Below, piece after piece: positions 1 to 64,000 of a stretch of 64,000 nucleotides of DNA. Numbering within the stretch: the first letter of the stretch is position 1; each line of letters begins with the position of its first letter. Location: positions 1,661,501 to 1,725,500 of the forward strand of contig NZ_QURO01000004.1 of the NCBI RefSeq assembly GCF_003426945.1, written 5' to 3'. This DNA comes from Thermus sediminis (GTDB lineage: Bacteria > Deinococcota > Deinococci > Deinococcales > Thermaceae). The notes under the pieces are model-generated. The model worked only from the letters and a program-made list of their open reading frames with translations. It had not been told where the DNA came from and did not search any database. The translations under genes and the position numbers were made by a program.

Positions 1-188
1 TCCACGGGCTTGTTCTCGGCCCTCAGGGCCTGCATGGCGGCGTAGATCCTGCGGTGGGCCTCGGCGTAGAAGGCCTCGGGGGAAGGGAGGAGGCCTTCGA
101 TCTCGTCCATGACGTCGGAATCCAGGAGGATGGACCCCAAGACGCTCTGCTCCGCCTCGAGGCTGTGGGGAGGAATCCGCCCTTCCAT
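1..188 (-). CDS. dnaB: Replicative DNA helicase DnaB, N-terminal part (gene runs off the window)
   Basis: The reverse strand starts with ATG at 188 and reads MEGRIPPHSLEAEQSVLG, followed by GSILLDSDVMDEI. This is the conserved opening of DnaB N-terminal domains, in which the helical bundle docks primase. About 62 residues are present; the RecA-like ATPase domain lies outside the window. DnaB is the hexameric helicase that unwinds DNA at the replication fork. The gene is divergent from the lytic transglycosylase, with 134 bases between starts. I saw no convincing promoter pair in that gap. Confidence 0.95.
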   Translation of the reverse strand, partial: MEGRIPPHSLEAEQSVLGSILLDSDVMDEIEGLLPSPEAFYAEAHRRIYAAMQALRAENKPV

Positions 189-322
189 AAGCCTTACCAG
201 GCTACGCCTATCCCCCCCTTGCCCGCCAGGGGACTATCCCTGAGGGAAGGATTGCCTGGGAATAGCCCTCCCGGCCCCCCCTCTCTAAGAATGCTCAAAG
301 AGGAGCCTGCTAGGGTGGGGGT

Positions 323-1936
323 GTGCGCAGGTTTTGGCTCCTCCTCCTCTTGGCGGCTTGCCGGGCCCAGGGCCTCCCCGAACCCTACGCCACCCTCCAG
401 GCAGGGGATCCCCAGGCCCTCCGCCAGATGGCCCTTGGGGGGGAGGGGTACGCCCGCCTATTGGCGGGCTGGATGCTCCTAGGGCAAGAGGGCATTCCCC
501 TATCGGAACGGGCGGAGTACGCTTGGCGCTACGCCCTCTTCCTGGAAGGAGCTAGAGCCTTTGAACCGGGGTGGCAGCCCCAGGGGGCCTGGCGGGCAGC
601 GGCCCCCCTTCTGGAGGCGGCCCGGGACCCCCGGGCCTTCTCCGCCTGGGCCAGGCTCCTGCCCGATGGGGAGGCGGTGGCGGCCCTCCTCCGCCTGGGA
701 GAAGGGGAGAGGCTGTGGGAGGCCCTTTTCCGGGGGCGGGCCTACAGGGACCTCCTAGAGGTCCTCCCTCCCGACCGGAGGCCAGACCTGAGGGCCCAGG
801 CCCTCTTTCGGCTGGGGCGTTACCGGGAAGCCTTGCCCTTTTACCAGGCCTGGGCGGCGGAGAACCCTAGGGGGTACCTAGGCCTGGGATACGCCCTATG
901 GCGGCTTGGGCGAAGGGAAGAGGCCCTTTCGGCCTTGGCCCGGTACAACCACCCTGAGGCCCGGTACGCCCAGGGGAGGATTCTGGAGGAGGGCGGGTTG
1001 TTCCTCGAGGCCGTGGCCGCCTACCGCCGGAGCACCTCCGAGGGCCTGTGGCGGGCCACGGGGCTCTTGGAGCGCATGGGCCTTGGGCGGGAGGCGATCC
1101 CCCTCTACCTGGAGCTGGCCCGGGGGGACAGCGTCTATGCGGACGACGCCGCCCTCAGGGCCTATTTCCTGGCAGGGGAGTTGGGCCTCCAGGAGGCCCG
1201 GAGGGAGGCCTACGCCTCCCTCCGCGGGGGGCTGGGCCTCCTTCTGGGCAAGAACCCAGAAGCCCCTCCCCCCGCCCCGGTCTTCCCCCCGCCCTTGGAG
1301 GCCCCCCTGGTGGAGGCCCTGGTGCGGGGCGGGAAGGAGGCCTGGGCCCGAGGGGTGGTGCGCTACGCCCTGTGGGCCCGCCCCCGGGACTGGCCCAGCC
1401 TGGTGCCCCTCTACTACCGCCTGGGGATCTACCGGGAGGGCATCCGGGCCGCCTGGCCCACCGCCTTGGCCTACCCCCGGGCTTACCGGGACTGGGTGGA
1501 GGCCTACGCCAGGAGGGAGGGCCTGGACCCCAACCTCCTCTTCGCCATCCTCCACGTGGAAAGCCGCTTTGACCCAAGGGCGGTGAGCCCCACGGGGGCC
1601 TTGGGCCTGGCCCAGTTCCTCAGGAGCACCTGGGCCGATGTGGCCAGGATGCTCTCCGAACCCCCCGCCGACCCCTTTGACCCCGAGAGCGCCATCCGCT
1701 ACGCCGCCCGCTACCTGCGCTGGCTCCTGGAGAGATGCCAGGGGGCGGGGCTGGAGGGCCTCGAGGCCACGGCTTGTGCCGTCACCGCCTACAACGGGGG
1801 GATCGGCTACACCCTGAGGGGGATGGCCCGGGAAGGGGGGCTTTACCCCTTCTTCCGCTTCCAGGAGAGGGACGAGCCCCGGGAGTATCTGGCCAAGGTC
1901 TTCTCCGCCTACGCCGCCTACAGGGCCATCCCCTAG
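323..1936 (+). CDS. Soluble lytic murein transglycosylase (SLT family), probable lipoprotein
   Basis: A 537-residue protein starting at GTG. The N-terminus MRRFWLLLLLAAC is a short lipoprotein signal with Cys13 as the likely lipidated residue. The middle is a helical superhelix rich in alanine, leucine and arginine with TPR-like units (LFRLGRYREALPFYQAWA). The C-terminal domain from about residue 390 is the SLT fold: ILHVESRFDPRAVSPTGALG carries the catalytic glutamate near residue 413, followed by AYNGGIGYT. Family role: cleavage of peptidoglycan glycan strands to 1,6-anhydro products in the periplasm. TAGGGT at 311-316 lies 6 bases before the GTG, so a leaderless start is possible. Order and length fit the Slt70 type. 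Confidence 0.93.
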   Translation: MRRFWLLLLLAACRAQGLPEPYATLQAGDPQALRQMALGGEGYARLLAGWMLLGQEGIPLSERAEYAWRYALFLEGARAFEPGWQPQGAWRAAAPLLEAARDPRAFSAWARLLPDGEAVAALLRLGEGERLWEALFRGRAYRDLLEVLPPDRRPDLRAQALFRLGRYREALPFYQAWAAENPRGYLGLGYALWRLGRREEALSALARYNHPEARYAQGRILEEGGLFLEAVAAYRRSTSEGLWRATGLLERMGLGREAIPLYLELARGDSVYADDAALRAYFLAGELGLQEARREAYASLRGGLGLLLGKNPEAPPPAPVFPPPLEAPLVEALVRGGKEAWARGVVRYALWARPRDWPSLVPLYYRLGIYREGIRAAWPTALAYPRAYRDWVEAYARREGLDPNLLFAILHVESRFDPRAVSPTGALGLAQFLRSTWADVARMLSEPPADPFDPESAIRYAARYLRWLLERCQGAGLEGLEATACAVTAYNGGIGYTLRGMAREGGLYPFFRFQERDEPREYLAKVFSAYAAYRAIP

Positions 1937-1958
1937 GGCCAGGCCCCTCCCCCAGGGC

Positions 1959-2591
1959 CTACCAATGCCGCCAGCGCCTGGCCCAACGGGGGCCCGCCAG
2001 GGCCCCGAAGAGAAAGCCCCCCAGGTGGGCCCACCAGGCTACCCCAGGAAGGCCCAAAAGGCCCTGGAGGAGCTGGAGGAGGGCCCAGTACCCCAGGTAG
2101 ACCGCCGCCGGCAAGGTGAGGAAAAGGGGGAGGATCAAGAAGACCAGGGAGACCACGTAGGCCCGGGGGAAGAGGATGTAGTAGGCCCCTAAGACGGCGG
2201 AAACCGCCCCGCTGGCCCCGATCATGGGGATGCTAGAGGCGGGCATGAAGAGGCCCTGGGCCAAAGCGGCCACCACCCCGCCCAGGAGGTAGAAGAGGAG
2301 GAAGCGGCCGTGGCCCATGCGGTCCTCCACGTTGTCCCCGAAGACCCATAGGAACCACATGTTGGAGAGGATATGAAAGAAGCCCCCGTGGAGGAACATG
2401 CTGGTTAGGAGGCGGTACCCTTCTCCCCAGGGGTCTTGGAAGAAGAGGGCGGGGATGAAGCCGTAGTCCTGGACCACGGCCCCGGGGTCCAGGGCCAGCA
2501 TCCATAGGAAGGCCAGGGCGTTGGCCAGGACCAGGCCCCTGACCACAAAGGCGGGGCGGCGGGCGTGGTTTATGTCGTAGAGGGGGAGCAC
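1959..2591 (-). CDS. Rhomboid-family intramembrane serine protease
   Basis: A 210-residue, multi-membrane-span protein. The catalytic serine is in GASGAVS (Ser127) and the partner histidine is in WWAHLGGFLFG (about His189). The HxxxN element before the third span is HILSNMWF (His73, Asn77), all typical of active bacterial rhomboids. The family cleaves transmembrane segments of substrate proteins within the lipid bilayer. The start is GTG at 2591. It converges with the lytic transglycosylase gene, with a 22-base gap. The neighbour upstream on the same strand is a decayed protease gene, so this gene probably has its own promoter. Confidence 0.95.
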   Translation of the reverse strand: MLPLYDINHARRPAFVVRGLVLANALAFLWMLALDPGAVVQDYGFIPALFFQDPWGEGYRLLTSMFLHGGFFHILSNMWFLWVFGDNVEDRMGHGRFLLFYLLGGVVAALAQGLFMPASSIPMIGASGAVSAVLGAYYILFPRAYVVSLVFLILPLFLTLPAAVYLGYWALLQLLQGLLGLPGVAWWAHLGGFLFGALAGPRWARRWRHW

Positions 2592-2690
2592 CTAACGGCC
2601 TCCGGCACCCTCCCCTTGGCGGTGGGGGATGGGCGGGTCCTGGACGCTGGACCTGCGACCTTGGGGCTAGCGGTGGAGGCCCATGGGCCC

Positions 2691-2965
2691 CTAGACCTCG
2701 AGGCGCACCTTCGTGTCCTTGAGCCCCCAGGCCCGGGCCACGCCAAGGGGCAGTCATGGGTCCAGGTGCCCCAGGAGAGAAGCCCTGCCGCCTCCTCCGC
2801 CCTCTCCTCGGGCATGGGCTTCTTGAGGGGGTTCTTCACCGTAGCCTTCACCTGCTTGAGAGCCTTTTCCACCACGTCCGCTAGGATCGGGGTCTGGCCA
2901 TCAATCTCCTGGATGGGCCTCTTCTCCAGGACCTTGGGGAGGCTGGCGGCGGGGTACTGGCCGAG
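2691..2965 (-). pseudogene. Remnant of SDH-type (ClpP-fold) serine proteinase, C-terminal part only, frameshifted
   Basis: On the minus strand one frame reads LGQYPAASLPKVLEKRPIQE, then ILADVVEKALKQVK and GTWTHDCP. This is the conserved C-terminal region of the SDH_sah (ClpP-class) serine proteinase family, normally about 280 residues. After GTWTHD the frame breaks: the expected tail, PLGVARAWGLKDTKVRLEV then TAG, is in another frame, so one indel lies near 2740-2750. The N-terminal half with the SGGT serine motif is absent; none of the three minus-strand frames between 2966 and 3117 resembles it. I read this as a truncated, dead gene created by a deletion that also cut the neighbouring antiporter regulator. 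Confidence 0.8.
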
Positions 2966-3117
2966 CCTTCCGCCCCCTCTCCAGCCCAGCAAACTTCCTG
3001 GCCCCTAAGGGCATCCGCTTTTGCCAGCAGGGGGTGAGGGCCGGGGTGATGGCGCACGGCCGAGGGGGCTGGGGAGCGGCCTCCATGCGGACCTCCTAGC
3101 ACGAGTCTAGCACCCGT

Positions 3118-3444
3118 TTAGCTGGGTTTGGCTGGGGCGGAGCGCCTCCTTTGCCGCCTTTCCGGGAAAAGGGCTTGGACCATCGCAGGTTGCCCCAGCT
3201 TGCTCTGGGTATCCCCCACCGCCTCGGGATGGAAGAGGATCCCGGCCAGGATGGCCCCCACCTCCCGGGCCTCCTCGTCGGTGAGGTCCAGGGCGGCCGC
3301 GGGCTCATCCTCCTCCCCCGCCCCAAAGTACTGGAGCTCCCGCTTTTCCGAGTGGTGGACCACGATGACCAGACGGTCCCTGCTTCCCACCGCGATGGTG
3401 AACTTCCGTCCCACGCCGGGCAGGGCCACCTCTTCCGCCTTCAA
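3118..3444 (-). pseudogene. Truncated cation:proton antiporter regulatory subunit (KhtT/TrkA-C type)
   Basis: The first 75 to 80 of 108 residues (VALPGVGRKFTI, DRLVIVVHHSEKRELQYFG, LDLTDEEAREVGAILAGIL) match the N-terminal domain of regulatory subunits that accompany CPA2 potassium/proton antiporters. Family members are about 160 residues with a C-terminal TrkA_C ligand-binding domain. Here the homology stops after DTQSKLGQ and gives way to an arginine-rich tail, so the TrkA_C domain is missing and no antiporter gene follows. The start is TTG, overlapping the TGA of the PsiE-family gene. The open frame may still be translated, but normal function is doubtful. The break lies next to the protease remnant, which suggests one deletion. 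Confidence 0.75.
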
Positions 3445-3860
3445 GGCGACCTCCTGGGGGAGAACTGCACCGCCAGGGTGCGCCCGGCCACCAGGGCCAG
3501 GATGCCCAGGGTCCGGAGGAAAAGGTCCAGGCCAGAAAGCTCCTCGGCGAAGAGGAGGAGTAGGAGCTCCCTCAGGGCCAGGGCCACCCCGATCTCCAGG
3601 AGGACCTCGAGGCGCACCCGTTCGAACTCAAAGTAGTCCACGAAGACCCGGACCAGCTCCAGGACGATGATCAAGCTGAGGGTGTTGGTGACCAGATCCT
3701 TCAGCCCCAGGCGCACCGTGGGCTCGGTAAAGGTGAGGCCCAGTTCCAGGAAGCTCCGGCCTACCCCCACGAAAAGCCCCAAGAGAAGGGTCACCAGCAC
3801 CAAGTTGAAGACCAGCCGGGTGGCCCTCCGGTAGAGGTTTAGGAGAAGCGCTTGGGTCAT
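3441..3860 (-). CDS. PsiE-family (phosphate-starvation-inducible) membrane protein
   Basis: A protein of about 139 residues with three to four hydrophobic segments (LVFNLVLVTLLLGLFVGVG, LVTNTLSLIIVLELVRVF) and the PsiE signature region VDYFEFERVRLEVLLEIG. The molecular function of the family is not known. I chose ATG at 3860 over TTG at 3869 because spacing to the purine-rich GTGGGGG stretch is better. It is the gene before the truncated antiporter regulator, with stop and start overlapping. A second PsiE-family protein occurs at 37054-37488. Confidence 0.82.
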   Translation of the reverse strand: MTQALLLNLYRRATRLVFNLVLVTLLLGLFVGVGRSFLELGLTFTEPTVRLGLKDLVTNTLSLIIVLELVRVFVDYFEFERVRLEVLLEIGVALALRELLLLLFAEELSGLDLFLRTLGILALVAGRTLAVQFSPRRSP

Positions 3861-3895
3861 CCCGCACAACCCCCACTCGCGGGGATCGTGGGCCC

Positions 3896-4312
3896 TCAGG
3901 CCTCCTCCCTCACCGGGATCCTGACCGGGGGTTCCTCGGGGCGGCTTTCCCGGGGGATCCTCACCTCCAGCACCCCCTTGCGGAGGCGGGCCTCCATCCC
4001 CTCCCTCTTGGCGTCCTTGGGCAGGAGGTAGGCCCGGTAGATGCGCCCGTAGGCGATCTCGGCCAGGTGCTTGGTGCGCCTCTCCTCCCGCTTTTCCCCT
4101 TCTATGACCAACTGGTCCCCCTCGAGGCGCACCTCTAGGTTCTCGGGACCCAGGCCCGGTACCTCCACCCGGAGGAGATAATGGTCCTCCTGTTCGGAGA
4201 GCTCGGAAAGGGGTTCAAGGGTTTCCCCGGTTTCCTGGAAGGCCTTTTCTAGGGCCTCTTCCACCGCCTTGCGGAAGCGGGAACGTCCAAAGGGCCAAAG
4301 CTTCTCCAACAT
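3896..4312 (-). CDS. Hsp20/alpha-crystallin small heat shock protein (first copy)
   Basis: A 138-residue protein. The N-terminal arm is short and helical (FRKAVEEALEKAFQE). The alpha-crystallin domain spans about residues 40-125 (HYLLRVEVPGLGPENLEVRL, EGEKREE, LRKGVLEVRIP). A short tail with VRIPV resembles the IxI/V oligomerisation motif. Small heat shock proteins bind unfolding proteins without ATP and hand them to DnaK/ClpB. The ribosome binding site AAGGAGGTGA just before ATG 4312 is strong. It lies 145 bases after the phosphoesterase gene, so it may have its own promoter; TTGACC occurs in the gap but no clear -10 at the right distance. Confidence 0.95.
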   Translation of the reverse strand: MLEKLWPFGRSRFRKAVEEALEKAFQETGETLEPLSELSEQEDHYLLRVEVPGLGPENLEVRLEGDQLVIEGEKREERRTKHLAEIAYGRIYRAYLLPKDAKREGMEARLRKGVLEVRIPRESRPEEPPVRIPVREEA

Positions 4313-4457
4313 AGCCTCACCTCCTTCAGCCGGGGTAGGGCCTGAGCTTTTCTGCCCCTCTCGGTCAAGGTCCTTCCCGTGTGGTTCCCGGCGCCGCAGT
4401 TGGGGCCAGCGGCGATGCCCATAAGGGGAAAGGGACCCCGCCTAGGGGGCCTCTTCC

Positions 4458-5144
4458 CTAGCGCACGTTGCCGGTCTCCAGCTTCCTAGACCTTAGGTCC
4501 AAGAGGCTGTACTCGCCCTCGGAGAGATCCCCGGGGACCACCACCCAGCTGGCCCCCAGCACCTCATGCTTCTGGCCCCGGCCCGCCACGATGGCCAGGA
4601 GGGGGTTGTGGGTCTTGATGAGGTGGGCCACCTCGTGGGAGCCCCTCTCGCCCAGGCCCTTGTGGAAGGGCATGGTGTGGAAGAGGAAGATCTTGGGGTA
4701 GTCCTTGAGCTCCCACAGGGCCTTGAGGTGGTACTCGGCCATCCAGGCGGGGTAGCGGAGGGCCTCCCTCTCCTCGGGCTCGCCTTCGTCCGCGATCTCC
4801 CCGCCGATGCCGGCCACCAGGTAGGGTCCTCTCCAGAAGGTGAAGGTCTCGTGGACGTTACGCATCTCGGGCCGGACCAGTTCGGTGTTGGCGGCTTCCC
4901 GGAGGTATTCCCAAATGGGGGCGTCCTCGGGGCCGGGGATGTAGGCGGTGGGGAGATGGATCTCGGCGAGGAGGCGGAAGAAGGCGGCGTAGTCCCGGCT
5001 CTTGGCGGTCTTGGGCATGAGGTTGCCGACGACCGCCACCGCGTCCGCCCCGGTGTCGGGGGCCACCTTGGCGAACTTCTCCAAGGCCTCCAGGTCCCCC
5101 ATAGGGTTGGAGGTGGCCAGGATGTAGCGAACCGTCCTCCGCAT
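4458..5144 (-). CDS. Metallophosphoesterase-fold protein of the TT1561 type, metal ligands mostly replaced
   Basis: A 228-residue protein closely resembling, from memory, the structurally studied Thermus protein TT1561 of the calcineurin-like phosphoesterase fold. The usual metal motifs are altered: the first DxH region reads TSNPMGD, the GD motif reads VVGNLMP, and the GNHD motif reads IPGPEDAP. His in FLFHTMPFH and GQKHE remain. Phosphoesterase activity is therefore uncertain and a binding role is possible. The gene lies 12 bases after the second hsp20 gene in the clpB-led operon, which suggests a stress role. The start is ATG at 5144, after a GGAGGTGAA ribosome binding site. Confidence 0.85.
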   Translation of the reverse strand: MRRTVRYILATSNPMGDLEALEKFAKVAPDTGADAVAVVGNLMPKTAKSRDYAAFFRLLAEIHLPTAYIPGPEDAPIWEYLREAANTELVRPEMRNVHETFTFWRGPYLVAGIGGEIADEGEPEEREALRYPAWMAEYHLKALWELKDYPKIFLFHTMPFHKGLGERGSHEVAHLIKTHNPLLAIVAGRGQKHEVLGASWVVVPGDLSEGEYSLLDLRSRKLETGNVR

Positions 5145-5156
5145 GCTTCACCTCCC

Positions 5157-5570
5157 TCACTCCACCTGCACCTGGATCTTCTTGGGCTTGGTGGCCTCGG
5201 CCCGCGGGACGAGGAGGTGCAGGACCCCGTGGCGGAAGCGGGCCTGCACCCGGGAGAGGTCGTAGGTGCTGGGGATGTTAAAGCCCCGGGCAAAGGTGCC
5301 GTAGGGCCCCTCGAGGCGGTGGTAGGCCACCCCCTCCCTCTTCTCAAAGGGCCTCTCGGCCTTCACGGAAAGGACCCCTTCCTCGGCCACCACCTCCACC
5401 CTCTCCGGGTTCACCCCTGGAAGGTAGACGAGGAGGTGAAGCCCTTCGCCGTCTTCCAGGATGTCCACCGGAGGGGCATAGACCCTAGGCCCCTGCTGGG
5501 GCGTGCCAAAGGTCCGGGCCAGCCGCTCCTGCAACTCTTCCAGCTCCTTGAAGGGATCAAACCGGATCAT
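5157..5570 (-). CDS. Hsp20/alpha-crystallin small heat shock protein (second copy)
   Basis: A 137-residue protein whose alpha-crystallin domain includes VDILEDGEGLHLLVYLPG, EGVLSVKAERPFEK and FRHGVLHLLVPRAEA. The C-terminal IQVQVE could be an IxV-type oligomerisation motif. It differs clearly from the copy at 3896-4312, so the two probably form different oligomers or serve different clients. A strong AAGGAGGTGG ribosome binding site precedes ATG 5570, 12 bases after the stop of the eRF1-like gene. It is likely cotranscribed from the clpB promoter. Confidence 0.95.
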   Translation of the reverse strand: MIRFDPFKELEELQERLARTFGTPQQGPRVYAPPVDILEDGEGLHLLVYLPGVNPERVEVVAEEGVLSVKAERPFEKREGVAYHRLEGPYGTFARGFNIPSTYDLSRVQARFRHGVLHLLVPRAEATKPKKIQVQVE

Positions 5571-5582
5571 GCCACCACCTCC

Positions 5583-6767
5583 TTACCACCTCAAGAGCGC
5601 GGCCATACCTCCGCGCTCAAGAAGCCTCCTTTCCGCCTCGCCGCGCACGAACCCGAGCTTGGCCGCGTACCCGGCGGCAAGCTCGGGAAGGACCACGGCC
5701 AGGGGCTTTTTCTCGGGGCGCTCGCAGCGGCCCAGGGCCTTGGCCTCCGCGGCCAGGTAGAGGCCGTCGCAAGCGTAGACCTCCCTTTCCAGATGCCAGG
5801 GGAGGACCCAGAGCTCCACCCGGCCTTCCTGCACCCGGGCCAGGACCTCGGGCCCGAAGGCTGCCTTGGGGAAGGCCTCCTCCAGCTCCTCCAAAAGCCT
5901 CACCTCCGCCCGGCGCTCCACCTCTTCCAAAACAGGCTCCAGGCGCTTCAGGACCTCACCGGGGCTCGCCCCGGGGTGGGGCAGGGAGGGAAGCTCCGCC
6001 ACCACCCTCTCCCTCAGGCGCTTGGGCAGGTAACCCAGGAAGAGCTTGGTGTGCTCCTCCTTGCCCATGAAGACGAGGCGGGTGAAGCCCCGCTCCTCCA
6101 GCCGCGCCTCCAGCTCCTGAGCCAGGGCTTTGTAGAAGCGCTCCTCCCACGCCGAAAGGCGCTTGGCGAAGAGGTCCTGCCCCGCCCCGCCCCGGGAGAT
6201 CCCGCCCAGGTTGAAGCGGCGGCCAGGGGCATCCAGGGAGAGGCGGCGCCAGGCCTCGGTGTCCAGGGCCAAAAAAGCGTCCCCCACCTCGGCGATCTCC
6301 CCCAGAAAGACCTCAAAGACCCGCCACCTTTCCTGGTCCACGTAGACCACCCCGTAGCGCTCGTACTCGTCCAGGGCGTAGACCAGGGGGAGGAGGAAGG
6401 GTTCCCCGTAGTGGGCCAGGGCCCCGTCGGTGAGGAGGCGGCTTTCCTTCTCGTCCAGGAAGGCCGTCTTCACCGCCCCCACCAGGGGTAGCTCCACCTG
6501 GAGGGGGAAGAGCTCCAGGCGCTTCCCGTCGGCGAAGAGGACCAGGGTCTTGGCCTGGACCACTTCGTGCTTCAAAAGGGAAAGGACCCTTTCCGCCACC
6601 TCCTCGGGCACACGGAGGGCCTTCATGGCGTCCTTGGCCCGGAGGGCGTAGGCCCTACCGGCGTTTTCCGGCTTGGCCGGGTTGATGTCCAGGTAAAGGG
6701 AAAGGACAGGAGCCTGAAGGCTTTCCAGGGTTTCCTTGGTACGCCGGGCCTCCTCTTTGCCCATCAT
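5583..6767 (-). CDS. eRF1-like (VLRF1/baeRF type) putative peptidyl-tRNA hydrolase or release factor with GGQ-like loop
   Basis: A 394-residue protein. The N-terminal region (PVLSLYLDINPAKPENAG) is typical of bacterial eRF1-like proteins. The central domain contains GGISRGGAGQDLFAKR at about residues 188-203, resembling the GGQ loop that releases nascent chains from tRNA in archaeal/eukaryotic eRF1, here as GGAGQ with one extra residue. The C-terminal domain (VLARVQEGRVELWVLPWH) fits the Pelota/eRF1 domain 3 fold. Inferred role: freeing nascent chains or splitting stalled ribosomes under heat stress, given its place between clpB and hsp20. Its start ATG overlaps the stop of the ferritin-like gene. 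The family is poorly characterised in bacteria. Confidence 0.8.
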   Translation of the reverse strand: MMGKEEARRTKETLESLQAPVLSLYLDINPAKPENAGRAYALRAKDAMKALRVPEEVAERVLSLLKHEVVQAKTLVLFADGKRLELFPLQVELPLVGAVKTAFLDEKESRLLTDGALAHYGEPFLLPLVYALDEYERYGVVYVDQERWRVFEVFLGEIAEVGDAFLALDTEAWRRLSLDAPGRRFNLGGISRGGAGQDLFAKRLSAWEERFYKALAQELEARLEERGFTRLVFMGKEEHTKLFLGYLPKRLRERVVAELPSLPHPGASPGEVLKRLEPVLEEVERRAEVRLLEELEEAFPKAAFGPEVLARVQEGRVELWVLPWHLEREVYACDGLYLAAEAKALGRCERPEKKPLAVVLPELAAGYAAKLGFVRGEAERRLLERGGMAALLRW

Positions 6768-7153
6768 AGGCTACCTCCCAGAAGGGCCACCACCTTGCGG
6801 ATGGCCTCCTCATTAAGCGTCTCCTCCTGCCCCAGCCGGGTGAAGAGGGCCTCGAGGTCGGGGTCAGGAAGGGTGCTCTCCAGGTAGTAGGCCCGGTCCA
6901 ACCCCTCCTCGCTGAGGAGGCGAAGGAGCCCCTCCCACCCCACCTCCTCTGCCCTCGGGGTAGGGGGGAGGGGGGCCTTGAGGCGGCGGAGGGCCTCGGC
7001 TAGGGCCTCCGCGTGGGCCCGCTCCCTTCTCGCCACCTCCAGGAGGAGGGCCTTGAGGTGGGGGTAGGGCATCCCCTCTGCGGCCCTTTCCGCCCGAAGA
7101 GCGTCCAGAAGCTCGTCTTGGTAAGCCTTTTGCAGCACTTCCACCACCCGCAT
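6764..7153 (-). CDS. Small helical protein with ferritin-like features, function unknown
   Basis: A 129-residue, almost wholly helical protein. LLLEVARRERAHAEALAEAL contains an ExxH-type motif like ferritin-like diiron proteins, and MRVVEVLQKAYQDELLDALRAER has matching glutamates. A second helical pair follows (EALFTRLGQEETLNEEAIRK). I cannot tell whether iron is bound. It starts 13 bases after the clpB stop, and its own stop overlaps the start of the eRF1-like gene, so it is part of the clpB operon. Confidence 0.65.
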   Translation of the reverse strand: MRVVEVLQKAYQDELLDALRAERAAEGMPYPHLKALLLEVARRERAHAEALAEALRRLKAPLPPTPRAEEVGWEGLLRLLSEEGLDRAYYLESTLPDPDLEALFTRLGQEETLNEEAIRKVVALLGGSL

Positions 7154-7166
7154 ACCCCTTCCATTC

Positions 7167-9731
<2,565 letters not shown>

Positions 9732-9754
9732 CCCCGCCTCCTCTCGTCAGAAGT

Positions 9755-9783
9755 AGCATACTACCTAACATGGCTAATGTCAA
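9755..9783 (-). promoter_or_regulatory. clpB promoter (TTGACA, 17-base spacer, TATGCT) with overlapping imperfect palindrome
   Basis: On the minus strand TTGACA (9783-9778) is followed after exactly 17 bases by TATGCT (9760-9755), a near-consensus sigma-A promoter giving a leader of about 15 to 20 bases before clpB. TGACAT-TAGCC-ATGTTA, an imperfect inverted repeat, overlaps the -35 box and could be a repressor site; that part is inference. Confidence 0.75.
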
Positions 9784-9878
9784 GTTTACTGATAAAAAGA
9801 AGCTAGGACCGGGGCGCCGGAAAGAAGGGGGCTTACCCAGGGAGATTCTAGGGCAAAGGGAGAGGGAGGGGTATCCCC

Positions 9879-10115
9879 CTAAAAACGCTCCAGGATCTCC
9901 ACCACTAGGGCCGCCCCGATGAGGTTGGCCCCGAGGTCCCTTCGGATGCGCTCCGCCTTGGCCATGCGCAGGAGGTCTTCTTGGCGAAAGTACCAGGCGC
10001 CCCCCACCTCCAGAGGCTCCACGAAGCCGATCTCCACATAGCCCTGGACAGCGCTCAAGGGAAGTCCCTGCTCGGCCAGGGCCTCGAGGGAAAGCCACTC
10101 GCTACGTGCGAGCAT
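9879..10115 (-). CDS. dafA: DafA, DnaK-DnaJ assembly factor
   Basis: A 78-residue protein ([54 protein letters not shown]) matching DafA of Thermus, a small protein known from that genus that bridges DnaK and DnaJ in a 3:3:3 complex. The helix-turn-helix-like start resembles MerR/CbpM-type modulators. ATG 10115 overlaps the 3' end of dnaJ by 14 bases, so the two are translationally coupled. A 147-base gap with the clpB promoter follows. Confidence 0.95.
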
Positions 10116-10935
10116 AGTAGGCCTCCGCCAGCCTTCTCCAAAGGGCCTCTTCCTCGGGGGAGAGGCGCTCGGGGATGGTGAGGCGTACCTGCAGGTAGAG
10201 GTCCCCGCGCCCCCCAGGGCCCGGGAAGCCCTTGCCCTTCAGCCGGAGTTTCCGCCCTGCCTGGGTCTTTGGGGGAATGGTGACCTCCACCAGGCCCTCC
10301 AGGGTCGCGGCCCGCACCTTTCCCCCTACCACGGCGATGGGGGCGGGGACGTCCAGGGCGGCGTGGAGGTCCTTCCCCTCCAGCCGGAACTGGGGGTGGG
10401 GGAGGAGGCGGACGGTGAGGAGGAGGTCCCCTGGGGGCTCCCCCGCCCCGCCCATGCCCGGGACCCGGAGGGTGGCCCCGTCCTGCGCCCCGGGGGGGAT
10501 GCGCACGGAGACCCGCTTTCCCCCCACTTCCAAAACCCTTTCGCCGCCGTGGAAGGCCTCCTCGAGGGAGAGGGGGAGCTCAGCCCGCACGTCCCGTCCT
10601 CGGGGAGACCTGCGGCGGGCTCCGCTGAAGGACCCGAACCAAAAGAGCTCCTGGAAGAAGTCGGAGAAGTCCCCCACGTCAAAGCCGGAGAAGTCGTACC
10701 CCCCTGGGGGCGGGGGAGGGGGCGGGGTGGTGGTGCCGTAGGCGTCGTAGAGCTTGCGCTTCTCGGGGTCGGAGAGGACGGCGTAGGCCTCGTTGATCTC
10801 CTTGAACCTCTCCTCCGCCTCCGGGCTCTTGTTCACGTCGGGGTGGTACTGCCGGGCCAGGCGCTTGTAGGCCCTTTTGATCTCCTCCTGGGTGGCGTTT
10901 CTGGGGATGCCCAGGATGGCGTAGTAGTCCTTCAC
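10102..10935 (-). CDS. dnaJ: DnaJ co-chaperone, short type without zinc-finger domain
   Basis: A 277-residue J-protein. The J domain covers residues 1-70 with the HPD motif in YHPDVNKS. A glycine/proline-rich linker ([17 protein letters not shown]) follows, then two C-terminal beta-barrel client-binding domains ([38 protein letters not shown]). The cysteine-rich zinc centre of E. coli DnaJ is absent, as in known Thermus DnaJ. It stimulates DnaK ATPase and delivers clients. GTG start at 10935, 3 bases after the grpE stop. Confidence 0.97.
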
Positions 10936-10938
10936 GGC

Positions 10939-11478
10939 TCACTCCACCCCCGCTTCGTCCTCAGGCTTCTCCTCGCCCACGGCCACCCGGGCGGGGCGCA
11001 CCAGGCTTTCCCCCAGGCGGAAACCCCGCTGGTAGACCTTAGCCACCTTACCGGGGTCCCCGGGGAGGAGGCCGATGGCCTCGTGGTGCCGCGGGTCAAA
11101 GGGCTCCCCCTCCCCGGGCACCTCCTCCACGCCAAGCCCAGCCAGGGTGCGGAAAAACCCCTCCCGCACCGCCCTGACCCCCTGGAGGATGCTCTCGGGG
11201 TTGGCCTCGGCGAACTCCAAGGCCCGGTCCAGGTCGTCCAGCACGGGGAGGAGAGCCCTTAAGACCTTGAGGGCTCCTTCCCGCTCTCGGGCCCTCAGCT
11301 CCTCCTCCATGCGCTTGCGGTAGTTGTCAAAGTCGGCGAGAAGGCGGAGGTACTGGTCCTTGAAGCGGAGGAGCTCCTCCTCGGCTGCCCTGAGGCGGGC
11401 CTCCAAGGCCTCCGCCTCCCTTGCCACCCCCTTCAGGTCCTCCTCCAGGGCGCTTTCCCCCAGGTTCCTCTCCTCCAT
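10939..11478 (-). CDS. grpE: GrpE nucleotide exchange factor for DnaK
   Basis: A 179-residue protein. A long N-terminal coiled coil (AREAEALEARLRAAEEELLR) leads into DQYLRLLADFDNYRKRMEEE, the GrpE signature. The C-terminal beta domain contains VYQRGFRLGESLVRPARVAV. It releases ADP from DnaK, and the long helices commonly act as a thermosensor. It sits second in the dnaK operon, 27 bases after dnaK and 3 before dnaJ. Confidence 0.98.
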   Translation of the reverse strand: MEERNLGESALEEDLKGVAREAEALEARLRAAEEELLRFKDQYLRLLADFDNYRKRMEEELRAREREGALKVLRALLPVLDDLDRALEFAEANPESILQGVRAVREGFFRTLAGLGVEEVPGEGEPFDPRHHEAIGLLPGDPGKVAKVYQRGFRLGESLVRPARVAVGEEKPEDEAGVE

Positions 11479-11505
11479 GCCTCCCTCCCTTGGGGTACCG
11501 TGGGC

Positions 11506-13359
11506 CTAGTCGGCGGGCTTGTAGTCGGCGTCAATCACGTCGTCCGGGCGGCTTCCCCCAGTGGTCCCCGCTCTGGCCGAGGCCTCGTAGGCCTGGACCG
11601 CCTGGAGGAGCTCCTCGGTGGCCGCCTTCAGCTCGGGGTCGGGGGCGTCCCTTTCCACCAGCTCCTTGGCCTTCCCGATGGCGGCCTCGAGGCGGGCCTT
11701 GGCCTCCGGGGAGCCCTGCTTCTCGTTGAGGACGCGCTCCGCCTGGATGCGGGCGCTGTCCAAGGCGTTCTTGAGCTCGGCGTGCTCCTTGCGCCGCCGG
11801 TCCTCCTCGGCGTGCCGCTGGGCCTCAGCGATGATCCGCTGGATCTCCTCCTCGGAGAGGGTGGTGGTGTTCTGGATGGTGATGGAGGCCTCCCGCCCCG
11901 TGGACTTCTCCTTGGCGTTCACGTGGAGGATGCCGTTGGCGTCTATGTCAAAGCAGACCTCGATCTGGGGCACCCCGGCGGGCATAGGGGGGATGCCCTC
12001 GAGGCGGAAGCGGCCCAGGCTCTTGTTGTCCTGGGCCATGGGGCGCTCCCCCTGGAGGACGTGGATCTCCACCGCCGTTTGGTTGTGCTCCGCCGTGGTG
12101 AAGACCTCGCACTTCCGGGTGGGGATGGTGGTGTTCCGGGGGATGAGGACGGTCATCACCCCGCCCTTGGTCTCCACCCCCAGGGAGAGGGGGGTGACGT
12201 CCAGGAGGACCACGTCCCGCACCTCGCCCATGAGGACCCCCGCCTGGATGGCGGCCCCCAAGGCCACCACCTCGTCGGGGTTCACGGAGCGGTTGGGCTC
12301 CTTGCCCAAAAGCTCCTTTACCACGCGCTGGACCGCAGGCACCCGGGTGGCCCCGCCCACGAGGATCACCTCCTGGATCTGGGCCGGGGTGAGGCCGGCG
12401 TCCTTGAGGGCCTGCTCCACGGGGCCCCTTAGGCGCTTGAGGAGGGGCTCGATCAGCTCCTCCAACTTGGCCCGGGTGAGCTTCTTCTCCAGGTGCAGAG
12501 GGGTCTTGCTGGCGGGGTCCAGGGCGATGAAGGGGAGGCTGATGGTGGTCTCAAAGGTGCTGGAGAGCTCGATCTTGGCCTTCTCCGCCGCCTCGATGAG
12601 GCGCTGCAGGGCCTGGCGGTCCGCCTTCAGGTCCACCCCGTACTCCCGCTTGAACTCCTCGGCGACCCAGTTCACGATGGCGTGGTCCATGTCCGACCCG
12701 CCCAGGTGGGTGTCCCCGGAGGTGGCCTTCACCTCAAAGACCCCCTCCCCGATCTCCAGCACGGTCACGTCAAAGGTGCCGCCCCCCAGGTCAAAGACGA
12801 GGACGGTTTCGTTCCCCTTCTTGTCCAGGCCGTAGGCGAGGGCGGCGGCGGTGGGCTCGTTGATGATGCGCAGGACCTCGAGCCCGGCAATCCGCCCCGC
12901 GTTGGCGGTGGCCTCCCGCTGGGCGTTGTTGAAGTAGGCGGGCACGGTGATCACCGCCTTGGTGATCCTCTCGCCAAGCTTCTTGGAGGCGTCCTCCACC
13001 AGCTTGCGGAGGACCATGGCGCTGATCTCCTCGGGGGTGTAAAGCTTCCCCTTCACCTCGATGCGCACGCCCCCGTCGGGCCCGGGGACCACCTTGTAGG
13101 GCACCCGCTTGGCCTCCTCCTGGACCTCCTCGTAACGGCGGCCGATGAAGCGCTTGACCTCAAAGAGGGTGCCCTCGGGATTCAGGACCGCTTGGCGCTT
13201 GGCCATCCGGCCCACCAGGGTTTCCCCGTCCCGGAAGGCCACCACGCTGGGGGTGGTCCTCTCCCCTTCGGCGTTTTCCAGGACTACCGGCTTGCCGCCC
13301 TCCAGGATAGCGATCACGCTGTTGGTGGTGCCCAGGTCAATGCCCACTGCCTTAGCCAT
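11506..13359 (-). CDS. dnaK: DnaK (Hsp70) chaperone
   Basis: A 617-residue Hsp70. The ATPase domain starts [20 protein letters not shown] and has the phosphate-2 loop [19 protein letters not shown]. The hydrophobic linker [18 protein letters not shown] leads to the beta-sandwich substrate domain and helical lid; the tail ends in [12 protein letters not shown]. It is the first gene of the dnaK-grpE-dnaJ-dafA operon, divergent from ftsH. The ribosome binding site is GAGGTGA just before ATG 13359. Confidence 0.99.
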
Positions 13360-13378
13360 AGCCTCACCTCACTTATCC

Positions 13379-13408
13379 AGGCTAATCTAGGCCATACTGG
13401 TGTGTCAA
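13379..13408 (-). promoter_or_regulatory. dnaK operon promoter (TTGACA, 18-base spacer, TAGCCT)
   Basis: Reading the minus strand, TTGACA at 13408-13403 is followed after 18 bases by TAGCCT at 13384-13379. The predicted leader is short, about 10 to 15 bases. No CIRCE inverted repeat is visible, so HrcA control is not supported here. The -10 assignment is less certain than the -35. Confidence 0.55.
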
Positions 13409-13485
13409 GAGAGTTGAGTCCATCTTTGTCATAGTAGCTTGGGCTACCCAAAGATCCCTTTGGCCGTGTACCTTAGGATAGTGAC

Positions 13486-15360
13486 ATGCCACGGCTTCCC
13501 TTGAACCTCCTGGTGTTCGTCCTGGGCCTCCTCCTTTTGGCCTGGGCCTTTAGCCTGGCGGGGACCACGGCGAGCCCCAGCGGCGCGGTCAACTACACCA
13601 CCTTCCTGGAGGACCTGAAGGCGGGCCGGGTGAAGGAGGTGGTGGTGCACTCTGGGGAGACCCGCATCCAGGGTACCCTCACCGACGGCTCGGGCTTCAC
13701 CACCCACGCGGCCAGCCCCCCGGACAACGCCACCCTCGAGGCCTGGATGCGCAAGGGGGTGAGCGTGCGGGTGGAGCCTCCCCAGACGCAAAACGCCTGG
13801 GGCTTCCTGTGGCCCCTCCTCCTGGTGGGGCTTCTCATCGCAGCCCTCTTCTACTTTTCCCGTTCCGGCCGGGCCGGGTCCTCCGATGGGGCCTTCAACT
13901 TTACCAAGAGCCGGGCCAAGGTCCTCACCGAGGCCCCCAAGGTCACCTTCAAGGACGTGGCCGGAGCCGAGGAGGCCAAGGAGGAGCTCAAGGAGATCGT
14001 GGAGTTCCTCAAAAATCCCAGCCGCTTTCACGAGATGGGGGCCCGGATCCCCAAAGGGGTCCTCCTGGTGGGCCCCCCTGGGGTGGGGAAGACCCACATC
14101 GCCCGGGCAGTGGCCGGGGAGGCCCGGGTGCCCTTCATCACCGCTTCGGGCTCGGACTTCGTGGAGATGTTTGTGGGCGTGGGAGCGGCCAGAGTGCGGG
14201 ACCTCTTTGAGACCGCCAAGCGCCACGCCCCCTGTATCGTCTTCATTGACGAGATCGACGCCGTGGGCAGGCGGCGGGGAGGCGGGGTGGGGGGCGGCAA
14301 CGACGAGCGGGAGCAGACCCTGAACCAACTCCTGGTGGAGATGGACGGCTTTGAGAAGGATTCCACCATTATCGTTATGGCCGCCACCAACCGCCCCGAT
14401 GTCCTGGATCCCGCCCTCCTGCGCCCGGGGCGGTTTGACCGCCAGATAGCCATAGATGCTCCCGACGTGAAGGGCCGGGAGCAGATCCTGAGGATCCACG
14501 CCCGGGGCAAGCCCCTGGCGGAGGACGTGGACCTGGCCCTTCTGGCCAAGCGCACCCCGGGCTTCGTGGGGGCGGACCTGGAGAACCTCCTCAACGAGGC
14601 TGCCCTCCTCGCCGCTCGGGAGGGGCGGAAGAAGATCACCATGAAGGACCTCGAGGAGGCGGCGGACCGGGTGATGATGGGCCCCGCCAAGAAGAGCCTG
14701 GTCCTCACCCAAAGGGACCGCCGGATCACCGCTTATCACGAGGCGGGGCACGCCCTGGCGGCCCACTTCCTGGAGCACGCCGATGGGGTGCACAAGGTCA
14801 CCATCGTCCCTCGGGGCCGGGCCTTGGGCTTCATGATGCCCAGGCGGGAGGACATGCTTCACTGGTCCAAGAAGCGCCTCCTGGACCAGATCGCCGTGGC
14901 TCTGGCTGGGCGGGCCGCCGAGGAGCTCATCTTTGAGGACGTGACCACGGGGGCGGAGAACGACTTCCGCCAGGCCACGGAGTTGGCCCGGCGCATGATC
15001 ACCGAGTGGGGGATGCATCCCGAATTCGGCCCCGTGGCCTACGCCCTCCGGGAGGACACCTACTTGGGCGGGTACGACGTCCGCCAGTACTCCGAGGAGA
15101 CCGCCAAGCGCATCGACGAGGCGGTGCGGCGGCTCATTGAGGAGCAGTACCAGAGGGTTCTGGCCCTTCTTCAGGAAAAGCGGGAGGTCCTGGAGCGGGT
15201 GGCGGAAACCCTCCTGGAGCGGGAGACCCTGACCGCGGAAGAGTTCGGGCGGGTGGCGGAGGGCCTCCCCCTCGAGGCCCCTGGGGAGCCCAAGGAGGAG
15301 AAGGAGGCCCCCCGGGTGGTGCCCAAGATCAAGCCCGGGGGGGCCTTAGGCGGGGCCTAA
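13486..15360 (+). CDS. ftsH: FtsH ATP-dependent membrane zinc metalloprotease
   Basis: A 624-residue protein with two transmembrane segments (residues about 4-22 and 105-123) flanking a small periplasmic domain, then the AAA+ module (Walker [14 protein letters not shown], Walker [16 protein letters not shown] region) and the protease domain with zinc motif HEAGH. FtsH degrades misassembled membrane proteins and some short-lived regulators. AGGA lies 7 bases before ATG 13486. Its location next to dnaK fits a protein-quality-control cluster. The gene ends at a strong GC-rich hairpin. Confidence 0.99.
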
Positions 15361-15367
15361 AGGATAA

Positions 15368-15389
15368 CCCGGGGGGCAAGCCCCCCGGG
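15368..15389. terminator. GC-rich hairpin between convergent ftsH and HU genes
   Basis: A perfect 10-base-pair stem (CCCGGGGGGC / GCCCCCCGGG) with a two-base AA loop lies between the two converging stop codons. No U tract follows on either strand, so it would act by stem strength alone. It probably serves both genes. Confidence 0.7.
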
Positions 15390-15403
15390 GGGAAGGGAAT
15401 AGG

Positions 15404-15697
15404 CTACTTCTTGACCTTTTCCTTGAGGGCCTTGCCCGGCTTGAAGGCGGGGTACTGGGTGGCCGGGATCTTGATCCTCTCCTTGGTGCCGGGCTTCACG
15501 CCGGTGCGGGCCTTCCGCTTGCGCACCTCAAAGGTGCCGAAGCCGGTGAGCTGCACCTTGTTACCCGTGCCCACGGCCTCTTCCACCTTGGCCAAAAAGG
15601 TGTCTACCGCAGCCTTCACGTCCTTCTTCTTGAGGCCGGCGGCCGACGCGACCTGGTCTATCAGATCCGCTTTGGTGACCGTTTTCTTTGCTGCCAT
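15404..15697 (-). CDS. HU-family histone-like DNA-binding protein
   Basis: A 97-residue protein (TKADLIDQVASAAGLKKKDV, VQLTGFGTFEVRKRKARTG, KIPATQYPAFKPGKALKEKV) with the complete HU/IHF fold and lysine-rich ends. The DNA-binding arm carries the intercalating-proline region (PATQYPAFKPG). It bends and compacts the chromosome. The ribosome binding site GGAGGTGA precedes ATG 15697 and a clear promoter lies about 35 bases further up. Confidence 0.98.
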   Translation of the reverse strand: MAAKKTVTKADLIDQVASAAGLKKKDVKAAVDTFLAKVEEAVGTGNKVQLTGFGTFEVRKRKARTGVKPGTKERIKIPATQYPAFKPGKALKEKVKK

Positions 15698-15731
15698 TCT
15701 TCACCTCCCTCCCCTTTTCCCTTCCGGAGGG

Positions 15732-15761
15732 AATATATCACGCCTCAATCCCCTCCTGCAA
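15732..15761 (-). promoter_or_regulatory. HU gene promoter (TTGCAG, 18-base spacer, TATATT)
   Basis: Minus strand: TTGCAG at 15761-15756 and TATATT at 15737-15732, spacing 18. The -10 box is close to consensus. The stretch stands out as AT-rich for this genome. A leader of about 25 to 30 bases with a strong ribosome binding site follows. Confidence 0.6.
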
Positions 15762-15819
15762 TACCCCGTCCCATTTCTTCCATCGCGTATAGCAATATGT
15801 GATAACGAAAGCATTGCCT

Positions 15820-16455
15820 CTAGCGGTACCGAGGGGGGAGGAGTTCCCTTACCCGAGCCTCGATCTCCTGGGTGAGGTTTTCCAGCTCCTGGTGGGAAAC
15901 CTTGCTTTTCCTCGGAACGGGAATAGGCTCCCCGTAGACCACCCGGACGGGCCGGCGCAGGCGGAAGAGCTTCCGCCCCACGGGCCAGGCCTCTTCCGTT
16001 CCCACCACGGCCACGGGCACCACAGGGCTTCCCGTGCGGAAGGCGATGGACGCCACCCCAGTCTTGAGGCGCTGGAGCCTGCCGTTGCGGCTCCTCGTGC
16101 CTTCGGGGAAGATGCCGAAGGCCATGCCCCTTTCCAGGGCTCGGATGGCGCCCTTTATGGCGGAAAGATCCCCCGTTCCCCGCTCCACGGCGATGGCGTA
16201 AAGCCGGGGCAGGAGCCAGGAGAGGAGGGGGAGGCGGAAGACGTCCGCCCGGGCCAGGAAGCTCACGGGCCGCCTTATCCCCGCCCCGATGACGATGGGG
16301 TCCAGGATGGAAAGGTGGTTGGCGGCCAGAATGACCGGGCCTTGCTCAGGCACCCTTTCCCTTCCTTCCACCCGGTAGCCGAAGAGGAGGTGGAGGAGGA
16401 ACCGGGCTAGATACCAAGCAGCCCGGTAGACGGGATTGGGCTTTGGGGCTTCCAC
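15820..16455 (-). CDS. plsC: 1-acyl-sn-glycerol-3-phosphate acyltransferase (PlsC family)
   Basis: A 211-residue protein with the acyltransferase block NHLSILDPIVIG (NHxxxxD catalytic motif) and the FPEGTRSRNGRLQRLKTG block, plus PVVPVAVVG. The N-terminal AWYLARFLLHLLFGY is membrane-associated. It acylates lysophosphatidic acid to phosphatidic acid, the precursor of membrane phospholipids. I chose GTG at 16455 (MEAPKPNPVYRAAW), 5 bases after the endonuclease V stop; the frame stays open far upstream but that part overlaps endonuclease V in another frame and has no family similarity. Confidence 0.92.
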   Translation of the reverse strand: MEAPKPNPVYRAAWYLARFLLHLLFGYRVEGRERVPEQGPVILAANHLSILDPIVIGAGIRRPVSFLARADVFRLPLLSWLLPRLYAIAVERGTGDLSAIKGAIRALERGMAFGIFPEGTRSRNGRLQRLKTGVASIAFRTGSPVVPVAVVGTEEAWPVGRKLFRLRRPVRVVYGEPIPVPRKSKVSHQELENLTQEIEARVRELLPPRYR

Positions 16456-16460
16456 GGCCC

Positions 16461-17141
16461 CTAGTCTAAGGCCCTTAGGGCCTCTCCCGCCTCCAGATGG
16501 GCCAGGCGCATGGGCTCGGGGAGGCGGAAGCGAGTGGGAAGGCGCTTCACGAACTCCAGAGCCTCCTCGAGGCCCACCCGGTGCCCCGGGGAGACGTAAA
16601 GGGGCTTGACCCCAGCCCGGCTCCGGTAGGCGTAGCCCAGGGGCCTCCCCTCCGGGGAAAGGAGGCGCACGGCGCTCCCCTTTTCCCAGGGCAGGGGCCC
16701 TTCGGGGCGGCCGAAGAGGGGGTTTTTGGCCACGCCCACGCTGGGCAGGTCCAGATGCACCCCCAGGTGGCCAGCGATGCCCAGGCCCCGGGGATGGGCG
16801 ATGCCCTGCCCGTCCACCAGAAGGGCCTCCGGGGCCTCGGGGAGGGCCTTCAGGGCCAGGAGGTAGGCGGGAGCCTCCCGGAAGGAGAGGAACCCGGGCA
16901 CGTAGGGGAAGAGGGCCTTCTCGGGGACGATCCCCTTCCCCACGTGGAGGAGGCCTTCCTCCAAGTCGTAGAGCACGGCCACGGCCACAAGGGGCCTCCC
17001 CCGCTTGTGGGCGGCGTCCAAGGCGGCGATGCGCCGCACCCCTTCCAGGCTTCCCGCCACCACCACCTTCCCCGCCAGGGCCTCCTGGAGGGCCAGGGCC
17101 TCCTCCAAGCTCCCGGGCCTGGGGAAGGGGGGGATCTCCAC
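16461..17141 (-). CDS. nfi: Endonuclease V (deoxyinosine 3' endonuclease)
   Basis: About 226 residues. Motifs: RRIAALDAAHKRG (first catalytic aspartate), LFPYVPGFLSFREAPA, LLVDGQGIAHPRGLGIASHLG-like block (here LGIAGHLGVHLDLPSVGVAK) and PLYVSPGHRVGLEEA. It nicks DNA next to hypoxanthine, relevant at high temperature where adenine deaminates faster. I chose GTG at 17141; upstream in-frame codons up to 17240 translate a dispersed repeat and would add an atypical 33-residue extension. It is probably cotranscribed with plsC. Confidence 0.9.
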   Translation of the reverse strand: MEIPPFPRPGSLEEALALQEALAGKVVVAGSLEGVRRIAALDAAHKRGRPLVAVAVLYDLEEGLLHVGKGIVPEKALFPYVPGFLSFREAPAYLLALKALPEAPEALLVDGQGIAHPRGLGIAGHLGVHLDLPSVGVAKNPLFGRPEGPLPWEKGSAVRLLSPEGRPLGYAYRSRAGVKPLYVSPGHRVGLEEALEFVKRLPTRFRLPEPMRLAHLEAGEALRALD

Positions 17142-17177
17142 TAAGTACCCCACCGCGGCTTTCGCCGCGGCGGGGGC
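17141..17177. repeat. Dispersed palindromic repeat, copy 1
   Basis: A 37-base element starting CTAAGTACCCCACCG and containing the hairpin CCGCGGCTTTCGCCGCGG, ending in CGGGGGC. A copy differing at only about three or four positions is at 61219-61255. Here it abuts the start of endonuclease V and lies downstream of the phosphoglucose isomerase-like gene, where it could act as a terminator for that gene on the minus strand. Confidence 0.8.
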
Positions 17178-17240
17178 CCCAAAGAGGCTTCCATAGCCCT
17201 GGCTTGGGCCTCTCATGTTGCGAAACCAAAGCGCGGGCAC

Positions 17241-18113
17241 TTAACTCACCTCCCTAAGCCTTTCCAGGACCTCCCCGTCCGAGGGGTCTACCCCGTAGAG
17301 GAGGGCCAGGTAGTAGGCGGTCCAGGCCAGGCGGTACCAGAGGGCCACCGCCTGGGCGAGGCGGCTTCCCTCGAGCGGGGGGACCTCGGCGAGGGCGTCC
17401 ACCCGGGTCTCCAGGATCTCCTTGGCCAAGGCCACGGCCTCCCCCCCTCCCAGGAGGACGGCGACCAGGGGGTCCCCCTGCTCGTGGCGGGCCTCGAGGC
17501 CCGTCAGGAAGAACTCCAGGGCGCTATGGGGCGGAGTCAGGGAGAGGCTTTTCCCGATCCGAGCGAGGAGGCTCTGGGCCGCTCCTTCCAGGGGACGGAA
17601 GAAGGGGCAGTAGAAGAGGGGAAGCCGCTCTAGGAGGGTGTAGGCCAGAAACTTGGCGGGGTTTTCCCCCAGGGGGATCTCGGGGCCTAGCCGCCTTCTC
17701 TCCTGAAGGAGCTTCTCGTCCACCTCCTTCAGGGCCTCTTCCTGCCCCGTGGCCAGGAGGAGGAAGCGGAGGTAGCGGTAGGGGCTTAGGGGGCTTGGGG
17801 GGATATGGGCCTCCACCCCTTCCCGGAAGCCCACCCGCACCACTTGGGCCCGGCCGCTTTCCGCCAGGAGGCCCATGGCCGCCGCCTCCCCCAGATCGTA
17901 TCCGCCCTCTAGGAGGAAGAGGGTCCCCTCCTCGGTCCACTCGGGGAGGGATAGCAGTTCCGTGGCGAACCGCCCCTCTCCATAGGCTAGGGCCCCGTGG
18001 GGGCCAGGGTAGGCCCTTTGGGGCACGGGCCCCGTGCCCACCAGGTCCCTGAGCTCCAGGGCCAGGCCCCTGCGGTCGGCCAGGTAGGTTTCCTCGCGGT
18101 CCAGGTCGCGCAT
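17241..18113 (-). CDS. Bifunctional phosphoglucose/phosphomannose isomerase-like SIS protein
   Basis: A 290-residue protein. The C-terminal segment LAQAVALWYRLAWTAYYLALLYGVDPSDGEVLERL is typical of the bacterial/archaeal bifunctional PGI/PMI family, and an N-terminal SIS-like half includes GTLFLLEGGYDLGEAAAMGL. It would interconvert glucose-6-P or mannose-6-P with fructose-6-P. It is divergent from manA, which performs the same mannose reaction, supporting a shared sugar-phosphate role. The N-terminal half is shorter than in well-studied members, so activity is not certain. ATG at 18113 is only 7 bases from the manA ATG. Confidence 0.72.
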   Translation of the reverse strand: MRDLDREETYLADRRGLALELRDLVGTGPVPQRAYPGPHGALAYGEGRFATELLSLPEWTEEGTLFLLEGGYDLGEAAAMGLLAESGRAQVVRVGFREGVEAHIPPSPLSPYRYLRFLLLATGQEEALKEVDEKLLQERRRLGPEIPLGENPAKFLAYTLLERLPLFYCPFFRPLEGAAQSLLARIGKSLSLTPPHSALEFFLTGLEARHEQGDPLVAVLLGGGEAVALAKEILETRVDALAEVPPLEGSRLAQAVALWYRLAWTAYYLALLYGVDPSDGEVLERLREVS

Positions 18114-18120
18114 ACCCCTT

Positions 18121-18918
18121 ATGCTACCCTCCGTGAGTCCCTGCCATCTTAAGCCCGTGCCCCGGATCTGGGGGGGAAGCGCCCTGGGCTTTGGCCCCGG
18201 GATCGGCGAGGTCTGGCTCTGCGAGGCGCCCCTCCTGGTGAAGCTCCTGGACCCGGCGGAGTGGCTTTCCGTCCAGGTGCACCCGCCCCACGCCTACGCC
18301 CGGAGGGTGGAGGGGGGGCCGGGAAAGTACGAGGCCTGGTACGTCCTCTCCCCCGGGGAGATCGTCTACGGCTTCAGGAGGCCTGTGAGCCCGGAGGAGG
18401 TGCGAAGGGGGGTGGAGGAGGGGAGCCTCGAGGCCCTCCTCCGGAAGGTCCCGGTCAGGCCGGGGCAGGTGGTCTACCTGCCCGCGGGGGTGGTCCACGC
18501 CCTGGGGCCCGGGGTGCGGGTCTACGAGGTCCAGACCCCTTCGGACCTCACCTACCGCCTCTACGACCATGGCCGCCCCCGGGAGCTCCACCTGGAGAAG
18601 GCCCTGGAGGTGGCCCTCCTCCACCCCACCCCCATTCCCCTGACAACCCCCGAGCCTGTCCTGGGAGGGGAGCGGCTCTTGAAGACCCCCCACTTCCACC
18701 TCTACCGCTTCCCCCTAGGGGGAAGCCTCACCCTGAGGCCAGACCTTCCCCTGGTCCTCACTCTCCTGGAGGGGGAGGCCCGCCTCCAGGGGCAGGCCCT
18801 GAAGCCCCCCCACACCCTCCTCCTCGCCCCTGGGGAGGAGGTGGCCTTCCAGGGGGAGGGCCTCCTCCTGGGGGCAGGCCCTGCCCTTGACCAAAACCCT
18901 TTGGGGTGGGAAGACTAG
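18121..18918 (+). CDS. manA: Mannose-6-phosphate isomerase, class I short type
   Basis: A 265-residue cupin-fold enzyme. LKPVPRIWGGSALGFG is the family opening; LSVQVHPPHAYA holds zinc-binding histidines, KYEAWYVL the zinc glutamate, and VYLPAGVVHALGPG the third histidine. It interconverts mannose-6-P and fructose-6-P to supply mannose for glycans or osmolytes. Start ATG 18121 lies 7 bases from the divergent isomerase start. The sequence CATACC on this strand is the reverse of that gene's start and may serve as a -10 box. Confidence 0.92.
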   Translation: MLPSVSPCHLKPVPRIWGGSALGFGPGIGEVWLCEAPLLVKLLDPAEWLSVQVHPPHAYARRVEGGPGKYEAWYVLSPGEIVYGFRRPVSPEEVRRGVEEGSLEALLRKVPVRPGQVVYLPAGVVHALGPGVRVYEVQTPSDLTYRLYDHGRPRELHLEKALEVALLHPTPIPLTTPEPVLGGERLLKTPHFHLYRFPLGGSLTLRPDLPLVLTLLEGEARLQGQALKPPHTLLLAPGEEVAFQGEGLLLGAGPALDQNPLGWED

Positions 18919-18923
18919 GGGGC

Positions 18924-20213
18924 ATGGACCGGCCCTTTTTGGACCTCGCCCCCTGCGGCCCCTTGCGGGGCGCCTTGCAGGTGCCCGGGGACAAGTCCGT
19001 GACCCACCGGGGCCTCATGCTCCTCTCCCTGGCGGAGGGGGAGGGGTGGCTTTACCACCCCTTGAAGGCGGGGGACACCCTCTCCACCGCCCGGGTCCTC
19101 CGGGCCCTGGGGGCGGAGATCCTAGAGGAGGGGCCCCACTTCCTGGTCAGGGGCCAGGGCCTCCGCCTGAGGGAGCCTGAGGAGGTCCTGGACTGCGGCA
19201 ACGCCGGCACCCTCATGCGCCTCATCCTGGGGATCCTGGCAGGGCAGGATGGGCTTTTCGCCGTCCTCACCGGGGACGCCTCCTTAAGGGGGCGGCCCAT
19301 GAGCCGGGTGGCCGAGCCCTTGAGGGCCATGGGGGCCTGGATAGACGGCCGGGAAGGGGGGAGGAGGGCCCCCCTCGCCGTCCGGGGGGCCGCCCTAAGG
19401 GGGATCCGCTACACCCTCCCCGTCCCCAGCGCCCAGGTGAAGAGCGCCCTCCTCCTGGCGGGCCTCTTCGCCGAGGGGGTGACGGAGGTGGCGGAGCCCG
19501 TCCCCACCCGGGACCACACGGAAAGGCTCTTCCGCCACTTCGGCCTGCCCCTGGAAAGGGGGGAAGGGTGGGTGCGCACCCGTAGGGCCGGGCCCTTCCC
19601 CGCCAAGGACCTTACGGTCCCCGGGGACTTCTCCTCGGCCGCCTTCTTCCTGGTGGCGGCCCTCGTGGTGCCGGGCTCGGAGGTGGTGGTGGAGGGGGTG
19701 GGCCTGAACTCCACCCGCACCGGGCTCCTCCAGGTCCTGAAGGCCATGGGGGCCGATCTAGAGTGGCGGGTCCTCGAGGGGGAGGCGGGGGAGCCCGTGG
19801 GCTACGTCCGGGCCCGGTATAGCCCCCTAGAGGGGGTGGAGGTGGACCCGGGCCTCATCCCCCTCATGGTGGACGAGGTGCCCATCCTGGCGGCGGCCGC
19901 TGCCTGGGCGGAAGGGGAGACCTTCATCCCGGGGCTTTCCGAGCTCCGGGTCAAGGAGTCCGACCGGGTGGCGGCCATCGCCCACAATCTCCGGGCCCTG
20001 GGGGTGGAGGTGGAGGAGGGGCCGGACTGGCTTAGGATTCGGGGGGGCGGGGTGAGGAGGGGTGAGGTGGAGCCCTTCGGTGACCACCGCATCGCCATGG
20101 CCTTCGCTGTGGCGGGCCTCCCCGTGGGGGTAAGGGTGCGGGAGCCCAGGTGGGCGGAGATCTCCTACCCCGGGTTTTTCCAGGACCTCCTAGGCCTATG
20201 CGGGGCATCGTGA
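18924..20213 (+). CDS. aroA: 3-phosphoshikimate 1-carboxyvinyltransferase (EPSP synthase)
   Basis: A 429-residue protein with the signatures [16 protein letters not shown] (shikimate-3-P/PEP binding), [30 protein letters not shown] and [14 protein letters not shown]. It catalyses the sixth shikimate-pathway step toward aromatic amino acids. I chose ATG at 18924 (AGGGGGC precedes it) over GTG 18906, which lies inside manA. The 3' end overlaps cmk by 16 bases, indicating coupling. Confidence 0.97.
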
Positions 20214-20824
20214 CCATAGATGGCCCCTCGGCCTCGGGGAAGAGCTCCGTGGCCCGGCGGGTGGCGGAGGCCTTAGGGGTGCCTTACCTCTCCAGCGGCC
20301 TCCTCTACCGGGCCGCCACCTATCTGGCCCTCAGGGCGGGGGTAGACCTGGAGGATGAGGGGGGGCTTTTGGCCCTCCTCGAGGCCCGGCAGGTCCGCCT
20401 GGTGCCCGAAAAGGAGGGGAACTGGGTCCTGGCGGATGGGGAGGACCTGACCCCCCACCTCCACACGGAGGCGGTGGACCGTGTGGTTTCCCAGGTGGCG
20501 AGGCTTCCTGGGGTGCGGGCCTGGGTGAACCGGAGGCTCAGGGAAGTGCCCCCCCCCTTCGTGGCCGAGGGGCGGGACATGGGGAGGGTGGTCTTCCCCG
20601 AGGCCCCCCACAAGTTCTACCTCACCGCCAGGCCCGAGGTCCGGGCCAGGAGGCGGGCCAAGGAGCGGCCAGGGGATTACGAGGGGGTGCTCCGGGACCT
20701 CCTCCTAAGGGACGAGCGGGACCGGGCGCAAAGCGCCCCCGCCCCGGATGCCCTCGTCCTGGACACCAGCGACCTCGGCCTCGAGGCGGTGGTGGAGAGG
20801 ATTCTTGCCCACCTTAAGGACTAG
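20198..20824 (+). CDS. cmk: Cytidylate kinase
   Basis: A 208-residue protein: [20 protein letters not shown] is the P-loop start, then [14 protein letters not shown], the DMG region [20 protein letters not shown] and the lid [15 protein letters not shown] with [15 protein letters not shown]. It phosphorylates CMP/dCMP. ATG 20198 is chosen because the P-loop begins immediately; it overlaps the aroA end. An aroA-cmk pairing is common in bacteria. Confidence 0.97.
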
Positions 20825-20826
20825 CC

Positions 20827-21609
20827 GTGGTGCCCGGGGCCAAGGCGAGGCCGGTCCAGGAGTTTTTGAACGTCCTCCTCTTCCGCCCCCTGGCCCACCT
20901 CGTGGTGCGGCTTCTCCTACCGACCCCGATCAAGCCCCATCACTTGGTCTTTTTTCACACCCTCCTGGTTCTCCTTTCTGCGGCGCTCATCCTTTGGGGC
21001 CAGGACCTTCTGGCTGCCCTCCTCCTCCAGGCGAAGACCATCCTGGATAACGCCGACGGGCAGCTCGCCCGCCTAAGGGGCGAGGCCACGGAGCTGGGGC
21101 GCTACCTGGACACGGAGCTAGACTTCCTGGGCAACCTCTTCCTCTTTCTGGCCCTGGGGGCGAGGACGGAGGCCTGGGGGATGGCCCTCCTGGCCTTTTT
21201 GGTCTTCACCCTGGTCCAGTCCTACGACTTCAACCTGGAGAGGCTTTACCGCCTTCACCGGGGCCTTCCCCTTCCAGAAGAGGCAAAGGATTCCCCAAGC
21301 CCCCTCCTCGCCCTTCTGCGGGGGGTCTACCGCCTCCTCTTCCTCCCCCAGGACCGGGCCATATCCCTTCTGGAGGGGCTTCTCCTGAAAGGCCTCCGCT
21401 TGGACCCCAGGCGCTTTTTTGACGAGGCGGCCCTGGCAGGGGTGGTGAACCTGGGCCTCACCACCCAGCTCTTCTTCCTGGGGGTCTTCCTCCTCTTCCA
21501 CCAGCCTAGGGCCTACCTCACCTTCGTCCTCCTCCAGGCCCTGTATCTTGGGGCTTGGTACGTATGGAGAGTCCTCCGCAGTATCCCATCCCCACGGTGG
21601 GAGCCTTAG
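20827..21609 (+). CDS. CDP-alcohol phosphatidyltransferase family protein
   Basis: A 260-residue integral membrane protein with the family signature DNADGQLARLRGEATELGRY followed by LDTELD, which supplies the aspartates that bind two metal ions and CDP. Several hydrophobic helices surround it. Such enzymes join an alcohol (for example glycerol-P, inositol or serine) to a CDP-activated lipid; the substrate cannot be read from sequence. It starts GTG (20827 or the next codon, 20830) 2 bases after cmk, and the Nudix gene overlaps its 3' end. Confidence 0.85.
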   Translation: MVPGAKARPVQEFLNVLLFRPLAHLVVRLLLPTPIKPHHLVFFHTLLVLLSAALILWGQDLLAALLLQAKTILDNADGQLARLRGEATELGRYLDTELDFLGNLFLFLALGARTEAWGMALLAFLVFTLVQSYDFNLERLYRLHRGLPLPEEAKDSPSPLLALLRGVYRLLFLPQDRAISLLEGLLLKGLRLDPRRFFDEAALAGVVNLGLTTQLFFLGVFLLFHQPRAYLTFVLLQALYLGAWYVWRVLRSIPSPRWEP

Positions 21610-21974
21610 TGGAAAGGGAGGGGAAGGTGCTCCTGGTGCGCACCGCCAAGTGGCGGGGGCTATGGGGGGTGCCGGGGGGAAAGGTGGCCTATGGGGAGGC
21701 CCTCGAGGCCGCCCTAAGGCGGGAGATCCGGGAGGAGGTGAACCTGGACCTCCTGGAGGTCCGCTTCGCCCTGGTGCAGGAGGCCCTCTTTAGCCCCGAG
21801 TTCTATAGGCCCACCCACATGCTCCTCCTCAACTACTTCGCCAGGGGGGAAGGGGAGGTGCGCCCCAATGAGGAGATCCTGGAGTGGGCCTGGGTGGAGC
21901 CGGAGGCGGGGCTCGCCTACCCCCTCAATAGCTTCACCCGGCTCCTCTTGGAGCGCTACCTGGAGGGGGCATGA
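21564..21974 (+). CDS. Nudix hydrolase
   Basis: About 136 residues. The Nudix box is present as GGKVAYGEALEAALRREIREE with the following V-N-L, where the usual glycine is replaced by asparagine. The catalytic REIREE glutamates are intact. It would hydrolyse a nucleoside diphosphate linked to another moiety; the substrate is unknown. ATG 21564 is chosen, overlapping the phosphatidyltransferase end by 46 bases; the stop overlaps the SDR start. Confidence 0.9.
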   Translation: MESPPQYPIPTVGALVEREGKVLLVRTAKWRGLWGVPGGKVAYGEALEAALRREIREEVNLDLLEVRFALVQEALFSPEFYRPTHMLLLNYFARGEGEVRPNEEILEWAWVEPEAGLAYPLNSFTRLLLERYLEGA

Positions 21975-22675
21975 GGGCTGCCCTGGTCACGGGAAGCGCC
22001 AAGGGCATCGGCCGGGCCATCCTCCTGGCCCTGGCCCGGGAGGGCTATGCCGTGGCCGTCCACTACCGCACCTCCGAGGGGTTGGCCGAGGCCACCCGGC
22101 AGGAGGCGGAGGCCCTGGGGGTGAGGGCCATCAAGGTCCGGGCCGACCTCACCCGGGAGGAGGAGGTGGCCCATCTTGTGGAGGAGGTCCGCTACCACCT
22201 GGGGGGGATTGGGGTTCTGGTCAACAACGTGGGGGACTACCTCTATAAGCCCATAGAGGAGGTGAGCCTAGCGGAGTGGCGCTGGATCCTGGACACCAAC
22301 CTCACCGCTACCTTCCTCCTCACCCAGAGGGTCCTCCCCCTCATGGTGGAGCAGGGCTTTGGCCGCATCGTGAACCTGGGGTATGCGGGGGCCCAGAACC
22401 TCCTGGCCCGGCCCCACATCACCCCTTACGTCATCGCCAAGACCGGGGTGATCCTCTACACCAAGGCCATCGCCAAGCGCTTCGCCACCGCGGGGATCAC
22501 CGCCAACGTGGTGGCCCCTGGGGTGGCGGAGAACTCCATCTCCAAGCCCATCCAGGAGATCCCCATGGGCAGGCTGGCCCTCCTAGAGGAGGTCGCCCGG
22601 GCGGTCCTCTTTTTCGTCCGGGAGCCCTACCTCACGGGCCAGGTCCTGGAGGTGGCGGGGGGGTGGAACCTTTAG
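21971..22675 (+). CDS. Short-chain dehydrogenase/reductase lacking the usual catalytic serine
   Basis: A 234-residue SDR. The Rossmann motif is ALVTGSAKGIGRAIL, with VLVNNVGDYLY in place of NNAG and the active-site YVIAK (YxxxK). The conserved serine before it is replaced: IVNLGYAGAQNLLARP instead of a VNISS pattern. The C-terminus VLEVAGGWNL is family-like. Possibly a pteridine-reductase-like or altered-activity SDR; the substrate is unknown. ATG overlaps the Nudix stop (ATGA). Confidence 0.87.
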   Translation: MRAALVTGSAKGIGRAILLALAREGYAVAVHYRTSEGLAEATRQEAEALGVRAIKVRADLTREEEVAHLVEEVRYHLGGIGVLVNNVGDYLYKPIEEVSLAEWRWILDTNLTATFLLTQRVLPLMVEQGFGRIVNLGYAGAQNLLARPHITPYVIAKTGVILYTKAIAKRFATAGITANVVAPGVAENSISKPIQEIPMGRLALLEEVARAVLFFVREPYLTGQVLEVAGGWNL

Positions 22676-22678
22676 GTC

Positions 22679-22700
22679 GCACATCATGATGTGCTAGAAT
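22679..22700 (+). promoter_or_regulatory. vapBC promoter: palindromic operator abutting the -10 box
   Basis: GCACATCATGATGTGC (22679-22694) is a perfect 16-base palindrome. It is followed directly by TAGAAT (22695-22700), and the vapB ATG comes 6 bases later, the layout of a leaderless transcript. A dimeric ribbon-helix-helix antitoxin bound here would block the promoter. The -35 region (TTAGGT) is weak. Confidence 0.8.
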
Positions 22701-22706
22701 GGGGCC

Positions 22707-22946
22707 ATGGGCCGGAACCTGACCCTGCGGCTTCCCGAGGACCTGGTGCGCCGGGCGCGGGAGGTGGCCCTGAAGCGGGGCCAGAGTCTAAACGCCTTCG
22801 TGGAGGAGCTTCTCCGGCAGGCTTTGGCCGAGGAGGGCCCGGAGGAGGCCATGGCCCGCCAGCTCTCCTGGATGCGCCAAGGGCTCTTCTCCAGCGAGGG
22901 CCAGGCCTTGCCTTCCCGGGAGGAGCGGCATGCCCGGGGGGCTTGA
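22707..22946 (+). CDS. vapB: Ribbon-helix-helix antitoxin of a VapBC-type module
   Basis: A 79-residue protein: NLTLRLPEDLVRRAREVALK then RGQSLNAFVEELLRQAL is a ribbon-helix-helix DNA-binding domain; the charged tail would wrap the toxin. It probably represses its own operon through the palindrome just upstream. The 3' end overlaps the toxin start by 17 bases, ensuring coupled translation. Confidence 0.88.
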   Translation: MGRNLTLRLPEDLVRRAREVALKRGQSLNAFVEELLRQALAEEGPEEAMARQLSWMRQGLFSSEGQALPSREERHARGA

Positions 22947-23349
22947 GTTCGTGGACACCAACGTCTTGGTCTACGCCTACGACCGGGCCGGGGGGAAGAA
23001 GCGGGCTCGGGCCATCGCCCTCCTAGAGCGCCTCGTTGCCCAACGAAGCCTTGCCCTTTCCCTTCAGGTCCTGCAGGAGTTCTACGTAGTGGCCACCCGG
23101 AAGCTTCCCGTTCCCCTGGAGCCCCAGGTGGCCCGCCAGGTCCTGAAGGACCTGGGTAAGGCCAGGCTCCACACCCCTTCTTTGGAGGACCTCCTCCAGG
23201 CTGCGGAGCTTTCGGAGGGGCACCGCCTTTCCTTCTGGGACGCCATGATCCTGCAAAGCGCCAGGGCCTTAGGGGCCCGGGTGGTCTGGAGCGAGGACCT
23301 GCACCCCGCCTCCTATGGGAGCGTGCGGGTGGAAAACCCCTTTGCGTGA
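22930..23349 (+). CDS. vapC: PIN-domain ribonuclease toxin (VapC)
   Basis: A 139-residue PIN domain with acidic metal ligands in LEFVDTNVLVYAYD, in the LQEFY region, and in HRLSFWDAMILQSARALGA and VVWSEDLHPA. Family members cleave specific RNAs, often tRNA, when released from the antitoxin. A second, unrelated-looking module is at 48905-49518. Confidence 0.93.
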   Translation: MPGGLEFVDTNVLVYAYDRAGGKKRARAIALLERLVAQRSLALSLQVLQEFYVVATRKLPVPLEPQVARQVLKDLGKARLHTPSLEDLLQAAELSEGHRLSFWDAMILQSARALGARVVWSEDLHPASYGSVRVENPFA

Positions 23350-23361
23350 TAGCCTAGCCAC

Positions 23362-24336
23362 GTGGACGGCAACGCCCCCGAGCCCAAGTACTGGGAGAAG
23401 ATGCGCCTGGTGGCCGAGGTGCTGAAGGCGGTGGAGGGCCCCATCTACATCGCCACCCACGTGGACCCCGATGGGGACGCCATCGGGAGCTCCCTGGGCC
23501 TCTACAGGGCCCTCAAGGCCTTGGGCAAGGAGGCCCATTGGGTGGCGGAGCCCCCCCGCTTCCTCCGCTTCCTGCCCAAGGAGGAGGAGTACGCTGACCC
23601 CGTGGACCACCTGCCCCCCGGGGCCACCCTGGTGGTCCTGGACAGCGCCGAGCCTTCCCGGGTGGTGGGGGTGCCGGTGGAGGGGTTCGTTATCAATATA
23701 GACCACCACGGCACCAACCCCCGCTTTGGCCAGTTCGCCGTCGTGGACCCCTCCAAGGCGGCCACGGCCCAGATGGTCAAGGACCTCATTGACCTCCTGG
23801 GGGTGGCGTGGACGGAGGAGATCGCCACCCCGGTCCTCACCGGCATCCTCACGGACACGGGCAACTTCCGCTTCGCCAACACCACCCCTGAGGTCCTAAG
23901 GGTGGCGGCGGAGCTTTTGGGCTACGGGGTGAAGCTTCCCGAGCTCACCGACCGCCTCCAGTTCCGCCCCCCCTCCTACTTCCGCCTCCTGGGCCAGGTC
24001 CTCTCCACCCTGGCCCTCCACTTTGGCGGCCTTTTGGTTACCGCCCACCTACCCGAGGAGGCGGCCCCGGAGGAGGACTCGGATGGTTTCGTGGGCCTCA
24101 TCCGATACGTGGAGGGGAGCGTGGTCTCCGCCTTTTTGCGCAGGCGGGAAGAAGGGGTGAAGGTTTCCCTCCGCTCCCGGGGTGGGGTTTCCGCCCAGAA
24201 CATCGCCCTGCGCCTGGGCGGGGGCGGGCACGTGCCCGCGGCGGGGGCCACCCTGCAGGGGGTGGACCTGGACCGGGCCTACGAGATGGTCCTCGAGGCC
24301 GTGGCCGAGGAGCTCAGGCGGGCGGGGTACCTCTAG
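23362..24336 (+). CDS. nrnA: DHH/DHHA1 phosphoesterase, NrnA-type oligoribonuclease/pAp phosphatase
   Basis: A 324-residue protein: IYIATHVDPDGDAIGSSLGL (first metal aspartates), VVLDSAE, the DHH motif in NIDHHGTNPRFG, TGILTDTGNFRFANT, and the C-terminal DHHA1 motif LRLGGGGHVPAAG. It degrades short RNA oligomers and may dephosphorylate 3'-phosphoadenosine-5'-phosphate. GTG 23362 is preferred over ATG 23401 because of the upstream TAGCCT box 6 bases away. Its last 23 bases overlap the converging Uma2 gene. Confidence 0.95.
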   Translation: MDGNAPEPKYWEKMRLVAEVLKAVEGPIYIATHVDPDGDAIGSSLGLYRALKALGKEAHWVAEPPRFLRFLPKEEEYADPVDHLPPGATLVVLDSAEPSRVVGVPVEGFVINIDHHGTNPRFGQFAVVDPSKAATAQMVKDLIDLLGVAWTEEIATPVLTGILTDTGNFRFANTTPEVLRVAAELLGYGVKLPELTDRLQFRPPSYFRLLGQVLSTLALHFGGLLVTAHLPEEAAPEEDSDGFVGLIRYVEGSVVSAFLRRREEGVKVSLRSRGGVSAQNIALRLGGGGHVPAAGATLQGVDLDRAYEMVLEAVAEELRRAGYL

Positions 24337-24874
24337 GGGGGTCCCAGCGCAGGAGGGGGTGGCCGAGGAGAAGGGGGGCCACCTCCTCCCCCGGCTCCAG
24401 GAGGAGGCGGTGGCGGTAGTGGCTTCCCCGGGGCTCCCGGTACACTTCCAGGGTCCCCGTTTCCTCCACCAGCCAAACCTCGGGGATGGCCCCTTGGGCA
24501 TACAGAGGGAGCTTCACCTTGAGGTCCAGCTCCCGGCTAGAGAGGCTCACCTCCACCACCAAAAGGGTGTCCCCGGGCTCGGGGAGCCGGGCCCGGTAAA
24601 AGTCTTCCCGGGGCTTGAGCAGGGCCAGGTCTGGCTGGGGAAGGGAGTGCTGGGAAAGGCGCAAGGGGTTTTGCACGTAGACCAGAGCCCGGTCCCCGTA
24701 GAGCCTTTCCAGCTGTTTGGCTAGATAGGTGACCAGGCTAGCGTGCCCGCTGCTGATGGGGGCCATTTCGTACACCTCGCCGTTTAGGAGTTCCAGGCGG
24801 ACCCCTTCCGGGGCCTTCTCCAGGAGGGCCTGGAACTCCTCGAGGCTCAGGCGGTGCCGGAGCATCTCCCCCAT
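24314..24874 (-). CDS. Uma2-family (DUF820) putative endonuclease
   Basis: A 186-residue protein with the Uma2 pattern: RLELLNGEVYEMAPIS, LPQPDLALLKPREDFY and LLVVEVSLSSRELDLKVKL, giving the aspartate/glutamate set of a PD-(D/E)XK nuclease fold, and IPEVWLVE near the end. The biological role is unknown; genes of this family are often scattered and mobile. ATG 24874 lies 1 base after the apgM stop. It converges with and overlaps nrnA. Confidence 0.85.
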   Translation of the reverse strand: MGEMLRHRLSLEEFQALLEKAPEGVRLELLNGEVYEMAPISSGHASLVTYLAKQLERLYGDRALVYVQNPLRLSQHSLPQPDLALLKPREDFYRARLPEPGDTLLVVEVSLSSRELDLKVKLPLYAQGAIPEVWLVEETGTLEVYREPRGSHYRHRLLLEPGEEVAPLLLGHPLLRWDPPRGTPPA

Positions 24875-24875
24875 T

Positions 24876-27562
<2,687 letters not shown>

Positions 27563-27716
27563 GCACCCCACCCTGGTTTTCGCGCCGGTGGGGGCCCCGG
27601 AAAGTGCTCCCCCGTACCGAAGTGGGTCCCACGTTTGCGAAGTTTGTGTCTGGGCGCTTGGGAGGCCCCCTAAGGGGACCTTCGGCCCCAGCACGCGATG
27701 CCCATGGGGCTCAGGC

Positions 27717-27744
27717 TTGGCCCTTTCCGCCTTTCCTGTAGATT
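27717..27744 (+). promoter_or_regulatory. nth promoter (TTGGCC, 16-base spacer, TAGATT), leaderless
   Basis: TTGGCC 27717-27722 and TAGATT 27739-27744 are 16 bases apart, and GTG 27752 follows 7 bases later. This sets the nth start. The remaining gap from 27563 holds no supported gene, only GC-rich inverted repeats. Confidence 0.6.
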
Positions 27745-27751
27745 GGAAGCC

Positions 27752-28408
27752 GTGGCGTGCCCTAAGGAGGCCAAAGGGGCGAAAGGGGCGCGGGCCCAAA
27801 AGATCCTGGAGGCCCTAGAAAAGGCCTACCTGGAGGCCCGCACCGAGCTCCGCCACGAGAACCCCTTCCAGCTTCTCGTGGCCACGGTCCTCTCCGCCCA
27901 GGCCACGGATAGGAGCGTGAACGAGGCCACCCCAGCCCTCTTCGCCCGCTTTCCCGACCCCAAGGCCCTGGCGGAGGCCACCCCCGAGGAGGTGGAGCCC
28001 TTCATTCAGAGGATCGGCCTCTACCGGACCAAGGCCAGGAACCTGGTGGCCCTGGCCCAGAGGCTCCTGGCGGAGCACGGGGGGGAGGTGCCCAGGGAGA
28101 AGGAGGCCCTGATGCGCCTCCCCGGCGTGGGGTGGAAGACGGCCACCGTGGTCCTGGGGGCAGCCTTCGGGATTCCGGGGATCGCCGTGGACACCCACGT
28201 GGCCCGCGTGAGCAGGAGGCTTTGCCTCTCGGAGGCCAAGGTCCCGGAAAGGATTGGCCGTGACCTCGAGGCCCTCTTCCCCAAGGAGAAGTGGGTCTAC
28301 CTCCACCACGCCCTGGTCCTCCACGGGCGGTACGTGTGCACCGCTAAAAGACCCAGGTGCGGGGCCTGCGCCCTCTTCCCCTACTGCCCCAGCCGGGAGG
28401 TCCCTTGA
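27752..28408 (+). CDS. nth: Endonuclease III (DNA glycosylase/AP lyase)
   Basis: About 218 residues. The helix-hairpin-helix LMRLPGVGWKTATVVLG includes the catalytic lysine, AVDTHVARVSRRL holds the catalytic aspartate, and CTAKRPRCGACALFPYC is the C-x6-C-x2-C-x5-C iron-sulfur cluster. It removes oxidised pyrimidines in base excision repair. I chose GTG 27752 rather than ATG 27698 because a promoter box lies 7 bases before it and the extra residues look unlike the family. Confidence 0.95.
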   Translation: MACPKEAKGAKGARAQKILEALEKAYLEARTELRHENPFQLLVATVLSAQATDRSVNEATPALFARFPDPKALAEATPEEVEPFIQRIGLYRTKARNLVALAQRLLAEHGGEVPREKEALMRLPGVGWKTATVVLGAAFGIPGIAVDTHVARVSRRLCLSEAKVPERIGRDLEALFPKEKWVYLHHALVLHGRYVCTAKRPRCGACALFPYCPSREVP

Positions 28409-29529
28409 GGGCCGCCTACCGCTTCCTCCTGGCCGCCTTTCTCTTCTCCTTCGGGGCCAACCTGGTCTACTTTTTCCTCAACTTCCACCTCGAGGCCCTG
28501 GGCTACACCCGCCAGGCCATCGGCCTAGCCCAGGCCGTCCTCCTCCTCTCGGGGGTAGCCTTCGCCCTCCCCCTCGCCTACCTCATACCCCGGCTCGGGT
28601 ACCTGCGAAGCCTCTACTTGGCCTTCCTCCTCACCCTCCTGGGGGTCCTCCTCCTGGGCCTAGGCCTTCTCGTCTTCCCTGGTCTCGCCCTATACGGCCT
28701 GGCAGGGGCCCTGGTCCAGGGGGCGGCAGCTCCCCTCCTCGCCCGCCTGGTCCCCGAGGAGCGACGGGTGGCCTTTTTCAGCCTCCAGGCAGCCCTCACC
28801 ACGGCAAGCGGCTTCTTCTCCACCCTCCTTGCGGGCTACCTCTCCGAGCTCTTCGGGGCCCGCTTCGTCCTCCTCTTCGCCTTGCCCTTTTTCCTTTTGG
28901 GGCTTCCCCTCATCCGGGGTCTTCCCGCTGGGGACGGGGATAGGAGGCCCCTCAGGCTTTCCCGCCGCTTCCTCCTGTGGTTTAGGCTCTTCCTACCCCA
29001 GGTGCTCATTGGCTTCGGGGCGGGCCTCGTCATCCCCTTCTTGAACCTCTACCTGAAGGAGAGGTTCGACCTCAGCTACGGGGCCACGGGGTTCGTCTTC
29101 GCCCTCTCCTCCCTGGCCACAGGGGTGGCCATGCTCCTCCAGCCCCTCCTGGTGGGCCGCCTGGGGAAGCTTGGGGCCATCGTCTTCGTCCAAGCCCTCT
29201 CCCTACCCTTTCTGGCCGCCTTGGCCTGGGCCCCCTGGCTTCCCGTGGTCACCTTTGCCCTCCTCATCCGCGGGGCCCTCATGAACGCCGCCGGGCCGGT
29301 CTACGCCGCCTTGGTCATGGACTACCTAGAGGAGGAGGAGAGGCCCGGGTTCTTCCTGGTGGAAACCGCCCTTTGGGGCCTCCTCTTCGCCCTGGGGAGC
29401 GCCCTCTCCGGGCTGGTCCAGGGGGCCTTGGGGCTTTTGGGGTTCAACTACCTCTTCGCGGCCACCCTCACCCTCTACGCCCTGGGGATCGCCCTCTGGC
29501 CCTGGGCCTTCCGCAAGCGGGTAGACTGA
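28405..29529 (+). CDS. Major facilitator superfamily transporter
   Basis: About 374 residues with 11 to 12 hydrophobic segments. The loop 2-3 motif is degenerate (YLIPRLGYLRSLYLAF). The first half begins LRAAYRFLLAAFLFSFGANL and the second half WFRLFLPQVLIGFGAGLVIP, giving the internal duplication of MFS carriers. The substrate is unknown. TTG 28405 overlaps the nth stop as TTGA, so it is translationally coupled to nth. Confidence 0.87.
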   Translation: MRAAYRFLLAAFLFSFGANLVYFFLNFHLEALGYTRQAIGLAQAVLLLSGVAFALPLAYLIPRLGYLRSLYLAFLLTLLGVLLLGLGLLVFPGLALYGLAGALVQGAAAPLLARLVPEERRVAFFSLQAALTTASGFFSTLLAGYLSELFGARFVLLFALPFFLLGLPLIRGLPAGDGDRRPLRLSRRFLLWFRLFLPQVLIGFGAGLVIPFLNLYLKERFDLSYGATGFVFALSSLATGVAMLLQPLLVGRLGKLGAIVFVQALSLPFLAALAWAPWLPVVTFALLIRGALMNAAGPVYAALVMDYLEEEERPGFFLVETALWGLLFALGSALSGLVQGALGLLGFNYLFAATLTLYALGIALWPWAFRKRVD

Positions 29530-29534
29530 AACCC

Positions 29535-30749
29535 ATGCGGACGAACCTTAGCGTAGAGGAGGCCCTGGAGCGGGTCCTTTTGGAGGCCAAGGGGGAGCTT
29601 GGCGTGGAGACCCTGCCCCTGGGGGAGGCCTTTGGCCGGGTCCTGGCCGAGGACCTGGCCTCCACCGTGGACCACCCCGACCAGGACGACACCGCCATAG
29701 ACGGCTATGCCTGCCGGGAGGAGGACACCCTTTCCGCCTCCCCCGAGCGCCCAGTGCGCCTTAGGGTGATCGGGGAGGCCCCGGCGGGGAAGCCCTTCCT
29801 GGGGGAAGTGGGGAAGGGGGAGGCGGTGGCCATTTACACCGGGGCCCCCATCCCCAGGGGGGCGGACGCGGTGGTCCGGGTGGAGGACACCCGAAGGGAA
29901 GGGGAGGAGGTCCTCCTCTTTGCCCCGGCGAGCCCTAAGGACATCCGCCCCAAAGGGGACGACCTCCGGCGGGGGGAGGTCTACCTGAGGCGGGGGGACC
30001 TCCTCACCCCCGGAAGGCTAGGCCTGGCGGCGGCCATGGGCCATCCCCGGGTCCGGGTCTACCGGCGGCCTAGGGTGGGCATCCTCTCCACTGGGGACGA
30101 GGTGGTGGAGCCCGGGGAGCCCCTGCCCTACGGGGGGGTCTACAACTCCAACGCCTTTAGCCTCCTGGGCCTGGTCCTCGAGGCCGGGGGGGAGCCCGTC
30201 CTCCTGGGCAAGGTGCCGGACGACCCCGAGGCGGTCCTCGGGAGGCTGGAGGAGGCGGGCCCTTTGGACCTCCTCCTCACCTCTGGGGGGGTTTCCATGG
30301 GGGAGTACGATGTGGTGCGCCAGGTCCTGGAGGAGAAGGGGGAGGTGGTCTTCTGGAAGGTGCGCCAGCAGCCCGGGGGGCCCCTGCTCTTCGCCCGTCT
30401 TGGGGGGCTTCCCGTCTTGGGCCTCCCCGGGAACCCGGTCTCCAGCATGGTCACCTTCTTCCTCTATGGGAGGCCCTTCCTCTTCCGCCTCCTGAGGCGC
30501 ACGGAACCCCCTTACGGCTCCCTGAGGGCCAGGGCGGAGACCCCCTTCAAGGGGGCCAAGGGGAAGAAGGTCTTCCGCCGGGGCATCCTTTCCCTTGCCG
30601 GGGGGGCCAGTGTCCGCACCACCGGGAACCAAAGTAGCGGGGTCTTGCGCTCCATGGCCTTCGGCAACGCTCTGGTGGTCCTCCCCCCGGACCAGGATGC
30701 GGCGGAGGGCGAGGAGGTGGAGGTTATCCCCTTGACTTTTGTGCCCTAG
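29535..30749 (+). CDS. moeA: Molybdopterin molybdenumtransferase MoeA
   Basis: A 404-residue protein with MoeA signatures: LAEDLASTVDHPDQDDTAIDGYA, IYTGAPIPRGADAVVRVED, the domain 3 motif VGILSTGDEVVEPGEPL and LLTSGGVSMGEYDVV, and VLGLPGNPVSSMVTFF. It inserts molybdate into adenylylated molybdopterin. TAGACT (29522-29527) lies 7 bases before ATG 29535 inside the MFS gene end, suggesting an own leaderless promoter. Confidence 0.97.
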   Translation: MRTNLSVEEALERVLLEAKGELGVETLPLGEAFGRVLAEDLASTVDHPDQDDTAIDGYACREEDTLSASPERPVRLRVIGEAPAGKPFLGEVGKGEAVAIYTGAPIPRGADAVVRVEDTRREGEEVLLFAPASPKDIRPKGDDLRRGEVYLRRGDLLTPGRLGLAAAMGHPRVRVYRRPRVGILSTGDEVVEPGEPLPYGGVYNSNAFSLLGLVLEAGGEPVLLGKVPDDPEAVLGRLEEAGPLDLLLTSGGVSMGEYDVVRQVLEEKGEVVFWKVRQQPGGPLLFARLGGLPVLGLPGNPVSSMVTFFLYGRPFLFRLLRRTEPPYGSLRARAETPFKGAKGKKVFRRGILSLAGGASVRTTGNQSSGVLRSMAFGNALVVLPPDQDAAEGEEVEVIPLTFVP

Positions 30750-30760
30750 TTCCCTAGACT
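30732..30760 (+). promoter_or_regulatory. hera promoter (TTGACT, 17-base spacer, TAGACT)
   Basis: TTGACT 30732-30737 and TAGACT 30755-30760 are exactly 17 bases apart, starting inside the moeA 3' end. The predicted leader is about 55 bases, long for this window, with AAAGGA before the GTG start. The leader contains GGGCGCGGGTGGGCCC, which may fold. Confidence 0.72.
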
Positions 30761-30821
30761 GCTAAGGTTTACGGGCGTCACCTCCCTTTTCGGGCGCGGG
30801 TGGGCCCGGAAAGGACAAGAA

Positions 30822-32363
30822 GTGGAGTTCAAAGACTTCCCCCTGAAGGACGAGATCAAGGAAGCCCTCCATAGGCGAGGCATCACCGCCCCCACCCCCA
30901 TCCAGGCGGCGGCCCTGCCCCTGGCCCTGGAGGGGAGGGACCTGATCGGCCAGGCCCGCACGGGCACCGGCAAGACCCTGGCCTTCGCCCTGCCTATCGC
31001 TGAGAGGCTGGCGCCAAGCCGGGAAAGGGGCAGGAAGCCCAGGGCCCTGGTCCTCGCGCCCACCCGGGAGCTCGCCCTCCAGGTGGCCTCGGAGCTCGCC
31101 GCCCTCGCCCCCCATCTCAAGGTGGTCCCCGTCTATGGGGGCACGGGGTACAGCAAGCAAAAGGAGGAGCTTTCGCGGGGGGCCGACGCCGTGGTGGCCA
31201 CCCCGGGCCGGGCCCTGGACTTTTTGCGCCAAGGGGTCTTGGCACTCTCAGAGGTGCAGATCGCCGTCTTGGACGAGGCGGACGAGATGCTTTCCATGGG
31301 CTTTGAGGAGGAGGTGGAGGCCCTCCTCTCGGCCACGCCCCCCTCCCGCCAGACCCTCCTCTTCTCCGCCACCCTGCCCTCCTGGGCCAGGAGGCTGGCC
31401 GAGCGGTACATGCGAAGCCCGGTGGTCATCAACGTGGTGCGGGAGGAGGGGGTCACCTACCGGGAGGAGGCCATCCTGGCCCCTGCGGAAAGGCTTTCCC
31501 TCCTCTCCGACCTCCTCTACGTGAAGGCCCCCAAGCGGGCCATCGTCTTCGCCAAGACCAAGGCGGAGACCGAGGAGGTGGCCACGGGGCTCATCCGCCT
31601 GGGGCACCTGGCCCGGGCCATCCACGGGGACCTCTCCCAGGCGGACCGGGAGCGGGTCATGGGGGCCTTCCGCGAGGGGGAGGTCAAGGTCCTGGTGGCC
31701 ACGGACGTGGCCGCCCGGGGCCTGGACATCCCCGAGGTGGACCTGGTGGTGCACCACCGCCTCCCCCATAGCCCCGAGGCCTACCAGCACCGCTCCGGGC
31801 GCACGGGGCGGGCGGGTAGGGGAGGGGAGGTGGTCATCCTCTACGGCCCTCGGGAGAGGCGGGAGCTAGGCGAGCTGGAGCGGGCCGTGGGGCGCTCCTT
31901 CAAGCGGGTCAACCCCCCCACGCCGGAGGAGGTCTTGGAGGCCAAGTGGCAGCACCTCCTGGCCCGTCTGGCCCGGGTGCCGGAGAAGGACTACAAGCTT
32001 TACCTGGACTTCGCCGGCCGCCTCTTCGCCGAGGGGCGGGTGGAGGTGGTGGCCGCCCTCATGGCCCTCCTCCTGGGCGGGGCCCCCAAGGAGAAGAGCC
32101 TCCTCACCGGGGAGGAGGGGTGGATCACCCACCGGGCCACGGGGCCGAGGCTCACCCTGCCCCGCCTGGTGGCCCTTTTGAAGGAGCGGGGCCTCGAGGT
32201 GGGCAAGATTGCCGAGGCCGAGGGGGGCTTCTACGTGGACCTCCGCCCCCAGGACCTGGCCAAGGCGGCCGAGGTCCAGGGGATCAGGCTGGAGCGGGCT
32301 AAGCGGGTGGAAGGGCTTTTGGAGACCGCCTCCCGCCCCCGCCGCCCGGCCCGGTCCCACTGA
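30822..32363 (+). CDS. hera: DEAD-box RNA helicase Hera (heat-resistant RNA-dependent ATPase)
   Basis: A 513-residue helicase: Q motif and GITAPTPIQAAALPLAL, Walker A ARTGTGKT, LAPTRELALQV, DEAD as VLDEADEMLSMGF, SAT as LLFSATLP, and motif VI YQHRSGRTGRAGRGG. The C-terminal extension (about 365-513) corresponds to the dimerisation domain and RNA-binding domain of Thermus Hera. It remodels structured RNA such as rRNA hairpins. GTG start, ribosome binding site AAAGGA. Confidence 0.97.
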   Translation: MEFKDFPLKDEIKEALHRRGITAPTPIQAAALPLALEGRDLIGQARTGTGKTLAFALPIAERLAPSRERGRKPRALVLAPTRELALQVASELAALAPHLKVVPVYGGTGYSKQKEELSRGADAVVATPGRALDFLRQGVLALSEVQIAVLDEADEMLSMGFEEEVEALLSATPPSRQTLLFSATLPSWARRLAERYMRSPVVINVVREEGVTYREEAILAPAERLSLLSDLLYVKAPKRAIVFAKTKAETEEVATGLIRLGHLARAIHGDLSQADRERVMGAFREGEVKVLVATDVAARGLDIPEVDLVVHHRLPHSPEAYQHRSGRTGRAGRGGEVVILYGPRERRELGELERAVGRSFKRVNPPTPEEVLEAKWQHLLARLARVPEKDYKLYLDFAGRLFAEGRVEVVAALMALLLGGAPKEKSLLTGEEGWITHRATGPRLTLPRLVALLKERGLEVGKIAEAEGGFYVDLRPQDLAKAAEVQGIRLERAKRVEGLLETASRPRRPARSH

Positions 32364-32431
32364 GGCCCTTTGGGGGGTTGCCACGGGTTTAGGGATCTAA
32401 GTCCGGGGGTTTTGGAGTACCACCTTGCAGT

Positions 32432-32950
32432 ATGGGCGAGGATGAAGGGGACATCCACCTCCTCCGCCGGGTGGCCTGGAGGGACGAGGAGGCCCTTCTG
32501 TGCCTTTACCGCCGTTATGCTCCTCGCGTCCACGGTCTGGCCCGGCGAATCCTCCGGGATGGGCATGAGGCCAAGGACGTGGTACAGGAAACCTTCCTGC
32601 GCATCTGGAACAAGGCAGAGCGCTTTGACCCCGCCCTGGGACGGCCCGCCACCTGGATTCTCACCATTGCCCATAGGCTTGCCCTAAAACGCCTAAGGGC
32701 TTCGGAGCGTTTCGTCCTGTGGGAAGAGGACGGGGCGTGGGAGCCCCTGGGTGGGGAGGACCATCTGGAGCGGCTTTGGGTGACCAAGGCCCTGGAAGCG
32801 TTGGAGCCGGAGGAGCGGAGGCTTTTGGAGCTCGCCTACTTCCAGGGCTACGCCCATAGCGAGCTGGCCCTGCTCTTGGGCTGGCCCTTGGGTACGGTGA
32901 AAAGCCGCCTGCGCCGCGCCTTGGCCAAGCTGGAGGGGAAGCTCAAATGA
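32432..32950 (+). CDS. ECF-type RNA polymerase sigma factor
   Basis: A 172-residue protein with sigma region 2 (CLYRRYAPRVHGLARRIL, KDVVQETFLRIWNKAERFDP, ATWILTIAHRLALKRLRA) and region 4 (LELAYFQGYAHSELALLLG then GTVKSRLRRALAKL). It resembles the SigK-like ECF group paired with RskA-type anti-sigma factors. The following anti-sigma gene overlaps its stop (ATGA). The signal it answers is unknown; operon content (cupins, cupredoxin) hints at envelope redox or metal stress. Upstream TTTAGGGATCTAAGT is AT-rich but no clear promoter was assigned. Confidence 0.93.
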   Translation: MGEDEGDIHLLRRVAWRDEEALLCLYRRYAPRVHGLARRILRDGHEAKDVVQETFLRIWNKAERFDPALGRPATWILTIAHRLALKRLRASERFVLWEEDGAWEPLGGEDHLERLWVTKALEALEPEERRLLELAYFQGYAHSELALLLGWPLGTVKSRLRRALAKLEGKLK

Positions 32951-33588
32951 TCCACCCCAACCCAGACGACCTGGTGCGCCTGGCCCTGGACCTCCTGCCC
33001 GAGGGGGAGCGGAGGGGGCTTATGGCTCACCTGCGGTCCTGTCCCTCGTGCCGCGCCGCCTACCAGGCCCACCTCGAGGCCTTGAGCGCTCTGGTCCCCG
33101 AGGTGCCCGTGCCCTCTTCCTGGGAAGGGGACCTCCGGGAGCGCCTCCGCACCCGGCCCCTGTGGGAACGTAGACGGGTCTTAGTGCTGGGCCTTTCCCT
33201 GGGTCTCGTGGGCGTCCTTGCCGTCAGCATCCTGGGGGCGTTGCGGTGGTGGGGAGGGGTCTCTGCCCGGAGGCGGTTTTTTGACCTGGCCGCTGAGCCA
33301 GGCGCCCGGCTCATGCCCCTTTTGGACCCGGGAGGGCGGCAGACGGGCTGGGCCTTGCGCACCGCCCAAGGCGAGGTCCTGCTCCTCCTAAAGTCCCCGC
33401 CGCCCCCGGGCCGGGTCTACCAGGCCTGGCTCATCCTGGATGGGCAGCGCCAAAGCCTTGGCCTCTCCCCCACGCCCCTCTTGGAGGTGGGCCCCCTGCC
33501 CGAGGGGAGCCTGGTGGGGGTTTCGGTGGAGCCCCCCGGGGGAAGTCCCGCCCCAACCACGCCCTCCGTAGGCCGGGCGCGGATTTGA
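32947..33588 (+). CDS. Anti-sigma factor, RskA-like with zinc-binding anti-sigma domain
   Basis: A 213-residue protein. The cytoplasmic N-terminal domain has the ZAS motif HLRSCPSC (HxxxCxxC). One transmembrane helix (VLVLGLSLGLVGVLAVSIL, about residues 78-96) follows, then an RskA-type extracytoplasmic domain with VYQAWLILDGQ and GVSVEPPGGSPAPTTPSV. It should hold the ECF sigma factor at the membrane until proteolysis or redox change releases it. Confidence 0.9.
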   Translation: MIHPNPDDLVRLALDLLPEGERRGLMAHLRSCPSCRAAYQAHLEALSALVPEVPVPSSWEGDLRERLRTRPLWERRRVLVLGLSLGLVGVLAVSILGALRWWGGVSARRRFFDLAAEPGARLMPLLDPGGRQTGWALRTAQGEVLLLLKSPPPPGRVYQAWLILDGQRQSLGLSPTPLLEVGPLPEGSLVGVSVEPPGGSPAPTTPSVGRARI

Positions 33589-33598
33589 GGAGGCCAGG

Positions 33599-33643
33599 AT
33601 GACCCTTAAGATCCAACGGGCGCCCTCGAGGGGTATGGCCTAG
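33599..33643 (+). CDS. Possible 14-residue leader ORF or gene remnant
   Basis: ATG 33599 opens a 14-codon frame (MTLKIQRAPSRGMA) ending at TAG 33643. A well-placed GGAGG lies 5 bases before it. It sits between the anti-sigma gene and the Tat-exported bicupin. It could be a short translated leader coupling the two, or the start of a deleted gene. No similarity recognised. Confidence 0.3.
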   Translation: MTLKIQRAPSRGMA

Positions 33644-33656
33644 TGGAGGTGAGATC

Positions 33657-34430
33657 GTGGAGCGTAGGGCGTTTTTGCAGGCGGTAGGGACCGTAGCGCT
33701 TTCGGCCTTGGCGGGCCGGGCCTGGGCCCTGGTTCAGGCCACGGGGGAAGGGATCTTCCGCCGCTACCCTGGGGACTTTGCCGGGGTGGCCGTGCCCCCC
33801 GGCCGGCCCTTCGTCGCCCAGGGGGTGGGGGAGACCCCCTTGGGCACCTCCGTCCTCATCCGCACCGTCAAGGAGCAGCCCCTCCACTACCACCGGGAGC
33901 GGCTGGAGGTGGCCTTGGTCCTACGGGGGGAAGGGCGGTTCTTGGCTGCAGGTAAAGAGGTTCCCCTTGCTCCCGGACAAGTGGTCCTCATTCCCCCCAT
34001 GACCGCACACGCCTTCCTCGGGGAGCTGGACCTCCTCTCCCGCTTTAGCCCCAGGCTCATGGGGGACGTGGTCTTCGTGGACCAGGGCCCCGGGCCCCAG
34101 GAGGGGGTTCCCATCCTCCTCACCCCCAAGCCCCCCGCCGTGCCCCAGGACCGCCCCTTCGCCGCCCAAGGCTTGGCCAACCACCCCCTGGGCACGGTGG
34201 TGGCGGTGGCCACCCGCACCGGGCAGCCCTGGCACTACCACCGCGCCCGGGACGAGGCCATCTACGTGCTGGAGGGTGAGGGAACGGCCCAGGTGGAGCT
34301 CAAGCGGGAGAGGGTGGGCCCGGGGAGCCTCATCCTGGTCCCCGCCGGGGCCATCCACCAGTTCCAGGGGACCTTGAGCTTCCTCTCCGTCTTCGGACCG
34401 GCCCTGATGGGGGATGTGGTCTTCCTATGA
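33657..34430 (+). CDS. Tat-exported bicupin protein, function unknown
   Basis: A 257-residue protein. The N-terminus MERRAFLQAVGTVALSALAG has a twin-arginine motif (RRAFLQ) and a likely cleavage after AWA. Two cupin domains follow in tandem: the first with PLHYHRERLEVALVLRGEG and PPMTAHAFLGE, the second with PWHYHRARDEAIYVLEGEG and VPAGAIHQFQG, each giving a His-rich metal site. Tat export fits a protein folded with its metal before export. GTG start with GGAGG 7 bases upstream. Likely part of the ECF regulon. Confidence 0.85.
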   Translation: MERRAFLQAVGTVALSALAGRAWALVQATGEGIFRRYPGDFAGVAVPPGRPFVAQGVGETPLGTSVLIRTVKEQPLHYHRERLEVALVLRGEGRFLAAGKEVPLAPGQVVLIPPMTAHAFLGELDLLSRFSPRLMGDVVFVDQGPGPQEGVPILLTPKPPAVPQDRPFAAQGLANHPLGTVVAVATRTGQPWHYHRARDEAIYVLEGEGTAQVELKRERVGPGSLILVPAGAIHQFQGTLSFLSVFGPALMGDVVFL

Positions 34431-34752
34431 GGGGCGGTGCGCTCTTCCTGCCTAGCGCCTGCGCCTCCGTGGCCCCACCGCCCCCAAGGCGCCTGGAGGG
34501 GCCGAGGTGCGGGTGAGCCTGGTGGACGTTGAGTTCTGGCCCAAGGCCCTGAGGGTCGCCCCGGGGGCCACCCTGGGCTTCGTGAACCAAGGCCAGGCTC
34601 CCCACACCGTGGCCGACGACCAGGGCCGCTATGACAGCAGCGTACCGGCCTCGAGGGCCGAGTTCCGCCGCACCTTCACCGAGCCCGGGATCTACGCCAT
34701 CTACGGCCGGATCCACCCCTATATGGTCTTTAGCCTCGAGGTGGAAGAGTAG
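34427..34752 (+). pseudogene. Cupredoxin-like lipoprotein, frameshifted between signal peptide and domain
   Basis: ATG 34427 overlaps the bicupin stop (ATGA) and starts MRGGALFLPSACASVAP, a lipoprotein-like signal, but this frame ends after 29 codons. The plastocyanin-like domain is in another frame: GPTAPKAPGGAEVRVSLV, LRVAPGATLGFVNQGQAPHT and IYAIYGRIHPYM, ending at 34752. One missing base in the C-rich stretch near 34470-34495 would join them. The expected copper-ligand cysteine (YxCxxHP) is glycine here. An internal ATG/GTG could still give an 81-residue cytoplasmic domain. It is either decayed or contains a sequencing error. Confidence 0.7.
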
Positions 34753-34774
34753 GTGGAGCCCCAGACAAAAAGGA

Positions 34775-34800
34775 TTCCGCCCAGGCTTCCCTGGGCGGAA
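34775..34800. terminator. Bidirectional intrinsic terminator
   Basis: An 11-base-pair perfect stem (TTCCGCCCAGG / CCTGGGCGGAA) with loop CTTC. On the plus strand GGTTTCTTTCT follows; on the minus strand TCCTTTTTG follows. It should end both the ECF operon and the tRNA-Arg transcript. Confidence 0.9.
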
Positions 34801-34810
34801 GGTTTCTTTC

Positions 34811-34887
34811 TGGTGCGCCCGGAGGGATTCGAACCCCCGACCTAGGGCTTAGGAAGCCCCCGCTCTATCCTGCTGAGCTACGGGCGC
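34811..34887 (-). tRNA. tRNA-Arg (anticodon CCT)
   Basis: The minus strand folds into a standard cloverleaf: acceptor GCGCCCG/CGGGCGC, D arm GCTC/GAGC, anticodon stem GGGGC/GCCCT (one G-T pair) with loop TTCCTAA giving anticodon CCT, T arm with GGTTCGAATCC, and an encoded 3' ACCA. It reads AGG arginine codons. Confidence 0.97.
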
Positions 34888-34900
34888 CCACGCCTTGAGG

Positions 34901-34929
34901 ATTCTACCACCCCTCGGGGCCTTAGGCAA
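34901..34929 (-). promoter_or_regulatory. tRNA-Arg promoter (TTGCCT, 17-base spacer, TAGAAT)
   Basis: Minus strand TTGCCT (34929-34924) and TAGAAT (34906-34901), spacing 17. The -10 box ends 13 bases before the tRNA 5' end, the same distance as at the other two tRNA genes here. Confidence 0.82.
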
Positions 34930-35040
34930 GGCGTATAGTCTTTCCCGGGGCCAGGCTCCCTCTCGGACAAGGGGGGCTTTGCGCTTGCCCCTGTGGTGGG
35001 CCGCCTTGTGCCCAGCTTCTCTTCATAGCCTGGAGGGAAC

Positions 35041-36999
35041 ATGACCGAGACCAAGGACCTCACCGCCCTTTCGGTGAACGCCATCCGCTTCCTGGCGGTA
35101 GACGCCGTGGAACAGGCCAAGAGCGGCCACCCCGGGATGCCCATGGCCATGGCCCCCCTGGCCTACCTCCTCTTTCGGGAGGTCATGCGCCACAACCCCC
35201 TGGACCCCTCCTGGCCCAACCGGGACCGCTTTGTCCTCTCCGCGGGGCACGGCTCCATGCTCCTCTACGCCGTCCTCCACCTTACGGGCTACGATCTGCC
35301 CTTGGAGGAGATAAAGCGCTTCCGCCAGTGGGGCTCCAAGACCCCAGGCCACCCCGAGTACGGCCACACCCCGGGGGTGGAGGTGACCACAGGGCCCTTG
35401 GGCCAGGGGATCGCCACCGCCGTGGGCCTCGCCCTGGCGGAAAAGAAGCTCGCCGCCGAGTTCAACCGCCCCGGGCACCAGGTGGTGGACCACTACACCT
35501 ACGTCCTGGCCTCGGACGGAGACCTGATGGAGGGGGTCTCGGGGGAGGCCAGCTCCCTGGCGGGGACCTGGGGGCTTTCCAAGCTCATCGTCTTCTGGGA
35601 CGACAACCGCATCTCCATTGACGGCCCCACGGACCTGGCCTTCACCGAGGACGTCCTGGCCCGCTACCGGGCCTACGGCTGGCACACCCTGAGGGTGGGG
35701 GACGCCAACGACCTAAAGGCCCTGCGCCACGCCATCAAGCTGGCCCAACTGGACGAGCGGCCGAGCCTCATCGCCGTGCGGAGCCACATCGGCTACGGCT
35801 CCCCCAAGCAGGGCTCCCACAAGGCCCACGGGGAGCCCCTGGGGCCGGAGGCGGTGGAGGCCACCCGGAGGAACCTGGCCTGGCCCCACCCCCCCTTCGT
35901 GGTCCCCGAGGAGGTCTACCGCCACATGAACCTGCGGGAGCAGGGCTGGGCCTGGCAGGAGGCCTGGGAGAGGGCCATGGAGGCCTACGCCAAGGCCTTC
36001 CCCGACCTCTATGGGGAGCTTTCCCGCCGCCTAGGGGGGGGGCTTCCTTCCTTACCCGAGGAGCCTCCCGCCTTTGACAAGCCCGTGGCCACGAGGGCTG
36101 CTAGCGGCAGGGCCTTGGGCCTCCTCGTTCCCCGGATGCCCGAGCTCCTTGGGGGTAGCGCCGACCTCACCCCCTCCAACAACACCCAGGCCGAGGGGAT
36201 GACCCCCTTCTCCCGGGAGAACCCCCTGGGGCGCTACCTCCACTTCGGGGTGCGGGAGCACGCCATGGGGGCTATCCTGAACGGCCTGAACCTCCACGGG
36301 GGGTACCGGGCCTACGGGGGCACCTTTCTGGTCTTCTCTGACTACATGCGCCCCGCCATCCGCCTGGCGGCCCTCATGGGCACGCCCACGGTCTTCGTCT
36401 TCACCCACGACTCCATCGCCCTAGGGGAGGACGGCCCCACCCACCAGCCCGTGGAGCACCTCACGGGCCTAAGGGCCATGCCGGGCCTCTGGGTCATCCG
36501 CCCCGCCGACGCCTACGAGACCTTCTACGCCTGGCAGGTGGCCCTAAGGCGCAAGGAGGGCCCCACGGCCCTCATCCTCACCCGGCAGGCCGTGCCCCTC
36601 CTCTCCCCGGTGAAGGCCAAGGGGCTTTTGCGGGGTGGCTACGTCCTGGAGGACGCCGAAGACCCCGAGGGGGTGATCGTGGCCGCGGGGAGCGAGGTCC
36701 ACCTGGCCCTGAAGGCCCGGGCCCTCCTCTTGGAGAAGGGAAGGCGGGTCCGGGTGGTGAGCCTGCCCTCCTTGGAACTCTTCGCCGCCCAGCCCGAGGC
36801 CTACCGGAAGGAGGTCCTCCCCCCGGGCCTGCCCACGGTGGCCGTGGAGGCGGGGGCGGGCCTGGGGTGGGAGCGTTACGCCCACAAGGTGGTGGGCCTG
36901 GACCGCTTTGGGGCCAGCGCCCCCTACCCCGAGGTTTACGAGAGGCTGGGTTTCACCCCGGAAAGGGTGGCGGAGGCCTTGCTTTCCCTTCTTGTGTAG
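35041..36999 (+). CDS. tkt: Transketolase
   Basis: A 652-residue thiamine-diphosphate enzyme. [18 protein letters not shown] opens the PP domain, the ThDP motif is [20 protein letters not shown] with DDNRISIDG, the Pyr domain has [12 protein letters not shown] and [12 protein letters not shown] with the catalytic glutamate, and [21 protein letters not shown] is typical. It moves two-carbon units in the pentose phosphate pathway. With rpe 0.5 kb downstream it forms a pentose phosphate group. Ribosome binding site GGAGGG. A TATAGT box at 34933-34938 may be its -10 but lacks a good -35. Confidence 0.98.
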
Positions 37000-37053
37000 G
37001 CACACCGCTTCTATGCCGTGGGAAGGGGAGAGGGCCCCTGCTACCCTGTTTCC

Positions 37054-37488
37054 ATGGAGTTTCTCTTCCGCCAATTTCCCCGGCTAGAGGCGCTCATCTA
37101 CGCCTTTTCGGGGGTTCTTGTGGTCCTGGGCGCGGCTTACCTTCTTGGGGCCGCGGTCTTGGAGGGCGTGGATTTGGTCCTTCAGGGCAGAGGGGCCAGC
37201 CTTCCCATCCTCCTCCTGGACCGGGTGCTTCTCACCCTCATGATGGCGGAGATTCTCTACACCGTGATCCGCTTTGCCCGCGAAGGGCAGCTCCAGGTGG
37301 AACCCTTTTTGGTCATCGGCCTCATCGCCGGGGTGCGGCGGATCCTGGTGATCACCGCAGAGGGGTTGCAGAAGTACCCTTTCTCCTTGGATCATCCCGG
37401 GTTCCAGGCCGTCTTGGCGGAGCTCCTCCTCCTTACCCTCATGGTCTTGGCCCTGGCCTGGGCCTACCGCATGGTCCGCGGGGTATAG
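37054..37488 (+). CDS. PsiE-family membrane protein (second copy)
   Basis: About 144 residues, four hydrophobic segments (LEALIYAFSGVLVVLGAAYL, ILLLDRVLLTLMMAEILY, AVLAELLLLTLMVLALAWAY) and the family element EPFLVIGLIAGVRRILVIT. Function unknown. ATG 37054 (MEFLFRQFPRLE) is preferred over the upstream GTG at 37018 because TACCCT lies 6 bases before it. The gene sits between transketolase and rpe, 7 bases before the latter. Confidence 0.82.
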   Translation: MEFLFRQFPRLEALIYAFSGVLVVLGAAYLLGAAVLEGVDLVLQGRGASLPILLLDRVLLTLMMAEILYTVIRFAREGQLQVEPFLVIGLIAGVRRILVITAEGLQKYPFSLDHPGFQAVLAELLLLTLMVLALAWAYRMVRGV

Positions 37489-37495
37489 TGGGGCC

Positions 37496-38161
37496 GTGCG
37501 CTTTGCCCCCTCCATTCTCACGGCGGACCTAAGCAGGCTGAAGGAGGCCATTGAGGAGGCGGAAGCGGCCGGGGTGGACTGGATCCACTTGGACGTGATG
37601 GACGGGATCTTTGTCCCCAACCTCACCTTCGGCCCCATCCTGGTGGAGGCGGTGCGCCGGGTGACGGCCTTGCCCTTGGACGTCCACCTCATGATCGTGA
37701 ACCCGGAGCGCTACCTGGAGGACTTCGCCCAGGCGGGGGCGGACATCATCACCGTCCACTTTGAGGCCACGCCCCACGCCCACCGGGCGGTGCAGCGGGT
37801 GAAGGAGCTGGGGAAGAAGGCGGGGCTGGCCATCAACCCCGCCACCCCTTTGGCTGCCTTTGAAGCCCTTCTGCCTGAGCTGGACCTGGCCCTCCTCATG
37901 AGCGTGAACCCAGGGTTTGGCGGGCAGAGGTACATCCCCCAGTCCACCGAGCGGCTTAGGCGGCTGAAGGCCATGCGGGATGCCCTTAACCCGGGCTGCC
38001 TCCTGGAAGTGGACGGGGGGATAAACCGGAGCACGGTGGGCGAGGTCTACCTGGCGGGTGCGGACGTGGCGGTGGCGGGAAGCGCCCTTTTCAACGACAG
38101 GCCGGTCGGGGAGAATTTGAGGGAGTTAAAGGCGGCGCTGTATGCCTTCGGCGGCGGATAG
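37496..38161 (+). CDS. rpe: Ribulose-phosphate 3-epimerase
   Basis: A 221-residue TIM barrel: FAPSILTADLSRLKEAI, WIHLDVMDGIFVPNLTFG (metal and catalytic aspartate), LDVHLMIVNPERYL, MSVNPGFGGQRYIPQ and LEVDGGINRSTVGEV. It interconverts ribulose-5-P and xylulose-5-P, feeding transketolase. TATAGT (37484-37489) lies 6 bases before the GTG start, a near-perfect leaderless promoter -10. Confidence 0.98.
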   Translation: MRFAPSILTADLSRLKEAIEEAEAAGVDWIHLDVMDGIFVPNLTFGPILVEAVRRVTALPLDVHLMIVNPERYLEDFAQAGADIITVHFEATPHAHRAVQRVKELGKKAGLAINPATPLAAFEALLPELDLALLMSVNPGFGGQRYIPQSTERLRRLKAMRDALNPGCLLEVDGGINRSTVGEVYLAGADVAVAGSALFNDRPVGENLRELKAALYAFGGG

Positions 38162-38231
38162 GTGGGGTCTGGGACAAGGCTCGGCAGGAGGTTGCGCCAT
38201 CGTCCTCTAACCCCGGCCGTAGAATGCTTTA

Positions 38232-38250
38232 CCCCGCCCTCAGGGCGGGG
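38232..38250. terminator. GC hairpin between rpe and tRNA-Pro
   Basis: CCCCGCCCT and AGGGCGGGG form a stem (seven pairs with a five-base loop when folded realistically). It lies downstream of both rpe and the converging tRNA-Pro. U tracts are weak (TAAAGC on the minus strand, CCCTTT on the plus). Confidence 0.6.
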
Positions 38251-38255
38251 CCCTT

Positions 38256-38332
38256 TGGTCGGGGAGGCCGGATTTGAACCGACGACCACACGCACCCCAA
38301 GCGTGTGCGCTACCAGGCTGCGCTACTCCCCG
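38256..38332 (-). tRNA. tRNA-Pro (anticodon GGG)
   Basis: Cloverleaf on the minus strand: acceptor CGGGGAG/CTCCCCG, D arm GCGC/GCGC with AGCCTGGTA, anticodon stem CACGC/GCGTG with loop TTGGGGT (anticodon GGG), T arm GGTTCAAATCC and encoded ACCA. It reads CCC/CCT proline codons. Confidence 0.97.
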
Positions 38333-38345
38333 GCGCGCAGAGGTC

Positions 38346-38374
38346 AGTCTAGCCTCCCGCCCGCCCTTCGTCAA
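38346..38374 (-). promoter_or_regulatory. tRNA-Pro promoter (TTGACG, 17-base spacer, TAGACT)
   Basis: Minus strand TTGACG (38374-38369) and TAGACT (38351-38346), spacing 17, ending 13 bases before the tRNA 5' end. On the opposite strand TAGACT at 38376-38381 lies 7 bases before the cupin ATG, so two divergent promoters share this gap. Confidence 0.85.
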
Positions 38375-38388
38375 GTAGACTTGGGGGC

Positions 38389-38706
38389 ATGGAGATCCGC
38401 GACCTGAAGAAGCTAGCCCGCTTCTCCGAGGAGAAGCTTTTGAAGATCCCCGTCTTTGACTCGGAACGGATGTTCTTTGATCTCTACGCCCTTCTTCCAG
38501 GGCAAGCGCAGAAGGCGCACGCCCACAGGGGCTCGGACAAGGTGTACTGCGTCCTCGAGGGGGAGGTGGTGGTCCAGGTGGGGGAGGAGGAGGCCCTCCT
38601 GGCCCCGGGCATGGCTGTTTTGGCCCCGGCGGGGGAGGTGCACGGGGTCAGGAACGAGTCGGCAAGCCCCGCCCTGCTCCTGGTGGTCATGGCCCCCAAG
38701 CCCTAG
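38389..38706 (+). CDS. Small single-domain cupin protein
   Basis: A 105-residue cupin with metal ligands in QKAHAHRGSDKVYCVLEGEV and LAPAGEVHGVRNES. The substrate is unknown; such proteins can be sugar isomerases, dioxygenases or binding proteins. The leaderless-type box TAGACT lies 7 bases before ATG. The gene ends 38 bases before the histidine kinase and may or may not be linked to it. Confidence 0.85.
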   Translation: MEIRDLKKLARFSEEKLLKIPVFDSERMFFDLYALLPGQAQKAHAHRGSDKVYCVLEGEVVVQVGEEEALLAPGMAVLAPAGEVHGVRNESASPALLLVVMAPKP

Positions 38707-38744
38707 CCACAGATTTTTCGCGCAGAGGCCCTAGGCTGGAGGCG

Positions 38745-40910
38745 ATGGTGCGGGCTCCTCCCTCGGACCTCGCCTTCCTGGCGGAACTCCTCGCCCGCTA
38801 CCCGGTGCGGCTCGTCTACCGGGGTGAGGTTCTGCCCCAGGGGCCCGTGCAGGGGGAGAAGCTTTTGCAGGAGGGGGAGCTGGCCCTTTATTGGGAGGGT
38901 CCCAAGCCCCCAAGCCGGGGGGTGCGGGAGGCCTTGGCCCTCCTTTTGCGGGCCTTCCGGGAGCTCCTCGCCCTGCGGGAGCGGGAACTTGCCCTCCTCC
39001 AGGCCCAGGACGAGACGGCGAGGCTTCTTCGCCTCCTCCTTCACGAGATCAAAAACCCCCTCATGAGCATCCTGGGCGCCATGGAGCTCCTGGGGGTGGA
39101 GGGTCTGCCCGAGGAGGCTAGGGAACTTCTCCAGATCGCCAAGAGGAGCGCCAGGCGCATCCAAGAGCTTCTGCAAAAGGCCCAGGACTACCTGAGGCTG
39201 GGCCAGGGGGTCCGCCTCGAGGTGGAGCGGGTGGACCTGAAGGCCCTCCTCCAGGAGGCGGTGGAGGAGGTGCGCCCCTTGGCCCGCAGGAAGCGGATCG
39301 CCCTCCGCCTTACCCTGCCCCGGGGGGAGGCCTGGGCCTATGGGGACCGGGACTGGCTTTACCAGGCGGTGCTCAACGTCCTTTCCAACGCCGTCAAGTA
39401 CACCCCGGAGGGGGGGCAGGTGGCCGTGCGCCTCCTCCAGAGCCGGGATCGCTACGGCATCGCTGTGGCCGACACCGGCCCCGGCATCCCCAAGGAGGAG
39501 CAGGAAAAGGTCTTTGAGCCCTTCTACCGGGCCTCCACCCGGGGGGAAGTGGAGGGCACAGGGCTGGGACTGGCTCTGGTGAAGCGGGTCCTCGAGGCCC
39601 ACGGGGGCGAGGCACGCCTGAGGAGCCGCCTGGGCAGGGGAAGCCTTTTCCTCCTCCTTCTCCCCAGGCCCAGGCCCGGCCAGAGGGCCCCGGTGGGGCG
39701 GCTTCTCCTCCTCCTTCTCGCCCTCATCGCCCTGGCCCGGCTTCCCCTCTACCCGGCCCCCCTGGGCTCCAAGGCCTTCGGGGAGGTGCCCGCGGGGGAG
39801 GTGGTGCGCCTAAAGGGGTTGGAGCTGGCCTTTAGCCCCGAGGCCCGGGGGGAGGCCCGGAGGTGGCGGAGCCTCTGGGGTGGTGGAGAGCGGGTGCGGG
39901 TGGCCCTGGAGGCGGGCAGCGTGGAGGCGGTGCGGGAGGCGGCCATCCCCCTCACCCTCTCCACCCCGGAAGGGGAGGTCCGGCCCACGGGCACCCACCT
40001 GCGCCTTTCCCGGGAGGAAGGGGGGCGGGTTTCCCTCTACCGGGGCCGGCTGGCCCTGGGTGCCGAAGGGCTTCCCGCTGGGGAGGGGGTGGTCTTGGGC
40101 ACGGGGGAGCGGCGGAAGCTCCTCTCTGCGCCCCTGGTGCGGGCGGCCTATGGCCCCTCGGGGGAGGTGGTCTTCCGCCTCCTGGGCCCCGAGGGTAACC
40201 GGGGCTTTCGTGTGGAGGTGCGAAGCGGGGAGGCGGTGGTCCTTTCCGCCAAGGTGGCTGAGGCTTTGTTCACGTACGCTCCCCAGGCGGACCGGGTGAG
40301 CCAGGTGCGGGCCTTCGCCCTGGACGAGCTAGGCCTCGAGGGCTTCCCCTCGGAACCCCTTTCCTTTCGGGAGCGGAGGAGCTTTTACGAGGGGAAAGGG
40401 CGCCTCCCGGGGGACCCCCAAGGGGCCGAGGCCCATCTGAGGCGGGCGGTTGCCGCCTTCCCCGATGACGCCGAGGCCCTAGGGGAACTGGCCTTCGCCC
40501 TCTACCTCCAAGGCCGTCACGCCGAGGCCAAGCCCCTTTACGAGAGGGCCCTAGCCCTTCTGGACAGCCCCGACATCCGGGTACGCTATGGCCGCCTCCT
40601 CCACCACATGGGGCGCTACGGGGAGGCGGAGGCGAGCTACCGCCAGGTCCTCTCCCAGGACCCCGGGAACCTGGACGCCCGCTGGGGCCTGGCGGAGGTG
40701 GCGCTGGCCTTGGGCCGGGCCAAGGAGGCGGAGCTTCTCGCCCGCCAAGTCCTCCTGGTGAGGCCCGACTACCCCTTGGGCCGCTTCACCCTGGCCAAGG
40801 CCCTCCTGGAGCAGGGGAAGGGGGAGGAGGCCCGGAGGCTCCTGCAGGAGGAGCTCAGGGCCAACCCGGACCCCGAGGTGGGGCGCCTTTTGCGGGAGCT
40901 GGGAGAGTAG
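38745..40910 (+). CDS. Histidine kinase fused to a transmembrane helix, FecR-like domain and TPR repeats
   Basis: A 721-residue protein of unusual order. Residues 1-85: an uncharacterised N-terminal region ending in a coiled coil. Residues 90-310: cytoplasmic kinase with H-box LLHEIKNPLMSI (His100), N-box NVLSNAVKYT (about 211-220), DTGPGIP, FEPFYRA and GTGLGLALVK. Residues 318-332: one transmembrane helix (LLLLLLALIALARLPLY). Residues about 345-500: FecR-like beta domain, TPEGEVRPTGTHLRLSREEG then RVSLYRGRLALG and LPAGEGVVLGTG. Residues about 555-721: three to four TPR units (AEASYRQVLSQDPGNLDARW). The sensor part is thus C-terminal and periplasmic. It is followed by a receiver, a HEAT protein and a glycosyltransferase. 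Confidence 0.85.
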   Translation: MVRAPPSDLAFLAELLARYPVRLVYRGEVLPQGPVQGEKLLQEGELALYWEGPKPPSRGVREALALLLRAFRELLALRERELALLQAQDETARLLRLLLHEIKNPLMSILGAMELLGVEGLPEEARELLQIAKRSARRIQELLQKAQDYLRLGQGVRLEVERVDLKALLQEAVEEVRPLARRKRIALRLTLPRGEAWAYGDRDWLYQAVLNVLSNAVKYTPEGGQVAVRLLQSRDRYGIAVADTGPGIPKEEQEKVFEPFYRASTRGEVEGTGLGLALVKRVLEAHGGEARLRSRLGRGSLFLLLLPRPRPGQRAPVGRLLLLLLALIALARLPLYPAPLGSKAFGEVPAGEVVRLKGLELAFSPEARGEARRWRSLWGGGERVRVALEAGSVEAVREAAIPLTLSTPEGEVRPTGTHLRLSREEGGRVSLYRGRLALGAEGLPAGEGVVLGTGERRKLLSAPLVRAAYGPSGEVVFRLLGPEGNRGFRVEVRSGEAVVLSAKVAEALFTYAPQADRVSQVRAFALDELGLEGFPSEPLSFRERRSFYEGKGRLPGDPQGAEAHLRRAVAAFPDDAEALGELAFALYLQGRHAEAKPLYERALALLDSPDIRVRYGRLLHHMGRYGEAEASYRQVLSQDPGNLDARWGLAEVALALGRAKEAELLARQVLLVRPDYPLGRFTLAKALLEQGKGEEARRLLQEELRANPDPEVGRLLRELGE

Positions 40911-40923
40911 CTTTCACGGGGTT

Positions 40924-40951
40924 TTGACATCCCCTTCTTACCTTGTAGTTG
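40924..40951 (+). promoter_or_regulatory. Candidate promoter for the receiver gene (TTGACA, 16-base spacer, TAGTTG)
   Basis: In the 60-base gap after the kinase gene, TTGACA at 40924-40929 is a perfect -35. TAGTTG at 40946-40951 is a modest -10. GTAGTT occurs twice 10 bases apart (40945 and 40955), which may be a binding site. CGGAGG supplies a ribosome binding site before ATG 40971. Confidence 0.55.
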
Positions 40952-40970
40952 GGAGTAGTTCGGAGGTTGC

Positions 40971-41330
40971 ATGAGGGTTCTTTTGGTGGAAGACGACCCT
41001 TTGGTAGCCCGGGTGCTTGAGATGGTCCTCTCCCGGGCGGGCCATGAGGTCCACCTGGCCAAGGGCCTCCCCGCGGCCAAGGAGAGGCTCGCCGAGGCCT
41101 GGGAGGCCATCATTTTGGACCTGAACCTGCCCGGGGGGTTCGGCCTGGACCTCCTCCGCCACCTGCGCCAGGACCTGGGCAAGGCGATCCCGGTGATCGT
41201 TCTCTCCGGCCTGAAGCAGGAGAGGACGGTTTTGGAAGCCATGCGCCTGGGGGCCCAGGACTACCTCACCAAGCCCTTCAGCCCGGGCGAGCTGGTCCTC
41301 AGACTGGAGCGGCATGTGGCGAAAAGGTGA
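40971..41330 (+). CDS. Stand-alone response regulator receiver protein
   Basis: A 119-residue receiver with no output domain. LLVEDDPLVARVLEMVL supplies the acidic pocket, IILDLNLPGGFGLDLLRHLR the phosphoacceptor Asp50, VIVLSG the switch serine, and DYLTKPFSPGELVLRL the lysine (101). It is the likely partner of the kinase encoded just upstream and would act through protein contacts, possibly with the HEAT-repeat protein whose gene overlaps its 3' end by 17 bases. Confidence 0.95.
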   Translation: MRVLLVEDDPLVARVLEMVLSRAGHEVHLAKGLPAAKERLAEAWEAIILDLNLPGGFGLDLLRHLRQDLGKAIPVIVLSGLKQERTVLEAMRLGAQDYLTKPFSPGELVLRLERHVAKR

Positions 41331-42462
41331 GCGGCTCTACGCCCTCCTCGTCTTCCTGGTGGTGGCCCTCGAGGCCCTGGCCCTGGGCGGGCTCCTTTGG
41401 GTTTTTTCGGGGCGCCTCCTGGGTGCCTTTGACTACCCCTTGGCTAGGCTCTACCTCCTGCGGGGGCTTCTCCTCACCGCCCTGGCCCTCCTGGTCCTAG
41501 GGGCATACATCCTCCTTTACCACGTCTACACCTACTGGAAAGAGGTCCGGGATAGGGCCCTTTACGAGCGGTACCTCTCCACCTTTACCGAGGCCCTCTT
41601 CTCCGGGGGTAAACCCCCGCCCCCTCCTTGGCCGGAGCCCGCTCTGGAGGCCCTCTTGCACCTAAGGGAGATGCTAAAAGGGGAGATGGGAGAGAGAGTG
41701 TCCGGTTGGCTCCGGCAGGCCCGTCCGCCCTGGGTGTTTCGCCTCCAGGCCCGTTGGACCTCCCGCCCCGAGCGCCTCGAGGCCCTGGAGGCCCTGGGGC
41801 TCGCCCGACTTCCCGAGACCCTTTGGGCTATCCTTCCCTATCTGGAGCAGCGGGACCCCGTCCTCCGGCTGGCGGCGGCCCGGGCCGGGGCCCGGGTGGC
41901 CCAGGGAGAGGGGGTCCTTCACCTGGGTAAGGCCCTCTTGAGGGCGGGGCTCCCCCGGGGGGCCCTTCTGGAGGCCCTGCTCCTCCTGGAGGACCGGGGG
42001 GAGCCCGTGGCGGCCCTTTTTCTGGAAAAGGGGGGAAGGGAGGAGGTCTGGGCGGCCCTGGAGGCCACGGGCCGCCTCCATCTCCACGCCTTGGCGGAGA
42101 GGGTTCTCCCCTTCCTGGAGGCCGAGGACCCCGAGGTGCAGGCGGCCGCCCTCAGGGCCCTAGCCCGCCTGGGCTATCCCCTTGTGGGCCACGAGGGGGT
42201 GGTCTTGGGGCTTCTGACGGGTGGGGAAGAGTTCCTGAGGGTCCATGCGGCCCGCCTCGCGCCCCTTCTCCCCCAAAACCTTGCCAGAAGGGCCCTCTGG
42301 GAGGCCCTCGAGGACCCTTCCTTCTACGTGCGCCGGGCGGCGGCGGAGGCCTTGGCTACCCTGGACCTGGAACTCCTCAGGAAGGCAGCCGAGGCCCATT
42401 CCGACCCTTACGGCCGGGCCATGGCCGCCCAGGTGCTTCAGGAGGCAGCATGGAGTTCCTAG
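41314..42462 (+). CDS. Membrane-anchored HEAT-repeat protein
   Basis: A 382-residue protein. Two transmembrane helices (LYALLVFLVVALEALALGGL and LLLTALALLVLGAYILLYHV, about residues 8-30 and 50-70) are followed by a long cytoplasmic array of helical repeats of HEAT type (LEALEALGLARLPETLWAIL, DPVLRLAAARAGARVA, DPEVQAAALRALARLG, DPSFYVRRAAAEALATLD). No enzyme motif is seen, so it is probably a scaffold linking the receiver to the glycosyltransferase. It overlaps both neighbours, so the three are translationally coupled. Confidence 0.8.
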   Translation: MWRKGERLYALLVFLVVALEALALGGLLWVFSGRLLGAFDYPLARLYLLRGLLLTALALLVLGAYILLYHVYTYWKEVRDRALYERYLSTFTEALFSGGKPPPPPWPEPALEALLHLREMLKGEMGERVSGWLRQARPPWVFRLQARWTSRPERLEALEALGLARLPETLWAILPYLEQRDPVLRLAAARAGARVAQGEGVLHLGKALLRAGLPRGALLEALLLLEDRGEPVAALFLEKGGREEVWAALEATGRLHLHALAERVLPFLEAEDPEVQAAALRALARLGYPLVGHEGVVLGLLTGGEEFLRVHAARLAPLLPQNLARRALWEALEDPSFYVRRAAAEALATLDLELLRKAAEAHSDPYGRAMAAQVLQEAAWSS

Positions 42463-43876
42463 CCCCCCTCCTTTACGCTTACCAGGTCTTTATCCTCTAC
42501 TACTTCGCCCTCCTCAACTTCCTCTACGCCCTCTTCGCCGTCTTCGGCCTGGGCATGGTGGCCCGCTACGCCCGGGAGCTCTCGGAGCTCTCCCTCAAGG
42601 ACCTCCTGGAGCGGGAGGCCTACCTGCCCGTCTCCATCCTGGTCCCCACCTACAACGAGGAGAGGACCATCGTCCACTCGGTGCGCTCCTTCCTGGCCCT
42701 CCGCTACCCGGAGTTTGAGGTGATCGTGGTCTGCGACGGCCCCAAGGACCGGACCCTCGAGGTCCTGAAGGAGGCCTTCCGCCTGGTCCGGGTGGACTGG
42801 GTTTTCCGAAGGGCCCTCCCCACCAAGCCCATCCGCGGGGTCTACCGTTCCCTCGCCCACCCCAACCTCCTGGTGGTGGACAAGGAAAACGGGGGCAAGG
42901 CGGACGCCCTGAACGCCGGCCTCAACCTCGCCCGCTACCCCCTCTTCTGCGGGGTGGATGCGGACAGCCTCCTGGACCCCGAGGCCCTCCTCCGGGCGAG
43001 CCGGCTTTTCCTGGAGGACGAGCGGGTCCTGGCGGTGGGGGGGACCATCCGCCCCCTGAACGGGGCCAGGGTGCGGGAGGGCATCGTGGAGGAGCTCCGC
43101 CTTCCCAAGGGATTTCTGGAGAAGATGCAGATCGTTGAGTACGCCCGGGCCTTCTTCATGGGCCGGGCTGGGTGGAGCGCCATGAACGCCCTCCTCATCA
43201 TCTCCGGGGCTTTTGGCCTCTTCCGGCGGAGCGAGGCCCTGAGGGCGGGGGGTACCGCACGGACACCGTGGGGGAGGACATGGAACTGGTGGTCCGCCTC
43301 CACCGGAGGGCGCGGGAGGAGGGACGGGACTGCAGGGTGCTCTACACCCCAGACCCCATCTGCTATACGGAGGTGCCTGCCGACTGGGCCACCCTGAGGC
43401 GGCAGCGGAACCGCTGGCACCGGGGGCTATGGGAGGTCCTTTGGCTCCACCGGGCCATGCTCTTCAACCCCAGCTACGGCCGCCTGGGCCTGGTGGCCAT
43501 GCCCTACTTCTTCCTCTTTGAGGCCCTGGGGCCGGTGGTGGAGGTCTTAGGCTACCTCCTCCTTCCCGTCTTTTACCTCCTTGGGGTCCTCAACGCCGAG
43601 TTCGCCCTTCTCTTCCTCCTCCTGGCCCTGGGGTACGGGGTGCTCCTCTCCCAGCTGGCCATCGGCATGGAGACCCTTCTCCTCAAGCGCTACCCCAGGC
43701 TCCTTGACCGGGTGGTCCTCCTCTTCCTGAGCCTTCTGGAGGTGCTGGGCTACCGCCAGGTTCTGGCCCTGGAGCGCTTCCTGGCCACCTTTCAGGTCCT
43801 CAGGAAGCGGGGCCAGTGGGGGGAGATGCGCCGCAAGGGGTTAGAAGGCGAAAGCGCCAGGCCACCAGGATCCTGA
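42450..43876 (+). pseudogene. Family 2 membrane glycosyltransferase with a frameshift in a run of six G
   Basis: Two frames together give a complete processive-type GT2 of about 475 residues. Frame 1 from ATG 42450: membrane segment, VPTYNEERTIVHSVRSFLAL, VVCDGPKDRTLEVL, GGKADALNAGLNLARY and GVDADSLLDPEALLRA. It loses frame at GGGGGG (43247-43252). Frame 2 continues YRTDTVGEDMELVVRLHRRA, then RRQRNRWHRGLWEVL (QxxRW motif) and three or four transmembrane helices. One extra G restores GGYRTDTVGED. Unshifted frame 1 stops near 43397 without the acceptor motifs. It may be a mutation, a sequencing error or slippage. Family relatives make polysaccharides such as poly-N-acetylglucosamine. Confidence 0.85.
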
Positions 43877-43892
43877 GGGCCAAGGCCCCGGG

Positions 43893-43991
43893 GGCGTAGC
43901 CTGTCAGGATCACCCCGGTGCTCCAGTGGGTAAAAGGGGCGGAGAGGGCCCCTTCCCAGAGGGCAAGCCTTAGGGACCGGTCCGGTTCCAC
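43893..43991 (-). pseudogene. N-terminal remnant of an MFS transporter gene
   Basis: GTG 43991 opens RSLRLALWEGALSAPFTHWS then TGVILTGYA, which resembles the first transmembrane helix of an MFS transporter family common in Thermus. After about 33 residues the similarity ends, and the frame runs into the opposite strand of the glycosyltransferase 3' end. The rest of the carrier is absent. This marks a recombination boundary next to the kinase-glycosyltransferase cluster. Confidence 0.6.
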
Positions 43992-44029
43992 CCCCTGGTC
44001 ATTCCTTGAACCCGGTAAAATCCTGTGCC

Positions 44030-44887
44030 ATGGAAACCGCCGTCACCAGGATGCTGGGCCTCCGCTACCCCATCGTGGCTGCCCCCATGTTCCTGGTCTC
44101 CGGGGCCAGGCTTCTCCTCGCGGTGGCCGAGGCGGGGGGGATCGGGGTCATCCCTAGCCTCAACTTCCGCACCCACGGGGCCTTCCGGGAGTTCCTGGAG
44201 AACTTCCCCCAAGGGGTGCCCTTCGGGGTCAACCTGATCCTGAAGGACAACCCCCGCCTCGAGGAGGACCTCCTGGCCGTGGCCGAGCGCCGGGTGCCCC
44301 TGGTGGTCACCTCCCTGGGGGACCCCTCGAGGGTGGCGGAAAGGGTCAAGGCCTACGGGGGCGTGGTCTGGTGCGATGTGGTGGGCCTGAGGCACGGGAA
44401 AAAGGCGGTGGCGGCCGGGGCCGACGCCCTGGTGGCCGTGGCCTCCGGGGCGGGGGGGCATGCGGGCACGGTGAGCCCCTTCGTCCTCGGGCCCTGGCTC
44501 CGGGAAGAACTCGGGGTGCCCGTCCTCATCGCCGGGGGCATCGCCACGGGCCGCCAGCTCCTCGCCGCCTTAGCCCTGGGGGACGGGGCCTACATCGGCA
44601 CCCGCTTCATCGCCACCCTGGAATCCGAGGCCCCTCTGGAGTACAAGGAGGCCCTCCTCCGGGCCACCCCCGAGGACATCCTCTACACCCCTGAGGTGTC
44701 CGGGGTGCCGGGCAACTTCCTCCGGGAGTCCCTGGAGCGCTTCCGCCAGGGCGGGGGGAAGGCCTGGAAGGAGGTCTACTCCGCAGGGCACGGGGTGGCC
44801 TTCATCCGGGAAATCCCCTCGGCCAAGGAGGTGGTGGCCCGCCTGGTGGCGGAATACCAGGAGGCCAGGCGGGCCCTTCCCTCATAA
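44030..44887 (+). CDS. Nitronate monooxygenase (2-nitropropane dioxygenase family)
   Basis: A 285-residue FMN-dependent TIM barrel: TRMLGLRYPIVAAPMFLVSG, AVAEAGGIGVIPSLNFRT, VPLVVTSLGDPSRVAE, VAVASGAGGHAG (active-site histidine region), VLIAGGIATGRQLLAALALG and GAYIGTRFIATLESEA. It oxidises nitronates, protecting against toxic nitro compounds. TAAAAT lies 8 bases before ATG 44030; the longer upstream frame (44006) is less likely. Confidence 0.93.
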   Translation: METAVTRMLGLRYPIVAAPMFLVSGARLLLAVAEAGGIGVIPSLNFRTHGAFREFLENFPQGVPFGVNLILKDNPRLEEDLLAVAERRVPLVVTSLGDPSRVAERVKAYGGVVWCDVVGLRHGKKAVAAGADALVAVASGAGGHAGTVSPFVLGPWLREELGVPVLIAGGIATGRQLLAALALGDGAYIGTRFIATLESEAPLEYKEALLRATPEDILYTPEVSGVPGNFLRESLERFRQGGGKAWKEVYSAGHGVAFIREIPSAKEVVARLVAEYQEARRALPS

Positions 44888-44897
44888 TGGGCCCAGG

Positions 44898-45392
44898 GTG
44901 CTGGCGATCCTCCTCCTCCCCGAGTTCTCCGAGCTGGAAGCGGCCTTGGGCCTCGAGGCGGCGAGGCGGTTGGGCATCCCCGCCTACACCGTGGCCAAGG
45001 GCCGAAAGGGGACGCCCGCCTTGGCGGGTTCGGTCTGGACCCCCACCTACGCCTTTCCCGCGGCCCCGCCCCCCAAGGCCCTCCTCATACCCGGGGCCAG
45101 GAGTCCTGGACGGATGGCCCAGGACTCCACCTGGTTGGCCTTTTTGGAGTTGGTCTGGGAAGATCTGGAGATCGTCTTCCTGGGGTACAACGCCCACCTC
45201 TTCCTGGCGGAGGTGGGGAGGCTCCCTCCCCGGGTGGCGGGGGGGGAGGAGGTGGCGGAACCCCTCCGGGGGATGGGGTACCAGGTGGAGCCCGTGCCTT
45301 TCCTGCGGGAGGGCAGGGTGTACACCACCCGGGGGGGGCTAGCCCTCCTTCCCGCCCTCTCGGACTGGGTAGGAAAAGTGGTTGAGCTTTGA
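44898..45392 (+). CDS. DJ-1/PfpI-like protein lacking the nucleophilic cysteine
   Basis: A 164-residue class I glutamine amidotransferase-like fold: LAILLLPEFSELEAALGLEA at the start, KALLIPGARSPGRMAQDSTW, and RVYTTRGGLALLPALSDWVG near the end (the usual GrvyTsaG element). The nucleophile elbow reads IVFLGYNAHLFLAEVGRLPP where relatives have C-x-G, so the cysteine is absent and peptidase or glyoxalase activity is unlikely. It may be a sensor or binding protein. It precedes a TetR gene, whose promoter is inside its 3' end. Confidence 0.7.
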   Translation: MLAILLLPEFSELEAALGLEAARRLGIPAYTVAKGRKGTPALAGSVWTPTYAFPAAPPPKALLIPGARSPGRMAQDSTWLAFLELVWEDLEIVFLGYNAHLFLAEVGRLPPRVAGGEEVAEPLRGMGYQVEPVPFLREGRVYTTRGGLALLPALSDWVGKVVEL

Positions 45393-45409
45393 GTTTGTAC
45401 GGGTACACT
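45382..45409 (+). promoter_or_regulatory. tetR promoter (TTGAGC, 16-base spacer, TACACT) with TGTAC-GG-GTACA palindrome
   Basis: TTGAGC 45382-45387 and TACACT 45404-45409, spacing 16, with ATG 6 bases later. The inverted repeat TGTACGGGTACA at 45396-45407 overlaps the -10 box and is a good candidate for autorepression by the TetR protein. Confidence 0.72.
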
Positions 45410-45415
45410 AAGCCC

Positions 45416-46009
45416 ATGACCGTGAGGGAGTACCAGAAAAGGCGGCGCCGGGACCGGATCTTCCAGGCGGCCATGGCCCTCTTCCGCGAGCGGGGCTTCC
45501 AGGAGACCACGGCCAGCGACATCGCCAAGGCCGCCCACGTTTCCCGGGGCACCTTCTTCAACTACTTCCCCTACAAGGAGGCCGTCCTTTTGGACTACGG
45601 GAGCCTCCTTCTAGCCCGGCTCAGGGAGGAGATACGTGGGCGCCTGGCCCAGGGGATGGACCCTTTGGCCGTCCTTCACTTCCTCTTCCAGGAGGTGGCC
45701 CTGTTCACCGAGGCGGAGAAGGAGCTCTTGCTGCCCCTCTTCTACGAGCTTTTGAACCCCGAGCCCATCCGGGCCAGGGCGGCCTTTGAGGCCCTGCCTC
45801 TTGGGGACCTGATCGCCGAGGTGCTAAGGCCCCTCAAGGAGAAGGGGATGGTGCGGCAGGACCTCTCCCTGGAACGCATGGGCCGGACCTTGGCCGACCT
45901 CTACTTCCTCTCCGCCTTGCGCTGGGCGGCCTACACCCCCCACCGGGACCTGAAGGGGGAGCTGGAGAAGACCCTGGACCTAGCCCTTTTGGGCATCCTG
46001 GCCCGCTAG
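45416..46009 (+). CDS. TetR-family transcriptional regulator
   Basis: A 197-residue protein. The N-terminal helix-turn-helix is [20 protein letters not shown] then [20 protein letters not shown], followed by a helical ligand-binding domain. The ligand is unknown; nearby nitronate monooxygenase and DJ-1-like genes are possible targets. Leaderless start. Its 3' end overlaps the converging uvrA by 4 bases. Confidence 0.95.
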
Positions 46010-48864
46010 TCCGCGGCCACCTTGAGCCTTTCGGCGATCTCGGGGATCCTGGCCAGGAAGACGCCGGTGGGGCTTCCCGTGAGGGCCACCTCCTCCGGGG
46101 TGCCTTCGGCCACGATCTCCCCGCCCCGGTCCCCGCCCTCCGGCCCCAGGTCAATGACCCAGTCCGCGGTCTTCACCACCTCCAGGTTGTGCTCAATGAC
46201 CACCACGGTGTTACCCCCGTCCACCAGGCGGTGGAGGACCGAGAGGAGCTTGGCCACGTCGTCGAAGTGGAGGCCGGTGGTGGGCTCGTCCAGGATGTAG
46301 AGGGTGCGGCCCGTGGACTTGCGCCCTAGCTCCGTGGCCAGCTTGACCCGCTGGGCCTCCCCCCCGGAGAGGGTGGGGGAGGGCTGGCCCAGGCGCATGT
46401 ACCCTAGGCCCACGTCCACCATGAGCTGGAGCTTGCGGGCGATGGTGGGGACGTTCTGGAAGAAGTCCAGGGCCTCCTCCACGGTCATGTCCAGGACGTC
46501 GGCGATGCTCCTGCCCCTAAGCTTCACCTCCAGGGTTTCCCGGTTGTAGCGCCTCCCCTTGCACACCTCGCAGGGCACGTAGAGGTCGGGCAGGAAGAGC
46601 ATCTCGATCTTCACCGTGCCGTCCCCACCGCAGGCCTCGCACCGCCCCCCCTTGACGTTGAAGGAGAACCGGCCCGGGCCGTAGCCCCGCTTCCTGGCCT
46701 CGGGGGTCTTGGCGAAGAGGTCGCGGATCTCGTCAAAGATGCCCGTGTAGGTGGCGGGGTTGGAGCGGGGGGTGCGGCCGATGGGGGACTGGTCGATCTC
46801 GATGACCTTGTCCAGGTGCTCTATTCCCTCCAGGCCCTCGTAGGCCCCAGGGGTGGTCTTGGCCCGCATGAGCCTCTGGGCCAGGGCGGCGTAGAGGATG
46901 TCGTGGATGAGGGTGCTCTTGCCCGAGCCCGAGGGTCCGGTGACCGCCACGAAGCGGCCCAGGGGGATGCGCAGGGTGATCCCCTTGAGGTTATGCTCCC
47001 TAGCCCCTTTGAGCACCAGCCACTTGCCGTTTCCCTTGCGGCGCTCCTTGGGCACGGGGATCCGCTTCTCCCCCCTCAGATAGGCCCCGGTGAGGCTCAT
47101 TGGGTTTCGCAGGATGGCCTCGAGGGGGCCCTCGGCCACCACCTCCCCCCCGTGGATCCCCGCCCCCGGGCCCATGTCCACGATCCAGTCCGCGGCCCGC
47201 ATGGTCTCCTCGTCGTGCTCCACCACGATCAGGGTGTTGCCCAGGGCCTGGAGGCGCTTGAGGGTGGCGATGAGGCGCTGGTTGTCCCGGGGGTGGAGGC
47301 CGATGCTGGGCTCGTCCAGGACGTAGAGGACCCCGGTGAGGCCCGAGCCCACCTGGGTGGCCAGGCGGATCCTTTGGGCCTCGCCCCCGGAGAGGGTGTT
47401 GGCGGCCCGGTCCAGGGTGAGGTAGTCCAGGCCCACCCCCACCAGGAACCCCAGGCGCTCCACGATCTCCCGCAGGATGGGCTGGGCGATCCTGGCCTGG
47501 AAGGGGGGGAGCTTTTCCCCAAGGTCCTGGAAGAAGGCCAGGGCGTCCCGCACCGTGAGGGCGGAGACCTCGGCGATGTTCCTCCCCGCCACCCTCACCG
47601 AGAGCACCTCCCTCCTGTACCGGGTTCCCCCGCACGCGGGGCAGGGCTTCGTGGCCATGAAGCCCTCGAGGACCTCCCGCACCCCCTCGGAGTCCGCCTC
47701 CCCATAGCGCTTCTCCAGCCAGGGGATGACCCCCTCGTAGTGGACCTCTACCCGGAAGGTCTCCTTACCCCCGCGGCGGAAGACCACCTGGAAGGGCTCG
47801 GGGAGGCCGTAAAGCACCGCCTGCCTCGCCTCCTCCGGCAGATCCTTGAAGGGGGTCCTGAGGTCAAAGGAGAGGTGCTCTGCCAAAGCCCGTAGGCGGT
47901 CCCAGAGGTAGCTCCGGCCCGTGTCCCGCCCCCGGGCCCAGGGGAGGATGGCCCCCTCGGCCAGGGAGAGCTCGGGGTTCACCACCAAGGCGGGGTCAAA
48001 CTCCTGCTTGTACCCAAGCCCCGAGCAGGCGGGGCAGGCCCCGTAGGGGGCGTTGAAGGAGAAGATCCGGGGCTCAAGCTCCTCCAGCACAGAGCCGTGC
48101 TCGGGGCAGGCGAACTTCTCTGAGTAAAGGGCCTCCTCCCCCAGGTCGGGGTAGAGGACCCGCAGGAGGCCCTCCCCCCGGAGGAGGGCGAGCTCCACGG
48201 CCTCGGCGATGCGGGGGCGCTCCTCTTCCTTGAGGACCACCCGGTCCACCACCAGGTCGATGTCGTGTTTCTCGTATTTCTCCAGGTTGAGGTTCTGGGC
48301 CTCCTCCAGGAGGTAGATGACCCCGTCCACCCGCACCCGGGCGTACCCCTCCTTCAGGAGCTGCTGGAAGAGCTTGCGGTACTCCCCCTTCCTGCCCCGG
48401 ACCAGGGGGGCCATGAGGACGGCCCGGGTGCCAGGGGGCTTCTGGAGGAGGCGGTCGGCGATCTCGCTGGCGGACTGCTTCTCAATGGGACGGCCGCACT
48501 CGGGGCAGTGGGCGGTGCCCACCCGGGCGAAGAGGAGGCGGAGGTAGTCGTGGATCTCCGTGACCGTGCCCACGGTGGAGCGGGGGTTGTGGCTCGTGGT
48601 CTTCTGGTCAATGGAGATGGCGGGGGAGAGGCCCTCAATGCTCTCCACCTCGGGCTTGTCCATCACCCCCAGGAACTGGCGGGCGTAGCTGGAGAGGCTT
48701 TCCACATAGCGCCTCTGCCCCTCGGCGTAGATGGTGTCAAAGGCCAGGGTGCTCTTCCCCGAGCCCGAGACCCCGGTGATGACGATGAACTTGCCCCGGG
48801 GGAGCTCGAGGCTGATGTTCTTCAGGTTGTGCTCCCGCGCCCCCCGGATGACGATGCGGTCCAT
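46006..48864 (-). CDS. uvrA: UvrA, excinuclease ABC subunit A
   Basis: A 952-residue ABC ATPase with two ATPase modules: Walker [20 protein letters not shown] and [20 protein letters not shown] signatures [19 protein letters not shown] and [16 protein letters not shown], and CxxC zinc modules ([26 protein letters not shown] with CEVCKGRRY). It recognises bulky DNA lesions and loads UvrB in nucleotide excision repair. TATACT 7 bases before ATG 48864 indicates a leaderless transcript. Confidence 0.99.
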
Positions 48865-48871
48865 CTGTGGA

Positions 48872-48877
48872 AGTATA
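48872..48877 (-). promoter_or_regulatory. uvrA -10 box TATACT, leaderless arrangement
   Basis: Minus strand TATACT (48877-48872) lies 7 bases before ATG. It is a near-consensus -10; no convincing -35 was found 16 to 18 bases upstream and no LexA-like palindrome is visible. Confidence 0.6.
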
Positions 48878-48904
48878 CCACCCCTTCAGGGCCCGGAGTA
48901 GGGC

Positions 48905-49303
48905 CTAGAGGCGGAGGTGGATCAGGGGTACGGGAAGGCCTGGGACCCGGGCCAAGGGGCCGCTTGCGGTGAGGATGGGGGCGGCAAGCTTCTGGGCCAA
49001 GGCCGCGTAGAGGGCCTCGTAGGCGGAGAGGCGATCCCTTAGGGCAAAGGCGGGTAGGAGGAGGGGCCTGTGGTCCACCCGGATGAGGGGCCAGCTGGAG
49101 AGGTCCTCCAAGGCTTCCTGGGCCCGCTTTGGGGAAAGGCGGCCAGAGAGGATCGCCCTGTGGAGCACGGCCAACACCTCGGCGTCCAGGAGGGCTGGGG
49201 CGAAGAGGCTCTTTCCCTCCACCAGGGCAGCCACCTGTTGGCCCAAAGGGGTGCGGAGGAGGTACTCCGCCGCGGCGGAGGCGTCTAGGACGAGGCGGTC
49301 CAC
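48905..49303 (-). CDS. vapC: PIN-domain toxin of the second VapBC module
   Basis: About 132 residues from GTG 49303: LVLDASAAAEYLLRTPLG (first metal aspartate and the following glutamate), FAPALLDAEVLAVLHRAILS and LRDRLSAYEALYAALAQKLA, then a shortened C-terminal strand. The third acidic position reads YEALYAALA rather than the usual Y-D-A pattern. The predicted RNA target is unknown. It overlaps the antitoxin end by 19 bases. Confidence 0.88.
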   Translation of the reverse strand: MDRLVLDASAAAEYLLRTPLGQQVAALVEGKSLFAPALLDAEVLAVLHRAILSGRLSPKRAQEALEDLSSWPLIRVDHRPLLLPAFALRDRLSAYEALYAALAQKLAAPILTASGPLARVPGLPVPLIHLRL

Positions 49304-49518
49304 TTCCCCTCCTGGGCCTCTTCTAGAAGCCTGGCGGCGGGGAGGCCCAGGTCCACGGGGGACCTTTTGGAGAGGCGTTCCTGCCACTCGGACCACTCCA
49401 GCTCCCGTTCCAGGGCCTTTAGGACAAACTCACTCAGGGTCAGGCCTCTAGCCCGGGCCTGGCGCAAGAGGCGGGCCTTGAGCTCGTCGGGCACCTTCTT
49501 CACCTGAAGGGTGCTCAT
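49285..49518 (-). CDS. vapB: Ribbon-helix-helix antitoxin of the second VapBC module
   Basis: A 77-residue protein: TLQVKKVPDELKARLLRQAR then ARGLTLSEFVLKALEREL is a FitA/VapB-like ribbon-helix-helix domain; the tail contains WSEWQERLSKRSPVDLG. TAAAAT lies 6 bases before ATG 49518 and overlaps the palindrome TTTAGCATGCTAAA, the likely self-operator. Confidence 0.9.
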   Translation of the reverse strand: MSTLQVKKVPDELKARLLRQARARGLTLSEFVLKALERELEWSEWQERLSKRSPVDLGLPAARLLEEAQEGKWTASS

Positions 49519-49524
49519 GGCATG

Positions 49525-49542
49525 ATTTTAGCATGCTAAACT
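49525..49542. promoter_or_regulatory. Shared palindromic operator between divergent vapBC and SIS isomerase promoters
   Basis: TTTAGCATGCTAAA (49527-49540) is a perfect 14-base palindrome. Its left end forms the -10 box TAAAAT of the antitoxin on the minus strand (49530-49525), its right end forms TAAACT (49537-49542) for the plus-strand gene. Each box is 6 bases from the respective ATG. Confidence 0.78.
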
Positions 49543-49548
49543 TTGAGT

Positions 49549-50580
49549 ATGGCCTCCTGGATGCTGCGGGAAGCGGAGGAAGCCCCTAAGGTGGTGGAGC
49601 GGCTTCTCAAAGAGAACGAGGCCGAGGTGCGCGGCCTCGCCGCCTTCCTGCGGCGAAGACCCCCCGCTCTGGTCCTCACGGTGGCCCGGGGGAGCTCGGA
49701 CCACGCGGCCCTCTACGCCAAGTACCTCCTGGAGACCCGCCTCCTGTGGCCCGTCCTCTCCTTGGCCCCCTCCGTCCTCACCCTCTACGGGGCGAGGCCC
49801 AGGGTCCCTTGGCCTAGCCTCCTCCTGGCCTATAGCCAAAGCGGGGAGAGCCCGGACGTGGTGGAGACCGTGCGGGCCTACCGAGGGGCGGGGGTCCTCA
49901 CCGTGGCCCTGGTGAACCAGGAGGAAAGCCCCTTGGCCCAGGCGGCGGAGGTGGTCCTCCCCCTCCACGCCGGGGAGGAGCAGGCCGTGGCCGCCACCAA
50001 GAGCTTCCTGGCCATGCTGGCCGCCACGGTCCACCTCCTTGCCCACCTCCTGGAGGAGCCCGCTTTGAGGGAGACCCTCCCCGCTCTCCCCGAGGCCATG
50101 GGCCGGGCCCTGGGGGCCGAGGGGAGCCTCGAGGACCTGGTGGAGGCGGAAAACCTCTTCGTCCTGGGCCGGGGCCTCGTCTTTCCCATGGCCCTCGAGG
50201 CCGCTCTAAAGCTCAAGGAGGTGGCGGGCCTCCACGCCGAGGGGCTTTCGGCCGCCGAGTTCCTCCACGGGCCCAAGGCCCTTTTGGAGGCGGGCTTCCC
50301 CCTTTTGGCCCTGGTCCAAAGGGATCAGGCCCTGGAGGCCACGCTGAGGACCCTCGAGGCCCTGAAGGCCACGGGGGCCCACCTCCTTGTCCTCTCCCCC
50401 GAGCCGGAGGCCCTGGACCTGGCGGACGTACCCTTGCGCCTTCCCCTGGCCCTTTCTCCCGAGCTCACCTCCCTGCTCCTGGCCCAAGCCTTCTACCCCA
50501 TGGCCGAGGCCCTGGCCTGGGCCCGGGGCCTGGACCCGGACCGGCCCCGCCACCTCTCCAAGGTGACCCGCACCCGCTAA
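49549..50580 (+). CDS. SIS-domain sugar-phosphate isomerase/deaminase (GlmS isomerase-like)
   Basis: A 344-residue protein with two SIS domains: VLTVARGSSDHAALYAKYLL, LLLAYSQSGESPDVVETVRA, AATKSFLAMLAATVHLLAH, and FVLGRGLVFPMALEAALKLK followed by EVAGLHAEGLSAAEFLHGPK. This is the isomerase half of GlmS without the glutaminase, as in NagB-II/AgaS-type enzymes acting on glucosamine-6-P or related sugars. The start at ATG 49549 is set by TAAACT 6 bases upstream. It shares a palindrome with the vapBC module. Confidence 0.9.
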   Translation: MASWMLREAEEAPKVVERLLKENEAEVRGLAAFLRRRPPALVLTVARGSSDHAALYAKYLLETRLLWPVLSLAPSVLTLYGARPRVPWPSLLLAYSQSGESPDVVETVRAYRGAGVLTVALVNQEESPLAQAAEVVLPLHAGEEQAVAATKSFLAMLAATVHLLAHLLEEPALRETLPALPEAMGRALGAEGSLEDLVEAENLFVLGRGLVFPMALEAALKLKEVAGLHAEGLSAAEFLHGPKALLEAGFPLLALVQRDQALEATLRTLEALKATGAHLLVLSPEPEALDLADVPLRLPLALSPELTSLLLAQAFYPMAEALAWARGLDPDRPRHLSKVTRTR

Positions 50581-50657
50581 GTGCCCCGCTACCCGGATTG
50601 GACCTAGGGCGATGGCCACCCGTTTTCTAGAGCCCGTCTGGGCGCAGGCCAGGGCGG

Positions 50658-50987
50658 TTAAAAGACCTTTTCCCCCAGGGGCACCTCCCGCTCAGGAGCC
50701 AGGAGGACCACCCGCCCCTCCTCGTCCCGCACCCCCAGGACCAGGACCTCTGAGGGGAAGCCGGCGATGGAGCGGACCCCCAGGTTCACCGCCGCCACCA
50801 CCAGGCGGCCCGTTAGGGCCTCGGGCCGGTAGAGGTCCGTGATCTGGGCGGAGCTGGTCTTTACCCCCAAGGGGCCAAAGTCAATCCAGAGCCTGTAGCT
50901 GGGCTTCCTGGCCTTCTCGTGGGGCTCGGCCTTTAGGATCCGCCCCACCCGCACGTCCAGAACCTGGAAGGCCTGCAGGGGGTCCAT
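50658..50987 (-). CDS. csaA: CsaA-type tRNA-binding protein
   Basis: A 109-residue OB-fold protein: FQVLDVRVGRILKAEPHEKA, YRLWIDFGPLGVKTSSAQIT and VVAAVNLGVRSIAGFPSEVL match CsaA, related to the C-terminal domain of bacterial MetRS. It is known to bind tRNA and has been proposed to act as an export chaperone in Bacillus. Its start lies 14 bases after the T tract of the tRNA terminator. Confidence 0.95.
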   Translation of the reverse strand: MDPLQAFQVLDVRVGRILKAEPHEKARKPSYRLWIDFGPLGVKTSSAQITDLYRPEALTGRLVVAAVNLGVRSIAGFPSEVLVLGVRDEEGRVVLLAPEREVPLGEKVF

Positions 50988-51001
50988 GCCCCGAGTGTGG
51001 C

Positions 51002-51028
51002 AAAAAACCGGGCCCCTGGCAAGGGGCC
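51002..51028 (-). terminator. Intrinsic terminator of the CAT-anticodon tRNA
   Basis: On the minus strand GGCCCC-TTGCCA-GGGGCC is followed by CGGTTTTTTG, a stem of six GC pairs with a six-T tract, just 3' of the tRNA. Confidence 0.88.
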
Positions 51029-51030
51029 TC

Positions 51031-51107
51031 TGGTGGGCCGTGCAGGACTTGAACCTGCAACCAACCGGTTATGAGCCGGCCGCTCTGACCGATTGAGCTA
51101 ACGGCCC
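51031..51107 (-). tRNA. tRNA with CAT anticodon, probably tRNA-Ile2 (lysidine-modified)
   Basis: Cloverleaf: acceptor GGGCCGT/ACGGCCC, D arm GCTC/GAGC, anticodon stem GCCGG/CCGGT with loop CTCATAA, T arm TGCAGGTTCAAGTCCTGCA and encoded ACCA. CAT could mean Met or Ile2. C4-G69 and C5-G68, the pairs used by the lysidine synthase TilS, are both present, and the overall pattern resembles E. coli tRNA-Ile2, so I favour Ile2 reading AUA. TAAAAT on the minus strand (51126-51121) lies 13 bases upstream. Confidence 0.9.
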
Positions 51108-51178
51108 GCGCCGAAGGGTCATTTTAGCACAAAGCGCCCCTAAAGCCGAGGGTGTATACTTCACCTGGAGGTGAAACC

Positions 51179-51370
51179 ATGACCGTGAACGAGAGCGCCA
51201 CCGACCGGGCCATCCGCTTCGTGCTGGCCCTGGTCCTCTTCTACTTCGCCTTCCAGTCGGCCTCCCCGTGGAACTGGATCCTGGGCATTGTGGCCCTGGT
51301 CCTCCTCTTCACCGCCGTCACCGGCTTCTGCGGCCTCTACCGGCTCCTCGGCATCAGCACCAAGCGGTGA
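51179..51370 (+). CDS. DUF2892-family small membrane protein
   Basis: A 63-residue protein with two hydrophobic stretches (AIRFVLALVLFYFAFQSAS, WNWILGIVALVLLFTAVTG) and the typical ending FCGLYRLLGISTKR. Such domains are often attached to rhodanese (YgaP); function unknown. TATACT (51155-51160) and the strong ribosome binding site GGAGGTG precede ATG. The stop overlaps the next gene's GTG. Confidence 0.88.
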   Translation: MTVNESATDRAIRFVLALVLFYFAFQSASPWNWILGIVALVLLFTAVTGFCGLYRLLGISTKR

Positions 51371-51891
51371 GCTTGCCCGTGGCCCCCGGGGACTCCCTGC
51401 GGGTGGAGTTCTTCAAGTTCCCGGGGAATGCCCTGCACTACTGGTGGGAGGCCCGGGTGGTGGAGGTGCGGCCCGAGGGGGTCCTCACCCTCCTCCCCCA
51501 GGGCGGGGTTTTCCACCACACGGGCAAGGGGAGGCAGGTGGTCTTGGACCACGAGGCCTACGTGGCCTTCTTCCCCGGGGCCTGGTACTCCGGGGGGCCC
51601 GACGTGCGGGAGGGCCGGGTTCTGGAGTACTACTGGAACGTCCAGACCCCTCCCCTTTGGACCGGCAGGGGCTTCCGCCAGTACGACCTGGAGCTGGACG
51701 TGCGGTGCCGGGCCGACCACACCTGCCAGGTCTTCGACCAGGAGGAGTTTCTGGCCAAGCGCCACCTCTACCCAAGGGCCTGGGTGGCCCAGGCTGAGGA
51801 GGCGGTGGGGGCCATCCTCCGCCACATGCGGGAGGGGCGGTGGCCGGTCCTGCCCCCTGGGGAGCCCTCGCCATGGATGGAGCGAATCTAG
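51367..51891 (+). CDS. DUF402-family protein (possible nucleoside diphosphate phosphatase)
   Basis: A 174-residue protein: WWEARVVEVRPEGVLTLLPQ, VVLDHEAYVAFFPGAWYS, EYYWNVQTPPLWTGRGFRQY and LDVRCRADHTCQVFDQEEFL match the DUF402/FomD-like fold, in which acidic residues bind divalent metals and which includes nucleoside di/triphosphatases. GTG 51367 overlaps the previous stop (GTGA). Confidence 0.85.
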   Translation: MSLPVAPGDSLRVEFFKFPGNALHYWWEARVVEVRPEGVLTLLPQGGVFHHTGKGRQVVLDHEAYVAFFPGAWYSGGPDVREGRVLEYYWNVQTPPLWTGRGFRQYDLELDVRCRADHTCQVFDQEEFLAKRHLYPRAWVAQAEEAVGAILRHMREGRWPVLPPGEPSPWMERI

Positions 51892-52108
51892 AGGATACGG
51901 GGTAGAGGGGCCGGGAGCGTGCGCCGGGACGTGGTGGGCAACGATGATAGGAGAGGGGGGCTACGGGCCTGGCCCATGGCCTGGTTGGGACTGGGGAAGT
52001 ACCCCTGGACTGCCCCCGCGCCCAGGAGAGGGTAAAGGCCTGCCCTGTGGGCTAGGCGCTGGGCCGCCAAGGCCAGGAGGAGGGGGGCTAGGGGCCCCGG
52101 GGCATGGG
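51892..52108. other. Non-annotated gap with coding-like minus-strand frame
   Basis: No gene is supported in these 217 bases. A minus-strand frame reads APLLLALAAQRLAHRAGLY then GYFPSPNQAMGQARSP, which looks protein-like rather than random, but it has no good start and no family I recognise. It may be the tail of a decayed gene. Confidence 0.35.
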
Positions 52109-52657
52109 CTACTTCCCTGGGCCCTCCACCGTGGCGGGGGGTACCTCCACCGTGGCCTCCACCGGGTAGCCTGCGTAGGTACGGCGCCCCCCCACGCCCC
52201 TTTCCAGCACCTCCCGCCACTCGGGGAGGTTCAAGAAGCGGTCCGCCTGGTTGCGGAGCTCGATGTCGGAAATCTCCCGCACCCCCAGGAGGTGGATCTC
52301 CTTGCCCATGGCCCTGAGGGCCTGGAAGGCGTGGGCCAGGTCCCCGGAGCCCGAGGCCACGATGGCCCGGTCCCAGCGGGGGGCGGTGGTGAGGAGGTCG
52401 GTGGCCATCATGGCCTCAAACCGGGCCTCCCCCCGCACCAAGCGGCTTCGCACCGTGTAGCCCATGAAGACCAGGGCGTCTATGAAGCGCTGCTGGCGCT
52501 CGTCCTCGGGGTCGGTGACGGGCACGTAGTAGAAGGCGTTGTAGAGCTGCTCGGGGGTGGCGAACTGGGTGAGGACCCGCCGGTGGTCCACGTTCCAGCC
52601 CAGGCGCTTGGCCGCCTGGTACATGTACGATCCGTCAATGAATAGGGCAACCCGCAT
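52109..52657 (-). CDS. NYN-domain (PIN-like) putative RNase
   Basis: A 182-residue protein: MRVALFIDGSYMYQAAKRLG gives the first metal aspartate, FIDALVFMGYTVRSRLVRGE, RWDRAIVASGSGDLAHAFQA the second acidic site and GKEIHLLGVREISDIELRNQ the third region, as in LabA/NYN proteins. Likely a metal-dependent RNase of unknown target. TAAGAT lies 9 bases before ATG 52657. Confidence 0.9.
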   Translation of the reverse strand: MRVALFIDGSYMYQAAKRLGWNVDHRRVLTQFATPEQLYNAFYYVPVTDPEDERQQRFIDALVFMGYTVRSRLVRGEARFEAMMATDLLTTAPRWDRAIVASGSGDLAHAFQALRAMGKEIHLLGVREISDIELRNQADRFLNLPEWREVLERGVGGRRTYAGYPVEATVEVPPATVEGPGK

Positions 52658-52753
52658 GCTGGCCTCATCTTAGCGGAAAGGGCCCTGGCCAGGGCCCAGA
52701 GGGTTTGGGGTGAACCGAGGTTCCTGTTCTGGAGAAGCCAGGATGGGGCGGGG

Positions 52754-53761
52754 CTAGGCCGGGGCCTTCTCCTCTGCCCTTTCCGAGGAGTGGCCAGGGT
52801 TCACCTTGAGGGCGGGGTTGGCGTAGGCGGCGGCGTGGTTGGCGGCGATGGCCGCCTCGCCGAAACCTAGGACGATGAGGGGAAGCTTCCCGGGGTAGGT
52901 GACGATGTCCCCGCAGGCGTAGACGCCGGGGATGCTGGTGGCCATGGTGGTGTCCACCTTGATCTTGTTCTTCTCCAGCTCCAGCCCCCAGGCCGCCAGA
53001 GGGCCCAGCTTGGTGAGGTAGCCCGCCAGGATGAGGACGGCGTCCACCGCAAGCTCCATCTCCTCTTGGGTCTGGTTGTGGAAGATCACTGCCCGCCTTA
53101 CCCAAAGGTCTCCCTCGAGGCGGCGCACCTCGTAGGGGGTGAGGACCTTAAGGCGGCCCTCCTCGTGGGCCCTGAGAAGCTCCTTAACGCTGGCCTCGTG
53201 GGCCCTAAACTGGGAGCGGCGGTGGATGAGGGTGATCTCCTTGGCGGTGCCCAGGAGGTTCAGGGCCCAGTCCACGGCGCTGTCCCCGCCCCCCACGATC
53301 AGGACCCGCTTCCCCTCGAACTCGGCCTTGGCCCTCACCGCGTAGTAGACCCCCCTGCCTTCAAACTCCTTCTCCCCCGGGGCCCCTAGGCGCCTGGGCT
53401 CAAAGGCCCCCACCCCGGCGGCGATGATCACCGCCTTGGCGGTGTAGACCCCCCCGGCCGAGGTGGCCACCTTGAAGAGGCCGTCCTCCCTGGTGAGGGT
53501 CTCCGCCCGCTCCCCCAGGTTGTAGATGGGGCCAAAGGGGGCCACCTGCTCCACTAGGCCCTGGACCAGGTCCTTGGCGTAGACCTTGGGGAAGCCCGCC
53601 ACGTCGTAGATGTACTTCTCCGGGTAGAGGGCGGATAGCTGTCCCCCTGGCTCCGGAAGAGGGTCGATGAAGCGGAAGGAAAGCCCCCGCATGCCCACAT
53701 AAAACCCTGCGAAAAGCCCCGCAGGTCCCGCGCCGATGACGATGACGTCCGTGTGCTCCAT
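52754..53761 (-). CDS. Ferredoxin/flavodoxin--NADP+ reductase, thioredoxin-reductase-like type
   Basis: A 335-residue flavoprotein: [19 protein letters not shown] (FAD), [37 protein letters not shown] (NADPH), and [20 protein letters not shown]. The redox CxxC of thioredoxin reductase is absent, as expected for the TrxR-like FNR group found in Gram-positives and Thermus. It passes electrons between NADPH and ferredoxin. TAGAAT about 20 bases upstream and GAGGTAGGG precede ATG. Confidence 0.93.
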
Positions 53762-53832
53762 GGCCCTACCTCTTCCGGCATTCTAAGGCTTTCCCCATGG
53801 TGGGGACGCTTCCTTTTTGGAAGGGACAAACC

Positions 53833-54864
53833 TCAGTCCACCCTGAGGACCACCTTGCCGAAGACCCGCCTCTCCTCCAGGAGGCGGTGGCCCTCAGCGG
53901 CCTCCTCGAGGGGCAGCACCTGCCCGATCACGGGCCTGAGCTTCCCCGCCTCCACCAGCCGCAGGATGGGGAAGAGGCGGCTTTTGGAGGCCATGGTGGA
54001 GCCCAGGATGGAAAGCTGCCGGAAGAAGACGTGGGCGAAGGGCAGGGTCCCCTCGTACCCCGAGGAGGCCCCGGCGAGGGCGATCCGGCCCCCATTCGCC
54101 GTGGCCTTGATGACCCCCTCAAAGTAGAGGGCCCCCGTGTGGTCCACCACCTTGTCCACCCCCTTGCCCCCCGTGAGGCGGCGCACCTCCTTGAACCAGT
54201 CGGGGTGGGTGTAGTTCACCACCTCGTCAGCCCCAAGCTCCTGGGCCTTCCGCAGCTTGTCCTCCGAGCCTGCGGTGGCGATGACCCGCCCCCCAAAGAG
54301 CTTGACGATCTGGATGGCGGCCACGCTCACCCCGCTTCCCGCCGCCATGACCAAAACGTCGTCCCCGGGGCGCACCTGAAGCTTGTCCACCACCATCTGC
54401 CAGGCGGTGAGGAAGGTGAGGGGAATAGCGGCCGCCTCCTCAAAGGAGAAGCCCTGGGGCTTCCTGAGGAGGTTCACCTCGGGGACCACCAGGTACTGGG
54501 CATAGGCCCCGTGGCGGTGCTCCCCTAGGATCTCGTAGCGGGGGCAGAGGTTATCCTCTCCCGAAAGGCACCGTTCGCAATGGCCGCAGGAAAGCCCGGG
54601 ATTCACCACCACCTCGTCCCCTGGGGCGAAGGCGGTAACCCCAGGCCCCACGGCCTCCACCACCCCGCTGGCGTCGGCCCCCAGGATGTGGGGAAGGGGG
54701 ATCCGGGGGCTCGCTACCCCCTTGCGCACCCAGACGTCCAGGTGGTTGAGGGCCGCCGCCCTCACCCTTAGGCGCACCTCCTTGGGCCCTGGCTCCGGGG
54801 TGGGCATCTCCGTGGGCTTCAGGACTTCTGGGCCGCCTCGAGCCTCCATCACCACCGCCCTCAT
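53833..54864 (-). CDS. Zinc-binding alcohol dehydrogenase/quinone oxidoreductase (MDR family)
   Basis: A 343-residue medium-chain dehydrogenase: HILGADASGVVEAVGPGVTA, structural zinc loop CGHCERCLSGEDNLC, VLVMAAGSGVSVAAIQIVKL (cofactor site) and VDKVVDHTGALYFEGV. The substrate cannot be read. It is divergent from the peptide transporter operon and 71 bases upstream of the ferredoxin-NADP reductase on the same strand. Confidence 0.92.
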   Translation of the reverse strand: MRAVVMEARGGPEVLKPTEMPTPEPGPKEVRLRVRAAALNHLDVWVRKGVASPRIPLPHILGADASGVVEAVGPGVTAFAPGDEVVVNPGLSCGHCERCLSGEDNLCPRYEILGEHRHGAYAQYLVVPEVNLLRKPQGFSFEEAAAIPLTFLTAWQMVVDKLQVRPGDDVLVMAAGSGVSVAAIQIVKLFGGRVIATAGSEDKLRKAQELGADEVVNYTHPDWFKEVRRLTGGKGVDKVVDHTGALYFEGVIKATANGGRIALAGASSGYEGTLPFAHVFFRQLSILGSTMASKSRLFPILRLVEAGKLRPVIGQVLPLEEAAEGHRLLEERRVFGKVVLRVD

Positions 54865-54926
54865 GCCGCCTCCCTACGCCAGGGATTTTCCCACGCCCTC
54901 TTCCCAGGGTCAAGGCACCCCACCTC

Positions 54927-54956
54927 TTGACAACCCCCTGACGGGGCGGGTACCCT
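54927..54956 (+). promoter_or_regulatory. Peptide ABC operon promoter (TTGACA, 18-base spacer, TACCCT)
   Basis: A perfect TTGACA at 54927-54932 is followed after 18 bases by TACCCT at 54951-54956, inside the first copy of the tandem repeat. The second copy offers another TACCCT 18 bases on. Leader about 40 bases; ribosome binding site GAGGAGG. Confidence 0.6.
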
Positions 54957-54982
54957 TACCCCAACGGGTACCCTTACCCCAA
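54947..54982 (+). repeat. Two perfect tandem copies of an 18-base unit in the promoter leader
   Basis: CGGGTACCCTTACCCCAA is repeated exactly at 54947-54964 and 54965-54982. Each copy holds the palindrome GGGTACCC. The location at and after the -10 box suggests an operator pair or a slippage-type duplication. Confidence 0.95.
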
Positions 54983-55003
54983 TAAGACCTCGAGGAGGTT
55001 GGA

Positions 55004-56752
55004 ATGAAAAAAGCCTTGGTGCTGATCGGCCTTTTGGCCCTGGCGGGCGCCGCCAGCGCCCAGACCTTCGTCTGGCCGCAGAAGTGGACGGTGGCCAAGC
55101 CCCAGGAGGCAAGGCGCGGGGGTACCTTGCGGGCGGCGGTCATTTCCGACTACCGCACTTTTAACCCTTTCATCACCGCCGAGGCGGGCAATGTGCCTAG
55201 CATCATCTCGGGAGATAGGGGCCTCGTGACCCGGGACCCCACCACCGGGGACTGGATCCCCTACATGGCCGAGTCCTTCACGGTGAGCCCCAACAGACTG
55301 GAGATCACCTTCAAGATCCGCCGGGGCATGAGGTGGTCCGATGGCCGCCCCATCACCGCCGATGACTGGATCACCACCTGGCGCATCCACACGGACAAAG
55401 CGGTGGGCTCCAACGCTTACGACTCCTTCTTCCTTGACGGCAGGCCCATTGTCCTTCGGAAGCTGGATGACTACACCATCCGCTTCATCTACCCTAGGAC
55501 GGACGCTGAGGCCTTCAGCGTGGCCAGCTTTGCGCCCTGGCCCGCCCACATCTTCGGCCCCGTCTACCAGCGGGAGGGGGCGGAGGGTATCAAGAGGATG
55601 TGGCCCCTGAGCGCGGACCCTGCCAGTATCGTCTCTGGCGGCCCTTGGCTCATTGAGAGCTACCGCCCCGGGGAGCGCCTAGTCCTCAGGCGGAACCCCG
55701 CCTTTGGGGAGTGGAACAGGGACGAGGCGGGCAACCCCCTCCCCTACCTGGACCGCTACGAGATCCGGATCGTTGCGGACACCAACGCCCAGCTGGCCCA
55801 GTTCCTCGTGGGGAACATCGATGTCTTCAACCCCGCTACCGTAGACCACATCTCCCAGGTGCGCCAGGCCATCCAGGCGGGCCGTCTGGACGCCACCCTC
55901 AAGGTGAACGCTTCCCCTGTAGCCTCCAGCCAGTTCATGGTCTTCAACTGGAACAAGGCCTCGGACCCCTTCAAGCAGAGCCTCTTCCGCTCCGACAAGT
56001 TCCGCCGGGCCATGAGCCATGTGGTGAACCGACAGGCGGTCATTGACATCGTCTACGGGGGCCTGGGCACTCCCATGTACACCAGCGTTTACCCGGTCCT
56101 CACCCAGTGGGTGAACCCCAGGGTGCCCAAGTACGAGTACGACCTGAACCAGGCGTCCAAGCTCCTCGCTGAACTGGGCTTTACTCGGAGGGACCGGGAG
56201 GGCTTCCTGGTGGATAGCAGGGGCCGCCGCCTGGAGTTCAACCTGTCCACCAACGCCGGCAACGTCCAGCGGGAGCAGATCGCCAGACTCATCGTAGATG
56301 AGGCCAGGAAAGTGGGGGTCAGGGTCAACTTCCAGGCCATTGACTTCAACACCCTGGTGGGCCAGCTCCTCTCCTCCGGCCCCGACCGGCCGTTTGACGC
56401 CATCATCATCGGCCTCACAGGGGGCGGCCTGGACTGGCCCTTTGGCGCTAATGTGGTGCCCTGCAATGGTAACCTCCACATGTGGAACAAGTCGGGCCAG
56501 TGCCTGGACCCTAGGGAGACCCAGCTGGACGCCCTCTACTCCCGCGGCCGCGCGGAGCTGGACTTCCAGAGGCGGCGGGAGATCGCCTTCCGCATGCAGG
56601 AGATCGAAGCAGAGCTCCTCCCTGTCATTTACATTGCCGGCCCCAACTACCACCCCGCCTGGAACAATCGCCTGGGGGGCGAGCACCCCGATGCCATCAT
56701 CTCCAGCATCTGGGGGCAGCGGCAGCTGGAGCTGACCTTCATCAAGAGGTGA
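55004..56752 (+). CDS. Periplasmic peptide-binding protein of an ABC importer
   Basis: A 582-residue family 5 solute-binding protein. Signal peptide MKKALVLIGLLALAGAASA with cleavage before QT; no lipobox cysteine. GGTLRAAVISDYRTFNPFIT, ITFKIRRGMRWSDGRPITAD, WLIESYRPGERLVLRRNPAF and FRRAMSHVVNRQAVIDIVYG are family blocks. It captures oligopeptides or similar ligands for the two permeases and two ATPases downstream. Ribosome binding site GAGGAGG. Confidence 0.95.
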   Translation: MKKALVLIGLLALAGAASAQTFVWPQKWTVAKPQEARRGGTLRAAVISDYRTFNPFITAEAGNVPSIISGDRGLVTRDPTTGDWIPYMAESFTVSPNRLEITFKIRRGMRWSDGRPITADDWITTWRIHTDKAVGSNAYDSFFLDGRPIVLRKLDDYTIRFIYPRTDAEAFSVASFAPWPAHIFGPVYQREGAEGIKRMWPLSADPASIVSGGPWLIESYRPGERLVLRRNPAFGEWNRDEAGNPLPYLDRYEIRIVADTNAQLAQFLVGNIDVFNPATVDHISQVRQAIQAGRLDATLKVNASPVASSQFMVFNWNKASDPFKQSLFRSDKFRRAMSHVVNRQAVIDIVYGGLGTPMYTSVYPVLTQWVNPRVPKYEYDLNQASKLLAELGFTRRDREGFLVDSRGRRLEFNLSTNAGNVQREQIARLIVDEARKVGVRVNFQAIDFNTLVGQLLSSGPDRPFDAIIIGLTGGGLDWPFGANVVPCNGNLHMWNKSGQCLDPRETQLDALYSRGRAELDFQRRREIAFRMQEIEAELLPVIYIAGPNYHPAWNNRLGGEHPDAIISSIWGQRQLELTFIKR

Positions 56753-56803
56753 GCTAAGCTAGGTGCGCCCTGGGGTCCTGGCTCCGGGGCGCCTTCCGCC
56801 ACT

Positions 56804-57787
56804 ATGGCAGCCTACATCTTCCGCCGCATCCTCTACCTTATCCCCACCTTCTTCGGGGCTACCTTCCTGGCCTTCCTCATCATCCAGATGGCCCCGGGGG
56901 ACTACCTGACCCAACTGGAGCTGGACCCTAAGGTTACCCCAGAGACCATCGCCCGCCTCCGGGCCCAGTTTGGTCTGGACCGCCCCATCTACGAGCAGTA
57001 CCTCCTGTGGATGAACAACCTCCTCCACCTGAACCTGGGATACTCCTTCGCCTACCAGGCCCCGGTGCTCGAGGTCATCTGGCCCCGAGTGGTGAACTCC
57101 ATGGTCATCGTCATCCCCTCCACCCTCCTCCTCTACCTGGTGGCCATCCCCATCGGGGTCTACGGGGCGGTGCGCCCGTACTCCCTGGGGGACCGGATCC
57201 TCTCCTTTCTGGCCTACGTGGGCCTTTCCGTGCCCAGCTTCTTCCTGGCCCTCATCGCCATCTACATCCTTCTGCAGATCAAGTTCAAGACCGGAGTCCT
57301 CCTTTTCCCGGTCTCGGGTATGACCAGCAGCGGCTTTGAGCAGATGCCCCCCCTCAAGCAGTGGCTGGACATCGCCTGGCACGCGGTGGTGCCCATCCTG
57401 GTGGCCACAGCCAACGACATCGCCGGGCTCTCCCGCCTCATGCGGGGGCAGATGCTCGAGGTCTTGGGCCAGGACTACATCCGCACCGCCCGGGCCAAGG
57501 GCCTCGCGGAGCGGCTGGTCCTCTACAAGCACGCCTTCCGCAACGCGGTCATCCCCTTCGTGGCCACCCTAGGCGGCCTTCTTCCTAGCCTCATCTCTGG
57601 GGCGGGCTTTGTAGAGGTGGTCATGGCCTGGCCGGGTATCACCCCCTTCCTCCTAGACGCCATCGCCAGCCAGGACCTCTACGTGATCGCGGGCTTCCTC
57701 ACCGTGAGCCTGGTACTCCTTATGGTCGGCAACCTGATCTCCGACTTGCTCTTGGCTTGGGTGGACCCCAGGATCCGCTACGAGTAG
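56804..57787 (+). CDS. Peptide ABC importer permease 1 (DppB/OppB type)
   Basis: A 327-residue permease: YIFRRILYLIPTFFGATFLA at the N-terminus, LRAQFGLDRPIYEQYLLWMN, and the EAA loop DYIRTARAKGLAERLVLYKH then AFRNAVIPFVATLGGLLPSL. Six transmembrane helices. Gap of 51 bases after the binding protein gene. Confidence 0.96.
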   Translation: MAAYIFRRILYLIPTFFGATFLAFLIIQMAPGDYLTQLELDPKVTPETIARLRAQFGLDRPIYEQYLLWMNNLLHLNLGYSFAYQAPVLEVIWPRVVNSMVIVIPSTLLLYLVAIPIGVYGAVRPYSLGDRILSFLAYVGLSVPSFFLALIAIYILLQIKFKTGVLLFPVSGMTSSGFEQMPPLKQWLDIAWHAVVPILVATANDIAGLSRLMRGQMLEVLGQDYIRTARAKGLAERLVLYKHAFRNAVIPFVATLGGLLPSLISGAGFVEVVMAWPGITPFLLDAIASQDLYVIAGFLTVSLVLLMVGNLISDLLLAWVDPRIRYE

Positions 57788-57797
57788 GGGGTGGCCC

Positions 57798-59156
57798 TTG
57801 GAACGAGCCTCCGCTTCCCAGTTCGCCGTCGCCTTACGCCAGTTCCGCAAACACCGCCTGGCGGTCTGGGGCGGGCGCATCCTCCTGATCCTCTACTTCA
57901 TGGCCGCCTTCGCGGGCTTCTTCAGCCCTTACGACCCCAACTACTACGAGCTCTTCCCCCCCAAGGGCCACCACCCTCCAAGCCGCATCCACTTCGTGGA
58001 CCCGGAAACAGGCCGCTTGAGCCGCCCCTTCGTCTACGCCACCCAGAGGAGTATTGACCCCGTCACCCTCCAGCCCCGCTACGAGGAGGACCCCAGCCAG
58101 GGGAAGTTCTACGTCCGCTTCTTCGTGCGCACCCCGGAACAGCCCTACACCATCTTCCGGGTCTTCCGCTCCGACCTACGCCTCTTCGGCGTGGACCCTC
58201 CCGGGCGCATCTTCCTCATGGGCACGGACAACTTTGGCCGGGACCTCTTCAGCCGCGTGGTCTACGGGGGCCAGGTATCCCTCACCATCGGCATCCTCTC
58301 GGCCCTGGTTTCCTTCGTCCTGGGCCTCCTCCTTGGGGGCATCGCCGGGTACTTCTCGGGAAGGCCCTTCCGGCTCTCCCTACCCCCTTCCGCTTGGCGG
58401 GGGGCGGGCCTTCTTCTTGGGCCCCTGAGCCTCCTCCTCTGGCTTGGGGTGGGGGGAGCGGCCCTTTTCCTAGCCCTCTCCTTCGTCCGCTTAAGCCCCC
58501 AGGATAAGCTCTTTTCCTATACCACCCTGGTGGACGGGGTAGTCCTCCTCCTGGGGGTGGGGGCGGTTTTCCTCATCCTCCGTCGCATTTTCCGGGAGCC
58601 CATCCGCTTGGACCCTGACGACCTCATCATGCGCACTGTGGAGATCATCGCCGCCATTCCCTCCCTCTTCCTCCTCATCTCCTTGAGGGCGGTTTTTCCT
58701 ACGAACATTGACCCCCTTTTCACCTTCTACCTGGTGGTGGGGCTTCTAGGCTTCATCGGCTGGGGGGGGCTCGCCCGGGTGGTGCGGGGCATCGTCCTCT
58801 CCGTAAGGGAGATGGACTACGTGCAGGCGGCCCGGGCCCTGGGGGCTTCCGATAGGCGCATCATCGGCCGCCACATCCTGCCCGCTACCGCCAGCTACAT
58901 CATCGTGAGCCTCTCCCTTACCATCCCCGGGTTTATCCTGGGGGAGTCGGGCCTTTCATTCTTGGGGCTTGGGGTCACGGAGCCCTACACCAGCTGGGGC
59001 CTTCTCCTACAGGCGGCCCAGCAGGGAGGTTTCGCCTCCTTCACCGACCGCCCCTGGGTGCTCTGGCCGGGGTTTTTCATCTTCCTTTCCGTGCTCTCCT
59101 GGAACTTTTTAGGGGATGGCCTCAGGGATGCCCTGGACCCCAGGCGAAGGCAGTAG
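57798..59156 (+). CDS. Peptide ABC importer permease 2 (DppC/OppC type) with extra membrane insertion
   Basis: A 452-residue permease, about 150 longer than usual. Core blocks: LFLMGTDNFGRDLFSRVVYG-like region near residue 140-157, LIMRTVEIIAAIPSLFLLIS near 276-295 and EAA loop YVQAARALGASDRRIIGRHI. An insertion at about residues 189-273 adds two hydrophobic segments (GAGLLLGPLSLLLWLGVGGA, LVDGVVLLLGVGAVFLILRR) between GYFSG and DDLIMR, and the first periplasmic loop is enlarged. TTG start with GGGGGTGG upstream. Confidence 0.93.
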   Translation: MERASASQFAVALRQFRKHRLAVWGGRILLILYFMAAFAGFFSPYDPNYYELFPPKGHHPPSRIHFVDPETGRLSRPFVYATQRSIDPVTLQPRYEEDPSQGKFYVRFFVRTPEQPYTIFRVFRSDLRLFGVDPPGRIFLMGTDNFGRDLFSRVVYGGQVSLTIGILSALVSFVLGLLLGGIAGYFSGRPFRLSLPPSAWRGAGLLLGPLSLLLWLGVGGAALFLALSFVRLSPQDKLFSYTTLVDGVVLLLGVGAVFLILRRIFREPIRLDPDDLIMRTVEIIAAIPSLFLLISLRAVFPTNIDPLFTFYLVVGLLGFIGWGGLARVVRGIVLSVREMDYVQAARALGASDRRIIGRHILPATASYIIVSLSLTIPGFILGESGLSFLGLGVTEPYTSWGLLLQAAQQGGFASFTDRPWVLWPGFFIFLSVLSWNFLGDGLRDALDPRRRQ

Positions 59157-59201
59157 GCCCTTCTCTTTTGACCAGGTATGGCGTATAACGGATGAGGTGT
59201 T

Positions 59202-59219
59202 TTCGGGGCAACGCCCGAA
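59202..59219 (+). other. Small hairpin abutting the ribosome binding site of the first ATPase gene
   Basis: TTCGGG-GCAACG-CCCGAA forms a six-pair stem whose last bases are part of the AAGGAG ribosome binding site for the gene at 59229. TATAAC at 59184-59189 may be an internal -10. It could tune translation of the ATPases; this is inference. Confidence 0.4.
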
Positions 59220-59228
59220 GGAGCTAGC

Positions 59229-60248
59229 ATGGACGAGAAGCGGCTACTGGAGGTGAGGGACCTCAAGGTCCACTTCTTCACCGACGACGGGGTGGTGAAG
59301 GCGGTGGACGGGGTCTCCTTCCACGTGGACAGAGGGGAGACCCTGGCCGTGGTGGGGGAGTCGGGTTCGGGGAAGAGCGTGACTTCTTTGGCCATCATGC
59401 GTCTGATCCCCACGCCTCCTGGGCGGATCGTGGGGGGGGAGGTCCTCTTCCGGGGGAAGGACGGGCAGGTCCGGGACCTCACCAAGCTCCCCGAGGCGGA
59501 GATGCGGCGGATCCGGGGCAACGACATCGCCATGATCTTCCAGGAGCCCATGACCTCTCTGAACCCGGTGTACACGGTGGGGGACCAGATCGCCGAGGCC
59601 ATCATGCTCCACCAGGGGAAGAACCGGAAGGAGGCCATGGACTTGGCCGCCCACATGCTAGACCTGGTGGGGATTCCCGAGCCCAAGAGGCGGCTGGCCA
59701 ACTACCCCCACCAGATGTCGGGGGGGATGCGGCAGCGGGTGATGATCGCCATGGCCCTCTCCTGCAACCCCTCCTTGCTCATCGCCGATGAGCCCACCAC
59801 GGCCTTGGACGTGACCATCCAGGCCCAGATCCTGGAGCTCATGAAGAGGCTCCAGGAGGAGTTTGGCATGAGCATCCTCTTCATCACCCACAACCTGGGG
59901 GTGGTGGCGGAGATGGCCGACCGGGTGGTGGTGATGTATGCGGGCCGGGCGGTGGAGCAGGCGGACGTGGTGCCCCTCTTCAAGGAACCCCTTCACCCCT
60001 ACACCCAGGGGCTCCTCCACTCCGTGCCCCGGTTGGACCTGGCGGCGGAGCACAAGGTCCGCCTGGAGGCCATCCCCGGGAACGTCCCCAACCCCCTCTA
60101 CCTCCCCCCTGGGTGCGCCTTCCACCCCCGGTGCAAGCACTACGCGGAGGGCCTCTGCGATCGGGAGGTCCCCCCCTTGGAGGACGCCGGGGAGGGGCGG
60201 CAGGTCCGGTGCGTGCGTTGGCGGGAGATCCTGGAGGTCAGGGCATGA
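59229..60248 (+). CDS. Peptide ABC importer ATPase 1 (DppD/OppD type)
   Basis: A 339-residue ATPase: Walker [41 protein letters not shown] (Q loop), signature [20 protein letters not shown], Walker [21 protein letters not shown]. The C-terminal oligopeptide-transporter domain ends with [20 protein letters not shown], cysteines expected to bind an iron-sulfur cluster as in DppD/OppD. Its stop overlaps the next gene's ATG. Confidence 0.97.
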
Positions 60249-61222
60249 ACGGGGTTCTCCTGGAGCTCAAGGACCTGAAGAAGCACTTTCCCATCCGGGG
60301 CGGGATCCTCTCCCGGGTGGTGGGGACCGTCAAGGCGGTGGACGGGGTTTCCTTCGCCATCAGGAAGGGGGAGGTCCTGGGCCTGGTGGGGGAGTCGGGG
60401 AGCGGCAAGACCACGGTGGGCCGCACCCTCCTCCGCCTCATTGAGCCCACGGGGGGGCGCATCCTCTTTGACGGCCAGGACATCACCGAGCTGCCCCGGG
60501 ACAGGCTCCGCCCCTTCCGGCGCCGGATGCAGATCATCTTCCAGGACCCCTTCAGCTCCCTGAACCCCCGGATGACCGTGGGGGACATCATCGCCGAGCC
60601 CCTCCTCATCCACGGGCTGGGCAAGACCCCAGAGGAGCGCCTGGAGCGGGTGGCGGAGCTACTAAAACTCGTGGGCCTCTCCCCAGACCACATGCGCCGC
60701 TACCCCCACGAGTTCTCCGGGGGGCAGCGGCAGAGGATCGGCATCGCCCGGGCCCTGGCGGTGGCCCCGGAGTTCATCGTGGCCGATGAGCCCGTTTCCG
60801 CCCTGGACGTTTCCATCCAGGCCCAGGTGGTGAACCTCCTCCAGGACCTGAAGGAGGAGCTGGGCCTCACGATGCTCTTCATCGCCCACGACCTGGCGGT
60901 GGTGGAGTACATCTCCGACCGGGTGGCGGTGATGTACCTGGGGAAGATCATGGAGATCGCCTCCTCCCGGGACCTCTACCGGAGCCCCAAGCACCCCTAC
61001 ACCGAGGCCCTTCTCTCCGCCGTGCCCATCCCTGACCCCACGGTGAAGCGGGAGCGGATCGTCCTCCAGGGAGACATCCCTTCCCCCATCAACCCCCCTT
61101 CGGGGTGCGTCTTCCGCACCCGGTGCCGCTACGCCCTGCCCGAGTGCGCAGAGGTGGTCCCCGAGCTCAAGGAGGTGGCCCCGGGCCACCTCAAGGCCTG
61201 CATCCGGGACGACATCCTCTAA
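60245..61222 (+). CDS. Peptide ABC importer ATPase 2 (DppF/OppF type)
   Basis: A 325-residue ATPase: [60 protein letters not shown] and [20 protein letters not shown], with C-terminal [23 protein letters not shown] 60245 overlaps the upstream stop (ATGA). The stop codon TAA is the first part of a dispersed hairpin repeat. Confidence 0.97.
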
Positions 61223-61255
61223 GTACCCCGCCGTGGCTTTTGCCGCGGCGGGGGC
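61219..61255. repeat. Dispersed palindromic repeat, copy 2, likely terminator of the ABC operon
   Basis: CTAAGTACCCCGCCG followed by TGGCTTTTGCCGCGGCGGGG matches the element at 17141-17177. Here it supplies the stop codon of the second ATPase gene and a hairpin (CCCCGCCGTGGC / GCCGCGGCGGGG, with one mismatch) directly after it. Confidence 0.8.
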
Positions 61256-61363
61256 TAGGAAGGGCCCTTTCGGGCGCGAAGGTTGGCCCAAGTAGGGTGG
61301 GGGCCCCAAGATCCGCAGAAACCTCATAGGCCAGGTTTGCCCTCTTGGGGGTATACTGGCCCC

Positions 61364-61990
61364 ATGCTGGTCAAGGATGTGATGAAGGGTCCGGTCCTCA
61401 CCGTGGGCCCAGATGTGACCCTCGAGGAGGCCTACGGGCTCCTCCTGGCAAGGGGCATCCGCCACCTTCCCGTGGTGGCGGAGGGGAGACTGGTGGGCAT
61501 CGTTACCGACCGGGATATCCGCCTGGCCACCAGCCACCTGAACCCCAAGGGTCCCTGCCCCGGGTGCACCCAGGTGGGGGAGGTCATGACCCGAGAGGTG
61601 GTGACCGCCCACCCCTTGGACCCCGTGGAGGAGGCGGCCTTCGTCATGCGCCACCGCAAGATCGGCTGCCTGCCCGTCCTGGAGGATGGGGAGATCGTGG
61701 GCATCGTGACGGGAATAGACCTCCTGGACGCCCTCCTCAGGCTCACCGGGGTCACGGAGCCCTCCGGAAGGCTGGAGGTGCGCCTTCCTGACCGGGTGGG
61801 GGAGCTGGCCCGCCTCACGGGCTTTCTGGCGGGGCGGGGGGTGAACATCCACTCCCTCCTCTCCTACCCCGAGGAGGGGGAGTATGTGCGGGCCGTGGCG
61901 CGGGTGAACACCCTGGAGACCCACCTCCTGGCCCAGGGCCTCCGGGAGGCGGGCTTTGAGGTGCTCTGGCCCCCCAAGAAGCCATGGTGA
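61364..61990 (+). CDS. CBS-CBS-ACT domain protein (AcuB-like)
   Basis: A 208-residue protein: first CBS domain (VKDVMKGPVLTVGPDVTLEE, VGIVTDRDIRLATSHLNPKG), second CBS domain (VGEVMTREVVTAHPLDPVEE, VGIVTGIDLLDALLRLTG) and a C-terminal ACT domain (RLEVRLPDRVGELARLTGFL). It probably senses adenine nucleotides and regulates the deacetylase encoded next, as proposed for Bacillus AcuB/AcuC. TATACT lies 6 bases before ATG; the next gene overlaps by 7 bases. Confidence 0.9.
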   Translation: MLVKDVMKGPVLTVGPDVTLEEAYGLLLARGIRHLPVVAEGRLVGIVTDRDIRLATSHLNPKGPCPGCTQVGEVMTREVVTAHPLDPVEEAAFVMRHRKIGCLPVLEDGEIVGIVTGIDLLDALLRLTGVTEPSGRLEVRLPDRVGELARLTGFLAGRGVNIHSLLSYPEEGEYVRAVARVNTLETHLLAQGLREAGFEVLWPPKKPW

Positions 61991-63111
61991 TCTACCGGGA
62001 CGAGTACCGCCTCTACAACTTTGGCCCAGGCCACCCCTTCACCCCCGCCCGCCTGGAGATGCTCACCTCCCTGCTCCAGGCCCTGGGGGTCTGGCGGGAA
62101 CCCCTGGCCCCCCCCGAGGCCAGCCGGGAGGAGGTGCTCTCCGTCCACTCCGAGAGGCTGGTGAGGCGGGTGGAGGCGGCAAGCTGCGGCGAGGGGGTGC
62201 CGGATTTGGAGCACTACGGCCTGGGCACGGGGGACACCCCGGTCTTTCCGGGGATGGACCGGGCGGCCCGGGTCCTGGTGGGGGGGACCCTTGAGGGGGC
62301 GAGGCGGATCCTAGTTGGGGAGCGGCGGGTTCTGCAGCTGGGGGGCGGCCTCCACCACGCCCAGTACGACCGGGCCTCGGGCTTTTGCGTCTACAACGAC
62401 CTCTCCGTGGCCATCCGCCACTTGGTGCGGGCGGGCCTAAGGGTGGCCTATCTGGACATCGACGTCCACCACGGGGACGGGGTGCAGTGGATCCACTACG
62501 AGGAGAAGGAGGTCCTCACCCTAAGCCTCCACGAGTCGGGGCGCTACCTCTTTCCCGGCACGGGCCACGTCCACGAGATAGGCCGGGGGGCAGGCCTGGG
62601 GCGGAAGCTGAATCTCCCCCTGGAGCCCTTCACGGAGGACGGGAGCTACCTGGAGGTCTTTGAGGCCCTCCTGCCCTGGGCCCTTGGGGCCTTCCGCCCC
62701 GATGTCCTGGTGGTCCAGGCGGGGGCTGATGCCCACTTCTTGGACCCCCTGGCCGACCTCCTCCTCACCACCCGGGCCTACGAGCGCCTCTTCCGCCTCA
62801 TCCTGGAGTACGCGGAGGCCTACGCCGGAGGCCGGGTCCTCTTCACCTTGGGGGGCGGGTACAGCCTGGACGCTACGGTCCGGGTCTGGACCCTCCTCTA
62901 CCACGTCTTCCACGGCCTTCCCCTGCCTGAGAGGCTTCCCGAGGCCTGGCTCCGCCTCTGGGAGGCCCGTCTGGGGAAGCCCCTCACCCCCACCCTCCAC
63001 GACCCCGAGGGGGCCTACCCGGAGATCCCCAGGAAGCCGGAGATCGAGGGGCGCAACCGCCTTACCCTGAGAAGGCTCACGGAGCTGGCAGAGCCCTACC
63101 TGCTACACTAG
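61984..63111 (+). CDS. acuC: AcuC-type histone deacetylase-family protein deacetylase
   Basis: A 375-residue arginase/deacetylase fold: FGPGHPFTPARLEML, VLQLGGGLHHAQYDRASGFC (active-site histidines), VAYLDIDVHHGDGVQWIHYE (zinc ligands), VVQAGADAHFLDPLADLLLT and FTLGGGYSLDATVRVW. Bacillus AcuC deacetylates acetyl-CoA synthetase. Translationally coupled to the CBS-ACT gene. Confidence 0.93.
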   Translation: MVIYRDEYRLYNFGPGHPFTPARLEMLTSLLQALGVWREPLAPPEASREEVLSVHSERLVRRVEAASCGEGVPDLEHYGLGTGDTPVFPGMDRAARVLVGGTLEGARRILVGERRVLQLGGGLHHAQYDRASGFCVYNDLSVAIRHLVRAGLRVAYLDIDVHHGDGVQWIHYEEKEVLTLSLHESGRYLFPGTGHVHEIGRGAGLGRKLNLPLEPFTEDGSYLEVFEALLPWALGAFRPDVLVVQAGADAHFLDPLADLLLTTRAYERLFRLILEYAEAYAGGRVLFTLGGGYSLDATVRVWTLLYHVFHGLPLPERLPEAWLRLWEARLGKPLTPTLHDPEGAYPEIPRKPEIEGRNRLTLRRLTELAEPYLLH

Positions 63112-63115
63112 CGGG

Positions 63116-63313
63116 GTGAGGGTGATCCTGCGCCTGCCCGAGCGGAAGGAGGTGGAGGTGCGGGGGGATAGGCCCCTCAGGGAGGTCCTGGAGGAGCTGG
63201 GCCTGAACCCCGAGACCGTGGTGGCCGTGCGGGGGGAGGAGCTCCTTACCCTGGACGAGAGGGTGGAGGAGGGGGACACCCTGGAGGTCCTCTCCGCCAT
63301 CTCCGGAGGCTAG
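63116..63313 (+). CDS. ttuB: TtuB, ubiquitin-like sulfur carrier for tRNA 2-thiolation
   Basis: A 65-residue beta-grasp protein: RVILRLPERKEVEVRGDRPL, REVLEELGLNPETVVAVRGE and the C-terminal SAISGG, whose diglycine is thiocarboxylated. In Thermus TtuB donates sulfur to make 2-thioribothymidine at tRNA position 54 and also forms protein conjugates. TACACT at 63104-63109 lies 6 bases before the GTG start, inside the acuC end. Directly followed by ttuA. Confidence 0.95.
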   Translation: MRVILRLPERKEVEVRGDRPLREVLEELGLNPETVVAVRGEELLTLDERVEEGDTLEVLSAISGG

Positions 63314-64000
63314 ATGGTTTGCAAGGTATGCCGGGCCAAGGCCCAGGTGGAGGTGAAGAGCCGGGGCTTCGCCCTTTGCAAGGAGCACTACCTGGAGTGG
63401 TTTGTTAAGGAGACCGAGAGGGCCATCCGCCGCCACCGGATGCTGCGGCCTGGGGAAAGGGTCCTGGTGGCCGTCTCCGGGGGGAAGGACTCCCTGGCCC
63501 TTTGGGACGTCCTCCACCGCCTGGGCTACGAGGCCGTGGGGCTCCACCTGGAGCTCGGCATCGGGGAGTACTCCAAAAGGAGCCTCGAGGTCACCCAGGC
63601 CTTCGCTAGGGAGCGGGGGCTTCCCCTTCTCGTGGTGGACCTCAAGGAGGCCTACGGCTTCGGCGTGCCGGAGCTGGCGGCGCTTTCCGGGCGGGTGGCC
63701 TGCTCCGCCTGCGGGCTTTCCAAGCGCTACCTCATCAACCAGGTGGCCCTGGAGGAGGGCTTCAGGGTGGTGGCCACGGGCCACAACCTGGACGACGAGG
63801 CCGCCGTGCTCTTGGGCAACCTCCTGAACCCCCAGGAGGATGCCCTCGCCCGCCAGGGGCCCGTCCTCCCCGAGAGGCCGGGCCTCGCCGCCCGGGTCAA
63901 GCCCTTCTACCGCTTCAGCGAACGGGAGGTCCTCGCCTACACCCTCCTTCGGGGTATCCGCTACCTCCACGAGGAGTGCCCCAACGCCCAAGGGGCCAAG
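63314..64000 (+). CDS. ttuA: TtuA, tRNA-5-methyluridine(54) 2-sulfurtransferase (runs off the window)
   Basis: ATG follows immediately after the ttuB stop. 229 codons are visible: N-terminal zinc finger MVCKVCRAKAQ with CKEHY, PP-loop VAVSGGKDSLALWDVL, GRVACSACGLSKRYLINQ (cysteines that bind the iron-sulfur cluster) and TGHNLDDEAAVLLGNLLN. It transfers TtuB sulfur to U54 of tRNA, stabilising tRNA at high temperature. The C-terminus is beyond position 64000. Confidence 0.97.
   Translation, partial: MVCKVCRAKAQVEVKSRGFALCKEHYLEWFVKETERAIRRHRMLRPGERVLVAVSGGKDSLALWDVLHRLGYEAVGLHLELGIGEYSKRSLEVTQAFARERGLPLLVVDLKEAYGFGVPELAALSGRVACSACGLSKRYLINQVALEEGFRVVATGHNLDDEAAVLLGNLLNPQEDALARQGPVLPERPGLAARVKPFYRFSEREVLAYTLLRGIRYLHEECPNAQGAK

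Follow-up and report, generated by a model that had tools for sequence, protein, structure and literature searches.

Four adjoining genes of Thermus sediminis encode a histidine kinase with a putative external part, a lone receiver, a membrane HEAT protein and a GT2 glycosyltransferase. Do they form one signalling system, as a sequence-only reading of the locus had proposed, and could polysaccharide synthesis be switched here by contact between proteins? Within the stretch of DNA that was analysed (64,000 nucleotides, hereafter the window), the locus has the following features.

38745..40910, + strand: histidine kinase, 721 aa, with conserved N-terminus and coiled coil (1-92), HisKA (93-155), HATPase_c (200-309), a transmembrane helix (320-336), a FecR-like/beta region (about 340-545) and TPRs (about 560-715); from the ORF and Pfam
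39702..39752, + strand: the kinase's only transmembrane helix (residues 320-336), with its positive side N-terminal; from the sequence
40911..40970, + strand: intergenic gap of 60 bp between kinase and receiver; from ORF positions
40971..41330, + strand: receiver-only response regulator, 119 aa, with acidic pair, phospho-acceptor Asp50, Ser79 and Lys101; from the ORF, Pfam and alignment
41314..42462, + strand: membrane HEAT protein, 382 aa, with two hydrophobic N-terminal helices (6-35 and 41-97 in the model) and a HEAT solenoid (108-381); from Pfam and the model
42450..43876, + strand: processive-type GT2 (PgaC/BcsA-like, with DADS, GED and QRNRW), lying in two frames, 42450-43397 and 43172-43876, because of a frameshift; from ORFs, Pfam and alignment
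43247..43252, + strand: run of 6 G, against 7 in the nearest relative; the missing base disrupts the GT2 between DADS and GED; from alignment

The proposed gene content held for the kinase, the receiver, the membrane HEAT protein (HEAT_2) and the GT2, except that the GT2 is here spread over two reading frames. The proposed overlaps of 17 bases (receiver/HEAT) and 13 bases (HEAT/GT2) agree with the ORF coordinates, and a scan around 40911-40970 gave no sigma-70-like promoter or terminator match in the gap between kinase and receiver. The receiver, matched by Response_reg in Pfam, indeed has no output domain, and it carries the acidic pair, Asp, Ser/Thr and Lys of a receiver. The HEAT protein scored 46.3 bits with HEAT_2 (cut-off 27.7), and its model (pLDDT 87.6) places a solenoid behind the two N-terminal hydrophobic helices, so that it is a HEAT repeat protein by profile score and, in the model, by fold. 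The best PDB matches of this model were alphaRep/HEAT-type proteins; fold searches with it pointed to a generic HEAT/armadillo solenoid and gave no functional clue. At its C-terminal end the HEAT protein has a conserved surface (D334, R340, H362, D364). Gene 4 matched GT2 families in Pfam, with DADS, GED and QRNRW conserved; an intact GT2 orthologue (L115) reached 135.2 bits with the PgaC/IcaA family TIGR03937, far under its curated cut-off of 422. In this assembly the window GT2 is broken by 6 G at 43247-43252, against 7 in the nearest relative. The other GT2 copies in the alignment, from about 30 loci in roughly two dozen genomes, all run through this site without a break, and where the sequence was aligned with the nearest relative the loss is the sole coding indel left uncompensated. 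Breaks also occur in several other copies of the locus within Thermus.

The kinase has the features of a two-component histidine kinase, namely HisKA with its H box (100) and a HATPase with N (211), D (243), F (257) and G (271) boxes, all intact on sequence inspection. Its one hydrophobic helix (320-336) comes after the basic stretch RPRPGQR; from the sequence, the catalytic part is predicted to be cytoplasmic and the FecR-like/TPR part to lie outside. The domain order given in the earlier reading was correct as to the N-terminal HisKA/HATPase_c, the one transmembrane helix and the TPRs, but its FecR domain stays under the Pfam cut-off: PF04773 scored 16.0 bits with the kinase, the gathering cut-off being 24. 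The match is weak in 11 of 15 members of the kinase family, with a best E of 4.9e-4. Profile-profile comparison, run alongside an unrelated control, gave an E of 0.0014 with the TP...GT..f motif in register, yet a probability of 17.6%, and is suggestive only. An AlphaFold model of the external part (input of 7 near-identical sequences) had pLDDT below 50 at residues 74-225 and, being unreliable, was left out of the fold search. A PDB sequence search with the same part returned erythropoietin-receptor matches only, which were judged to be chance. The region is named FecR-like, not FecR. The order that had appeared reversed, with output N-terminal and sensor outside, is probably the normal arrangement for FecR proteins: FecR-type anti-sigma sensors likewise combine an N-terminal cytoplasmic output, one transmembrane helix and an external FecR-like domain. 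The kinase differs from them in that its output is a histidine kinase and its similarity to FecR falls below Pfam's cut-off.

To what extent are the four genes kept together? The Deinococcota GT2 profile (A2) was run over genomes of six phyla, and 116 distinct GT2 genes were obtained. The seed records for the other phyla were Erysipelotrichaceae, Chloroflexi, a cyanobacterium, Desulforhabdus and Bacteroidetes, and the phylum names rest on these. YaiO was identified by TIGR04390 and PF19413. Among the 116 genes, HEAT was adjacent or fused in 113, a receiver lay beside the pair in 66, and a YaiO-like barrel was encoded within 4.5 kb in 49, as follows.

Deinococcota, 22 GT2 genes: HEAT 22, receiver 22, YaiO 0
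Chloroflexota-type, 4 GT2 genes: HEAT 4, receiver 4, YaiO 0
Cyanobacterial phylum, 14 GT2 genes: HEAT 14, receiver 8, YaiO 2
Desulfobacterota, 9 GT2 genes: HEAT 8, receiver 0, YaiO 2
Bacillota, 13 GT2 genes: HEAT 12, receiver 0, YaiO 0
Bacteroidota, 54 GT2 genes: HEAT 53, receiver 32, YaiO 45

In 470 kb of background more than 3.5 kb away from the GT2 genes, there were 0 HEAT matches and 6 receiver matches. The HEAT profile was trained partly on these loci, and the independent check is given by the Pfam calls, in which HEAT_2 was above its cut-off in L145, L155, L159, L178, L183, L224, L226 and L229. Within Thermus, the 23 genomes with HEAT, out of 27, are precisely those with GT2; among 121 relatives, all 33 HEAT-positive genomes are also GT2-positive. 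Although the frameshifted window GT2 might speak for chance neighbours or an assembly artefact, six phyla, and assemblies made independently, show the same conserved gene order. For the locus, the GT2 frameshift apart, such an explanation is refuted, and we give it next to no weight.

HEAT and GT2 are joined physically in one phylum. In 9 of the 13 Bacillota genes (about 940-960 aa), the GT2 is in one frame with a HEAT-like N-terminal half; the upstream part is split in L150. HEAT_2 was over its cut-off in L155 (31.6 bits) and sub-threshold in L147. Gene fusions usually mark proteins that act in contact. The idea of control by contact is therefore well grounded in this fusion and in the conservation of receiver-HEAT-GT2 across phyla. 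No fusion of receiver to HEAT was found among the loci surveyed.

A simple possibility is that HEAT is a structural or assembly subunit only, and that the receiver does another job, for example as a phosphate sink or as an input to other regulators, and makes no contact with the synthase. An adjoining receiver is absent beside HEAT-GT2 in 13 of 13 Bacillota, most Desulfobacterota (in L193 it is one gene off, past the YaiO gene) and 22 of 54 Bacteroidota loci, and these receiver-less pairs indicate that HEAT has a function independent of the receiver. The receiver does, however, accompany the pair 66 times out of 116, in four phyla, as compared with the 6 matches in the background; its gene overlaps that of HEAT in Thermus; and the longer upstream proteins of L195 and L229 still end in a receiver, next to HEAT. 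On a tree of 47 GT2s, receiver linkage changed 4 times, against 13.4 in shuffles, with L160, L167, L168 and L177 scored as receiver-less despite receiver-bearing proteins in their vicinity. So few changes suggest that the link is old or was repeatedly gained, and is not scattered. That HEAT is purely structural and the receiver a mere neighbour seems unlikely to us, while deserving serious consideration.

Control of a polysaccharide synthase directly is best known through c-di-GMP, and the module might be governed in this way too, as cellulose and PNAG synthases are, with the receivers as remnants or partners of diguanylate cyclases. Receiver-GGDEF proteins are indeed encoded directly upstream of HEAT-GT2 in L187, L195 and L229. 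Most module receivers, in contrast, are output-less, Pfam listed no PilZ or other c-di-GMP-binding domain in the HEAT or GT2 proteins, and the module contains no GGDEF gene in Thermus, its sister genera and most other lineages. It seems improbable, therefore, that c-di-GMP is the controlling signal. Receiver-only regulators are without a DNA-binding part, and in the receivers beside the module the acidic residue, the phospho-acceptor Asp, Ser/Thr and Lys are kept in 19 of 19.

The kinase behaves differently from the three other genes. It is uninterrupted and full-length in 19 Thermus genomes, the window's included, and a sister genus (G028) has the same four genes, with a kinase of 60% identity; the fusion, which had been suspected as a possible assembly join, is therefore real. 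Two further Thermus genomes carry it frameshifted (G022, at a different G tract, and G024). G006 and G010 have lost it and retain receiver-HEAT-GT2, with a TPR remnant in G010; in T. scotoductus one deletion has put the GT2 C-terminus directly behind kinase residue 271, which leaves a 424-aa in-frame chimera. Receiver-HEAT-GT2 is found without such a kinase in two other Thermaceae and in more distant Deinococcota families. Some Bacteroidota encode histidine kinases of other architectures beside the module, such as the GAF-PAS hybrid of L224 and a similar one in L225. A candidate in L136 was not counted as support, being a 219-residue open stretch on the opposite strand without an H-box histidine.

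The kinase could be an envelope-stress sensor that signals mainly to a DNA-binding regulator elsewhere, its placement in Thermus being incidental. This would agree with genus g12 of another family, in which an orthologous kinase of the same architecture (38-42% over full length) adjoins an OmpR-type DNA-binding regulator (Trans_reg_C), neither HEAT nor GT2 having been found there, and with G006 and G010, which dispensed with the kinase and kept the rest. It agrees poorly with the intact kinase staying by the receiver in 19 Thermus genomes and the sister genus (a 2.7-kb insert separates the two in G004), and with T. scotoductus, which lost everything from kinase to GT2 in one deletion. We hold an incidental placement to be quite unlikely.

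Taken together, the conserved unit is receiver-HEAT-GT2, not the four-gene set, and the kinase fusion is an add-on to the module in Thermus and one sister genus. As the kinase is dispensable and variable, four genes as one fixed system were rejected. The claim of a single system survives for the unit kept together across phyla, HEAT and GT2 being fused in Bacillota, but not for the kinase, which is optional and in g12 stands with an OmpR-type regulator; as an integral part, the kinase-FecR-TPR fusion fails, since most lineages with the module lack it and several Thermus have lost it or carry it broken. The Thermus locus is a local version of a widespread class of polysaccharide synthases that are HEAT-partnered and often receiver-linked. 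No description of a receiver-HEAT-GT2 system was found in the open-access literature, which is no proof of novelty.

We favour, at somewhat better than even confidence, a synthase-dependent exopolysaccharide machine in which HEAT is a subunit on the synthase and the phosphorylated receiver gates it. The GT2 would be the inner-membrane synthase and extruder, and the HEAT protein, with its two transmembrane helices and cytosolic solenoid, its obligate, co-polymerase-like partner. On phosphorylation, the lone receiver would bind the HEAT solenoid and either activate or silence the synthase. In Thermus, the adjoining kinase would be the main kinase of the receiver, supplying phosphate according to the state of the envelope or polymer, as sensed by its external FecR-like/TPR part. 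Polymer production would thus probably be switched through proteins touching one another, not by way of genes. That this kinase pairs with this receiver and that the receiver binds HEAT is what we infer, and the same holds for the way in which control runs, for the nature of the polymer and for the signal. Against this preferred reading stand the missing receiver-HEAT fusion, the HEAT-GT2 pairs of Bacillota and most Desulfobacterota that have no adjoining receiver, the Deinococcota modules without a YaiO exporter, the kinase type beside a DNA-binding regulator in g12, and a GT2 that is broken in the window and in several other Thermus copies of the locus. A bolder form, which we put forward tentatively and at somewhat less than an even chance, is a phylum-spanning synthase class gated post-translationally by docking of the phospho-receiver on HEAT, in the role that c-di-GMP has in cellulose/PNAG-type machines, where the TPRs of the Thermus kinase replace the TPR scaffold of the exporter and report export. 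The external TPRs of the kinase are the only ones in the Thermus operon; that they stand in for this scaffold is an idea only.

If the preferred reading is true, biofilm or capsule synthesis would gain a two-component route that acts by protein contact, through a receiver-HEAT-GT2(-YaiO) module that at least four phyla possess, two others having only HEAT-GT2. Many genes annotated in isolation as 'HEAT repeat' or 'response regulator' would gain a testable function, and thermophilic versions of the module may suit structural work.

How does the module compare with known systems? Bacterial NTT nucleotide transporters with fused HEAT repeats have reportedly been found; they too join a membrane protein to HEAT repeats, but the protein is a transporter and not a glycosyltransferase, and no receiver link is known. 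E. coli YaiO/YaiP likewise combines a YaiO-type outer-membrane barrel with a GT2, and is not known to have a HEAT or receiver partner. YaiO barrels were over the curated cut-offs in L178, L193, L217, L222, L224, L226, L227 and L229, and several have N-terminal TPRs resembling those of PgaA; with PF19413, none was found in 101 Deinococcota genomes, Thermus among them. Synthase-dependent exopolysaccharide systems consist of an inner-membrane synthase, a c-di-GMP-binding domain or co-polymerase, a periplasmic modification enzyme, and a periplasmic TPR protein with an outer-membrane pore (PMC7112194). Of these parts, the synthase is present as the GT2, intact in relatives and broken in the window; in the HEAT and GT2 proteins Pfam listed no c-di-GMP-binding regulatory domain, and receiver plus HEAT stand in its place; no modification enzyme is among the window genes; and no YaiO pore was found in Thermus with PF19413. 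In L224, which has a GAF-PAS hybrid kinase, a lone receiver, HEAT, a fusion of GT2 to a sulfatase-superfamily domain and, on the opposite strand, a TPR-YaiO gene, the set fits the definition (PMC7112194) except for the control subunit. The module differs from synthase-dependent systems in its HEAT membrane protein and often lone receiver, no c-di-GMP-binding subunit having been found. With the Bcs, Pga/Ica, alginate and Pel systems it shares a processive inner-membrane GT2 and a small membrane partner and, in Bacteroidota and some others, also the TPR/outer-membrane barrel (PMC7112194).

In the window, the GT2 gene, for a putative polysaccharide synthase, has lost one base within a G tract, and its reading frame is broken. 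Seven G are found at this tract in the nearest relative, and GT2 is continuous at the site in all other copies compared. The missing base is due either to a slip in the assembly or to a natural mutation of the synthase. Further copies of the locus, listed by locus (L) and genome (G), were also disrupted or interrupted.

Window 43247-43252: G tract of GT2, one-base loss
L008:10001-11275 (T. scotoductus, G011): kinase-GT2 chimera, single deletion
L007 (G022): kinase frameshift at a 6-G/7-G tract
L117 (G024): kinase frameshift
L116 (G019): internal deletion in the HEAT gene
L137 (G031): frameshift in the HEAT gene
L113:9998-12406 (Thermus G004), opposite strand: 2.7-kb insert, 802-aa ORF with weak TPR match

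In the T. scotoductus chimera, kinase residues 1-271 are joined in frame to the C-terminus of GT2 (424 aa). The insert in L113 separates the kinase from receiver-HEAT-GT2. Disruption of the kinase-receiver-HEAT-GT2 operon is frequent among its copies, a tendency of exopolysaccharide genes in general.

In other genomes, the following neighbours and fusions were found.

L195:11911-14415, L187:13135-14046, L229:4633-6195: receiver-GGDEF proteins, immediately 5' of HEAT-GT2
L110:1863-6881, L112:13970-17074: large GAF-PAS-GGDEF-EAL proteins, genus g12 (another family)
L146:6726-8816; also 3' of GT2 in L179, L181, L182: protein with a 'KG(I/V)(N/D)....PGY(F/Y)' stretch
L224:6752-10186; also L223, L225, L226 (Bacteroidota): GT2 and sulfatase-superfamily (LtaS/OpgB-like) domain in one protein

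Through the receiver-GGDEF proteins, HEAT-GT2 may be linked to c-di-GMP in these other lineages. In g12, the GAF-PAS-GGDEF-EAL proteins lie close to the orthologous kinase and an OmpR-type regulator. The protein with the 'KG' stretch, common to HEAT-GT2 operons of Bacillota and Desulfobacterota, looks from its sequence like a glycoside hydrolase; this region had no match in Pfam or NCBIfam (L146 and L181 proteins). Among L223-L226, Pfam confirmed the sulfatase-superfamily domain in L224 only. Fused to GT2, this predicted LtaS/OpgB-like domain may perhaps modify the polymer with phosphoglycerol or phosphoethanolamine.

Follow-up and report, generated by a model that had tools for sequence, protein, structure and literature searches.

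A conserved CATG-pair element next to a NagB-II-like gene of Thermus sediminis as the likely auto-operator of a VapBC/FitAB-type module

The short region between a toxin-antitoxin module and a divergently oriented isomerase gene of Thermus sediminis is best explained as the auto-operator of the module. In the window, i.e. the whole stretch of 64,000 nucleotides that was analysed, a module of the VapBC/FitAB type lies between uvrA and a NagB-II-like gene. We consider it likely that RHH dimers of the antitoxin bind a pair of CATG words in this region, and that the promoter of the isomerase gene is independent of the module but abuts its operator. The features are collected in Table 1.

Table 1. 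Features of the region, in coordinates of the window.
Feature	Coordinates	Strand	Basis or remark
uvrA	46006..48864	-	ORF, named by reading; divergent from the isomerase gene in module-free genomes
VapC/FitB-like PIN-domain toxin, 132 aa, GTG start	48905..49303	-	PF01850, E 1.3e-8
RHH antitoxin, 77 aa, FitA-like, beta-strand STLQVKKVP	49285..49518	-	PF22513
Predicted antitoxin operator GGCATGATTTTAGCATGC	49519..49536	none	conservation in 6/6 module loci
Predicted antitoxin -10 box TAAAAT	49525..49530	-	6 nt before ATG, between the half-sites; TA[A/C]AAT in 6/6 loci
Palindrome TTTAGCATGCTAAA	49527..49540	none	sequence; exact in 2/6 module-bearing loci
Predicted isomerase -10 box TAAACT	49537..49542	+	6 nt before ATG at 49549
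SIS-domain sugar-phosphate isomerase/deaminase, NagB-II-like, 343 aa	49549..50580	+	NF046059, PDB

A sequence-only reading of this DNA had proposed a toxin-antitoxin module, and the module proved to be real: an RHH antitoxin gene is situated directly upstream of a PIN toxin gene and their ends overlap, which is the arrangement of VapBC and FitAB systems. The toxin start precedes the antitoxin end by 19 nt in T. sediminis (G000), G005 and G016, and by 4 nt in G025 and G009. Scored against PF22513, the window antitoxin reached 23.0 bits, below the cut-off of 27 bits, and its orthologue from G005 reached 29.8 bits, above it; in a plasmid collection the window antitoxin had no match at E 0.01. With regard to the toxin, we took the PIN quartet of four acidic residues to correspond to D7, E42 and positions 96 and 114. 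D7 and E42 are kept in the window toxin, while E96 and S114 replace D, and its activity is therefore in doubt; the protein is perhaps impaired. The other five module copies retain all four acidic residues. The frame of the window toxin is intact and 87% identical to that of G005 over 129 residues. More distant VapC relatives, at five loci, occur with other antitoxin types, lack spaced CATG words and have the same conserved D residues.

The product of the divergent gene had been called GlmS-like, a label that does not suit it. The best-scoring model was that of NagB-II, NF046059 (E 6.3e-86; 288.7 bits, below the equivalog cut-off of 430), whereas the GlmS model TIGR01135 aligned to positions 251-602 only, with 186.5 bits against 418.05, and a glutaminase domain is absent from the protein. 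Among PDB entries, 8eol/3hba matched with E 1.7e-64; 8eol, a glucosamine-6-phosphate deaminase, is the closest named enzyme, and 7kqa, which carries an unrelated name, matched slightly better than 8eol. Elsewhere in the genome a separate open frame of 633 codons shows 36% identity to the isomerase, as expected of a GlmS. The enzyme looks like NagB-II, by which we claim only that it would work like one. In the two deepest-branching members of the genus (G017, locus L027, 1498-2412; G026, locus L028) the orthologue is about 60% identical and ends early, and in the former the S-x-S-G-E-S and G-S-S-D stretches are lost; these two orthologues may no longer be enzymes.

The two genes are separated by two -10 boxes of the leaderless type placed back to back, and in this respect the earlier reading is supported by the sequence, with both promoters being predicted ones. 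On the minus strand the antitoxin ATG occupies 49518-49516, 6 nt past TAAAAT. The GCATGC core of the palindrome puts TGC directly before each box, so that either one would be an extended -10 (TGn). No TTGACA/TATAAT pair scored in the region at the threshold used for a sigma-70 consensus -35/-10, and both promoters would therefore be -10-driven. A TANNNT some 12 bp ahead of the start codon is described as a recognised sign of leaderless genes that is common in Deinococcus-Thermus, applying to 35.9-46.1% of genes in five of five genomes (PMC3160421); the putative promoters of the window have the same -10 distance and are ordinary for the phylum. By a crude count that includes spurious ORFs, TANNNT stands ahead of the start in 15 of the 111 window ORFs of at least 150 codons. 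Divergent pairs, scored as CAT-N5-7-ANNNTA ... TANNNT-N5-7-ATG/GTG, number two in the window, where 0.01 would be expected. The second such pair is found at 13421-13488, with its boxes wider apart.

Attention had been drawn to this region by the perfect 14-bp palindrome TTTAGCATGCTAAA, said to contribute bases to both -10 boxes, each 6 bases from an ATG, and this anatomy was confirmed in the sequence (49516-49551 reads CATGGCATGATTTTAGCATGCTAAACTTTGAGTATG). Perfect palindromes of 14 bp are as a class nothing special in the window, which holds 10 against 9.94 expected from 100 first-order Markov simulations. The A+T-rich word TTTAGCATGCTAAA itself never arose in these simulations, and the T. 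sediminis genome (2,160,271 bases) has no other copy of it within 2 mismatches. The expectation that the palindrome would be conserved where both genes occur failed, as it is exact in just two of the six module-bearing loci (G000 and G016), and as a conserved unit it was rejected. To the right of the element described below, the loci read TAAACT, TAAGCT, TAAAGT, TACTAT, GGGTAGAAT and GAATAGAAT; this right flank is only the isomerase -10 box, placed 0 or 3 bp off. In part, then, the palindrome is a coincidence: a short, strongly conserved site overlaps TTTAGCATGCTAAA, and the outer half-site of that site together with the two flanking -10 boxes would appear mirror-like in only some of the species.

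The conserved site is GGCATGATTKTAGCATGC, kept in six of six module-bearing loci, with CATG half-sites at 49521-49524 and 49532-49535 that are 11 bp apart and have the antitoxin -10 box between them. In all six, GGCATGATT[T/G]TAGCATGC is the sequence of the 18 bp that precede the antitoxin start. Invariant positions thus number 17 of 18 in the element (six loci) versus 23 of 72 among third codon positions of the five intact antitoxin genes; the corresponding binomial value, 4.7e-8, serves as a guide only, since the loci are related and the block was picked for looking conserved. The 6 nt from the antitoxin -10 box to the start are CATGCC in every locus; the corresponding nucleotides of the isomerase gene differ in each of the six, and a promoter alone therefore does not explain the conserved block.

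The exact 18-mer was found in six of the 27 genomes of the genus, always at the locus adjoining the isomerase gene. Its 17-bp core, searched on the antitoxin strand with 0-1 mismatch, was found in seven of 111 genomes of the phylum at eight places, each directly before an antitoxin relative: six are the Thermus loci, and the other two overlap each other in G095, a member of another family. In G095 the core precedes an antitoxin that is 49% identical and has neither an isomerase nor a PIN gene alongside. A purB-like gene, so called after inspection of the ORFs, lies upstream and points the same way; four CATG words, at 4648, 4659, 4670 and 4681 of locus L119, keep an exact 11-bp register. In L119 (3559-4645) the antitoxin relative is convergent to a HEPN/nucleotidyltransferase-like pair, likewise named from ORFs, and no PIN toxin follows it. 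Since the element also stands before a relative of the antitoxin in the absence of a neighbouring isomerase gene, it travels with the antitoxin, and 49519-49536 is most likely the auto-operator of the antitoxin, a site that very probably lets the toxin-antitoxin pair switch itself off. The idea that the antitoxin binds here was probably a correct instinct attached to the wrong element: a conserved site does overlap the antitoxin promoter and touch that of the isomerase, but it is this element and not the palindrome. The pattern GCATG-N6-GCATG occurs at two further places in the T. sediminis genome. One of them, GCATGATGGGGGCATG (C4:1491974-1491989; about position 1500 of L042), finishes at what may be the start codon of an ORF resembling threonine dehydratase and is possibly a second antitoxin site, or chance; the other lies within or between ORFs of uncertain reading.

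All 27 genomes of the genus have the isomerase gene, and in six of them (G000, G005, G009, G016, G020 and G025) the antitoxin gene is present at its locus; the other 21 have the isomerase gene without the module. The distance from the start of uvrA (named by reading the ORF) to that of the isomerase gene is 58-139 bp in 19 of the 21 module-free genomes and 681-690 bp in the six with the module, which occupies the gap between the two genes; in the remaining two module-free genomes (G006 and G010) no uvrA start was found upstream of the isomerase gene. A TANNNT stands 6-7 nt before the isomerase start in 27 of 27 genomes (for G020 we placed this start by eye, at one base from that of the script). 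As this box is there with or without the module, the isomerase promoter appears independent of it. In the module-bearing loci the isomerase -10 box begins 0-3 bp past the operator, and the spacing from operator to isomerase start is 12 bp in four loci and 15 bp in two. The extended -10 TGC of the isomerase is drawn from the operator in four of the six; in G025 and G009 the box is a separate TAGAAT 3 bp off, the identical hexamer to that of module-free G013.

On the isomerase tree, presence and absence of the module required four changes, a number as low as in 26 of 500 shuffles, and the starred branches force only one. A single origin of the module was not upheld, and these figures do not separate gain, loss and transfer. 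A scan of the genome contigs for related loci returned only two, apparently those of G020 and G009 again. On contig 113 of G020 (L026, L029), a draft that is 65% complete, the antitoxin and isomerase genes are both frameshifted, likely through sequencing errors. The general link between the module and amino-sugar metabolism that had been suggested is unlikely, given that 21 of the 27 genomes keep the isomerase gene and its own -10 box without the module, and it is further undercut by the operator before an antitoxin relative with no isomerase gene alongside.

From the observed anatomy, conservation and co-occurrence we infer a course of binding, repression, leaderless starts and effect on the isomerase as follows. 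RHH dimers of the antitoxin, probably as an antitoxin-toxin complex, would bind the two CATG words of GGCATGATTKTAGCATGC, whose spacing of 11 bp is about one helical turn. Since the half-sites flank the antitoxin -10 box, occupancy should block the leaderless antitoxin-toxin transcript, which would be ordinary autoregulation. The isomerase would have its own leaderless-type promoter, with a -10 box 0-3 bp past the outer half-site. In the window the operator covers positions -30 to -13 with respect to the isomerase start (-33 to -16 in G025 and G009), and a bound repressor should hence hinder the polymerase at this promoter too. Two polymerases would in addition compete, joint binding being hardly feasible. 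Repression of both promoters is plausible. The coupling looks like a by-product of the position of the module and not like a maintained metabolic link, because the loci differ in spacing and 21 of the 27 genomes lack the arrangement.

How far the isomerase would be affected is the point on which a passive overlap of promoters competes with this mechanism. The two -10 boxes may simply be adjacent in a compact genome, with antitoxin occupancy barely affecting the isomerase, and we give this reading a substantial chance, if somewhat less than an even one. It agrees with an isomerase promoter anatomy that is alike with or without the module, with an operator-to-start spacing that is not fixed and with the short uvrA-isomerase distances that are usual in 19 module-free genomes; moreover, the basal activity of five tested bidirectional promoters of E. 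coli is described as too low for competition (PMC12825309). It fits less well with the position of the operator, where a bound repressor should interfere with the isomerase promoter, and with the four loci in which the operator supplies the extended -10 TGC of the isomerase. That the palindrome is a shared operator that serves to make isomerase expression depend on the toxin-antitoxin state seems highly improbable. The exactness of TTTAGCATGCTAAA in the window and G016, its uniqueness in the genome and its contact with both -10 boxes speak for such a role, but few loci with both genes have it exact, the conserved element is shifted to the left and occurs without the isomerase gene, and most genomes have the isomerase gene without the module.

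We also regard as improbable that the conserved block is just the extended -10 promoter of the antitoxin and no protein-binding operator. A TGC-TA[AC]AAT is indeed present in the block 6 nt before the start codon, but the 6 nt after the box vary no more than the box does, and for this the promoter-only reading was rejected; furthermore, the pair of CATG words at 11 bp recurs before distant Q-type antitoxins in other families, and promoters need no such pair. A decaying module, of which the antitoxin survives as a local repressor, would be compatible with the auto-operator explanation, and for the window we consider it possible but doubtful. Residues 96 and 114, E and S here and D in all five other module copies, point in this direction, as does the antitoxin relative of G095, which has the operator and no PIN gene after it. 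On the other hand, the toxin frame is intact and as similar to that of G005 as stated above, E for D is a conservative exchange, and not every PIN domain keeps a strict fourth acidic position.

The CATG pair appears to be associated with a glutamine on the antitoxin beta-strand. Among distinct scored loci, CATG-N7-CATG was present within 70 bp upstream for nine of ten Q-type antitoxins (strands STLQVK, ANLQVK and IQIRNVP; eight of the nine by script and L105 by eye) and for none of 26 of the T, I or H types, a rule that emerged largely from the data on which it was then counted. The Q-type antitoxin without a spaced CATG pair is that of L092. Many of the T/I/H-type loci show upstream words of the TATCA type, which we take to be the FitA half-site; the window has no word of the loose pattern set for such half-sites, and of the nine Q-type loci with a CATG pair only L105 matches one as well. 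One of the scans gave 32 places, of which 30 were used as loci. Rows dropped from the count were L026 (frameshifted draft gene, operator present), L144 (no start), and L146 and L147, which are the same places as L092 and L106. Also left out were L095 (Q in the strand, CATG pair 11 bp apart by eye), L093, L094 and L097 (no such pair), L096, L098, L099 and L101 (hit unusable), and L108 (same letters as L105). A later case, a match of a Q-type relative in the plasmid collection, is a T-type antitoxin on a Tsukamurella plasmid without spaced CATG words, which agrees with the association as one case only. The conserved Q may contact DNA. As a tentative and rather unlikely extension, an RHH branch might read CATG at 11-bp spacing via this glutamine and, in a few Thermus species, such an antitoxin (in the window, with a weakened toxin) might, by abutting the promoter of the NagB-II-like gene, repress this gene as well as its own operon.

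The system is of a known kind. FitA-FitB is described as binding DNA through the RHH fold; the toxin stabilises the complex, and four heterodimers assemble on a 36-bp operator segment (PMC3920265). The window module shares with FitAB and RHH-type VapBC an RHH antitoxin gene that precedes a PIN toxin gene and overlaps it, and a predicted auto-operator over the antitoxin promoter. It differs by CATG words 11 bp apart instead of the TATCA-type words before many T/I-strand FitA-like antitoxins, by a toxin without two of the acidic residues and by transcripts that look leaderless. An operator repeat over the module's own -10 box is also found in RelBE and Kis-Kid; however, these are other toxin-antitoxin families with other repeat layouts, and the sections of the source that concern them describe no sharing with a divergent gene (PMC3920265). 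Bidirectional promoters (Warman, Grainger) are likewise symmetric, with the polymerase seatable either way and mutual exclusion, but share one -10 box and have starts mostly 18, also 10 or 23, bp apart (PMC12825309), whereas the window has two separate boxes and predicted starts at 49518 and 49549, 31 bp apart. A toxin-antitoxin pair that has an inactive toxin and regulates other promoters is described in MtvTA of the Pseudomonas aeruginosa plasmid pPAD8 (PMC11826091); its targets differ, and for the window, regulation of anything outside the module is a prediction. Work on Thermus VapBC has dealt with two megaplasmid modules (PMC10085754), and in the literature covered, mostly other than subscription papers, we found no paper on the uvrA-isomerase toxin-antitoxin locus.

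An eye-catching palindrome is hereby replaced by a defined, testable operator, and the comparison of loci with and without the module separates this operator from the adjoining promoter parts. Coupling to the isomerase is possible and probably incidental; if the isomerase is repressed too, this would be a toxin-antitoxin module capturing its neighbour's promoter by position. If the association between Q and CATG holds, the operators of many uncharacterised RHH antitoxins would be predictable from sequence.
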